Assembly: GCA_017857705.1 (NCBI GenBank)
Contig: JAFMCP010000005.1
Coordinates: forward strand, 1-47,896
Reading direction: 5' to 3'
DNA from: Candidatus Nanopelagicales bacterium
GTDB taxonomy: Bacteria; Actinomycetota; Actinomycetes; S36-B12
Length of the DNA: 47,896 nucleotides
Shown one piece after another: positions 1-47,896 of this stretch. The notes beneath the pieces were generated by a model. It had not been told where the DNA came from. It ran no database searches and saw nothing but the letters and a program-made list of their open reading frames with translations. Position numbers and translations under genes: made by a program. Positions within the stretch are counted from its first letter, which is position 1. Each line of letters starts with the position of its first letter.

Positions 1-1340
1 ACCCAATTAATGTTCTGACCAGCGTTTGTATCGGCTGCGTTGGGGGATTCCAAAACTAACACTCGGCCAACCTTGTACCTACCTGATGGCGGGGCCGAGA
101 CATTGGCTGACTGAATTCCTGGCACCAAATTGATGTTGTAGGTGTATGTGACACCCGAGTATCCATTGGCTCCTGGTGAGACGGCCTTCATGGTGCAGTT
201 CCCGGAGCCCGAGTTCACGGCAAGGGTGAGTCCGGAGACCTGACAGGGACCTGTTTCACTCAGAGTGACAGGAGCGCCTGAAAGTGTACTTGCGACAAAG
301 GTGAAGTTGGATCCATTGCCCATGTTGTAGCTGCCACCATTTGACCAGTTCCCCCAGCCTGGTTGGACGAGAGTAATGACATCCGTTGATGTCGGGGCGT
401 TCACTGTTACAACATCTGTGGTGGAACCTGATCCACCGTTATTTGTCGTGTAGCTCGCGCCAAGTGTGACCTTGCCGGCGGCTGTGGGCTTCCATGAAAA
501 AGTTGCCTGCCCATTAACCAATGGAATTGAAGGACTGATCCAAGCACCGTTGACATTGAAACCAACGGATCCTTGGACACTTGAGGGGTAAACCGTTGCA
601 ACTAGGGTAACGGGTGCGCCAACACTCAAATTTGGAGGAGCTGTGAGAGAAATTGTATTACCCGAGGGTGTTGCGATTACGGCATCTTGAACGGAAGTGG
701 ACGCCGTTGCTTGACTTCCCGCTGCTGGGACATAGGTGGCAATGAAGAAGAATGTGCCTGCAGTTTTTGGTGTCCATCGATAGTAGGCGAAGGATTGCCC
801 AGCAGCTGGTCCTGCAGTGAGGTTCATCAGAACGTATTGAGCACCATTGGCATCTGTCAAACGGACTTGACCTGCAGGGGTGTATTGACTTCCACCACTA
901 CTTGTAACGTTCACATTAATAGTTGTGGATTGCCCAATTGTTGCGGTATTTGGTGCACTGACGACCGTGGTGGTCGCAACTGCACCGACAATAGTTAATG
1001 GAACTGAGTTTGATACGAATCCTTGGGAGTCGACATTCCACACGGAGAGCGAAAGAGTTGCAGCGGTCGAGGGTGTTGTAAAACTGAAGTTAACACTGGA
1101 ATCCCCAAGCCCTGTCGTAACTGTGGACCACACCTGTCCCGTTTGATCTTCGAGTTGCAATTGTCCTGCTGGAGGAGAGGAAAATGTGAAGGTGACTGTT
1201 TGAGAGATATTCGCCGAAGCAGGTCCGCTGAGTGTCCCGTCGGCGTGCGCTGCAGGGCTTGCAATTGCAATCGCTCCCGTCACCAGAGTCAGGCTGGCCA
1301 ACACACCAAAGGTGCGGCGCAGTCGCTGGGAAATGTGCAT
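1..1340 (-). CDS. Secreted Ig-like repeat surface protein, C-terminus cut by window edge
   Basis: Manual minus-strand translation from ATG at 1340 is open to the window edge (446 codons): MHISQRLRRTFGVLASLTLVTGAIAIASPAAHA|DGTLSGPASANISQTVTFTF..., a Sec signal peptide with AHA cleavage site followed by Thr/Ser/Gly-rich Ig-like beta repeats. SD-like AAGGAGC lies upstream. Missing from the ORF track because no stop lies within the window. Confidence 0.85.
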   Translation of the reverse strand, partial: MHISQRLRRTFGVLASLTLVTGAIAIASPAAHADGTLSGPASANISQTVTFTFSSPPAGQLQLEDQTGQVWSTVTTGLGDSSVNFSFTTPSTAATLSLSVWNVDSQGFVSNSVPLTIVGAVATTTVVSAPNTATIGQSTTINVNVTSSGGSQYTPAGQVRLTDANGAQYVLMNLTAGPAAGQSFAYYRWTPKTAGTFFFIATYVPAAGSQATASTSVQDAVIATPSGNTISLTAPPNLSVGAPVTLVATVYPSSVQGSVGFNVNGAWISPSIPLVNGQATFSWKPTAAGKVTLGASYTTNNGGSGSTTDVVTVNAPTSTDVITLVQPGWGNWSNGGSYNMGNGSNFTFVASTLSGAPVTLSETGPCQVSGLTLAVNSGSGNCTMKAVSPGANGYSGVTYTYNINLVPGIQSANVSAPPSGRYKVGRVLVLESPNAADTNAGQNINW

Positions 1341-1515
1341 GTAGTTGCTCCTTAAGTCGTGTTGCTGAAACACATGGGGATTTTAGGTAGCCTTCACGGT
1401 AGACCCAAAGTCCGAAAAATCCGCGCATTTGCCGCTTGAAAGGCCAAGGATCTTTGCTGACCGCACGGCCCAAAGCCCTGGTGCGTCGCTAAGTAGTACG
1501 GTTAGGCGCAGTTTC

Positions 1516-1587
<72 letters not shown>

Positions 1588-1629
1588 CCGAAGCCATCGG
1601 TTGTTGCGTTTAATTCATTGAGGAGCCCA

Positions 1630-3636
1630 GTGCAGGTCACAGTCGTAGAGGGACCGGTTTCGCGTGTTGGTGACCTTGAAGCCGGCGCCAGTGCAGCTGT
1701 CCTGTTTCCTAAGCAGAGTGGGATGGTCGCGGCGCTCGTTAATGGAGTGATCGTCGATCTGGTGGCTCCGTTAGAAGAGGGCGATACGGTTTCAGGAGTT
1801 CACATTTCCAGCCCCGAGGGTTTGGCAATTTTGCGGCACTCTGCTGCTCACATAGCGGCGCAGGCTACCCAAAAGCTGATCCCCGCTGCGAAACTGGGAA
1901 TAGGGCCACCGATTACCGACGGTTTTTATTATGAGTTTGATCTGCCAGAGCCATTGAAGCCGGAAGATCTAGAGGCAATTGAAAAAGAGATGGTGAGCAT
2001 CATTAAATCTCGGCAGCGTTTCAGTCGCCGAGTAGTCACTCGAGATGAAGCTGTCGCCGAACTCGCGGGTGAGCCATTTAAGTTGCGTCTGATCGGGTCC
2101 GACTCAGGTGCAGAAATTCTCGACCCAGAGGTGATGGAAGTCGGGGGAACTGAGCTCACCATCTATGACAATGTTGATGTAAAAACAGGGGAGACCTGTT
2201 GGAGTGATCTTTGTCGAGGGCCCCATGTTCCAGATACTTCCTACATTCCACAAAATGCAATCAAAGTGATGCGCTCTTCTGCCGCTTATTGGTTAGGTGA
2301 TCAAAAACAGGAATCCCTGCAGAGGCTTTATGGAACTGCCTGGCCGAGTAAAGAAGAACTACGCGGTTATCTAGAGTTCTTGTCCGAAGCAGAAAAGCGC
2401 GATCACCGCAAACTCGGTGCCGAATTAGATTTGTTCTCATTCCCCGAGGAAGTCGGATCAGGGCTAGCCGTCTTCCACCCGAAAGGTGGAATCGTTCGCC
2501 GAGTGATGGAGGACTACTCCCGCAAAAGGCACGAAGAAGCAGGCTACGAGTTTGTTAACACTCCGCACATCACCAAAGGTGCCCTATTTGAAAAGTCAGG
2601 TCACCTTGACTGGTATTCGGACGGCATGTATCCACCGATGCACTTGGACTCAGAATTTCACCCCGACGGGCAGGTGAAACGTCAAGGTGCTGACTACTAC
2701 CTCAAGCCGATGAACTGCCCCATGCACAACCTGATTTTCTCAGCGCGAGGGCGCTCCTACCGTGAACTTCCCATGCGTCTCTTTGAATTTGGAACCGTAT
2801 ATCGGTACGAGAAATCGGGAGTTGTTCACGGGTTGACACGTGCCCGGGGCTTCACTCAAGACGACGCTCATATTTATTGCACCTTGGAGCAACTACCAGA
2901 AGAACTAAATTCTTTGTTGGAATTTGTTCTCGGTTTGTTGCGCGATTATGGTCTGTCAGACTTTTATTTGGAGTTGTCGACTAAAAACCCAGAAAAGTGC
3001 GTTGGAACCGATGAGGAATGGGATGTGGCCACCGATTTTCTGCGATTGGCCGCCCAAAAACAAAATTTGGAGTTAGTACTTGACGAGGGCGGTGCAGCCT
3101 TTTATGGACCGAAGATATCAGTCCAGGCGAAGGATGCCATTGGGCGAACCTGGCAAATGTCTACGATTCAGGTTGACTTTCAATTACCTCAAAGATTTGA
3201 CCTGGAGTATCAGGGGTCGGACGGAGCAAAACAACGACCAATCATGGTGCATCGCGCACTTTTTGGTTCCATTGAACGTTTCTTCGCGGTCCTCCTTGAG
3301 CACTACGCGGGTGCGTTCCCTCCTTGGTTAGCACCCATTCAGGTTGAAGGAATTCCAATTTCTGATTCACACGTCGATTACCTTGAGGGTATTGCGGGAC
3401 AAATGCGATCACTTGGCATCCGAGTGGAAGTTGATTCATCCGATGACCGCATGCAGAAAAAAATTCGTAATGCCCAGAAGCAAAAGGTTCCTTTTATGTT
3501 GATCGCAGGTGACGAAGACGTAGCAGCTGGGGCCGTTTCATTTAGGTACCGTGATGGAACCCAAAAGAATGGCGTGGCTATCGCGGATGCTATTAATGAG
3601 ATCGCCTCGGCAATTGCGGACCGAGTGCAGGTCTAA
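1630..3636 (+). CDS. thrS: Threonyl-tRNA synthetase
   Basis: 672-aa ORF with class II aaRS motifs and TGS-like N-terminus ([64 protein letters not shown]). GTG at 1630 preceded by GAGGAG is preferred over TTG at 1618. Confidence 0.97.
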
Positions 3637-3637
3637 A

Positions 3638-4141
3638 ATGAGTCCGTCATGGGACCGGATCTACACGCCACACAGGTTGGAGTATTTGCGTGGCGGTAAT
3701 AACCCAGATGTCTGCCCGTTCTGTGTTGCGCCAGATCTCGACGACAATGAAGAATTGGATCTGGTCGCTCACCGTGGCGAAGTAGCATATGTAGTTCTCA
3801 ATCTTTACCCGTACAACGCAGGACATCTATTGATTTGTCCGTATCGACATGTGGCGGACTACACGGAGTTAACTGATGCAGAGCGCAATGAAATCGCGGT
3901 GCTCACACAGGAAGCCATGGAAACCTTACGTGTGATTTCAGGTGCACAGGGTTTTAACCTTGGGATGAATCAGGGTTCAATTTCGGGAGCGGGGATTGCC
4001 GGTCACCTTCACCAACATGTCGTTCCCCGTTGGGGAGGTGACGCGAACTTTATGCCGATTATTGGTGAAACAAAAGTGCTTCCACAGCTACTTACTCAAA
4101 CGCGTGATTTATTGCTAGAGGGTTGGACTTCGCGGAACTAA
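3638..4141 (+). CDS. HIT-domain protein (Ap4A phosphorylase/hydrolase-like)
   Basis: HIT triad HLHQHVVPRW and CPFC zinc-like motif. Downstream of thrS as in mycobacteria. ATG at 3638 starts in-frame inside the longer track ORF. Confidence 0.92.
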   Translation: MSPSWDRIYTPHRLEYLRGGNNPDVCPFCVAPDLDDNEELDLVAHRGEVAYVVLNLYPYNAGHLLICPYRHVADYTELTDAERNEIAVLTQEAMETLRVISGAQGFNLGMNQGSISGAGIAGHLHQHVVPRWGGDANFMPIIGETKVLPQLLTQTRDLLLEGWTSRN

Positions 4142-5156
4142 CGGAACTGCCTGCGGGAATCTTGCAGTTCGCTGCGATTCGCACGATTTCACCGGCATAA
4201 GTTGTTGACTTAGCCTGACCTGTGATTGAGTGAATTTGGGTAATGTGTATTTCATTGCTGTCGGCAAAGTACGTGCCAATTAGGAGTTCACCTTGCCAAA
4301 CACGCAGGTATCCATCTCCGAGTGAAGAGGCTAGGAGTTCTCCATTGGGCATATGTGCCGGCGTCCACGGTTCGGGATCAAGGTCACACGCGAAATTTGC
4401 CAGTTCACTAACTCCTATGGAGCCAGCTATAGCGAAAACTGGGATAATTTCTCGTCGAGTGGTTGCACTAATCAGTTGATCGCGTAATTGATCGACGGAT
4501 TCAAATCCTTGGTCAATAACTGAAAGGATTAGTTCCTCATCTGTGCTGGTGACAACCACAGCTTTGGTCAGTGCATCAATGTGTGATTCGATCAGGTCGT
4601 AGTGGGCTTGCTCCAGTTCATGTGCCTCAGGTGCGCCATGAGGTCTGGGAACCCTAATTTCCAGTGAAACTAGGTCAAGAATTCCGCCTACCTCAGGTTG
4701 ATCAAATGATTCTGAATCAGAGAGGACTGGCAAAGTAATAGCAACAGCATGGTGGCGCTGATCCATCACTCGTGAAATGACTGCCAAAGATTCATCAAAG
4801 TTTGCCCTCGGAGAATCAAGCCCGGTTACAGCAACCATGAGCGGACGGAATTGAGCAACCTCCTGGGCGCGTTGAATTGATTCTCCATCAAGGCCTTGGG
4901 AACTGTCGACCACCAGCAAGGCTATGTCTGCACCCCAACCCAAATACGAGCCGAGTTGGGGTGGATCAAAGGCTTCGGGCATTGCGTCAAAGGCTGTGAG
5001 AATGACGCTGACACCAAAAGTGATTGTTGGGTCAGCTTCATTGTCCACAGGTAAATTTAAAGGACTAAATCTTTGGTATTCATTGATCTGATGGGCAACG
5101 GCTTTGGCCAGAGTGGAATCGCTCGCTAGCACTGCGATTGATGCATTGATTGGCAC
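4092..5156 (-). CDS. Degenerate EF-G-like (EF-G2-type) protein: pseudo-G domain plus domain II, lacking domains III-V
   Basis: 354 aa, GTG start. Alignable by eye to actinobacterial EF-G-like proteins (VAVTGLDSPRANFDESLAVISR vs VVVTKLDhxRADFDxxLA; TDEELILSVIDQGFESVDQLRDQLISATTRREIIPVFAIAGSIGVSEL vs EDExLMDRYLxGExIDxxxLIxDLExAVxRGxFxPVxPV; domain II-like DGYLRVWQGELL...TTYAGEIVRIA). P-loop, DxxG and NKxD are not intact. Confidence 0.75.
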   Translation of the reverse strand: MPINASIAVLASDSTLAKAVAHQINEYQRFSPLNLPVDNEADPTITFGVSVILTAFDAMPEAFDPPQLGSYLGWGADIALLVVDSSQGLDGESIQRAQEVAQFRPLMVAVTGLDSPRANFDESLAVISRVMDQRHHAVAITLPVLSDSESFDQPEVGGILDLVSLEIRVPRPHGAPEAHELEQAHYDLIESHIDALTKAVVVTSTDEELILSVIDQGFESVDQLRDQLISATTRREIIPVFAIAGSIGVSELANFACDLDPEPWTPAHMPNGELLASSLGDGYLRVWQGELLIGTYFADSNEIHITQIHSITGQAKSTTYAGEIVRIAANCKIPAGSSVSSAKSNPLAINHAFE

Positions 5157-5162
5157 GGACGG

Positions 5163-5168
5163 ACGGTA
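5163..5168 (-). promoter_or_regulatory. Putative -10 (TACCGT) for the EF-G-like gene, leaderless spacing
   Basis: Minus strand TACCGT-CCGTCC-GTG: 6 nt between hexamer and start codon. Confidence 0.5.
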
Positions 5169-5172
5169 GCAT
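5167..5172 (+). promoter_or_regulatory. Putative -10 (TAGCAT) for pgsA, leaderless spacing
   Basis: TAGCAT-CAACCCA-ATG: 7 nt between hexamer and start codon; overlaps the divergent hexamer by TA. Confidence 0.45.
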
Positions 5173-5179
5173 CAACCCA

Positions 5180-5797
5180 ATGTTGAACAATCCCAAAGCA
5201 CGCCAAGCGGTGAGTGGGCTTCTCAATCCGCCTGCAAAACTGCTTTTGCGCCTTCACGTTTCACCCGATGCTGTCACACTGGTAGGAACGCTCGGAGCAG
5301 TGTTGTGCGCAGTGCTGTTCATTGCACAAGGAAGTTTTGTATTAGGCGTTTTGGGAGTGATCCTTTTTGCAGTGGCTGATCTACTTGATGGAACCATGGC
5401 CCGAATGAAGGGTACGAGTGGCCCGTGGGGGAACTTCTTGGACGCTTCATTGGATCGAGTCGCGGACGGTGCCATCTTTGGATCAGTCGCCTTTTGGGCC
5501 GCAAGCTCCGATCAAATGTGGCTTGTGGTGGGAACTTTGATCGCACTGGTCGCTGGGCAGGTCACGAGTTACACAAAAGCTCGGGCTGAAGCCGTGGGAG
5601 CTGAAGCGAATGTGGGACTGGTGGAAAGGGCCGAGCGACTTATTGCGATTCTTGCAGCCCTGTTCCTTGCTGGACTTGGAGTGTCGTGGGTCTTGGACAT
5701 TGTTGTGTGGGCTTTAGCAGTTCTTGGGTTACTTACTGTTGTTCAGCGGGTTATTCACGTGCGCAAGCAACTCAAGCCGCGCACTGAAAATCTGTAG
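5180..5797 (+). CDS. pgsA: CDP-alcohol phosphatidyltransferase (phosphatidylinositol phosphate synthase-like)
   Basis: CDP-alcohol phosphatidyltransferase signature DGTMARMKGTSGPWGNFLDASLDRVADG; synteny with the actinobacterial PIM cluster. ATG at 5180 preferred over TTG at 5150. Confidence 0.9.
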   Translation: MLNNPKARQAVSGLLNPPAKLLLRLHVSPDAVTLVGTLGAVLCAVLFIAQGSFVLGVLGVILFAVADLLDGTMARMKGTSGPWGNFLDASLDRVADGAIFGSVAFWAASSDQMWLVVGTLIALVAGQVTSYTKARAEAVGAEANVGLVERAERLIAILAALFLAGLGVSWVLDIVVWALAVLGLLTVVQRVIHVRKQLKPRTENL

Positions 5798-5805
5798 CGG
5801 TTTTT

Positions 5806-6708
5806 ATGGCCAATAAAAAAGATGTCGCGGACTCAGTCACGAACTGGGCTTACAGCGCGGGTTGGGCGGCGACAAAGCGGTTACCAGAACGGGCAGCACA
5901 GCAAGTATTTCGAACAGCGGCGGACACTCTGTGGTGGCAAGACGCGGGAGGTGTTGACCAACTGTCGAAAAACTTAGCTAGGGTCCGTCCAGATCTTGAC
6001 GCAAATGAATTAAACAAACTCACCCGAACGGGAATGCGCAGTTATATGCGCTACTGGTGTGAGGCATTTCGATTACCGAAAATGGCCCCTGAGCATTTCC
6101 AGACCGGGTTCCAATTACGCGGGGTTGAATTACTTGATCGAGCAATGGATGCCGGAAAAGGTGCGCTGATGATCCCGGGACATATGGCCAATTGGGATTT
6201 AGCCGGAGCATGGGGCGCCCAAAGATACGGGCGAGTCACGACCGTCGCCGAACGACTCAGACCTGAGAAACTCTTTAACCAGTTTTTGCAGTACCGCGAG
6301 TCGCTCGGGATGGAGGTTCTACCATTGGGTGATTCTGAAGTGATGCGCAATCTGGTAAATCGATTGAAATCGGGGGGGCTTGTTGCGCTCCTAGGTGACC
6401 GCGACATATCGGGTAGCGGGGTCACCGTTGACTTTTTTGGCGAGGCCGCAGGTTTTCCGGCTGGACCAGCGACTTTGGCAATACTCACAGGTGCTCCGCT
6501 GTACCCCGTAACAATGCATTTTGAGGGCCCCCTTTGCGTAGGGGTTGTGCATGATCGAGTGGAAGTACCCGAATCGCTACCTAAGCGTGAACGGGTCGCC
6601 CACATGACCCAGCAGATTGCTCGGGCGTATGAAATCGGAATCGCAGAGCACCCGGAGGACTGGCACATGTTGCAAAGAGTGTGGCTCGCGGATCGGAAGC
6701 CCCGATGA
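5806..6708 (+). CDS. LpxL/HtrB-family acyltransferase (phosphatidylinositol mannoside acyltransferase)
   Basis: Lysophospholipid acyltransferase-like fold (ALMIPGHMANWDLAGAW, LGDRDISGSGVTVDFFGEAAGFPAGPATLA); between pgsA and pimA. Confidence 0.88.
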   Translation: MANKKDVADSVTNWAYSAGWAATKRLPERAAQQVFRTAADTLWWQDAGGVDQLSKNLARVRPDLDANELNKLTRTGMRSYMRYWCEAFRLPKMAPEHFQTGFQLRGVELLDRAMDAGKGALMIPGHMANWDLAGAWGAQRYGRVTTVAERLRPEKLFNQFLQYRESLGMEVLPLGDSEVMRNLVNRLKSGGLVALLGDRDISGSGVTVDFFGEAAGFPAGPATLAILTGAPLYPVTMHFEGPLCVGVVHDRVEVPESLPKRERVAHMTQQIARAYEIGIAEHPEDWHMLQRVWLADRKPR

Positions 6709-7895
6709 CCATAAAAAGGATTGGAATCGTGTGCCCGTACTCATGGGATGTGCCGGGGGGAGTTCGTAGTCACGTTGCTGATCTCGCATTGACGCTTCAG
6801 GGCAAAGGTTATGAAGTGAGTGTCTTGGCGCCAGTCGAAGACCCAGACACCTTGCCCGACTATGTCTTCGATGGAGGACGACCAATTGCTGTCTCCTACA
6901 ACGGAGCCGTCGCTCGGTTAAGTTTTGGAGTTCGAGCAACAAGACGTGTTCGTCAATGGATCCGTGAGGGCGATTTTGACATCGTGCATATTCACGAACC
7001 AGTCGCGCCGAGTTCCTCGCTCCTAACGTGCTGGGCAGCAAGGGGACCGCTTGTGGCCACTTGGCATTCAGCTCATGAGCGCTCTCGCATACTTTCTGCC
7101 GGCTACTACGTCGCACAAACGGCAATGGAAAAAATCCGTGGACGGATTGCAGTGAGTGAGGCGGCTCGGGAAACCCTGGTGCGCCATATCGGCGGAGATG
7201 CTGTTTTGATTCCAAATGGGGTTCGCGTGGCGGATTTCAGGGATCAGGAAAGTGTCTCACTTGAGGGCACCCAAAAAATCCTGTTTTTGGGGCGAATCGA
7301 TGAACCACGCAAAGGTCTTGAGGTACTCCTTCATGCTTTGCCACAAGTTTTTGGTGCATTGGATCGCTGTGAGGTAATAATTGCAGGGCCGGGCGATGAA
7401 AAAGAATATGAGGAGTTCATCGATCCAAACTGGGGTAATCGGGTCAGGTTCGTAGGAGCCATCTCCGATGAAGAGAAACGACGAACCCTGCACCAAGCCG
7501 ATCTATATGTTGCCCCACACACAGGTGGTGAATCATTTGGCATTGTTTTGGCTGAAGCTATGGCCGCGGGAACAGCCGTCGTGGCATCAGATTTGCCCGC
7601 ATTTGATCGGGTACTTCAATCCGGGAAGTCGGGAAGGCTGTTCCCAGTCGGCAACTCACAAGCGTTGGGAGAGGCAATCGTTGAGTTACTCACCGACGCT
7701 GATCAACGGCAGACACTCGTTGAAGAAGGAAATATTCGAGTGATGGACTTTGACTGGGATCACGTGGTGGCGGACGTCATCGCTGTATATGAAGCGGTCT
7801 ACACCCCAGGTGAAAAAGTTGAAGAGGATTTACGAGGACAAGTGGTAGGTAGATTTGCGAGCAGATCCATCCGTTTTAGCGAGGAGCGGACATGA
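6705..7895 (+). CDS. pimA: GDP-mannose-dependent phosphatidylinositol alpha-mannosyltransferase (GT4)
   Basis: GT4 motifs (VCPYSWDVPGGVRSHV, LGRIDEPRKGLEVLLHAL, ESFGIVLAEAMAAGTAVVASDLPAF). ATG at 6705 overlaps the upstream stop. Confidence 0.93.
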   Translation: MTIKRIGIVCPYSWDVPGGVRSHVADLALTLQGKGYEVSVLAPVEDPDTLPDYVFDGGRPIAVSYNGAVARLSFGVRATRRVRQWIREGDFDIVHIHEPVAPSSSLLTCWAARGPLVATWHSAHERSRILSAGYYVAQTAMEKIRGRIAVSEAARETLVRHIGGDAVLIPNGVRVADFRDQESVSLEGTQKILFLGRIDEPRKGLEVLLHALPQVFGALDRCEVIIAGPGDEKEYEEFIDPNWGNRVRFVGAISDEEKRRTLHQADLYVAPHTGGESFGIVLAEAMAAGTAVVASDLPAFDRVLQSGKSGRLFPVGNSQALGEAIVELLTDADQRQTLVEEGNIRVMDFDWDHVVADVIAVYEAVYTPGEKVEEDLRGQVVGRFASRSIRFSEERT

Positions 7896-8440
7896 CGATA
7901 TGGATTTTTTTCACAGTAATCCTTGTTTTACTTTTTGCCTTTTTCGTTCTTTATCTAGGGATGACTGCCGGTCGAATTGATCGACTCCACCGGCGAATTG
8001 ACGTGGCGTTGATTTCATTGGACTCACATCTACTTCGACGCTCGGGGGTAACCCTTGAACTCGCTTCAAGTGGCTTATTGGACCCTGCTTCATCCGTGCT
8101 AATTTCTGAAGCTGCCCACGCTGCGCGATTGTCAACAGATTTGTCGTCAACACATCGCGATCGGGCAGAATCTGAACTCACCTCAGCACTGAATGCGGTA
8201 CTGGATGTGGAGGAAATCGAACTCATTCAGGGTGAAATCGGTGGTTCTGAGATCCTTGAAGAATGCTCAGCGGCCTCTAGGCGGGTTGAACTCTCACGAC
8301 GTTTTCTCAACGATGCGGTCCGGGCTTGCGTGCAGTTGCGCCAGCAACGTTCCGCACGTTGGTTTCACCTCGCGGGGCACACCCCTCTCCCTCAAACTCG
8401 TGAGATTTATGACCATGTTGAGATTTCAGAACGCAGCTAG
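7892..8440 (+). CDS. LemA-like membrane-anchored protein
   Basis: N-terminal TM helix, then coiled helical region ending ELSRRFLNDAVRACVQLRQQRSARWFHLAGHTPLP, which resembles the LemA RRFYNDAVRDYN...ARLFGF pattern. Confidence 0.6.
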   Translation: MTIWIFFTVILVLLFAFFVLYLGMTAGRIDRLHRRIDVALISLDSHLLRRSGVTLELASSGLLDPASSVLISEAAHAARLSTDLSSTHRDRAESELTSALNAVLDVEEIELIQGEIGGSEILEECSAASRRVELSRRFLNDAVRACVQLRQQRSARWFHLAGHTPLPQTREIYDHVEISERS

Positions 8441-8562
8441 ATTGCCAGGGCCGCATATTTGGTCAGTGCGGGTGGAAATGCTGGAGAGGCCGTGTTCCCC
8501 TATCATTGGATCGTTCGTTAGGTGAACCCACGATTGATCATCAATTTTGAAGGATGGCAAGT

Positions 8563-9456
8563 ATGTCTAGTGAAATCAGCACCGGTACCAGCCGCGTAAA
8601 GCGTGGAATGGCCGAAATGCTCAAGGGCGGTGTGATCATGGATGTGGTCAACGTCGAGCAAGCCAAAATAGCTGAAGACGCAGGTGCGGTTGCGGTCATG
8701 GCACTTGAGCGAGTGCCAGCGGATATTCGCGCCGAGGGTGGCGTGAGTCGCATGTCAGACCCAGACATGATCGATGCCATCAGGGCAGCTGTCAGCATTC
8801 CAGTGATGGCAAAGGTTCGGATAGGACACTTCGCGGAAGCTCAGATTTTGGAATCACTCGGAGTGGACTACATCGATGAATCAGAGGTTTTATCACCGGC
8901 TGATTATGCAAACCACATTGATAAGTGGAAGTTCACCGTGCCCTTCGTGTGCGGCGCGACCAACCTCGGCGAAGCGCTGCGTCGTCTGACCGAAGGCGCC
9001 GCGATGATCCGCTCAAAAGGCGAGGCTGGCACCGGCGACGTGTCCAATGCGGTAACACATATGCGTAAAATCAGATCGGAAGTATTGCGTCTTTCATCCA
9101 TGGCACCCGACGAACTCTTTGTGGCAGCCAAAGAATTACAGGCTCCTTATGATCTTGTAGCGGAGGTTGCCCGAACTGGATCACTCCCCACGGTCCTCTT
9201 CACTGCAGGTGGGATTGCAACGCCTGCCGACGCCGCACTCATGATGCAGCTTGGTGCTGATGGCGTTTTCGTCGGTAGCGGAATCTTCAAATCAGGTAAC
9301 CCAGCAGAGCGTGCGAATGCGGTAGTGCAGGCAACAATGCACTATGACAACCCCGATGTCATCGCAAAGGTGAGCCGAGGGTTAGGTGAGGCGATGGTTG
9401 GTATCAATGTTGCGGATATTCCGGTCCATCACCGTCTGGAAGATCGTGGCTGGTAA
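8563..9456 (+). CDS. pdxS: Pyridoxal 5'-phosphate synthase lyase subunit PdxS
   Basis: Highly conserved PdxS ([45 protein letters not shown]). ATG at 8563 has SD GAAGGA, so it is preferred to 8554. Confidence 0.98.
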
Positions 9457-9462
9457 GTCTTA

Positions 9463-10074
9463 ATGCAGTCAGTTCCCACAATTGGGGTGCTGGCCATTCA
9501 AGGTGGAGTTCGTGAGCACCTTCACGCACTTGAACTATCGGGGGCACGCGGCACTCTGGTTAAAACGCGTATGCAGCTTGATGAGGTCGCCGCTTTAATT
9601 ATTCCCGGAGGCGAGTCCAGCACCATGGATAAGCTGGCGCGAACTTTCGGGTTGATGGAGCCCCTGCGTGAGGCACGCGCGGGTGGGCTGCCGATGTTTG
9701 GCTCATGCGCGGGAATGATTATGTTGGCTGACCGCATTTCCGGGGCGATTGCGGATCAAGAGTCGATAGGTGGCCTAGATATAACCGTCGAGCGGAACGC
9801 GTTCGGCGGGCAAACACACTCATTTGAGACCGGGATTGTGATCAAAGGGATTAGGGATCCAGAGCAAGAATTCGAGGGTGTATTTATTCGGGCCCCTTGG
9901 GTGATCACAGCAGGTGAATCCACAGATGTAATTGCAGAGATAAGTTCGGGCCCGCACGAGGGTAGGATCGTGGGAGTGCGAAGTGACACTCTGATGGCAA
10001 CGTCATTTCACCCTGAATTAACCGCGGACCCTAGGGTCCATGAGTTGTTTGTAGAGATGGTGAGGAATTCATGA
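9463..10074 (+). CDS. pdxT: Pyridoxal 5'-phosphate synthase glutaminase subunit PdxT
   Basis: [42 protein letters not shown]. Confidence 0.97.
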
Positions 10075-10832
10075 GTGGTCATTCCAAGTGGGCAACCACA
10101 AAGCACAAAAAAGCAGTCATTGATGCCCGTCGTGGAAAACTCTTTGCCAAGCTCATTAAGAATATTGAAGTTGCGGCCCGACAGGGCGGAGGAGACCTCG
10201 AGGGTAATCCAACGTTATTTGACGCGGTTCAAAAGGCTCGTAAGAATTCGGTGCCCTTGGATAACATCGAACGTGCGGTTAAGCGTGGCTCCGGTGCTGA
10301 AACTGGCGGGGCTGATTGGCAGACAATCATGTACGAAGGCTACGGACCGGGGGGCGTCGCTGTACTAGTCGAATGTCTCACCGACAATAGAAACCGGGCA
10401 GCCTCCGAGGTTCGGGTTGCGATGACTCGCAACGGCGGATCAATGGCTGATCCTGGAAGCGTGTCATATCTTTTTGGCCGCAAGGGTGTTGTAATTGTCA
10501 ATAAGGTCTCCGAAGGCCAAGAAGTTTCCGAGGATCAAATCCTTGATGCGGTTCTCGAGGCCGGCGCACAAGAGGTCAATGACCACGGCGAGTCATTTGA
10601 AATTGTTTCGGAGGCGACCGACGTTGTGGCAGTACGAATGGCTCTACAGGGTGCTGGAATCGATTACGAATCCGCTGAGGCAACATTTATTCCCAGCATG
10701 ACAGTTCCCATGGATGAAGAGGGCGCAATGCAACTCTTTCGAATGCTGGAGGCCTTAGAAGATAGCGATGACGTCCAAAACGTGTACGCGAACTTCGACG
10801 TTTCTGACGATATTATGGATGCGGTCGGTTAG
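10071..10832 (+). CDS. YebC/PmpR-family protein
   Basis: [40 protein letters not shown] is the canonical YebC N-terminus. Confidence 0.97.
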
Positions 10833-10834
10833 TA

Positions 10835-12238
10835 ATGGTTACGGAGTCTGTTGGCAAGCAACTTCGAGGTTGGGACGCCGCAACGTTTCGCACAGCTAGT
10901 GGTGATCCCACAATGCGTTCAACGGTTGTCGCCATGGCGATACTGGATTCGGCCCCTGATTGGAATCGACTTCGGTCACGACTCGAACGCCTTACACTTT
11001 TTGTTCCTGAGCTTCGGATGCGACCACTGTATGGAACCGTCGGTTTTTCTGTTCCTCGACTGAGCATTGACCCGGACTTTGATCTGGATTTTCATGTGCG
11101 CCGGTATCGACTTCCCGAAGGCGGTGGGTGGAATGATTTGTTATCTGATGCCCGCCGGATTAGTTTGGGGGACTTTGACCATAATCGGCCGTTGTGGGAA
11201 GCGACCCTAATTGAAGGATTACCAAATGGTCATAGCGCTTTTCTACTAAAATTGCACCACTCGATAGCCGATGGCGCCGCCACCGTCATGATCGCGTTAA
11301 CACTTTTTGAACTAGGTGCGGATACAAATCCTGACGAACCACTTCCACCAGATGCTCCCGTTGGAGCTGATGTCAGTTGGCAAGACGTTTTTGTCGCAAA
11401 TTCGATGGACAATCTAGCTCGGATCGCCGACGGCGCCAGAGGCCTTCTTGGGACCGCTTTTCGTCTGGCAAAGACTTCACTCACGGACCCGGCAATGGCC
11501 TATGAAAAAACAGTGGAAACGATTGGCTCGATTACTCGGGCAGCGACCGTCTATGACGCCCCACTCTCACCAATACTCACTGCGCGGGGGACCACTTATA
11601 CATTTGGAACATTGGAGTTTCCATTTGCAGATATCCGTGCGGCCGCAAAATCACGCGATTTGAGTGTCAATGATGCTTTTATGGCTGCGGTGATGACGGG
11701 CATGCAGGCGTATCACACGCGCCATGGCAGCTCTGCTGAGTCACTGCGCGTTAACGTGCCCATTTCGTTGCGGGGAGACGCTGGTGACCGAAGTGGTCAG
11801 GCTGCAAACGCCGTGGCAATTGCTCGATTCCCCATGCAGGTCGCTGGGAAATCAACCGTTGAATTGATGCAGCAGGCCCATGAACTTGTGGACAAGTGGA
11901 AACGCGAGCCAGCAATGCGACTGGCAGACCCCCTTGCTGAGGTAAGTTGGTTTGTTCCTGTACCCATGTTGGCGTCCGTGGCTAGAGCCTCTGACATCAC
12001 AACGAGTAATGTTCCTGGCCCACCAATTCCTATTTACTTGGCTGGTAGCCGCATGATTGCCGTCTACCCATTAGTGGCGACAATCGGGGCCGCGGTGAAT
12101 GTCACCATGGTGACCTACGATTCCAAGGCGTTCATCGGAGTCTCAACCGATGACCGTGCAATTGATGATCATGTCGATTTAATGCATGATCTCCGCGCGG
12201 GCTTCCATGCAGTAACCCTTGTGGGCGATACTCTCTAA
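10835..12238 (+). CDS. Wax ester synthase/diacylglycerol acyltransferase (WS/DGAT)
   Basis: HHxxxDG active-site motif ([11 protein letters not shown]), NVPGPP motif, VNVPISLRG...[10 protein letters not shown]. Confidence 0.9.
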
Positions 12239-12314
12239 TCGACGGAACGTAAACCAATGTGGGAACCGGAGATCGGTTGCAGGGTCAGCCTGGCAAACGA
12301 GTGAAAGAGGTTTT

Positions 12315-12830
12315 ATGCGAGTACTGGGGATAGATCCAGGGCTCACCCGTTGTGGTGTCGCTGTGATTGACGGTTCCCCGGGTCGCCCAGTTCAGGCGCA
12401 TTTTGTCGGTGTAATCACCACGTCTGCACAGAGTGAGCTCTGCGATCGATTAACCATTTTGCACGATGAATTATCGCTGATCATCGATAAATACTCGCCT
12501 ACAGTCATCGCAATAGAACGTGTATTTAGCCAGCAGAATGTTCGATCAGCTATGTCGACAGCTCAGGCTGCAGGTATTGGTCTGCTTCTTGCAGGTCAAC
12601 GCGGAATTCGAGTCGGGATGCACACACCGACCGAAGTGAAGGCCGCCGTGACGGGCAATGGAAGGGCGGATAAGAATCAAGTGACGATGATGGTCACCAA
12701 AATTGCTCAACTCAAGGAGGCACCCAAGCCAGCGGACGCAGCGGATGCTCTTGCAATCGCAATCACTGCAGCATGGCGCGGAAGTGTTGAGGCAAAATAC
12801 GAGGCGGCTCGAAAGGCTTACGCAAGATGA
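12315..12830 (+). CDS. ruvC: Holliday junction resolvase RuvC
   Basis: [35 protein letters not shown]. Start moved to ATG 12315 (SD AAGAGG). Confidence 0.97.
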
Positions 12831-13441
12831 TCTCATTCATTCGCGGTGAGGTCTGGAAGTCGGGACCCGACTTCGTGGTCGTTGATACGGGAGACCAAGG
12901 CATCAAAGTACTTTGCCCACCGGCGACCGCGTTGAATTTGAGAGTCGGAGATCCCGTTTTTCTCTTCACTGCTTTGATTGTTCGTGAGGATTCATGGACC
13001 CTGTACGGCTTCGCCGAGGAGGACCAGTGTGCGATGTTTGACCTAGTTCAGACTGTGACCGGAATCGGACCACGAATTGCATTGGGGGTGGTGGCGAGTC
13101 TTTCGCCTACAGACTTCGCTGACGCGATTATTTCCGAGGATTTGGCTGCCTTAATTTCCATTTCTGGGATTGGCAAAAAGGGTGCAGCCCGAATGGTCCT
13201 TGAACTCAAGGACAAAGTGGTGGCAACCGGTGAAAAAGGCACGTTGGGTTCCCGCACCAAACGCGCGCAAACCTGGCGTCTCGCAGTTGGTACTGGGCTC
13301 GCATCCCTAGGTTGGACCGCTCGAGAAGCCGAAGCTGCGATGGATTCGGTGGCCGAAAACTACCCAGAATTGTTGGCGCAGGCGGAACCAGATGTTGGCG
13401 AATTGCTCAAGGCCTCACTTCGATCCTTGGATCGCTCATGA
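12827..13441 (+). CDS. ruvA: Holliday junction branch migration protein RuvA
   Basis: MISFIRGEV..., [37 protein letters not shown]. Confidence 0.96.
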
Positions 13442-14475
13442 GCGAGCCCCTTGTTTTCGCCGAATCGCATGACGATGACCTTGAAGTAGAAGGAGCACTC
13501 AGGCCTACGAGTTTACGGGAGTTTATCGGGCAAGATCGGGTCAAATCACAATTGGGATTGGTTCTCGAGGCTGCCAATCGTCGCGGAGGAGTCTGCGATC
13601 ACGTGCTCCTTAGTGGCCCTCCAGGTTTGGGCAAAACCACGCTGGCAACGATTATCGCCAGCGAACTCGGCGCTCCTGTTCGTTTAACTTCAGGACCTGC
13701 GTTACAACATGCAGGAGATGTTGCTGCCGTCCTGTCGAGCCTGCAGCCCGGGGAAGTCCTATTTCTCGATGAAATTCACCGAACAGCCCGTGCGGCGGAG
13801 GAAATGCTCTATTTAGCGATGGAGGACTTCCGAGTTGATGTAATGGTAGGCAAAGGTCCAGGGGCAACCGCCATTCCGATTGACATCGCGCCATTCACAT
13901 TGGTTGGAGCAACCACTCGCGCGGGGTTGCTCCCATCGCCGCTTAGAGATCGTTTTGGGTTCACCGCGCACCTCGATTTTTATGAGAGCTCGGACTTGGC
14001 AACTATTATTGATCGAAGCGCGCGCCTGCTCGGGGTGGAACTCACAAAGGATGGTGCGGGTGAATTGGCTGGACGGTGCCGAGGAACACCTCGGATTGCG
14101 AATCGCCTTTTGCGTCGAGTCAGGGATTGGGCCCAGGTACACGGAACTGGTGTGGTCGATCTTGATGCGGCGCGAAAAGCATTAGAACTTTATGAAGTTG
14201 ACTCATTGGGGCTCGATCGCATTGACCGAGCAATCCTTGATGTACTTATCAATCGTTTTGATGGTGGACCGGTTGGACTGTCGACTCTAGCCGTGGCTGT
14301 AGCCGAGGAACCCGAAACTGTCGAGTCGGTCAGTGAGCCTTTTCTTGTTCGGCTGGGGCTTCTCACTCGCACACCTCGAGGCCGTGTAGCGACCGCCGCG
14401 GCGTGGAAACATTTAGGAGTGACAGGGACACCGAAAGAGCCACCCGGTCAGGGAAGTTTTGAATTGCCCCTCTAA
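13438..14475 (+). CDS. ruvB: Holliday junction branch migration ATPase RuvB
   Basis: [19 protein letters not shown], Walker [20 protein letters not shown]. Start at the ATGA overlap with ruvA. Confidence 0.97.
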
Positions 14476-14532
14476 AACGTAAAACCTAGCGAGGGCGGTA
14501 CCCTACTAATACACACCACCCTAAGGAGATCT

Positions 14533-14817
14533 ATGGATATCTTGAGCCTTGCCCCGATCCTTCTGCTCGTTGTTGCTTTCTATTTTTTGCTTATTAGGCC
14601 GCAAAAGAATCGGCAAAAAAAACATGCTGAAATGGTGAGTGCTGTAACACCGGGAACTGAGGTCATGACGACCGCAGGCATTTTTGGCACAATCCGTGAA
14701 GCCAGTGAGGATGAATTGAGCCTGGAGATCGCACCGGGAACAGTGATTCGAATACTTCCTGCTGCAGTTTCTAAGGTTATCTACCCGACTCTGCTCCCAA
14801 TGGACGACGCAGAGTAG
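14533..14817 (+). CDS. yajC: Preprotein translocase subunit YajC
   Basis: FYFLLIRPQKNRQKKHAEMVSAVTPGTEVMTTAGIFGTI; immediately upstream of secD. Confidence 0.95.
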   Translation: MDILSLAPILLLVVAFYFLLIRPQKNRQKKHAEMVSAVTPGTEVMTTAGIFGTIREASEDELSLEIAPGTVIRILPAAVSKVIYPTLLPMDDAE

Positions 14818-14899
14818 ATTTCACATCTTGTGCGGGAGAAATCCTGTGCTCAGACTTGTCATCATGCACCTGCACTTGGTGCACCGATAAAGGAGCCAT

Positions 14900-16477
14900 G
14901 TGGCAACATCAGCGAAAGCGCTTCCTTGGCGCCTGTTATCACTTCTATTCTTTATCCTGATCGGCTTCAGTGTCTGGGCATTTTTCCCCGGATCCAACAA
15001 CACGATCCGACTGGGGCTTGATCTTCAGGGAGGAACGCAGGTAATTCTCGTCCCTGAAGCAGTCACCGACGGTGCGGAGATAACTGACGAGCAACTAGCG
15101 CAGACCGTGGAGATTCTTCGCGCTCGAGTGAATGGTCTCGGAGTTGCTGAAGCTGAGGTAACCACTCAGGGTTCAGGTGACGGAGCAGCCATTGTTGTTT
15201 CTGTCCCAGGGCTAAATCAAGACCGAATTGTTGAGTTGGTTCAGCAAACAGCGCTTCTCAACTTTCGACCAGTCTGGGACATTTACGCACCGAATCCTGT
15301 GACTCCCACAGGTGGCGCTGTGTCCGCCACACCCGTGCCACCCGTGCAGGCTGTTGAAAATTCGCCTGAGTTCCAAAGTGAACTCGCCGCACTAGACTGC
15401 ACGGATCCCGTCGTAATCGCAGGTGGAACCCCGGATGACCCGGAAAAGTGGCTGGGAACTTGTGAGCAGACCGGTGCCACCAAGTATTCACTGCAGCCCG
15501 CCTTTATCGAAGGCACAAACGTAACCGATGCCACAGCCCAACTTCCACAAGGTGGAGTTACGTGGGTCGTCAGTCTTGAGTTCGATTCGCAAGGCGCTTC
15601 AGCTTTGTCGCAGGCATCCACGCAATTAAGCGCCCTGCCCGAGTGTGGTACCGGTGCGCAGCCTTGCAATGCGTTTGCCATTGTTCTTGATGGTGTTGTT
15701 GTGTCGGCCCCTAGATTCAACGAACCAATTCTTGGCGGACAAGCACAAATTGAAGGTAGTTTCACAGCACAAGAGGCCAGAGATTTAGCGAGCATTCTTA
15801 AGTTCGGGGCACTTCCCATCACTTTAGATCCGGTTGATGTAACGACAATTTCACCTACGGTGGGAAATGATCAACTCGTAGCTGGTCTGATTGCCGGTGG
15901 AATTGGCCTAGTTCTTGTCATGCTGTACCTGCTGTTCTATTACCGCATGTTAGGTATTGTGGCTGGGCTTTCGCTGGTCGTGGCTGGTGGATTGGGATAC
16001 GTCATTTTCGTGGTCCTCAGTAAGAGCATTGGGCTCACCTTGACTCTAGCCGGCGTTGCGGGTGCAATCGTCGCAATTGGAATCACTGCCGACTCTTTCA
16101 TCGTTTATTTTGAACGGATTCGTGATGAAATCCGGGACGGCAAGTCGCTGCGACAGGCTTGTGACAGCGGGTGGATCCGGGCTAGGCGAACATTGTTGGC
16201 TGCCGACTTTGTCTCTCTACTTGCCGCCGTGGTTCTCTATCTCTTGTCCGTGGGTAGCGTTCGTGGTTTTGCATTTGTCCTCGGACTGATCACTGTCTTA
16301 GACGTTTTGGTTGCCTTCTGGTTCACGCATCCATTGACAGTCCTGATCGGAAGGACAGAGTTCATGCAGAAGGGTTCACGTTGGACCGGACTTGATCCCA
16401 ACCGACTGGGTGGAGTGAGCGTGGCCGACGCACTCGCGGGTAAATCTCGCCGCAAGCGAAGGGAGGCATCAGTATGA
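14900..16477 (+). CDS. secD: Protein translocase subunit SecD
   Basis: LGLDLQGGTQV, VNGLGVAEAEV, FxGRAQIEGSFTAQEARDLASILKFGALP-like, and RND TM segments. Confidence 0.97.
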   Translation: MATSAKALPWRLLSLLFFILIGFSVWAFFPGSNNTIRLGLDLQGGTQVILVPEAVTDGAEITDEQLAQTVEILRARVNGLGVAEAEVTTQGSGDGAAIVVSVPGLNQDRIVELVQQTALLNFRPVWDIYAPNPVTPTGGAVSATPVPPVQAVENSPEFQSELAALDCTDPVVIAGGTPDDPEKWLGTCEQTGATKYSLQPAFIEGTNVTDATAQLPQGGVTWVVSLEFDSQGASALSQASTQLSALPECGTGAQPCNAFAIVLDGVVVSAPRFNEPILGGQAQIEGSFTAQEARDLASILKFGALPITLDPVDVTTISPTVGNDQLVAGLIAGGIGLVLVMLYLLFYYRMLGIVAGLSLVVAGGLGYVIFVVLSKSIGLTLTLAGVAGAIVAIGITADSFIVYFERIRDEIRDGKSLRQACDSGWIRARRTLLAADFVSLLAAVVLYLLSVGSVRGFAFVLGLITVLDVLVAFWFTHPLTVLIGRTEFMQKGSRWTGLDPNRLGGVSVADALAGKSRRKRREASV

Positions 16478-17562
16478 GCAAACTGTCAAACGTGGGTCAA
16501 CGACTGTACCGAGGTGACGTCTCCATCAACTTCGTTGGTCGGTGGAAAACTTGGTATGTGATCAGCGGAATCATTCTGCTCATCAGCGTCGGTGCTTTGT
16601 TCGGTCGAGGCCTAAACCTAGGTATTGAGTTCAAGGGGGGAGCAGACTTCTCACTCCCTTCTGCCACATGTTCGGTTGAAGATGCGCGAGCCGTTGCCGA
16701 AACTGAAACGGGTGCACAAACCATTGTCACGGTCACCGGTGCCGGCACCGTTCGGGTGCAAACACAAACCCTCACCCCGGCCGAGTCGTCAGTTCTTGCG
16801 GGTCAACTTGCGCAAGCGTGTGGGATTGAAAAGGATGACATCAAATATCAGGTTGTGGGACCAACTTGGGGTGCCGAGATTTCTGCCAAGGCCTTGCAGG
16901 GCCTGATCGTGTTCATCCTTCTCGTTTCCCTCTTCTTAACCTTGTATTTCGAGTGGCGAATGGCATTGAGCGCTTTAGTGGCGTTAGCCCATGATCTACT
17001 GATAACAATTGGTATCTATGCACTGATTGGGCTCGAAGTTACGCCTGCGTCGGTGATCGGACTCTTGACTATCTTGGGTTACTCCTTGTATGACACCGTG
17101 GTGGTCTTTGACAAAGTTAAGGAAAATACGCGTGGTCTGACCGGCCAGTCGGTGCTGACCTACAACGAAGCCGCGAACCTCGCGGTCAATCAAACTTTGG
17201 TCCGGTCTATCAATACGTCGATCGTTGCACTGCTACCTGTCATATCCATCATTTTCGTTGGCGCATTTTTACTTGGAGCAGGAACCTTGCTGGACTTGGC
17301 TGTAGTTCTTGGGATCGGGATGGCAGTAGGTACGTTTTCATCCATCTTTATTGCCACGCCGGTATTAGCCCAGTTGAAATCTGCAACACCTGAGATGAAG
17401 GCACTTTCGGCGCGGGTACATGCCCGTAGGACTCAGGTGCAGCGCAAGAAGTCCGAGTCGGGCAAAGATGCTTTGTCTACTGAGGAATTAACAAGCGCTC
17501 GAAATCTTGACCCTGTTGAGCGGTCCCAGCCCCGAAAGGTGCCGCGCTCTAAGCGCAAATGA
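16474..17562 (+). CDS. secF: Protein translocase subunit SecF
   Basis: GLNLGIEFKGGADF, GYSLYDTVVVFDKVKEN, QTLVRSINTSI. Confidence 0.97.
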   Translation: MSKLSNVGQRLYRGDVSINFVGRWKTWYVISGIILLISVGALFGRGLNLGIEFKGGADFSLPSATCSVEDARAVAETETGAQTIVTVTGAGTVRVQTQTLTPAESSVLAGQLAQACGIEKDDIKYQVVGPTWGAEISAKALQGLIVFILLVSLFLTLYFEWRMALSALVALAHDLLITIGIYALIGLEVTPASVIGLLTILGYSLYDTVVVFDKVKENTRGLTGQSVLTYNEAANLAVNQTLVRSINTSIVALLPVISIIFVGAFLLGAGTLLDLAVVLGIGMAVGTFSSIFIATPVLAQLKSATPEMKALSARVHARRTQVQRKKSESGKDALSTEELTSARNLDPVERSQPRKVPRSKRK

Positions 17563-17633
17563 GGCTAGGCTTCGGCGCCCACAGCTAATTGAGCGTAGAA
17601 TGTTTACATCCGTTGCGCTGAGTGGGAGGGCAA

Positions 17634-19901
17634 ATGTCTGAAGACCTAGTTTCCCCGACGCCCTCGCTGTCTGAATTGGGCCCAGCACCGTTAAACGCAG
17701 AAAGTGGAATTCGATCTCGACTTTCACGGTTTAGTTCGAACCGGTCAGGTTCATCGGAAATTGAGCCGCTATTGCGGACTTTGCGTAAGTATCACCCTAA
17801 GTCCGACACCAAAGTTGTCGAGCGTGCATACGAAATGGCGAAGTACCTTCATCGTGATCAAAAACGTCGATCGGGCGAAGACTACATCACTCATCCTGTG
17901 GCTGTTGCTGAAATTCTCGCCGATCTTGGAATGACCTCGGCAACACTCGCAGCAGCACTTTTGCACGACACAGTTGAAGACTGTGGTTACTCCCTCGACG
18001 CATTGAGGGAAGATTTCGGTGATGAAATAGCACTGTTGGTGGATGGTGTAACCAAGCTCGACAAGGTCACTTACGGAGATGCCACTGCAGCGGAAACTGT
18101 GAGAAAAATGGTTGTCGCAATGGCCCGCGATATTAGAGTGCTGGTGATTAAGTTAACCGATCGCCTGCACAATATGCGAACCCTTCGTTATCTCCCGGAT
18201 GCGAAACAAGAAAAGAAGGCCCGCGAAACACTGGAAATTTATGCTCCACTCGCGCACCGGCTCGGGATCAATGCGATCAAATGGGAACTCGAAGACCTTG
18301 CTTTTGGCACTTTACATCCGAAAATGTTTGCCGAGATTGATTCATTGGTTGAACAGCGTGCCCCCTCACGTGAACGAAATTTAAATCTCATCATTACTCA
18401 ATTGAATGAGGACCTGCGAAACAGCAAAATCAAGGGTCAAGTAACAGGTCGACCCAAACATTATTATTCGATTTACCAAAAAATGATTGTACGCGGTCGT
18501 GACTTCAATGACATCTACGACTTGATTGGCGTTCGAATTTTGGTTGATTCGATTCGTGACTGTTATGCAACACTGGGAACGATCCATGCCCATTGGAGTC
18601 CAGTCCCTGGTCGCTTCAAAGACTTCATCGCTATGCCAAAATTCAATATGTATCAGTCATTGCACACTACGGTGATCGGCCCAGATGGAAAACCTGTCGA
18701 GGTTCAGATCCGAACCCATGAAATGCATAGGGCTTCTGAATACGGAGTGGCGGCACATTGGCGCTATAAACAGGGTGTTGAAGTAAAGACCGACGACTTC
18801 GCTTGGTTGCGGCAACTTGTCGATTGGCAACGTGAGACAGCCGATCCCAGTGAGTTCATGGATTCGCTGCGTTATGACCTCGGAACAGCAGAAGTGTATA
18901 TCTTTACCCCAAAGGGTGATGTGTTCTCGCTGCCAATCGATTCAACACCCGTTGATTTCGCCTATACGGTTCACACTGAAGTTGGGCACCGTTGCGTGGG
19001 GGCGCGGGTGAACGGAAAGCTTGTGCCGCTTGAGTCTGTGCTCAAAAATGGTGATGTCGTAGAAATATTCACGTCAAAATCTGATGGTTCAGGACCAAGT
19101 CGAGATTGGCTAAATTTTGTTGTATCTGCACGCGCGAAAAGCAAAATTAAAGCGTGGTTCTCCAAGGAACGACGCGAGGAGGCAGTGGATAACGGTAAAG
19201 ATCAAATAGTGAGGGCGGTACGCAAACAAGGCTTGCCGCTACAACGAATGATGACGAATACGGCACTCTCGAGTATTGCTGCGGGGCTGAATCAGGTTGA
19301 TGTAACGGCACTTTACGCGGCCGTCGGTGAAGGCAGGATTTCAGCTCAAACGATCGTTGCTCGACTCATCGACGTATCTGGTGGAGTCGATGGCGCTGCC
19401 GATGACACAGCTGAGGCCTTCAGACCCACATTTGGAACTGCAACGAAATCTCGCAATCATGACGTCGGGGTTTTGGTCAACGGCGCCGACGATGTCTGGG
19501 TGAAGTTGGCCCGGTGCTGCACGCCTGTCCCAGGTGATCCGATTTTTGGATTTGTAACTCGAGGTTCCGGCGTGTCCGTACATCGTGGTGACTGTGTAAA
19601 TGTGGATTCACTCAAATCTCAACCTGAACGACTGGTGGAAGTCTCGTGGGCACCGACCCCAAACAGCATGTTCTTGGTCAACATCGCGGTCGAAGCTCTG
19701 GATAGGGCCCGCTTATTGGCCGATGTCACTAGAGCACTGTCTGACACGCATGTAAATATTTTGAGCGCCTCGGTTGCCACAACAAGAGATAGAATTGCTA
19801 CATCGCGTTTCACATTTGAGATGGCTGATCCTAAGCATCTCGGCTCAGTTATCAAAGCGGTGCGGGGGGTTGAAGGCGTCTTTGATGCCTACCGTGTTTA
19901 G
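17634..19901 (+). CDS. relA: Bifunctional (p)ppGpp synthetase/hydrolase (Rel)
   Basis: HD domain ([11 protein letters not shown]), synthetase domain ([25 protein letters not shown]...[31 protein letters not shown]), TGS and ACT domains. ATG 17634 with SD GGGAGGG. Confidence 0.97.
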
Positions 19902-19955
19902 TCGTTGCTGAAGGATGGTCAAGTGCTTTTCCAGCTGGGTCTGGTTGGGTAAGAA

Positions 19956-21275
19956 CTATGAGTTGAGATCTGCCGCAGTGCTTTCGACTGCACCCAGCAA
20001 AGCCCGCAAACTCCGGATTGATTCCTCGAGTTGTGCGGCTGTTTTAGTGTCTCCCTTAGCCTGCGCTTGTTCCAATTGACGTTCGTATTTGATGAGACCG
20101 TCAGAAAAAGCATTTGCGGTGTCTTCCGCTCTGGCTAGCGCTTCAGGATTGGACTTGGTCCATTTGGTTTCTTCCACCACACGAAAAGCATCTTCAACTC
20201 TTTTTACCCGCGAATCTAGTTTGGCACGTTCCTTTTTGGGCACTTCGCCTATTTTTTCCCAGGCTATTTGCAGTTCCCGAAACTGGGATTTTTGGTTCTT
20301 TAGGTTCTTGAGATCAACGGGGAGAAGCGCCTCAATTTTGACGGCTAACTCCTCCTTCAGTGGCACGTTGGGAACTAGTTTCTCTTCCTCGGCCGCCTCG
20401 CTCGCTTTGAGTTTGTCATAGAACTCATCTTGGGCGGCCTTAAAACGTTTCCACAGTTTGTCTTCATCAGCGCGACTTCCGCGAGGTGCCCTCTTCCAGT
20501 CCTCCATCAAATCCTTGAACTTTTTAATCCCCGCTTTGGCATCCGTGGTGCCGGCGGCAGCTTGGGCTCGAGTGATCAGGTCACGCTTCGCGCTCATGGC
20601 ATCCTTGCGAACAGCATCAAGTTCATGAAAATGTGCTCTACGGCGCTTATCGAAAGAGGTGCGAGCATTGCTCAATCGTTTCCACAGTTCTTGCTCGGCA
20701 CTTCGATCCACTCTGGGCAGTGTCTTCCATTCTTCGACAATCGCGGTATAGCGCTCTGTCGTTGACTTCCAGGAACCTGAATCCGACATTTTTTCGGCTT
20801 CTTCCACGAGGAGAAGCCGGGCAGCGCGAGCATTCTCCTTTTGGGCTGCCTTGCGAGCGCGTTCATTCGCTCGTTTTTCCTCAATGAGCGCCTCGACTTC
20901 AGTACATCGTGCTTCCAGAGTTGCTATGTCACCGACAAATGAGCGCTTCGCCAAAGTGTCGCGAACCTTTTTAACCACCTGGACGGCGGCGTCGGCTGAC
21001 GTTTTACCCTCAGTCAATCGAGTTTGGATCACGTCGATTTCTACAACTAGATCGTCGTATTTGCGGGCGTAAAAAGTCAGACCCTCATGGGGAGTGCCGG
21101 CCGCATACTGACCCACTTCAACTTCACCCTCGGGCGCATTGAGAAAAACCGTGCCATCCTCGCTGACCCGCCCCCACTGTGAAGCCTGTGATATGGCTGG
21201 ACGTACCGGGGGCTTCAAAGAGGCCGGAGTCGGCATCGCAGGGGTGGAGTTCGTCGTTGACTGAATTTCGGTCAT
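19956..21275 (-). CDS. DUF349 domain-containing protein
   Basis: Repeated W-K/R-rich coiled modules (TERYTAIVEEWKTLPRVDRSAEQELWKRLSNARTSFDKRRRAHF; FKDLMEDWKRAPRGSRADEDKLWKRFKAAQDEFYDKL). ATG 21275 chosen as start. Confidence 0.9.
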   Translation of the reverse strand: MTEIQSTTNSTPAMPTPASLKPPVRPAISQASQWGRVSEDGTVFLNAPEGEVEVGQYAAGTPHEGLTFYARKYDDLVVEIDVIQTRLTEGKTSADAAVQVVKKVRDTLAKRSFVGDIATLEARCTEVEALIEEKRANERARKAAQKENARAARLLLVEEAEKMSDSGSWKSTTERYTAIVEEWKTLPRVDRSAEQELWKRLSNARTSFDKRRRAHFHELDAVRKDAMSAKRDLITRAQAAAGTTDAKAGIKKFKDLMEDWKRAPRGSRADEDKLWKRFKAAQDEFYDKLKASEAAEEEKLVPNVPLKEELAVKIEALLPVDLKNLKNQKSQFRELQIAWEKIGEVPKKERAKLDSRVKRVEDAFRVVEETKWTKSNPEALARAEDTANAFSDGLIKYERQLEQAQAKGDTKTAAQLEESIRSLRALLGAVESTAADLNS

Positions 21276-21400
21276 GGCGGGCCTTTCACGGGAACCTGGT
21301 CGGTCGGCTACAAAGGTTGCAGCACTGTAAAAAGATGTCAATTCGCAATAACACTACTTTCCTACATTTTTCGCCTTTTAGTACGGGTTCACTCGCAATG

Positions 21401-22207
21401 TTAGGAAACTGTTGCCGTATTGATAAAGACGGGTTGATTGGGAACACCATCCGCAAGTCCCCTTTTAACCCCAGCCGAGGCTACTTCCTGCACAATGTCC
21501 AAACCATTCACCACATTTCCCCAGATTGTGTAGTCTCCCGGCAACGTGGTGTCCGCATAGACAATGAAAAACTGGGAACCGCTGGTACCCGGCCCAGCAT
21601 TTGCCATAGCAATGGTTCCGGCGGGGTAATTTGCTTCATTATTTGTTGGCAAGTTTTCGTCGGGTACTGAGTATCCGGGGCCACCGGTGCCATCCCCGGC
21701 AGGGTCCCCGCACTGCAACACGAAGATGCCCTCGGTCGTGAGGCGGTGGCACGAGGTGTTGTTGTAGAAGCCTGAATCAGCAAGAAAAGCCTCAGATTCA
21801 ACAGTTTTCTGGGCCCTTTGATCCAGTGCAATTACGATTTGACCGCAATTGGTATCCAGTGTCAGCGTGGTGAGCGTGTTTGTTAGTGGGACAGGACCAT
21901 CCGGGTAAGTGATGTCGTTTGCTCGAGGTGTTCCGGCTGGTGAACAATCCAATGCCACCGCTTCCATTGATTCCTCCGTCACCGTTGGGTCAAGGGGGGC
22001 CTCTGTCTCCTGAGCGATCACCGCGGGGTCTTCACTAGTTGCGTTGAAAACCGCAAATCCAATACCAGCCACGACCAGGGCAATGACAACGACAATGGCT
22101 GTAATGCGCTGATTACGTTTGGCATTCTTGGCCCGCTCTGCCCGATTTGCCTGCTGGCGCTCGTATTTGGCACGCGCTAGGTCGCGCTCACGCTTTTGTG
22201 TTGACAT
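21401..22207 (-). CDS. Membrane-anchored cyclophilin-type peptidyl-prolyl cis-trans isomerase
   Basis: Basic N-terminus, one TM helix, cyclophilin core (HRLTTEGIFVLQCGDPAGDGTGGPGY, ANAGPGTSGSQFFIVYADT). Confidence 0.93.
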   Translation of the reverse strand: MSTQKRERDLARAKYERQQANRAERAKNAKRNQRITAIVVVIALVVAGIGFAVFNATSEDPAVIAQETEAPLDPTVTEESMEAVALDCSPAGTPRANDITYPDGPVPLTNTLTTLTLDTNCGQIVIALDQRAQKTVESEAFLADSGFYNNTSCHRLTTEGIFVLQCGDPAGDGTGGPGYSVPDENLPTNNEANYPAGTIAMANAGPGTSGSQFFIVYADTTLPGDYTIWGNVVNGLDIVQEVASAGVKRGLADGVPNQPVFINTATVS

Positions 22208-22283
22208 CTTGGGGCTCTCCATGGGCTCGTTAGCTTTGTGTTGGTAGGAAGACAAGGATACTCATGGCTAGGCTGGTGTCCTT

Positions 22284-22964
22284 ATGTTGATCAAAGGATT
22301 CCCGGCAGGCTCGTGGGCCACTAATGCCTACGTTGTTGCGACCGGTCCCGGTGAGCCTGCAATTATTATTGACCCTGGTCAGGATTCCATTGAGGGGATC
22401 AAGGAGATTGTGCGAGAGAACCGACTTAAACCAGCGGCTGTCATCTTGACCCATGGTCACATTGACCACATTTGGAGTGTTGCACCAGTGAGTGCTGATT
22501 TTGGAATTCCAGCCTTAATTCATGTTGATGACCGATATCGCCTTGCAGATCCAGCGGGAAGTAGCTTCTCAGCGGCCCGGGACCAGTTACTCGCGATGAC
22601 CAAAGGTGAGTTAGAACTGACTGAGCCCCAGGACATCGAAATTATTGAAAACAACAAGTCGCTGACCATCGCTGGAGTGGAGTGGAATTTTGTTCATTCC
22701 CCTGGGCATACGGAGGGCTCCATGGTGATCATGACGGATAGAGATGGTGAACCCATGGCTTTCACAGGAGATGTCCTCTTCGCTGGTTCGATCGGCCGCA
22801 CGGACCTTCCAGGAGGGAGTTTGGCGGCTATGACACATTCCTTGGAGAACGTTATTTTGCCCATGCTCGATCAAACACTGGTATATCCAGGTCACGGTCC
22901 AAACACAACTATTGGCGCGGAACGAGCAACGAATCCGTTCCTCTCAACCGGAAAAGGGTTGTGA
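22284..22964 (+). CDS. Metallo-beta-lactamase fold hydrolase (glyoxalase II-like)
   Basis: HxHxDH motif LTHGHIDHIWS, FVHSPGHTEGSM, FTGDVLFAGSIGRTDL. Confidence 0.95.
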   Translation: MLIKGFPAGSWATNAYVVATGPGEPAIIIDPGQDSIEGIKEIVRENRLKPAAVILTHGHIDHIWSVAPVSADFGIPALIHVDDRYRLADPAGSSFSAARDQLLAMTKGELELTEPQDIEIIENNKSLTIAGVEWNFVHSPGHTEGSMVIMTDRDGEPMAFTGDVLFAGSIGRTDLPGGSLAAMTHSLENVILPMLDQTLVYPGHGPNTTIGAERATNPFLSTGKGL

Positions 22965-22967
22965 GAC

Positions 22968-24299
22968 GTGGCCATAATCAACGCTCCTAAGGGTGTTCCC
23001 GATTACGTTCCACCGAGAAGCCGAGACTTTCTTTTTGTTCAGGAACAACTCAGTTCAACGGCTCGTTTAAGTGGTTATGAATACATTGAGTTGCCTGTTT
23101 TTGAGTCCACAGAACTTTTTGAACGAGGGGTGGGGACGAGTACCGATGTAGTTCAGAAAGAGATGTACACCTTCACTGATCGAGGAGATCGCTCAATCAC
23201 ACTTCGACCAGAAGGTACTGCAGGTGTGATGCGAGCTGTTATTGAGAATCGATTGGATAAGGGCCCCCTACCGGTCAAACTCTGGTACCGCGGACCGTTT
23301 TTTCGGGCGGAGAGACCGCAACATGGCCGGTATCGACAGTTGCAACAGGTCGGCGTTGAAGCAATTGGTTCATCGGATCCGATCATTGATGCAGAAGTCA
23401 TTGCGCTCGCGGATCAGGCCTACAGGTCTTTGGGGTTGAAACACTTCCATCTTGATGTCACCTCGTTGGGGTGTTTGCAGTGTCGACCTGCCTACCGACT
23501 CAAACTTCAACAGTTCCTTGCAACATGTGATCTTGATCAGGAAACCATGGAGAGAGCAAGCCTGAACCCATTGCGTGTTCTTGACGACAAGCGCGAAAAC
23601 GTCGCATCCCAACTAATCGATGCACCACTCATGATTGATTCTTTGTGTACTGAGTGTCAAGAACATTATGACCAGGTGCGTGAATTTCTTCGGCTCTTCG
23701 GCGTCCAATGGAATGAAGCACCACGGATGGTTCGTGGGCTTGACTACTACACGCGAACAACATTCGAATTTGTTCATCCTGGGCTAGGTGCGCAGTCTGG
23801 GATTGGTGGTGGTGGACGCTATGACGGACTTATGGCTGAACTTGGTGGGAGCGAACTCTCAGGAATTGGATTTGGGCTCGGTGTTGACCGAACCCTTCTG
23901 GCATGTGAAGCCGAAGATTTAACGCCTTTGAGTGAGAGCATCCTCGACGTGTTCATCGTTCCTGTCGGGGTCGAAAGTCGCGTGCCGTGCGTGTCATTGC
24001 TCTTTGCTCTCAGAGCTGTCGGTATTGCGGCTGACGTGTGTGTGGACAATCGGAGCATCAAGAGTGCAATGAAAGCGGCAAACAATACGAACGCGCCGCT
24101 GGTCATTATTCTTGGTCCGGATGAGTTGTCTACCGGAAGTGTTGTTGTTAAAAATATGGCCAGCGGTGAGCAGCAATCTCTAACAAACGATCAGGCAGCC
24201 CTGATTGCAGTATTGAAAGAGAATTTACGGACCCATCAAGCCGAAATTAAAAAACTCGAAACTGAGAAACCCAAAACTACGAAAGAGGATCAATCGTGA
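22968..24299 (+). CDS. hisS: Histidyl-tRNA synthetase
   Basis: [57 protein letters not shown] start. Confidence 0.97.
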
Positions 24300-26065
24300 T
24301 TCGCACGGCACAAGCAGGTGCGTTAACGCGCGCGGATATTGGACGCGAAGTGACGCTAGCTGGATGGATTGCCAGCCGACGGGACCACGGTGGCGTTGCT
24401 TTCCTGGATCTCCGTGACTCAACGGGGGTTGCGCAGGTTGTCGTTCGCGATACGTCCATGGCGCACGACTTGCGTGACGAATTCTGTATTGCCATCACCG
24501 GCACCGTTGAGGAGCGCCCAGAAGGAAACACAAATCCAGATCTTGCGTCCGGTGACATTGAAGTGATCACCACCAAACTTGAAGTGCTCTCAAAGTCGGC
24601 ACCTCTTCCGTTTCCGATTGACGACCGCACAACCGTCAATGATGAAGTTCGCTTACGTCACAGGTATCTGGATCTGCGTCGCAAAAGCGCGGGGGACATT
24701 TTGCGTATGCGTTCGAAAGTCAGTCACATTGCTCGTAGTGTCTTGATCGATGACAACTTCATTGAGATCGAAACTCCTACCCTGACTCGCTCAACCCCAG
24801 AAGGTGCCCGCGATTTCCTAGTACCTGTTCGTCTGCAGCCGGGTAACTGGTACGCGCTGCCCCAGTCTCCCCAACTGTTCAAGCAGCTACTCATGGTGGC
24901 AGGAATGGAAAAATACTTCCAGATTGCCCGTTGCTACCGGGACGAAGACTTCCGAGCGGATCGCCAGCCCGAGTTCACACAGCTGGACATTGAGATGAGT
25001 TTCGTTGATCAAGATGACGTTATGGCTGTTGGCGAACAGGTTATTCGTTCCATCTGGCAGGGGATTTTGAACTACGCAATAGGTGAGATCCCACAGATGA
25101 CGTATCACGAGGCGATGCGCCGATTTGGAAGTGACAAGCCCGACCTTCGTTTCTCCCTTGAACTCGTTGATCTCACATCGTATTTTGAGCAGACCCCATT
25201 TAGGGTGTTTCAAGCCGAGTACGTAGGCGCAGTAGTGATGCCTGGTGGTGCTGATCAGCCTCGACGCACGTTTGACGCATGGCAAGAGTGGGCCAAACAA
25301 CGTGGAGCAAAAGGACTCGCTTACGTAACTGTGAATGAAGATGGCTTAGGCGGACCGGTCGCCAAGAATCTCAGTGACGAAGAACGTGAGGGGCTGGTTG
25401 CTGCTAGCGGAGCTCAGATTGGGGACTGCATCTTTTTCGCAGCTGGCCGAGCATCGGATGCACGTGCATTGCTTGGTGCAGTGCGCAACGAGGTTGCTGA
25501 GCGTCTCGAGCTCATCGACAAAAGTGTATGGAGTTTTGTTTGGATCGTTGACGCGCCAATGTTTGAAGAGGTTCAAGACGAAGCTGGAAACTGGCTTTGG
25601 ACTGCGGTGCATCATCCATTTACCTCGCCAAATGGCGATTGGCTCAATAATTTCACGGAGTCCCCGGGTGAAGCACTTGCCTGGGCGTATGACTTGGTGT
25701 GTAACGGCAACGAAATCGGTGGCGGTTCTATTCGTATCCACCAAAGTGATATTCAAAACCAAGTATTTCGGATTCTAGGACTTGATGAAAACGAAGCCAA
25801 CGACAAATTTGGTTTTCTACTCGAAGCCTTCGCCTTCGGCCCCCCACCGCACGGCGGAATTGCATTTGGCTGGGATCGGATCTGTATGTTGCTGGCAGGT
25901 GCCAATTCTTTGCGTGATGTGATCGCCTTCCCTAAAACTGGTGGTGGACAAGACCCTCTTACCGGTGCACCAACTCAAATCACGGCAGCCCAGCGAAGGG
26001 AAGCTGGCATAGATGCGAAGCCAAAAAAGAATGAGCCAGAGGAAATCGCCCAAGCGCAGGCGTAA
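24296..26065 (+). CDS. aspS: Aspartyl-tRNA synthetase
   Basis: [68 protein letters not shown]. Confidence 0.97.
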
Positions 26066-26083
26066 TACAACTTTTGAACGCCC

Positions 26084-26089
26084 TATGGT
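26084..26089 (+). promoter_or_regulatory. Putative -10 (TATGGT) for rarA, leaderless spacing
   Basis: TATGGT-TGGGGC-GTG: 6 nt spacing; no other SD needed. Confidence 0.45.
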
Positions 26090-26095
26090 TGGGGC

Positions 26096-27406
26096 GTGAG
26101 TTTATTTGAGCAAAGTTCGGTTGGGCCACTGGCGCTCCGAATGCGGCCGCAAGGTTTTGAAGAGTTGGTCGGTCAAGAGCGGGCGCTCACGCTCGGAAGC
26201 CCGTTGCAGCGGCTGCTCACCGGTACTGGTTCGGTATCAATCATTTTGTGGGGGCCACCCGGTACCGGAAAAACCACCATCGCGACGTTGATCTCCGCTC
26301 AGACGGGGCGCAAGTTCCGCGAGCTCTCTGCCGTGAGTGCGGGTGTACGTGATGTCCGCGAAGTAATTGAGAAAGCTCGCGAGGACTCAAGTTTGTATGG
26401 AACCGATACGGTTCTTTTCATCGACGAGGTACATCGATTTAACAAAGCGCAGCAAGATGCTTTACTCCCGGCAGTTGAAAACGGATGGGTAACCTTGGTA
26501 GCAGCCACGACCGAGAACCCGAGTTTCTCGGTCGTCTCGCCATTGCTCTCCAGAAGTGTCGTGGTGAAGTTGGAACTTCTTGATCAAGCTTCACTTCGAA
26601 CGGTTCTGATTCGGGCGATGGAGAGTGAGCGTGGTCTTGACGGAACGGTCACGGCAGCTGAGGCAGCCATGGATGCTCTTATTGATGCCAGTAGTGGCGA
26701 TGCTCGAAGGGCGTTAACAGCTCTTGAAGCAGCAGCAAATGCGACATTGGCGCGCGACAGTAATGAAATCGCGGTCGAAGATGTTGAAAATGCCATAAAC
26801 GTTGTGGCAATCAACTACGACAAAGACGGTGACACCCACTACGACGTGATCAGCGCTTTTATTAAAAGTGTCCGGGGGAGTGATCCTGATGCGGCCATGC
26901 ATTACCTCGCCCGAATGTTGCATGCAGGCGAGGATCCACGATTTATCGCAAGACGGCTAATGATCTTGGCGAGTGAAGATATTGGATTAGCCGCATCCCA
27001 TGTGTTGTTGACGGCGGTTGCCGCTGCACAGTCAGTTCAGTTGGTGGGAATGCCGGAGGCGCAAATTATTTTGGCGCACGCGACTCTAGAGGCTGCACTT
27101 GCGCCAAAGTCCAACAGCGTTGTCACCGCTATAGGTGCAGCTATGGCAGATGTCCAGCGAGGTCGGGTGGGGAGTGTCCCGCTCCACTTACGTGATGCTC
27201 ACTACCCGGGCGCATCCTTATTGGGTCATGGCGCCCAATACATATATCCACATGAGGAAAACAGTGGAGTGGCCAGCCAGGCGTATTTACCGGAGGAACT
27301 AGAGGACTCGTGTTACTACAAGCCTTCACATCACGGCACTGAGGAGCGCCTTCGGGCGGTGTCAGATCGGCTTCGAAAGCTCCGAAATGGTGAATCGCTA
27401 GACTGA
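26096..27406 (+). CDS. rarA: Replication-associated recombination protein RarA (MgsA-type AAA ATPase)
   Basis: [17 protein letters not shown], Walker [37 protein letters not shown] start. Confidence 0.95.
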
Positions 27407-27409
27407 ACT

Positions 27410-27628
27410 ATGCGCAGAATGGTCTGGGTCTCAATAGGGGCCGTTGGTGGAATCCTTGCCTATCGAAAACTTGAAGAGTTAGCGAATGAGTCAATGAACA
27501 AAGGGTTGGTCCTAACAGTGATGGATGCGGGCACGTCTGCCCGGGCTTTCGCCACGGGTGTGGGTGAGCAAGTGACTAAAATTCGGCAATCTGCTCAATC
27601 CACGCAGCACACTTCCATCATCCCGTAA
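27410..27628 (+). CDS. Small membrane-associated protein, possibly DUF6167-like
   Basis: 72 aa with N-terminal hydrophobic helix; located between rarA and alaS, where actinobacteria often encode small membrane proteins. Confidence 0.5.
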   Translation: MRRMVWVSIGAVGGILAYRKLEELANESMNKGLVLTVMDAGTSARAFATGVGEQVTKIRQSAQSTQHTSIIP

Positions 27629-27649
27629 ACGCACGCAAGGAGAAAAACA

Positions 27650-30325
27650 ATGGATTCCGCGCAAATTCGGACTCGATTTCTCACGTTCTTTGCGGAACGT
27701 GGGCATGAAATCGTTCCTTCGGCGTCCCTACTCCTTGATGACCCCACATTGCTTTTTGTCAATGCTGGAATGGTGCCCTTTAAGCCTTATTTCTTGGGTG
27801 AAGCACCAGCACCCTATCGGCGGGCAACGAGTGTGCAAAAAGTTGTAAGGACGCTTGATATTGAGGAAGTTGGCAAAACAACGCGGCACGCGTCATTTTT
27901 CCAAATGGCAGGAAATTTCTCATTCGGTGACTATTTCAAGGAAAAGGCAATTCCGCTTGCGTGGGAGTTGCTCACCTCTTCAATTGATGATGGTGGCTAC
28001 GGGTTTGATCCCGAACGTCTTTGGGTCACCGTTTATCACGATGATGATGAAGGCGAAGCCGTATGGCGTGATGTGGTCGGCGTTCCATCTCAACGGATTC
28101 AGCGCCGTGGCATGGATGATAATTACTGGTCCATGGGTGTTCCGGGGCCATGTGGACCTTGCTCGGAAATCTACTACGACCGCGGACCTGAATTTGGGGT
28201 TGAAGGTGGTCCGATCGCCGATGAAAATCGATATCTAGAGGTGTGGAACCTAGTCTTTATGCAATTTGAGCGGGGTGAAGGTTCAGGAAAAGACGATTTC
28301 CCGATTTTAGGCCCATTGCCGGCCGCAAGTATTGATACTGGAATGGGTCTTGAACGCATGGCTGCAATTTTGCAGGGCGTTGACAACATTTATGAAATTG
28401 ATACAACCCGAGGAATCTTGGATTGCGCGTCGCAACTTTCCGGTGCAGCCTATGGAGCCAGTGAGAAAAATGACATAGCGCTACGTGTCGTCGCCGATCA
28501 TTCCCGAACGGTTATATTTTTAATCTCCGACGGCGTTATTCCTGGCAATGAAGGACGTGGATACGTGTTGCGGCGCCTAATGCGACGAGTGATTCGAAAT
28601 ATGCGGATATTGGGAGCTACTGGACCCACTCTTCGAACACTGTGTGAATCAGCAATTGAGGTGATGGCACCCCAATACCCTGAGCTCAATGATTCAAGCG
28701 AGCGAATTCTTAGTATTGCGACGGGTGAAGAAAATGCTTTTGCTCAAACATTGATGACCGGCAACATTCTGTTTGAGTCAGCAGCGAGTGAAACAAGAAA
28801 TGCTGGCAGTTCAACCATTTCAGGTGAAAAAGCCTTTGCACTACATGACACATATGGATTTCCCATCGACTTAACCATGGAAATGGCGGCTGAAGCCGGG
28901 CTAACTGTTGACCGTGATCGATTCACAATCCTCATGAAAGAGCAGCGTGATCGAGCAAAAGCAGATTCGATTGCTCGGAAAAGTGATTTTGCCGCAACGA
29001 CCGCTTATAAAGAGATTTTGACGGTTGGAGGCATTGCGGAATTCACTGGATATGTGGAAAGCATCAGCGAGGCGAAGGTAACAGGACTCGTGCTCGATGG
29101 CACCTCAGTACCTGCTGCCCGCGTTGGTGATAACGTCGAAATTATTTTGAATCGGACTCCGTTTTATGCGGAGTCAGGTGGTCAACTTGGGGACCACGGC
29201 GTGATTACATCGATATCAGGCCAATCCCGCATTGAGATCTACGACGTTCAAACTCCTGTCCCAGGACTTTTTCTGCATCGTGGACGAGTAGTTGACGGGG
29301 AATTAAGCGTAGGTGAGCCCGTAATTGGGGCTGTTGATATTGCCCGAAGAAAAGCCATTTCGCGGGCTCATACGGCCACTCACATGGTTCATCGCGCATT
29401 CCGGGAAAGGCTTGGGGAGACCGCGACTCAAATGGGGTCAGAGAATTCACCCGGCCGATTCCGCTTCGATTTTCCGAGCCCAGAAGCTGTTTCGCCAGTA
29501 GTTCTACGCGAAGTGGAGCAAAACGTAAACGCGATGCTCATTGAAGACCTCGCGGTTAGTGCCAACTTGATGTCCCAGCAACAGGCCTTAGACATGGGAG
29601 CTATGGCACTCTTCGGGGAAAAATACGGTAATGAAGTGCGAGTGGTCTCTGTTGGCGACTGGGCTCATGAGCTATGTGGTGGGACACACGCTCAGCGAAC
29701 AGGTGCCCTTGGATTGGTGTATTTCGTGGGTGAGGGTTCCGTAGGTGCAGGAGTCAGACGAGTGGAAGCACTTGTTGGGTCTGACGCATACCAATTCGCG
29801 GCAAACGAACACGTATTGGTCAATAAACTCACAACGATGCTGAAGGTTCCGGCGGATCAACTCGCTGATCGACTTGAGTCCACCATAGGTGCACTCAAGG
29901 TGGCGGAGAAGGAAATAGCAGATTTCAAGCGAGCAAATTTACTTAAAGATGCCAATAGCATTGTTGGTGATCCTATTCGTCACGGTGATGTTGACCTTTG
30001 GGTTTTTGCGGCGCCGGTCGGTACCGATACGAGCAGCCTTCGCGAGTTGGCTCAACAGGCAATATCCAAAGCCGCAAATAATGTGAAGGCTGTTGCATTC
30101 GGAACCCTAATGGTTGAAGGGAAAGTCTCTGCAGTCGTGGCAGTCAACGATTTCGGTGTCAAAGGTGGACAGTCAGCGCAAGAATTGTTGCGGGTGGCGT
30201 TGACGCAACTCGAAGGCAAAGGTGGCGGCAAGGACACCTTCGCTCAGGGCGCCGGTTCAAACAGCGCAGCATTGCCGGCTGCGATCTCAAGCCTTAAAGC
30301 GGCGTTGGCTTCGAATAAGCAATGA
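27650..30325 (+). CDS. alaS: Alanyl-tRNA synthetase
   Basis: RTRFLTFFAERGHEIVPSASLLLDDPTLLFVNAGMVPFKPYFLG, HTATHMVHRAFRERLG, SD AAGGAG. Confidence 0.98.
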   Translation: MDSAQIRTRFLTFFAERGHEIVPSASLLLDDPTLLFVNAGMVPFKPYFLGEAPAPYRRATSVQKVVRTLDIEEVGKTTRHASFFQMAGNFSFGDYFKEKAIPLAWELLTSSIDDGGYGFDPERLWVTVYHDDDEGEAVWRDVVGVPSQRIQRRGMDDNYWSMGVPGPCGPCSEIYYDRGPEFGVEGGPIADENRYLEVWNLVFMQFERGEGSGKDDFPILGPLPAASIDTGMGLERMAAILQGVDNIYEIDTTRGILDCASQLSGAAYGASEKNDIALRVVADHSRTVIFLISDGVIPGNEGRGYVLRRLMRRVIRNMRILGATGPTLRTLCESAIEVMAPQYPELNDSSERILSIATGEENAFAQTLMTGNILFESAASETRNAGSSTISGEKAFALHDTYGFPIDLTMEMAAEAGLTVDRDRFTILMKEQRDRAKADSIARKSDFAATTAYKEILTVGGIAEFTGYVESISEAKVTGLVLDGTSVPAARVGDNVEIILNRTPFYAESGGQLGDHGVITSISGQSRIEIYDVQTPVPGLFLHRGRVVDGELSVGEPVIGAVDIARRKAISRAHTATHMVHRAFRERLGETATQMGSENSPGRFRFDFPSPEAVSPVVLREVEQNVNAMLIEDLAVSANLMSQQQALDMGAMALFGEKYGNEVRVVSVGDWAHELCGGTHAQRTGALGLVYFVGEGSVGAGVRRVEALVGSDAYQFAANEHVLVNKLTTMLKVPADQLADRLESTIGALKVAEKEIADFKRANLLKDANSIVGDPIRHGDVDLWVFAAPVGTDTSSLRELAQQAISKAANNVKAVAFGTLMVEGKVSAVVAVNDFGVKGGQSAQELLRVALTQLEGKGGGKDTFAQGAGSNSAALPAAISSLKAALASNKQ

Positions 30326-30762
30326 CCCGGGTCAATCAGCGACGTCTCGCATTTGATGTTGGCACAGTCCGTATTGGAGTAGCTACGTGTGATTTTGACG
30401 CAATTCTGGCCTCACCCCAAAATGCAATTGGTGGGGGAGAGGGATCCATACCATCTGCGCTGGGCCTGATTCACGAATACGAACCGTGTGAAATCATAGT
30501 CGGATTGCCGAGTAATTTGAAGGGAAATGACACCGCATCAACAGAAAATGCACGGGAATGGGCGCGTCAACTCTCCCTAGTCTCATCCATTCCAATTATT
30601 CTCATTGATGAAAGATTGACCACGATTCAAGCTACAGGAGCATTGCGCGCTGGAGGTTTAAACACCAAACAAATGAGAAGCAGAGTGGATAGCGCTGCTG
30701 CAGCAATATTCCTGCAGGCCTATATCGATAGGTTGAATCAAGTGAAAGGCTCACGTCAGTGA
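30322..30762 (+). CDS. ruvX: RuvX/YqgF-type Holliday junction resolvase-like protein
   Basis: LAFDVGTVRIGVATCD, IIVGLPSNLKG, DERLTTIQA, DSAAAAIFLQAYID. Confidence 0.95.
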   Translation: MTRVNQRRLAFDVGTVRIGVATCDFDAILASPQNAIGGGEGSIPSALGLIHEYEPCEIIVGLPSNLKGNDTASTENAREWARQLSLVSSIPIILIDERLTTIQATGALRAGGLNTKQMRSRVDSAAAAIFLQAYIDRLNQVKGSRQ

Positions 30763-31847
30763 CATTCATCAATGAAGTTCTCAGTGGCGAGCAACTGCCG
30801 CCTTCACGCAATGCTAATAGTTGGAGTAAGCGTGTCGTAGTGGGCGCAGGGTTGATTGCTGTGTTTGCCATTTTTTATGGCATATATTCACTTCTCGGTG
30901 GTGGAGGCGAGACTAACGACTATGTGGGTCCTGGGACTGGTAGCGTCACCATTACGGTCAACCGAGGTGAGAGCCTAACTCAAATCGGGAACACCCTTCA
31001 AGCCGCCGATGTAGTCAAATCAGTCGAGAGTTTCACTTCAGCAGCTGCTAACAATGAAGCGAGCACAACAATCGGACCGGGTAAATACTCAATGCAATTG
31101 CAAATGAGTGGCGAGTCTGCACTCGCCTTAATGTTGGATCCAGCCTCACGCGCGGCTTCTCGGTTGGTTTTGCCTGAGGGACTTCGCCTAAATGAAACAG
31201 TTGCCCTAGCAGCAAGTGCCACGGGGCTCCCTTCGACAGACTTTGAGCAGGTTTTGGACAATCCCGATGTCTTGGCCCTACCGGCTTGGGCGCAGAGCCG
31301 GCCAGAGGGATTCATGTTTCCTGCGACGTACGACCTAGTCGGTGACGAGAATGCTGAAGCGATTCTGGGCGCATTGGTAAAGCGATTCAATCAATCCGCG
31401 AGCAGTATTGACCTCGAAGCTAGGGCAGCCCAAGAGGGTAGAAGCCCCTATGAGATCCTCACCGTGGCCTCGTTGCTGGAGGGTGAAGTTATCCCTGAGG
31501 ACTTCGCGAAAGTTGCGGCTGTTGTGTACAACCGGTTAGAAGCCGATATGCCCTTGCAGTTTGACTCAACCGTTTCGTACGCCTTGGGACTGGACGAACT
31601 GGAACTCTCCGCAGATCAACTGGACACCGAATCGCCATACAACACATATAAAGTGTCCGGACTTCCACCAACGCCAATCAACTCTCCGGGTGAGTCTGCA
31701 ATGGAGGCGGCACTTGCACCGGCCAAGGGTAAATGGTTGTATTTCGTCACCGTGAATCCCGATACGGGTGAAACTAAGTTCGCGAAAACTTATAAAAGGT
31801 TCTTGAAATTAAAAGCTGAGTATCGAGCCTTTTTGGATGCTCGATGA
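30759..31847 (+). CDS. mltG: Endolytic transglycosylase MltG
   Basis: TM anchor plus YceG-like domain (ILTVASLLEGEVIPEDFAKVAAVVYNRLEADMPLQFDSTVSYALG, YNTYKVSGLPPTPINSPGESAMEAAL). Confidence 0.96.
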   Translation: MTFINEVLSGEQLPPSRNANSWSKRVVVGAGLIAVFAIFYGIYSLLGGGGETNDYVGPGTGSVTITVNRGESLTQIGNTLQAADVVKSVESFTSAAANNEASTTIGPGKYSMQLQMSGESALALMLDPASRAASRLVLPEGLRLNETVALAASATGLPSTDFEQVLDNPDVLALPAWAQSRPEGFMFPATYDLVGDENAEAILGALVKRFNQSASSIDLEARAAQEGRSPYEILTVASLLEGEVIPEDFAKVAAVVYNRLEADMPLQFDSTVSYALGLDELELSADQLDTESPYNTYKVSGLPPTPINSPGESAMEAALAPAKGKWLYFVTVNPDTGETKFAKTYKRFLKLKAEYRAFLDAR

Positions 31848-31857
31848 ATGGTTCAAC

Positions 31858-32679
31858 ATGGCTTTGAAGGCGGCCGTTCTTGGTTCGCCAATCTCTCATT
31901 CGCTTTCGCCAACACTGCATCGAGCTGCCTACGCAGCACTCGGTCGGGACATTGAATACACGGCTATTGACACCCCTACTGAAATGCTGGCACAGCGCAT
32001 TAGTGAATTAGATGACAAGTCATTGGGTTATTCACTCACTATGCCACTTAAACGGGCTGTACTTGGCCTGATCGATAATCGATCGGAGCTTGTGAATCAA
32101 ACTGGGTGCGCCAACACGTTGTATCGAGATGCAGAACAGAATTGGGCTCTAGAAAATACTGATGTATTTGGGATAGTGCAAACAATCAAGTGCGCCAACC
32201 TTGTCCCGTTGAATTCAGCGTCCATTATTGGGTCGGGCGCAACAGCCAGCAGCGCTTTGAGCGCCCTCGCCGAGTTAGGGATCTCAGACATCACCTGTTT
32301 CGCACGTAACAGGAAAGCATTCACTCAGCTTCGCGACCAAAGTGCTTCACTTGGTATCAATTTTCACCCCGTCAACCTAGAAAGTGAGATCGTGTTGGTT
32401 GGAGATCTCGTGATCAGCACTGTTCCCAGTTCCGCGCAGAAGCAGATTATTGGTGCACTCGGGATAGAGCAGGAACTGCCTGCACTCCTTGATATTGCCT
32501 ACAACCCGTGGCCAAGTGAATTGGCCGAGTATTGGCGAATGCATCACGGTAGTGCAGTGTTGAGCGGGGTGGAAATGCTCCTGTGGCAGGCATGGGCTCA
32601 AGTGGAACTGTTCACTGGAGAGAAAGTTCCCATTGAAACTATGCGCGGCGCGCTGCCCAAGGAGTTATCCACAGGCTGA
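31858..32679 (+). CDS. aroE: Shikimate dehydrogenase
   Basis: AAVLGSPISHSLSPTLHRAAYAALG, TMPLKRAV, GSGATASSA. ATG 31858 likely start. Confidence 0.92.
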   Translation: MALKAAVLGSPISHSLSPTLHRAAYAALGRDIEYTAIDTPTEMLAQRISELDDKSLGYSLTMPLKRAVLGLIDNRSELVNQTGCANTLYRDAEQNWALENTDVFGIVQTIKCANLVPLNSASIIGSGATASSALSALAELGISDITCFARNRKAFTQLRDQSASLGINFHPVNLESEIVLVGDLVISTVPSSAQKQIIGALGIEQELPALLDIAYNPWPSELAEYWRMHHGSAVLSGVEMLLWQAWAQVELFTGEKVPIETMRGALPKELSTG

Positions 32680-32724
32680 ATATTGATATCGGGGATAGAG
32701 GATTTTGGCGGCGAGAATCTTCAC

Positions 32725-33207
32725 ATGATCACGTCAAGTGCCATTGCCCTGCTTGCTACTTGGGTTTGGTTCTTCATCACCGCTATTAAGCTTTCAAAGA
32801 TTGACTTTCGGGAGCATCGACTACCGAATTTATTGGTTTTGATCTCATATGTTGGCGGCATTTTCGGATTTATTCTTGTTGCGCTCACCCAGAATGACCC
32901 TCGGATTCTTGTATCTGCACTAGCCGGATCACTTGTCGCTTGCGTGGCGTATTTACTCATCCACGTGATTGGCGGAATGGGGATGGGTGACGTTAAATAC
33001 GCAGCCGTCGTCGGTTTGTACTTGGGGTCCCTTGGCTGGACCTATCTTTATCTTGGATCCCTAATTTCATTTGCATGCGCCGCGGCATGGGTTTTGCCGC
33101 TCATGTTTAGTAGGCGAAAGACCCGACAATTACCCTTTGGGCCGTTCATGGCTTTGGGCGTTCTTGTGTCGGCACTTATTGCCATAGGTGTGAGCGCAGG
33201 AGCGTAG
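32725..33207 (+). CDS. A24-family prepilin peptidase
   Basis: DFREHRLPNLL and GMGMGDVKYAAVVGLYLG aspartyl protease motifs. ATG 32725 proposed; the track uses an upstream TTG at 32683. Confidence 0.88.
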   Translation: MITSSAIALLATWVWFFITAIKLSKIDFREHRLPNLLVLISYVGGIFGFILVALTQNDPRILVSALAGSLVACVAYLLIHVIGGMGMGDVKYAAVVGLYLGSLGWTYLYLGSLISFACAAAWVLPLMFSRRKTRQLPFGPFMALGVLVSALIAIGVSAGA

Positions 33208-33230
33208 TCTGGATCTGACAGTATTACGAC

Positions 33231-34433
33231 ATGGTGTCGCGACTGCGTTGGTTAACCGCTGGTGAATCACATGGGCCGGCACTAACCGCAATCATTGAGG
33301 GGCTTCCTGCTTCATTCCACATCACGACGGCTGATCTTGAACGTGATCTATCGCGGCGCAGGCTCGGTACTGGGCGTGGGGCCCGGATGAAATTTGAAAA
33401 AGATGATGTCAAATTTCTCGGTGGGGTCCGACACGGTCAGACACTGGGCGGGCCAATTGCAATTGAGATTGGTAATACCGAATGGCCCAAATGGGAAGCG
33501 GTAATGAGCCCTGAACCGGTTGATCAGGAGGTATTGGACGCGTTGGCCCGCAATGCACCCTTAACCCGACCTCGCCCAGGACATGCTGATCTTGCAGGGA
33601 TGCAAAAATACGATTTCACCGATGCTAGGCCGGTACTGGAACGTGCAAGCGCCCGTGAAACCGCAGCTCGGGTTGCACTGGGCGCTGTTGCTCGTGCATT
33701 TCTAGCTCAGGTCGCCGGAATAACCTTGGTAAGTCACGTGGTGCGAATCGGTGCAGTTGCGTACACGGGTCCCGCTCCATCGCCTGATCAAATGGATGCC
33801 ATCGATGCCAGCCCGGTCCGTTGCGTCGATCCGCAAGCAAGTGCTCTGATGGAAGAAGAAATTGGTGCAGCCCACCGTGATGGAGATACTTTGGGTGGCG
33901 TTGTTGAAGTGGTAGCCGTCGGTTTGCCGCCAGGTTTGGGAAGTTATACCCATTGGGATCGTCGACTCGACTCCAAGTTGGCTGCTGCACTTATGGGAAT
34001 TCAAGCAATAAAAGGTGTTGAAGTCGGTGACGGTTTTGACATCGCTGCCGTTCGCGGGTCACTTGCCCAAGACGAGATTTTCGCTCAGGGTGACGAAGTT
34101 CGCCGAGGTTCCGGAAAATCTGGGGGCACTGAAGGCGGCATGAGTACCGGTGAAATGCTTCGTGTTCGCGCAGCTATGAAACCAATTTCCACGATTCCAC
34201 GCGCGCTTCAAACAATTGACACGGCCACGGGTGAAGCTGCGGTAGCCATTAATCAACGATCTGATGTCTGTGCGGTTCCCGCTGCAGGAATTGTCGCTGA
34301 GGCAATGGTTGCTCTCGTTCTTGCCGAGGCGATCTTGGATAAATTTGGCGGGGATTCTTTGGGTGAATGTCAACGCAATATTGCGAGTTACCTCGAAAAT
34401 CTCGCAATTAAAATTGCTCCATTGGTTAACTAG
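33231..34433 (+). CDS. aroC: Chorismate synthase
   Basis: [71 protein letters not shown]. Confidence 0.98.
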
Positions 34434-34442
34434 GTTTTTTCG

Positions 34443-34964
34443 ATGACCCCACGAGCAATTCTGATTGGCGCGCCAGGTGCCGGCAAGACCACGGTAGGTG
34501 CGAGTCTTGCCCGTGAACTTGGCTGTGAATTTGCAGATTCAGATCAACTTGTAGAAGCTGCTCATGGTCAAAGTGTTTCTGACATTTTTGTCACACAAGG
34601 TGAGTCGGTTTTCCGTGAATGGGAGCACCACGCAATCACAAAGGCCGTCAGGGGGTTTGACGGTGTTTTATCACTCGGTGGTGGTGCTGTAATGAACTCT
34701 GACACTGCCAGTGAATTGAAGAAAAGCAATGCCCCTATCTTTTGGCTTGAAGTGAGTAGTTCAATTGCCTTTCGCCGAGCTGGCCTTTCAGCACCCAGAC
34801 CATTACTGGTCGGAAATGTGCGAGCAAATCTGGTCTCGTTACTGGAAACCCGAACCCCGATTTATGAAAGCCTTGCTACGCATCGGATTGATGCAAACAC
34901 TCTGGATCCACAACAACTGGCCGAGCAGATTTCCAACCTGCTCACGAATGGTGTCCAATGCTAA
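34443..34964 (+). CDS. aroK: Shikimate kinase
   Basis: Walker A GAPGAGKTTVG, DSDQLVE, GGGAVMN. Confidence 0.96.
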   Translation: MTPRAILIGAPGAGKTTVGASLARELGCEFADSDQLVEAAHGQSVSDIFVTQGESVFREWEHHAITKAVRGFDGVLSLGGGAVMNSDTASELKKSNAPIFWLEVSSSIAFRRAGLSAPRPLLVGNVRANLVSLLETRTPIYESLATHRIDANTLDPQQLAEQISNLLTNGVQC

Positions 34965-36034
34965 GTATCACGGTCAACGCAGAGCACAGTTACGACGTAC
35001 ATATTGGCCGAGGCCTCCTTGGCGAAATAAATGAAGCGGTTTCAACAGCCACTCGCGTTGGGATCATTTACCCCATCGCGTTGAGGGTGAGCGCTGAGTC
35101 ACTTCAAGTTGAATTGGAGGGGTCAGGTCGTCGAGTCGTTCTCATCGAAGTCCCTGAGGCGGAAGAATCCAAAACTGCAGCAGTACTTGAATACTGTTGG
35201 GATGCTCTGGGCGCATCGGAGTTCACACGTTCTGACATGATCATCGGATTGGGTGGGGGAGCCACAACAGACCTCGCCGGCTTTGTCGCCGCGACCTGGT
35301 TGAGGGGAATCGCCTGGATTGCGGTCCCGACCACGTTACTAGGAATGGTAGATGCAGCCGTCGGTGGCAAAACGGGTATTAACACCGACGCCGGAAAGAA
35401 TCTTGTAGGTGCATTCCACAGTCCAAGTTTGGTAGTCATTGACGTCAATGCATTGAGTTCACTGCCAGAAAATGATCTTCGGGCGGGCCTGGCTGAGGTC
35501 GCCAAAGTGGGCTTGACGAGTGATCCTAGTATTTTGGAAACTATCTTGTCCCAGCGAGAAAACTGTTTCGACCCGGAACAAGAAATCGTGACTTCTCTGA
35601 TTGAACGCGCGATCGCGGTAAAGGCAGCAGTTGTCTCTCGAGATTTCACCGAGCAGGGTGGCCCAGATCTAGGTCGCGAGGTGCTCAATTACGGTCACAC
35701 GTTTGGACATGCCGTGGAGAAATTTGAGAATTACCGATGGCGCCATGGTGCTGCCGTTTCTGTCGGAATCATGTTCGTCGCAGAGTTGGCGAATATCGCT
35801 GGTCGATTGTCAGACGCCGACCTTCAGGTGCATCGAGATGTTCTCGAAGTGATCGGGCTTCCCACGACTTATCCAGCGGGACGCTGGGAGCCACTGCTCT
35901 CAACCATGAAGGTGGACAAGAAGGCTCGGGGGGATCTCTTGCGTTTTGTTGTTCTTGATGGCATCGGAAAGCCGGCAATCTTAGAAGGACCCGATCCTTC
36001 GCTTCTTTTTTCGGCCTACAGCAACCTGTCTTAG
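34958..36034 (+). CDS. aroB: 3-dehydroquinate synthase
   Basis: GLGGGATTDLAGFVAATWLRGIAWIAVPTTLLGMVDAAVGGKTGIN, NYGHTFGHAVE. Confidence 0.97.
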   Translation: MLSITVNAEHSYDVHIGRGLLGEINEAVSTATRVGIIYPIALRVSAESLQVELEGSGRRVVLIEVPEAEESKTAAVLEYCWDALGASEFTRSDMIIGLGGGATTDLAGFVAATWLRGIAWIAVPTTLLGMVDAAVGGKTGINTDAGKNLVGAFHSPSLVVIDVNALSSLPENDLRAGLAEVAKVGLTSDPSILETILSQRENCFDPEQEIVTSLIERAIAVKAAVVSRDFTEQGGPDLGREVLNYGHTFGHAVEKFENYRWRHGAAVSVGIMFVAELANIAGRLSDADLQVHRDVLEVIGLPTTYPAGRWEPLLSTMKVDKKARGDLLRFVVLDGIGKPAILEGPDPSLLFSAYSNLS

Positions 36035-36056
36035 GCGAATGCGTTTCATGTTTTAG

Positions 36057-36062
36057 TAAGGT
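36057..36062 (+). promoter_or_regulatory. Putative -10 (TAAGGT) for aroQ, leaderless spacing
   Basis: TAAGGT-TGCGCC-ATG: 6 nt spacing. Confidence 0.5.
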
Positions 36063-36068
36063 TGCGCC

Positions 36069-36515
36069 ATGGTGCAACGGGTCTTGGTCATTAATGGACC
36101 GAATCTGAATCGACTGGGCAGCAGGGAGCCCGAGATTTACGGAACCCTTTCTTACTCTGAACTTGCAGGTGCTATTTCAGAGAAGGCACTTGAGTTGGGG
36201 TTCGAGGTTGATATCCGCCAAAGCAACAGCGAAAGCGAGATTATTGACTGGTTACATTTTGCGGCCGACTCGCAATTGCCAGTGATTATGAATCCCGCGG
36301 CATTTACGCATTACTCGTACGCCATCGCTGATGCCTGCGCCATGCTTGGGGAGCCCCTGATTGAAGTTCATCTCAGCAACCCGGGTGCACGAGAAGAATT
36401 CCGACACCATTCAGTTATTACCCCTAGTGCGACCGGGGTGATTGCCGGTTTTGGCGTGGATTCCTACCTGTTGGCCTTGCAAGCGCTTTCGAGACTATTG
36501 TTGTCCAAGGCCTAG
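36069..36515 (+). CDS. aroQ: 3-dehydroquinate dehydratase, type II
   Basis: INGPNLNRLGSREPEIYG, SNSESEIIDWLH, NPAAFTHYSYAIADA, EVHLSNP. Confidence 0.97.
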   Translation: MVQRVLVINGPNLNRLGSREPEIYGTLSYSELAGAISEKALELGFEVDIRQSNSESEIIDWLHFAADSQLPVIMNPAAFTHYSYAIADACAMLGEPLIEVHLSNPGAREEFRHHSVITPSATGVIAGFGVDSYLLALQALSRLLLSKA

Positions 36516-36600
36516 CAGCAAAATCGGTAGATTTTTTGATTGTCGTAATTGTGGCTGAAAATTGTTCGATTAATGTTTGAAATAGAGATAGGGCACCTTG

Positions 36601-37164
36601 GTGGCAACCAGTAATGACTTGAAAAATGGAGTCGTCCTCAATATTGACGGACAGCTGTGGACGGTTATCGACTTTCAGCATGTGAAGCCTGGCAAGGGTG
36701 GGGCATTCGTTCGTAGCAAATTGAAGAATGTGCTCACGGGCAAGGTTGTTGATAAAACATTCAACGCTGGAGTTAAAGTAGAAACAGCTTCAGTTGACCG
36801 CCGAGATATGCAGTATCTCTACCGTGATGGGGATAGTTGGGTGTTCATGGACAATAATTCCTATGAACAATTCCCAGTACCTGATTCAATTGTGGGAGAA
36901 AGTTCGAAGTATCTCTTGGAAAACCAAACGGTTCAGGTCGCCATCCACGAGGGAAACCCGATAATCGTCGATTTACCCGCATCCGTTGAAATCATGCTCA
37001 CATACACCGAGCCAGGGCTGCAAGGGGACCGCTCAAGCGGTGGGACCAAACCCGCCACGTTGGAGACGGGCGCTGAAATTCAGGTTCCCCTGTTCATTGA
37101 TTCCAATACAAAAGTCAAGGTGGATACACGCGATGGTTCATATCTTGGTCGCGTGAACGACTAA
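36601..37164 (+). CDS. efp: Elongation factor P
   Basis: [47 protein letters not shown] 36601 or TTG 36598 start. Confidence 0.97.
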
Positions 37165-37592
37165 TGTCAGCGCGCGGAAAAGCCCGCAAGCGTGCTTTGG
37201 ACATTATTTTCGAAGCCGAGTCAAAAGAAGTGCCGATTTCAATGGTGTTGGGTGAACATATTCGCCGACGTGAGAGCGATGGGGACCCAGAACTCAACAC
37301 GTATGCTGTCGAGCTCGTGAATTTTATTGCATCGAATCAATTGAAGATCGATAGCGAGATAATCGCCAATGCGCAGGGGTGGAGTTTGGAGCGAATGCCC
37401 GACGTAGACCGCGCCATCTTGCGAGTATCAGTGGCTGAATTGTTGTTTATGCCAGAGACCCCCCATGCAGTTGTCGTGAGCCAAGCCGTGGAATTGGCAC
37501 AAAGTTTGTCAACGGATGATTCCAGTTCTTTTGTGCACGGTGTTTTGGGAGCGGTTTCACGAACCTTGGAGTCATCAGCCCAAACTGGCTAG
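37164..37592 (+). CDS. nusB: Transcription antitermination factor NusB
   Basis: RGKARKRALDIIFEAE, MPDVDRAILRVSVAELLF, FVHGVLGAVSR. Confidence 0.95.
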   Translation: MSARGKARKRALDIIFEAESKEVPISMVLGEHIRRRESDGDPELNTYAVELVNFIASNQLKIDSEIIANAQGWSLERMPDVDRAILRVSVAELLFMPETPHAVVVSQAVELAQSLSTDDSSSFVHGVLGAVSRTLESSAQTG

Positions 37593-38086
37593 AGACTTGG
37601 ATTGACCAGCAGGGTGATTTCTCCGGGGTCACTTGATCGCTCTCCCAGGGTCGCACTAACCGTAATGTCATAGCCATTACCTATAACGCCGTAAACGGCA
37701 ATCGTGTCTGTTGATAAATCTGCAAGAGGCTCGACGGTGAACGTTGAATCAAATTCACTAAGAAAGCCCTCTTGAGTCGTGAATACATCACCTTGCACAG
37801 TCCACGTCGCGACCGCTGTGCGTTTATCAATAACCGAAACCGCAATTAAAGTGCCGTTCGGTGTCGGGACACCTTGTGGCCAATTTGCCGGGAGAGGTAA
37901 GTCAGTTCCTACTTCGAGTTCATTGCCCGAGCCATCGTCTAAAAAATTATCTGTTGGATTAGATGATTCAAATCGGTCTCCGAGATCCCTCGATTGAACC
38001 GCTTCGGGTTCACTGGAACAGCCTGTAAATCCGACAGCGAGTGCAACTACACACGCTACCGCCGTGAACTTCGAGCGTAAATCCAT
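37589..38086 (-). CDS. Putative lipoprotein of unknown function
   Basis: MDLRSKFTAVACVVALAVGFTGCSSEPEA: lipoprotein signal peptide with lipobox-like FTGC. ATG at 38086; the N-terminal part of the track ORF would run into the tRNA. Confidence 0.75.
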   Translation of the reverse strand: MDLRSKFTAVACVVALAVGFTGCSSEPEAVQSRDLGDRFESSNPTDNFLDDGSGNELEVGTDLPLPANWPQGVPTPNGTLIAVSVIDKRTAVATWTVQGDVFTTQEGFLSEFDSTFTVEPLADLSTDTIAVYGVIGNGYDITVSATLGERSSDPGEITLLVNPSL

Positions 38087-38092
38087 ATTGGC

Positions 38093-38098
38093 ATTATG
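38093..38098 (-). promoter_or_regulatory. Putative -10 (CATAAT) for the lipoprotein gene, leaderless spacing
   Basis: Minus strand CATAAT-GCCAAT-ATG, abutting the tRNA 3' end. Confidence 0.45.
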
Positions 38099-38172
38099 TG
38101 CCCCGGGTGGGATTCGAACCCACACTGGACGGTGTTTGAGACCGCTTCCTCTACCGGTTGGGATACCGGGGC
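38099..38172 (-). tRNA. tRNA with anticodon CAA (nominally Leu), short variable loop, 74 nt
   Basis: Minus strand GCCCCGG-TA-TCC-CAACCGGTAGA-GGA-A-GCGGT-CTCAAAC-ACCGT-CCAGT-GTGGG-TTCGAAT-CCCAC-CCGGGGC-A forms a full cloverleaf; CCA not encoded. Confidence 0.9.
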
Positions 38173-38208
38173 TAGGGGGGATAACCCTACCGATGCACCG
38201 CGACGTCC

Positions 38209-38214
38209 TAGCCT
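38209..38214 (+). promoter_or_regulatory. Putative -10 (TAGCCT) for pdtaR, leaderless spacing
   Basis: TAGCCT-TGCCCT-ATG: 6 nt spacing. Confidence 0.5.
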
Positions 38215-38220
38215 TGCCCT

Positions 38221-38838
38221 ATGCGCAGTCAGATGGAACAACAGGGCGCTGGTTCTTTGCCCGCTCTACGCGTGCTGATTGCGGAGGACGAAACCCTGAT
38301 CAGGCTCGATCTGGCTGAGACCCTCGCCGAACTCGGCATGGATGTTGTTGGTGCTGTCAGCAATGGTCAGTTAGCCGTAGATGCCACTAAAGCATTAAGA
38401 CCAGACATTGTCTTGATGGATATCTCGATGCCGGTGCGTGATGGGATAAGCGCCGCTACGGAAATTATTTCACAAGAGTTGGCCCCTGTTGTTCTCCTTA
38501 GCGCATTTTCGCAGACTGACCTTGTGACGAGCGCTGCTGCAGCGGGAACCTTTGGCTACCTGGTGAAGCCCTTCACAGGCGTTGAGGTACGTGCGGCCTT
38601 AGTTCTTGCCTATGCCCGCTGGCAGCAATTCAAAGACGTGAATGCTGAACTGGCGCGTCTGAGGAATCGAAATCACTCCACTGGAGTCGTGGATCGGGCA
38701 AAACAACATCTGCAATCCTTGGGGATGAGTGAGGAAGACGCCTTCAGACTCTTGCGGAGGGCAGCGATGGACGACCGGCTGACCATTGCGGAAACAGCCG
38801 CGAAAATCATGGCGAAAGTGGATGAAACACCCCTGTAG
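38221..38838 (+). CDS. pdtaR: Response regulator with C-terminal ANTAR RNA-binding domain (PdtaR-like)
   Basis: Receiver domain (VLIAEDETLIRLDLAETLAELGMDVVG...PDIVLMDISMPVRDGI...VKPF) plus ANTAR (VVDRAKQHLQSLGMSEEDAFRLLRRAAMDDRLTIAETAAKIM). Confidence 0.95.
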   Translation: MRSQMEQQGAGSLPALRVLIAEDETLIRLDLAETLAELGMDVVGAVSNGQLAVDATKALRPDIVLMDISMPVRDGISAATEIISQELAPVVLLSAFSQTDLVTSAAAAGTFGYLVKPFTGVEVRAALVLAYARWQQFKDVNAELARLRNRNHSTGVVDRAKQHLQSLGMSEEDAFRLLRRAAMDDRLTIAETAAKIMAKVDETPL

Positions 38839-39008
38839 CTAGTTACACTAATGTTACACAGGTCACATTCCTATCACGAAGTCCGAAATTGCGGTCCCGA
38901 GCCTTTAATTGAACCTGAGTTTCAAATAGTCTAGGGCCCGGGTTCGGGTTACCGACCTCAAAATAGTTACAGCAGTCGCTGTCACTTTCGTTTATTCAAG
39001 GAGAATGC

Positions 39009-40319
39009 ATGAAGCGCACTATGGTCCTTAAGACCGTGGCTGTGTTGGGTGCGGCATCCCTCGCTCTTGCTGCTTGTAGCAGTGACAGCGAAGATACCAC
39101 GGCCAGCGCAACCGCAGAAGAAACCTCAGCCGAGGCAACCGTCGAAGAAGAAGCAACAGATGAGTGCACAAGCACATCTTTGGTTTTGGGAACGATGCTC
39201 CCAGCAACAGGTGACCTTGCATTCCTCGGCCCACCAGAGTTTGCCGGCGTTGAATTAGCACTTGAAGAGATCGACGCCGCAGGCGGCGTTCTCGGTTCAC
39301 CAGTTACCTACATTGAGGGTGACTCAGGCGACACAACAACAGATATTGCAAGCCAGACGGTTGATTCCCAGCTCGCACAGGGCGTGAATGCAATTATTGG
39401 TGCCGCATCATCGGGTGTTTCCTTGACAGTAATCGACAAGATCACTTCCAATGGTGTTGTGCAGTTCTCACCAGCCAACACAGCTCCAGTACTGACCACC
39501 TACCCAGACAACGGTCTGTACTTCCGCAACTCGCCATCTGATGTGCTTCAGGGTGCCGTTATTGCGCAGAGCGCAGTCGACGCCGGAATCACCAAGTTGG
39601 CTGTCGTTGCTCGACAGGATCCATACGGTGAAGGACTTGCAGCCGCAACGGTCAAGAACTTCGTAGAAGCCGGTGGAACGCTGACAAAGGAACTCCTTTA
39701 TGACCCAGCTGCACCCTCATTTGAGGCTGAAGTTGCGGAAATCAAAGCTAGTGGCCCAGAAGCAGTTGCAGTCATTGGCTTCGAAGAGACCGTAAAGTTC
39801 GTTCAGGAAATGATCAAGCAGGGTGTTGGCCCAGGCGACCTTCAGCTTTACTTGGTTGATGGAAACCTTTCCACCACCGCGTTTGCTGACTTCCCAGCCG
39901 GCACAATGGATGGCACCGTAGGTACCGTCCCTTCAGGTTCAGTAGACCTCACGACTTTCAACGAGCGTCTGCTTGCATTTGATCCAGCCCTAACGGACTT
40001 CAGCTATGGTCCACAGTCCTATGACGCAACCATGGTAATTGCCCTGGCCGCTCACAAGGCTGGCTGTGCTGACGGCGTCAAAATCGCAGCAGCCCTCCCA
40101 GAAGTTGCCGGTAACGGTGGGGAAAAGTGCACCACCTACGCCGATTGCGTTGCTCTTCTTGACGCAGGGACTGAGATCGACTACGAGGGAGTCACCGGAG
40201 GCGTTGACTTCAACGAATACGGCGATCTCCTTGAGGGCACCATCTCAATCAACGAGTACAGCTCGAACACTGAGTTTGCCGAAATCGGCTCAGTGACCGC
40301 AGTGGTCCCACTGCCGTAA
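39009..40319 (+). CDS. livK: Branched-chain amino acid ABC transporter substrate-binding lipoprotein
   Basis: Lipobox LALAACSSD; periplasmic-binding type 1 fold (LVLGTMLPATGDLAFLGPPEFAGVELALEEIDAAGGVLGSPVTYIEGD); SD AAGGAG. Confidence 0.93.
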   Translation: MKRTMVLKTVAVLGAASLALAACSSDSEDTTASATAEETSAEATVEEEATDECTSTSLVLGTMLPATGDLAFLGPPEFAGVELALEEIDAAGGVLGSPVTYIEGDSGDTTTDIASQTVDSQLAQGVNAIIGAASSGVSLTVIDKITSNGVVQFSPANTAPVLTTYPDNGLYFRNSPSDVLQGAVIAQSAVDAGITKLAVVARQDPYGEGLAAATVKNFVEAGGTLTKELLYDPAAPSFEAEVAEIKASGPEAVAVIGFEETVKFVQEMIKQGVGPGDLQLYLVDGNLSTTAFADFPAGTMDGTVGTVPSGSVDLTTFNERLLAFDPALTDFSYGPQSYDATMVIALAAHKAGCADGVKIAAALPEVAGNGGEKCTTYADCVALLDAGTEIDYEGVTGGVDFNEYGDLLEGTISINEYSSNTEFAEIGSVTAVVPLP

Positions 40320-40340
40320 TAGCAACTCGCTAGCAGTACA

Positions 40341-40378
40341 AACTGTGGCCCCGCACCGAAAGGCGCGGGGCCACAGTT
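40341..40378 (+). terminator. Hairpin downstream of livK
   Basis: Perfect 14-bp inverted repeat AACTGTGGCCCCGC / GCGGGGCCACAGTT with 10-nt loop ACCGAAAGGC. Confidence 0.8.
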
Positions 40379-40407
40379 ATTGTTTTGTCCGGCCCATCTC
40401 GATCACG

Positions 40408-40446
40408 AAAAGGTCCCGACCCCCAAGAGGGGATCGGGACCTTTTT
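40408..40446. terminator. Bidirectional intrinsic terminator between livK and livF
   Basis: AAAAGGTCCCGA ... TCGGGACCTTTTT with internal CCCC/GGGG extension; A-tract on one side and T-tract on the other. Confidence 0.9.
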
Positions 40447-40461
40447 GAGTTTGTTAGATGT

Positions 40462-41328
40462 TTATGCCTTAGCCAGCGTTCCCAAGTAGAGCTCGATGAC
40501 CTTGGGGTCGTTAGCGAGGGATTGCCCGGTGCCCGTGTAGGCGTTCTGTCCTTGGTCGAGCACATATCCGCGGTCGACTATCTGCAGGCATCGAGCGGCA
40601 TTTTGCTCAACAATGATTACGGTGACGCCGGTGGCATTGATTTCCTTAACCCGGACGAAAACCTCGTCCTGTAGGGCCGGGCTTAGTCCGGCACTGGGCT
40701 CATCAAGGAGTAGAACGCTGGGAGCCATCATGAGGGCACGGCCCATTGCGACCATCTGGCGTTCCCCGCCGGACAAGGATCCGGCGCGCTGCTTGCGACG
40801 GGTTCCCAGAGTGGGGAAAAGATCTACAACCGCATCAAAACGTTCAGGAAATGATTTCGGGTCCTGGAAGGCCCCCATCTGCATGTTCTCCTCGATCGTG
40901 AGGGAGGGGAACACATTGTTGTTTTGGGGAACAAAACCAACACCACGTTTCACCAATTGGTCTGCTCTCAGGTTGGTAATATCTTCGGTGCGCAAGGTTA
41001 CGGCACCGGAATTGATATGAACTAGGCCAAAGAGCGCTTTGAGTAGTGTTGACTTGCCGGCTCCGTTCGGCCCGATAATCCCGACTAATTCGCCTTCGTG
41101 AGCATAGAGATCGGCCTCATTGAGGATATTGACTCCGGGGAAGTATCCAGCAATTAGTTTGTCGGCCCTAATGAGCGCTCCTAGCGACTCTGCCTCGTGA
41201 ATTTGGGCTGCAGTCGCGGGAGTTGCCTCGGTACGCTGAGAAGCATTGATATCAATTTCTGACTCAAACTCGTGTGCGCCATCAGGACTATCGATTGTGG
41301 GCAGATCGCTCGGTTCACTGAATGTCAT
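40462..41328 (-). CDS. livF: Branched-chain amino acid ABC transporter ATP-binding protein LivF
   Basis: Walker A GPNGAGKST, LSGGERQMVAMGRALMMAPSVLLLDEPSAGLSP; about 55-aa N-terminal extension. Confidence 0.94.
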   Translation of the reverse strand: MTFSEPSDLPTIDSPDGAHEFESEIDINASQRTEATPATAAQIHEAESLGALIRADKLIAGYFPGVNILNEADLYAHEGELVGIIGPNGAGKSTLLKALFGLVHINSGAVTLRTEDITNLRADQLVKRGVGFVPQNNNVFPSLTIEENMQMGAFQDPKSFPERFDAVVDLFPTLGTRRKQRAGSLSGGERQMVAMGRALMMAPSVLLLDEPSAGLSPALQDEVFVRVKEINATGVTVIIVEQNAARCLQIVDRGYVLDQGQNAYTGTGQSLANDPKVIELYLGTLAKA

Positions 41329-42236
41329 GTGTTTCCTCCTTGGGAATCGGCAGTGAGTGAGGTGCCGTCAGCTGTAAGGGCACTCCCGTGGCGAGAGCCC
41401 AAGTAGGCCTCAATGACCTGTGGGTCCTTCATAACGGCATCGGGGGGACCTTCAGCGATAACTTGGCCCTGGGCCATGACAATCACCCAGTCACTGATGT
41501 CGTGCACCATGTCCATGTCATGCTCAACAAAGAGTACCGTTGTACCTTCTTCACGGATGTTTTTAATATGACCGAGAAGACTCTGGGTTAGTGCTGGGTT
41601 CACACCAGCCATTGGTTCATCAAGCATCACAATTTCCGGTCCGACCATCAGAGCCCGCGCCATCTCAAGCAGTTTGCGTTGACCTCCGGAAAGTGATCCG
41701 GCAAAGTCATCGATTTTGGTATCCAGGTTGAATCTTCCCAGGAGTTCCATGGCACGTTCGGCGTTTGCTCGCTCTTGGGCTTTCCAGGTAAAGGGGAGCA
41801 GGGCGTTGAATACTCTCTCACCACTTTGACCGTTAGCCCCCAGCAGCATATTGTCCATAACGGTCATGCGAGATAGCGCTTTGGTCAACTGGAAAGTGCG
41901 AACCATTCCCATTCGTGCGAGTCGGTATGGTGCCTTTCCTGCGATGGGCTTCGTGTTGAGAGTCCACTGACCAGTATCTGGCTTATCAAACCCGGTCAAC
42001 AGATTGAACAGTGTTGTCTTACCCGCTCCATTTGGGCCGATTAGGGCGGTTATAGAACCTCGCTGGATCTCGACATGGGCGACATCGACTGCCTTTAGTC
42101 CACCGAATTGGCGACTCACGTGATCGGCAATCAAAATGGGGTCTGGCTTTGGTGAACCCGGAACTTGGGCCACATCGCGTAATGCGTTATAGGCAGCGGC
42201 GCGACCCGGTGCCGTATTTTCGGTGTTAGCGTGCAT
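41325..42236 (-). CDS. livG: Branched-chain amino acid ABC transporter ATP-binding protein LivG
   Basis: GPNGAGKTTLFNLLTGF, LSGGQRKLLEMARALM, DEPMAGVNP, FVEHDMDMVHDI. Confidence 0.94.
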   Translation of the reverse strand: MHANTENTAPGRAAAYNALRDVAQVPGSPKPDPILIADHVSRQFGGLKAVDVAHVEIQRGSITALIGPNGAGKTTLFNLLTGFDKPDTGQWTLNTKPIAGKAPYRLARMGMVRTFQLTKALSRMTVMDNMLLGANGQSGERVFNALLPFTWKAQERANAERAMELLGRFNLDTKIDDFAGSLSGGQRKLLEMARALMVGPEIVMLDEPMAGVNPALTQSLLGHIKNIREEGTTVLFVEHDMDMVHDISDWVIVMAQGQVIAEGPPDAVMKDPQVIEAYLGSRHGSALTADGTSLTADSQGGNT

Positions 42237-43212
42237 CGAGTGCCAACTCCCTTCGGTCGCCGAATATTCCTTGTGGTCTGAAGATCATGAGGAGCATTAG
42301 TCCAAGACCCATGAGCATGAAACGGATTGATCCGACATCGGTTGCGGTGAGGAAGTCGATGTAACCGTTGTTGATCAATGAACTCAAAACCTCTCCGAAG
42401 CCCGCCAGCAGGAACCAGAAAATTACAGTTCCGGCAATTGGACCGAATACGCGAGCCGCACCTCCCAATAGCAGGATCGTGAACACGAAGAAGGTGAAGT
42501 CCGGCTGGAACGTGTCCGGTTGCACGGATTGCTTCGCGACAGCCCACAAAATTCCACCGAAGGCCGCTATGCCACCACCAATCACGAGTGCCTGCAATTT
42601 GTAAACGAAAACGTTTTTACCTAGTGAGACAACAGCGTCCTCATCTTCGCGAATTCCCTTGACTACTCGACCCCATGGACTGCGCACCAGTCCCCAAACG
42701 AACAGGGTGAAAAGCAGTGCCAGACTCCAGCCGACGATGACAACCCAAAGGTCTTGGCGGCTCCAACTAAGGACTGGGAGAGTGAAATCTGCCGGCAGGG
42801 GATTGAGGTCATGGAATTCCTGACCGAGTTTTCCATTGAGGCCCTGAGCTCCACCGAAAACGTCCTTGAAGGCAATTGATCGCACAAGTAGACGCAGTAA
42901 CTCGCTGGCAGCAATGGTGACGATTGCTAGGTAGTCCGCTCGCAGGCGCAGTGTGGGTATGCCCAACAGAAGTGCCAAAATGGTTGAAGTAATGAGGGCT
43001 ACGACAATTGAGAGCCATAAACTTAAATCGAAGGTGAGAACAATAACGCCTACTGAATAAGCGCCAGCCGCAACGAATGCAACCTGTCCAAAGTTAAGCA
43101 AACCGGTATATCCAAATTGGATGTTGAGTCCAATTGCCGCGAACAAGTAGATCAGCGCAGTGACACCAAATGCTTGAGTGATGGTGAGAGTGAAAATTTG
43201 ACCAAAATCCAT
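42226..43212 (-). CDS. livM: Branched-chain amino acid ABC transporter permease LivM
   Basis: GLNIQFGYTGLLNFGQVAFVAAGAY, LRADYLAIVTIAASELLRL, SPWGRVVKGIREDEDA. ATG 43212 preferred. Confidence 0.94.
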   Translation of the reverse strand: MDFGQIFTLTITQAFGVTALIYLFAAIGLNIQFGYTGLLNFGQVAFVAAGAYSVGVIVLTFDLSLWLSIVVALITSTILALLLGIPTLRLRADYLAIVTIAASELLRLLVRSIAFKDVFGGAQGLNGKLGQEFHDLNPLPADFTLPVLSWSRQDLWVVIVGWSLALLFTLFVWGLVRSPWGRVVKGIREDEDAVVSLGKNVFVYKLQALVIGGGIAAFGGILWAVAKQSVQPDTFQPDFTFFVFTILLLGGAARVFGPIAGTVIFWFLLAGFGEVLSSLINNGYIDFLTATDVGSIRFMLMGLGLMLLMIFRPQGIFGDRRELALDAR

Positions 43213-43217
43213 GCTGA

Positions 43218-44501
43218 TCAACCCACCCTTTCTTTACGTCCAAGTAATCCTTGAGGCCTCACCAACAGAATCAGAATCATCAAGAACAGGGCGCCGACTG
43301 TTTTCATTTCGGTGGGAATAACCAGTGTTGTCATTTGAATGAAGATTCCTACCACCATGGCGCCAACAATGGCACCATAAATAGTACCTAGGCCACCTAA
43401 AATGACGGCGGCGAATAGCACCAGCAAGATCCGTTGACCCATGTTCCAGACCGTGTTTTGAGTCAATCCAAGGTAGATACCGGCGAATGCTGCAAGACCA
43501 GCGCCAATGATCCATACAACGGAGATGACGCGTTCAACGTCAATACCTGTCGCTGAGGCAAGTGCGGGGTTGTCGGAAACTGCTCGGGTAGCCTTGCCAA
43601 TTCGTGAACGTTGAAGCCAAACAACCGTTGCAGCGAGGGCGAGAATCGCGAGAGCCCCAAGAATGAGTGCTTTCGGGGTGGTGTTGAACGGCCCCAGGGC
43701 GATTCCTGGTTGTCCAGCGAATTGCTTGTAGCTTTCAGGAGCCCCACCGAAGAAGAGAACAAGGGTGTAACGAAGGAAGATCGCTAAACCAATGCTGACG
43801 ATCATCGCAGCAATCAGGCCCGTCTTGCGACGACGCAAAGGTCGCCACAAAATTCGGTTTTGGCCCCATCCATACACAAAAGCAGCAAAAACTATGGCAA
43901 TTGGTGCGGCGATAATGATGTTGAGGCCAGCAGTATTAAAGGTCAAGGCGGTGAATGCACCTAAAGAAAGCAGTTCGCCATGGGAGAAGTTGGTCAAACC
44001 GGTTGTGCCAAAGACAAGGTTCAGGCCGACAGCGCCAAGTGCAATGACCAGCCCGTAGAGGATTCCATCAAGGAAAAGTTGAACAACGCGCTCAGCGGTT
44101 CCGGAACTTTCCGTGACAATTCCCGACTCGCCACCCTCGGAAAGGCCAATGATAATCCTTTTTTCACCGCCCAGCACCAGTAGCGATCGGCTTGCATCGG
44201 CTTCATTGTTGAGTGTGATTCCCTCTGGGAGGGTGGTTACATCAAGCTCCACCGTATAACTGCCCCCGGCTGGAAGCGGTATGACGAAGACCCCTTTTTC
44301 ATCTGAGGTTCCAGAAACGCTCACTCCGTCGGCTCCAGTTGCGGTGATTACGACCCCGGTGACGGCAATGCCGGACGGGCTTGTCAATGTTCCCGTTATT
44401 GTCGTGTCCGCTGCAGTGGCTGGGGAAAGTCCACCAGAGACGAGAAAAGCGACGGAAGTGAGGAGAAGGACTCCCAGTGCGAGTCGGACGCGTCTAAGCA
44501 C
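43218..44501 (-). CDS. livH: LivH permease with N-terminal signal peptide and extracytoplasmic beta-sandwich-like (carboxypeptidase-regulatory-like) domain
   Basis: N-terminus MLRRVRLALGVLLLTSVAFLVSGGLSPATAADTTITGTLTSPSGIAVTGVVITATGADGVSVSGTSDEKGVFVIPLPAGGSYTVELD followed by LivH core (GLVIALGAVGLNLVFGTTGLTNFSHGELLSLGAFTAL). GTG start with SD GGAGGT. Confidence 0.9.
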   Translation of the reverse strand: MLRRVRLALGVLLLTSVAFLVSGGLSPATAADTTITGTLTSPSGIAVTGVVITATGADGVSVSGTSDEKGVFVIPLPAGGSYTVELDVTTLPEGITLNNEADASRSLLVLGGEKRIIIGLSEGGESGIVTESSGTAERVVQLFLDGILYGLVIALGAVGLNLVFGTTGLTNFSHGELLSLGAFTALTFNTAGLNIIIAAPIAIVFAAFVYGWGQNRILWRPLRRRKTGLIAAMIVSIGLAIFLRYTLVLFFGGAPESYKQFAGQPGIALGPFNTTPKALILGALAILALAATVVWLQRSRIGKATRAVSDNPALASATGIDVERVISVVWIIGAGLAAFAGIYLGLTQNTVWNMGQRILLVLFAAVILGGLGTIYGAIVGAMVVGIFIQMTTLVIPTEMKTVGALFLMILILLVRPQGLLGRKERVG

Positions 44502-44723
44502 GTGAAGCTACCTCCGGGTCTGAATCGTTGAACATGAAATTGACCTGCGTCGTGTCGCGAGAGCCAAAGCACCTGCGAGACTCGGGGAACCCTACCGCCA
44601 TTGAGTCGGGATTCACAGGAGTATGCGTGATAAATACGTGATTGTTACCCACTTGTGAGTCTTTGCTGCAAAATGTCTCGTGAATAGATCTGGGCTGTGT
44701 TCTGAGCAGCGTTCTGAGAAGTG

Positions 44724-45182
44724 TCACGTGCGTGGCTTGCGTGCCATTGCCGTCAGCCGTGATGTGCATATCCGCTCGCCCTGGGCATTGGTGATCACAA
44801 TTTCACTTGACAGCATTGTGTTACCGGCACTGATCATGTGAGCGACACCCGTGACTACTCCGTCGCGGGCTGCTTTGTGGTGGGTGCAATTTAAATCAAT
44901 TCCGACCACAAGGGTCCCTTCCCCAATTCGGTTAAAGGCGGTGATTCCTGAGGCTATTGAACCCAGAGTTTCTGCCAAGACAGCGCTCGCCCCACCATGT
45001 AATAGCCCGTACGGCTGTGTGTTGCCTTCAACGGGCATAGTTGCACGAATCGTTGCCAGCCCTTCCGAATCAATTGATGCGCTCACCAGTGTGATACCCA
45101 TTCGTTCACCCAGGGCACCCATCCCAATCGACTGAACTTCAGCGGTGATATCTCTTGATTGTGGATCGCTCATGTTTGACAT
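44724..45182 (-). CDS. PaaI-family hotdog-fold thioesterase
   Basis: MPVEGNTQPYGLLHGGASAVLAETLGSIAS (HGG motif), GIDLNCTHHKAARDGVVTGVA. Confidence 0.92.
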   Translation of the reverse strand: MSNMSDPQSRDITAEVQSIGMGALGERMGITLVSASIDSEGLATIRATMPVEGNTQPYGLLHGGASAVLAETLGSIASGITAFNRIGEGTLVVGIDLNCTHHKAARDGVVTGVAHMISAGNTMLSSEIVITNAQGERICTSRLTAMARKPRT

Positions 45183-45213
45183 AGTGAGAAATCCTATTGT
45201 GTAGACGAGCAAC

Positions 45214-45219
45214 TAGTAT
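45214..45219 (+). promoter_or_regulatory. Putative -10 (TAGTAT) for polA, leaderless spacing
   Basis: TAGTAT-CTGATA-GTG: 6 nt spacing. Confidence 0.55.
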
Positions 45220-45225
45220 CTGATA

Positions 45226-47889
45226 GTGGCTGACAATCGACTACTTCTTATCGATGGACACTCGATGGCCTACCGGGCTTTTTTCGCCTTGCCCGCTGAC
45301 AACTTCTCCACCAGTACCGGTCAACCAACTAATGCGGTCTACGGGTTTACTTCCATGTTGATCAACTTGCTGAAGTCATACGACCCGACGCATGTGGCTG
45401 TCGCCTTTGATGTATCCCGGAAGAGTTTTCGCACTGATATTTTCCCCGAATACAAAGCGACCCGTTCGAAGTCACCGGAGGAATTCAAGGGACAGGTCGA
45501 GTTAATCAAAGAAGTATTAGACGCGATGGCGATCCGACGCTTAGAAAAAGATGGATACGAAGCCGATGACCTCATCGCCACTCTTGCAACCCAAGCCAGC
45601 GCCGCTGGGTTCGCCACTGAAATTGTGACCGGCGACCGAGATTCATTCGCTCTTGTTTCCCCATTAGTTACGGTTCTTTACCCCAAAAAAGGTGTTTCTA
45701 ACCTTGCAGTAATGACAGAGGACACTATCGAGGAAAAATACAAGTTGACTCCTGCGCAGTACCCAGATTTTGCCGCTCTGCGCGGGGATCCCAGCGACAA
45801 TCTCCCGGGAATACCTGGTGTTGGTGAGAAAACCGCTCAAAAATGGATCAATGAGTATGGAAATTTGAGTGCATTGGTCGAAAAAGCTGACAGCGTGACG
45901 GGCAAGGTTGGGGACTCGCTCCGTGAAAACCTGTCGCAGGTACTCCTCAACCGCAGAATCACCGAACTCGTGCGCGATGTTCCCCTGGAACTCACAGTGG
46001 AAGAACTGGCTCGCAAATCTTTCGATCTGGGTGATGTGTATCAACTCTTTGACACCCTGCAATTCTCCGCACTACGCAGCAGGGTTGAAAAGTTAGGAGG
46101 CGCAAATGCGACCGCTGGAGATCAGCAAAAGAGTGCCGTGACGAGCACACCCGCGCTAGCGATTGAGCGTGAGATATTCCCTGATGCCGTAGTCGCGGAT
46201 TTAGTTTCGTTGCAAGGTCCAGTTTCTATTGCAGTTCAGGGTGAATTTAGTCGAGGCTCTGGATTCATTAGCGACCTCGCCGTCTGTTCTCATAATCAGG
46301 TTCATGTGCTGAACTCAATTCCACCAGAAGATTTGCCCAGTGTCATGAATTGGCTGGCAACCTGCCCCAATGAAAAAACAATTCATGACGGAAAGTCACT
46401 TCTGTGGGCCTTGGCTAGTTCGGGAATAGACATCTGTGAAATTAAGATTCATATGGACACTGTGTTGGCAGGTTACTTAATCGACCCAGGTCACAGGTCT
46501 TATGAACTTGTGGACCTGGTTCAGCGCGAACTTGGTCGAAGCCTAGATGAACCAGTAGATCAACTGTCCATGTTTGGGGATATCGATTCGAGTTCGAACT
46601 TAGTTCAGACAGCCCAATTAATCTGGGAACTCGGACTTGTCTTGTCGGCGAAACTCGAGGAACTGCGATTGACAGCTCTTCTTGTTGATATGGAAATTCC
46701 AACTGAGGTTGCACTAGCGCAAATGGAGCACGTGGGAATTGCGGTGGACTCACAATCGCTGGAGAGTCTTTCAGTGGAATTTGGCAACCAAATGCGTGAA
46801 GCGGAAGCGGCAAGTTTTGAATTGGTGGGACACTCCTTCAATTTAGCATCACCCAAGCAGTTACAAGAAGTCCTTTTTAATGAACGGAATCTCCCTAAAA
46901 CCAAGAAGATTAAAACCGGTTATACCACCGATGCGGAGGCCCTCACCAATCTCTATGCCCAGACGAGTGACCCGCTACTTGAACACCTTTTAACGTGGCG
47001 CGAGGACACCAAGCTTCGGCAAACTGTGGAAAGCCTTATCCCACTGGTTGATCCACGTGGCCGTATCCACACGACTTTTCGCCAAACCGTTGCGGCAACT
47101 GGTCGCCTATCTTCCATAGATCCCAACTTGCAAAATATTCCCGTTCGAACAGAAGCCGGTCGACGTATTCGAGCTGCATTCGTTGTGGGCGAGGGCTACG
47201 AATGTTTATTGACAGCGGATTACAGTCAAATCGAATTGCGAATCATGGCTCATTTGTCCCACGACGAAGCTTTGATCGAAGCCTTTAAATCGGGTGAGGA
47301 TCTGCATAACACCGTTGCCCGCAAGGTTTTCGACGTCAGTGAAGTGACCCCGGACATGCGACGCCAGATTAAGGCTATGTCTTATGGGTTGGCCTATGGG
47401 TTGTCCCCTTATGGCTTGGCAGCCCAACTCGATATTTCAACCGGAGACGCCAGCATCATGATGGATGATTACTTTCGTAGATTTGGCGGAATTCGCTCCT
47501 ATCTTGCTGAAGTTGTTGAAATAGCCCGAAAGAAGCTTTACACAGAAACTATGTACGGCAGACGTCGAAAGCTGCCTGACCTGGTCAGTGACAATCGACA
47601 AAGGCGTGAAATTGCCGAACGGATGGCCCTCAACGCCCCCATTCAAGGAAGTGCCGCCGATATTGTGAAAATCGCAATGTTGAAGGTGGATCAAGCCTTG
47701 CGGGATGCTCAATTGAAGTCCCGGCTCCTCCTTCAGGTCCATGACGAACTGGTACTCGAAGTGGCACAGGGGGAGCGAGAGCAGGTGAGTGAGCTTGTGC
47801 GGGAACAAATGAGTTCAGCCGCCTCGTTACTGGTTCCCCTAGACGTAAACGTGGGAACTGGGCTGAACTGGGATGCCGCCGCTCATTGA
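45226..47889 (+). CDS. polA: DNA polymerase I
   Basis: 5'-nuclease domain (LLIDGHSMAYRAFFALP, GDRDSFALV) and family A polymerase motifs (TADYSQIELRIMAHLSHDEAL, RRQIKAMSYGLAYGLSPYGL, QVHDELVLEV); GTG start. Confidence 0.98.
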   Translation: MADNRLLLIDGHSMAYRAFFALPADNFSTSTGQPTNAVYGFTSMLINLLKSYDPTHVAVAFDVSRKSFRTDIFPEYKATRSKSPEEFKGQVELIKEVLDAMAIRRLEKDGYEADDLIATLATQASAAGFATEIVTGDRDSFALVSPLVTVLYPKKGVSNLAVMTEDTIEEKYKLTPAQYPDFAALRGDPSDNLPGIPGVGEKTAQKWINEYGNLSALVEKADSVTGKVGDSLRENLSQVLLNRRITELVRDVPLELTVEELARKSFDLGDVYQLFDTLQFSALRSRVEKLGGANATAGDQQKSAVTSTPALAIEREIFPDAVVADLVSLQGPVSIAVQGEFSRGSGFISDLAVCSHNQVHVLNSIPPEDLPSVMNWLATCPNEKTIHDGKSLLWALASSGIDICEIKIHMDTVLAGYLIDPGHRSYELVDLVQRELGRSLDEPVDQLSMFGDIDSSSNLVQTAQLIWELGLVLSAKLEELRLTALLVDMEIPTEVALAQMEHVGIAVDSQSLESLSVEFGNQMREAEAASFELVGHSFNLASPKQLQEVLFNERNLPKTKKIKTGYTTDAEALTNLYAQTSDPLLEHLLTWREDTKLRQTVESLIPLVDPRGRIHTTFRQTVAATGRLSSIDPNLQNIPVRTEAGRRIRAAFVVGEGYECLLTADYSQIELRIMAHLSHDEALIEAFKSGEDLHNTVARKVFDVSEVTPDMRRQIKAMSYGLAYGLSPYGLAAQLDISTGDASIMMDDYFRRFGGIRSYLAEVVEIARKKLYTETMYGRRRKLPDLVSDNRQRREIAERMALNAPIQGSAADIVKIAMLKVDQALRDAQLKSRLLLQVHDELVLEVAQGEREQVSELVREQMSSAASLLVPLDVNVGTGLNWDAAAH

Positions 47890-47896
47890 GAATATG

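Follow-up and report, generated by a model that had tools for sequence, protein, structure and literature searches.

A shortened EF-G2 descendant without GTP-binding motifs between the HIT and pgsA genes of Nanopelagicales actinobacteria

The gene between the HIT-family gene and pgsA in the window (the whole stretch of DNA analyzed, 47,896 nucleotides from a Candidatus Nanopelagicales bacterium) is derived from an EF-G2 gene that lost half or more of its length together with its GTP motifs, and its body seems to have been kept for another job. The descent, the loss of the GTP motifs and domains III–V, and ongoing purifying selection are supported by the analyses described below. For the whole explanation, in which this still selected descendant of EF-G2 would act as a nucleotide-free binding module at a translation-factor site or on a translation-factor partner, the balance of probability leans slightly in favor. 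The core reading of an earlier note, made from the sequence alone, that the product is a selected non-GTPase from EF-G2 came through the fold, ortholog, dN/dS, and single-copy checks with support.

Identity, predicted fold, and GTP-binding motifs

The 354-residue ORF was found on the minus strand exactly where it had been placed earlier, with a GTG start (Table 1). Its stop codon falls 50 bp inside the HIT gene, counted from the 3' end of the latter. Neither strand holds a rival ORF of at least 100 aa in the stretch from HIT to pgsA. A profile search matched residues 75–264 to NCBIfam NF009377 (EF-G2) with an E of 2.8e-13, at a score of 49 bits that does not reach the curated cut-off of 890, and S. 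aureus EF-G was matched with an E of 1.6e-4. When the profile of the genus was compared by hhalign with one built from ten full-length EF-G2 proteins of the same order, residues 44–349 were aligned to the G domain and domain II (E=1.6e-26). The similarity to EF-G2 is far above chance. Weak WD40-like matches, which were located in the strands of domain II, were not significant and were rejected, and no match to plasmid, phage, or defence proteins, including the PHROGs and PADLOC models, was obtained.

The AlphaFold model, for which 11 aligned orthologs from the genus were the input, had a pLDDT of 76.5 and a pTM of 0.79, and every one of its best 50 Foldseek PDB matches was an EF-G or EF-G2-type factor, these matches including crystallized EF-G fragments of approximately residues 1–405 (E=2e-20; TM of up to 0.72 for the query and 0.68 for the target). 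The protein is predicted by this model to be the G domain of EF-G with its G' insert, followed by a shortened domain II, and the alignments indicated that it terminates where domain II ends, with domains III, IV, and V absent. Derivation from an EF-G2-like factor, as suggested by the earlier note, is thus a point on which NF009377, hhalign, and the predicted fold agree, and the comparison with EF-G by AlphaFold and Foldseek that it had called for returned the G and II fold. As for its description of the product as the G domain plus the start of domain II, the G domain and the lack of domains III–V stood, but domain II proved to be whole, though shortened.

The P-loop, switch I, G3, and G4 were lost in 10 of the 10 aligned members of the genus. 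The neighboring full-length EF-G2 proteins have VGPxGSGKT at the P-loop and DTPGYADF at G3, together with the G4 forms given in Table 1. The remnants that had been read as eroded motifs (IAVLASDSTLAKAVAHQI, LTAFDAMPEAFD, and TGLD) were found again in the alignment, and this erosion extends through the genus. Among the positions where full-length EF-G2 reaches at least 85% conservation, the survival in short forms was 0–28% at the P-loop, switch I, and G3, except for 35% at the G3 of one genome (G055), and was approximately 20–70% across the stretch that runs from beta-4 to G5 and takes in G4, the helix after it (DFDExxAxxxRVF), and G'. The retained region is also the portion of the G domain with no role in holding the phosphates, and hence its retention may reflect folding alone. 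From these motif losses, we infer that the short EF-G2 protein probably acts without GTP binding.

Table 1. Features of the HIT–pgsA region of the window.
Feature	Position	Strand	Description	Basis
EF-G2-derived ORF (putative pseudo-GTPase)	4092..5156	(-)	354 aa, GTG start	
HIT-family gene	3638..4141	(+)	convergent to the short EF-G2 ORF, 50 bp overlap at the ORF end	
pgsA	5180..5797	(+)	divergent; 23 bp between its start codon and the GTG of the short EF-G2 ORF	
beta-1, P-loop, alpha-1 remnant	5079..5147	(-)	residues 4–26 IAVLASDSTLAKAV; G1 lost	alignment; AlphaFold secondary structure
G3/switch II position	4965..5000	(-)	residues 53–64 LTAFDAMPEAFD; DTPG lost	alignment
G4 position	4815..4826	(-)	residues 111–114 TGLD; mostly TKLD or TNLD in the order's full-length EF-G2	alignment
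Helix after G4	4761..4808	(-)	residues 117–132 RANFDESLAVISRVMD; among the best-kept pieces of the short lineages	
G' subdomain region	4455..4760	(-)	approximately residues 133–234; bL12-contact glutamates not kept	
Shortened domain II	4107..4349	(-)	approximately residues 270–350; domains III–V absent	
TAnnnT -10-like element TACCGT	5163..5168	(-)	-12 to -7 of the GTG, inside ATGCTACCGTC	

Descent at the HIT–pgsA locus and purifying selection

Each of the 12 genomes sampled from the window's genus carries the short EF-G2 gene, which lies between HIT and pgsA and antisense to both, as had been described for the window (the contig of G008 stops before pgsA). The named relatives of the window's genome are MAGs. 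In sister genera of the family and order, the same slot is filled in the same orientation by full-length EF-G2 (approximately 700–800 aa), and EF-G2 was found beside pgsA also in other families of the class. Because this slot holds full-length EF-G2 in the sister genera, the conclusion that the short gene arose in place from these actinobacteria's EF-G2 gene is well supported. The statement in the earlier note that no standard actinobacterial gene was known at this place has to be withdrawn, as EF-G2 is its usual resident. The two surveys it had proposed, for orthologs and for an intact EF-G2 paralog, gave an occurrence that reaches well beyond the genus and no second or intact EF-G2 elsewhere in the window's genome (94% complete), which carries a canonical EF-G.

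The dN/dS of the short EF-G2 gene in genus pairs was 0.14–0.28 by NG86 and 0.16–0.38 by YN00, being approximately two to three times higher than that of the neighboring genes (0.04–0.16 by NG86), and it changed little when the HIT-overlapping part was excluded. Furthermore, the nonsynonymous fraction of codon changes in each of the eight genus pairs tested was lower than in any of 200 neutral simulations, and no frame-broken copy was present among the 12 genomes of the genus; an apparent frameshift in G001 was a run of N in the assembly and no mutation. The stretch ATGCTACCGTC upstream of the GTG, which contains a TAnnnT -10-like element, was invariant at a fixed spacing in 12 of the 12 genomes. 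A TAnnnT at -12 to -7 is the layout of leaderless actinobacterial genes, and the short EF-G2 gene may likewise be expressed in a leaderless manner.

Sequence evolution thus supports the view that the gene is still under selection as a protein, as had been supposed against a decaying pseudogene. The truncation, the motif loss, the evolution faster than that of the neighbors, and the lack of the gene at the locus in some related genera would be in line with a slowly decaying pseudogene; however, the dN/dS of 0.14–0.28, with neutral simulations excluded, the intact frames, and the conserved upstream element refute the plain form of this reading, and we regard slow decay as highly improbable.

A rather unlikely alternative, in our estimation, is that the gene is selected for a role outside translation, with the G and II fold as a mere scaffold, for example, for protein binding or for the regulation of lipid genes. 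Such a role might be suggested by the loss in the genus of the nucleotide site and of the glutamates known to contact bL12 and by the fixed position of the gene beside pgsA, the two start codons being 23 bp apart in nine genomes of the genus. However, the adjacency to pgsA was inherited from full-length EF-G2 and hence gives no evidence for a lipid role, and two genomes (G007 and G010) have a displaced pgsA start, with the TAnnnT element still beside the short EF-G2 gene. In addition, the profile and fold searches revealed no added domain, DNA-binding or otherwise.

Short forms in other lineages and the path of reduction

Short forms at the HIT–pgsA slot were also found in other genera of the window's order, with lengths of 352 aa in g3, 335–344 aa in g16, 347 aa in g29, 261 and 419 aa in g11, 228–248 aa in g8, approximately 190 aa in g6, and 365 aa in g26. 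Full-length EF-G2 is at the slot in g2, g5, g7, g24, g23, and others, and no EF-G2-type gene was seen there in g10, g25, and most of f3. Because several genera are without the gene at the locus, it is dispensable over long times.

Small EF-G2-derived proteins of 193–248 aa were also identified in family f31, which belongs to a different order and has genomes of 1.2–2.2 Mb, many of them closed. Among the matches listed, at least 26 sampled f31 genomes had open frames of 196–248 aa, and the frames of nearly all other families were EF-G2-sized. The HIT–pgsA position was confirmed in nine f31 genomes, and the proteins between HIT and pgsA at L149–L157 of this family were 193–201 aa long. The f31 proteins aligned to full-length EF-G2 with an E of 4.9e-22, and the predicted model (pLDDT 84.7), which folds like the G domain of EF-G, matched EF-G, including M. 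smegmatis EF-G2. The G' subdomain of the f31 proteins is shortened. Upstream of the f31 starts, TAGGCT was conserved in the seven compared, at the same spacing as in the window's genus. The dN/dS was 0.05–0.15 in f31 pairs, 0.07 in g6, and 0.07 in one g16 pair, which was saturated; in the f31 pair G228/G192, the changes were too few for neutrality to be excluded. By these values, the other short lineages are likewise under purifying selection. As a separate observation, the short forms of g1 and g16 (A1, A4) have in common Trp residues not seen in full-length EF-G2, namely, RVW or RMW in place of RVF in domain II and a W-x-P in the linker, which could come from either common ancestry or parallel repacking.

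Two proteins apparently stand midway between full-length EF-G2 and the short form that lacks the motifs. That of G014 (g4; L043 8101–9480) is 459 aa long, retains the P-loop, G3, and G4 intact, and ends directly past domain II. That of G212 (g26; L147 1279–2376) has 365 aa with the P-loop K replaced by R and G3 lost. G046, of the same genus as G212, has a full-length EF-G2. These single MAGs suggest an order of reduction in which truncation came first and motif loss second. The tree of neighboring genes intersperses short forms with full-length ones, an arrangement that speaks for several reductions. The EF-G2 gene tree placed all short forms together (85/97), a grouping that carries a long-branch warning. 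In AU tests, holding g7 and g11 together fitted better than the free tree (p 0.63), the grouping of the short and full-length g26 forms was not rejected (0.39), and that of g1, g3, and g5 was mildly rejected (0.033). Taken together, the number of independent reductions is likely to be two or more. The wider proposal, that EF-G2 was repeatedly converted in place in genome-reduced aquatic actinobacteria into nucleotide-free pseudo-GTPases of approximately 190–420 aa acting on ribosomes or translation partners, is tentative, and we would sooner doubt than accept it in full.

Possible function and relation to known factors

At its own locus, the EF-G2 gene lost domains III–V and the residues that bind and hydrolyze GTP. 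What it kept is the shortened domain II and a G-domain scaffold that extends from beta-4 to G5 and includes G4, the helix behind it, and G'. A role as a translocase is hardly possible because domain IV and the GTP switch are missing. From these features, we favor a protein that binds the ribosome or a translation partner without nucleotide and that may fill part of the translation-factor site or hold a former partner of EF-G2. As a final step, which is a guess, this binding might tune translation or protect ribosomes in slow-growing cells.

Because G' is the subdomain of EF-G that contacts bL12 (PMC8446442, PMC3150367), the bL12 stalk is the obvious candidate partner. It may be possible that G' and the helix after G4 bind bL12 as a decoy, competing with translation factors or recruiting them, and it would agree with this that the stretch shared by the short lineages runs from G4 through G' and that some f31 copies retain part of the acidic positions. 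In M. tuberculosis EF-G1, bL12 is contacted by the glutamates E221, E225, and E228, which are mostly conserved in its EF-G2 (PMC8446442). However, these contact positions are K, N, T, and other non-acidic residues in most of the window's genus, reading LTK..TSTDE in the window against LIE..TESEDE in the full-length EF-G2 of the order, and the G' helix of the 354-aa protein is LTKAVVVTST against LIEGVITESE, so that the acidic positions are not kept. Binding of bL12 via the known glutamates is thus not supported in this genus, and with G' also shortened in f31, the stalk version is rated lower, as improbable.

The direct ancestor of the short protein, with a shared locus and fold, is EF-G2, or EFG II (NF009377; M. 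smegmatis, PDB 9k0z; T. thermophilus, 1wdt). The 354-aa protein has, like EF-G2, the G domain with the G' insert and domain II, and is, unlike it, without domains III–V, the P-loop, switch I, G3, and G4. Among eukaryotic proteins, Ski7/HBS1L3 is a relative of translational GTPases that no longer hydrolyzes GTP and serves as an adaptor. It belongs to another branch of the superfamily (eRF3/Hbs1 type) and has the exosome as its partner; the likeness to short EF-G2 lies in a GTPase relative having turned non-hydrolyzing, and the branch and the partner differ. The EF-G2 of Bacteroides thetaiotaomicron (FusA2) works without GTP hydrolysis. It is an EF-G paralog induced under carbon limitation (PDB 8dmf; PMC6989115) and, unlike the 354-aa protein, a full, untruncated five-domain protein of another lineage. 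A role under carbon limitation as in Bacteroides would, only by analogy, fit slow-growing aquatic bacteria.

If the G–G' part, sometimes with domain II, is kept by selection, part of the EF-G2 function may need neither the GTP switch nor the translocation domains; alternatively, a new function may have been built on the remains of EF-G2. The homologues at one locus (full length, G and II with motifs, G and II without motifs, and G only) represent a natural deletion series for finding the key surface. To our knowledge, no pseudo-GTPase derived from bacterial EF-G has been described. A narrow literature search, limited to open papers, for pseudoGTPase together with translational GTPase gave nothing relevant, and no open paper on both Nanopelagicales and elongation factor G turned up. 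Elsewhere in the window, at 1–1340 (-), lies the start of a repeat-rich, secreted-looking protein with a signal-peptide-like beginning and, by eye, Ig/FN3-like strands, the frame of which runs off the contig end.
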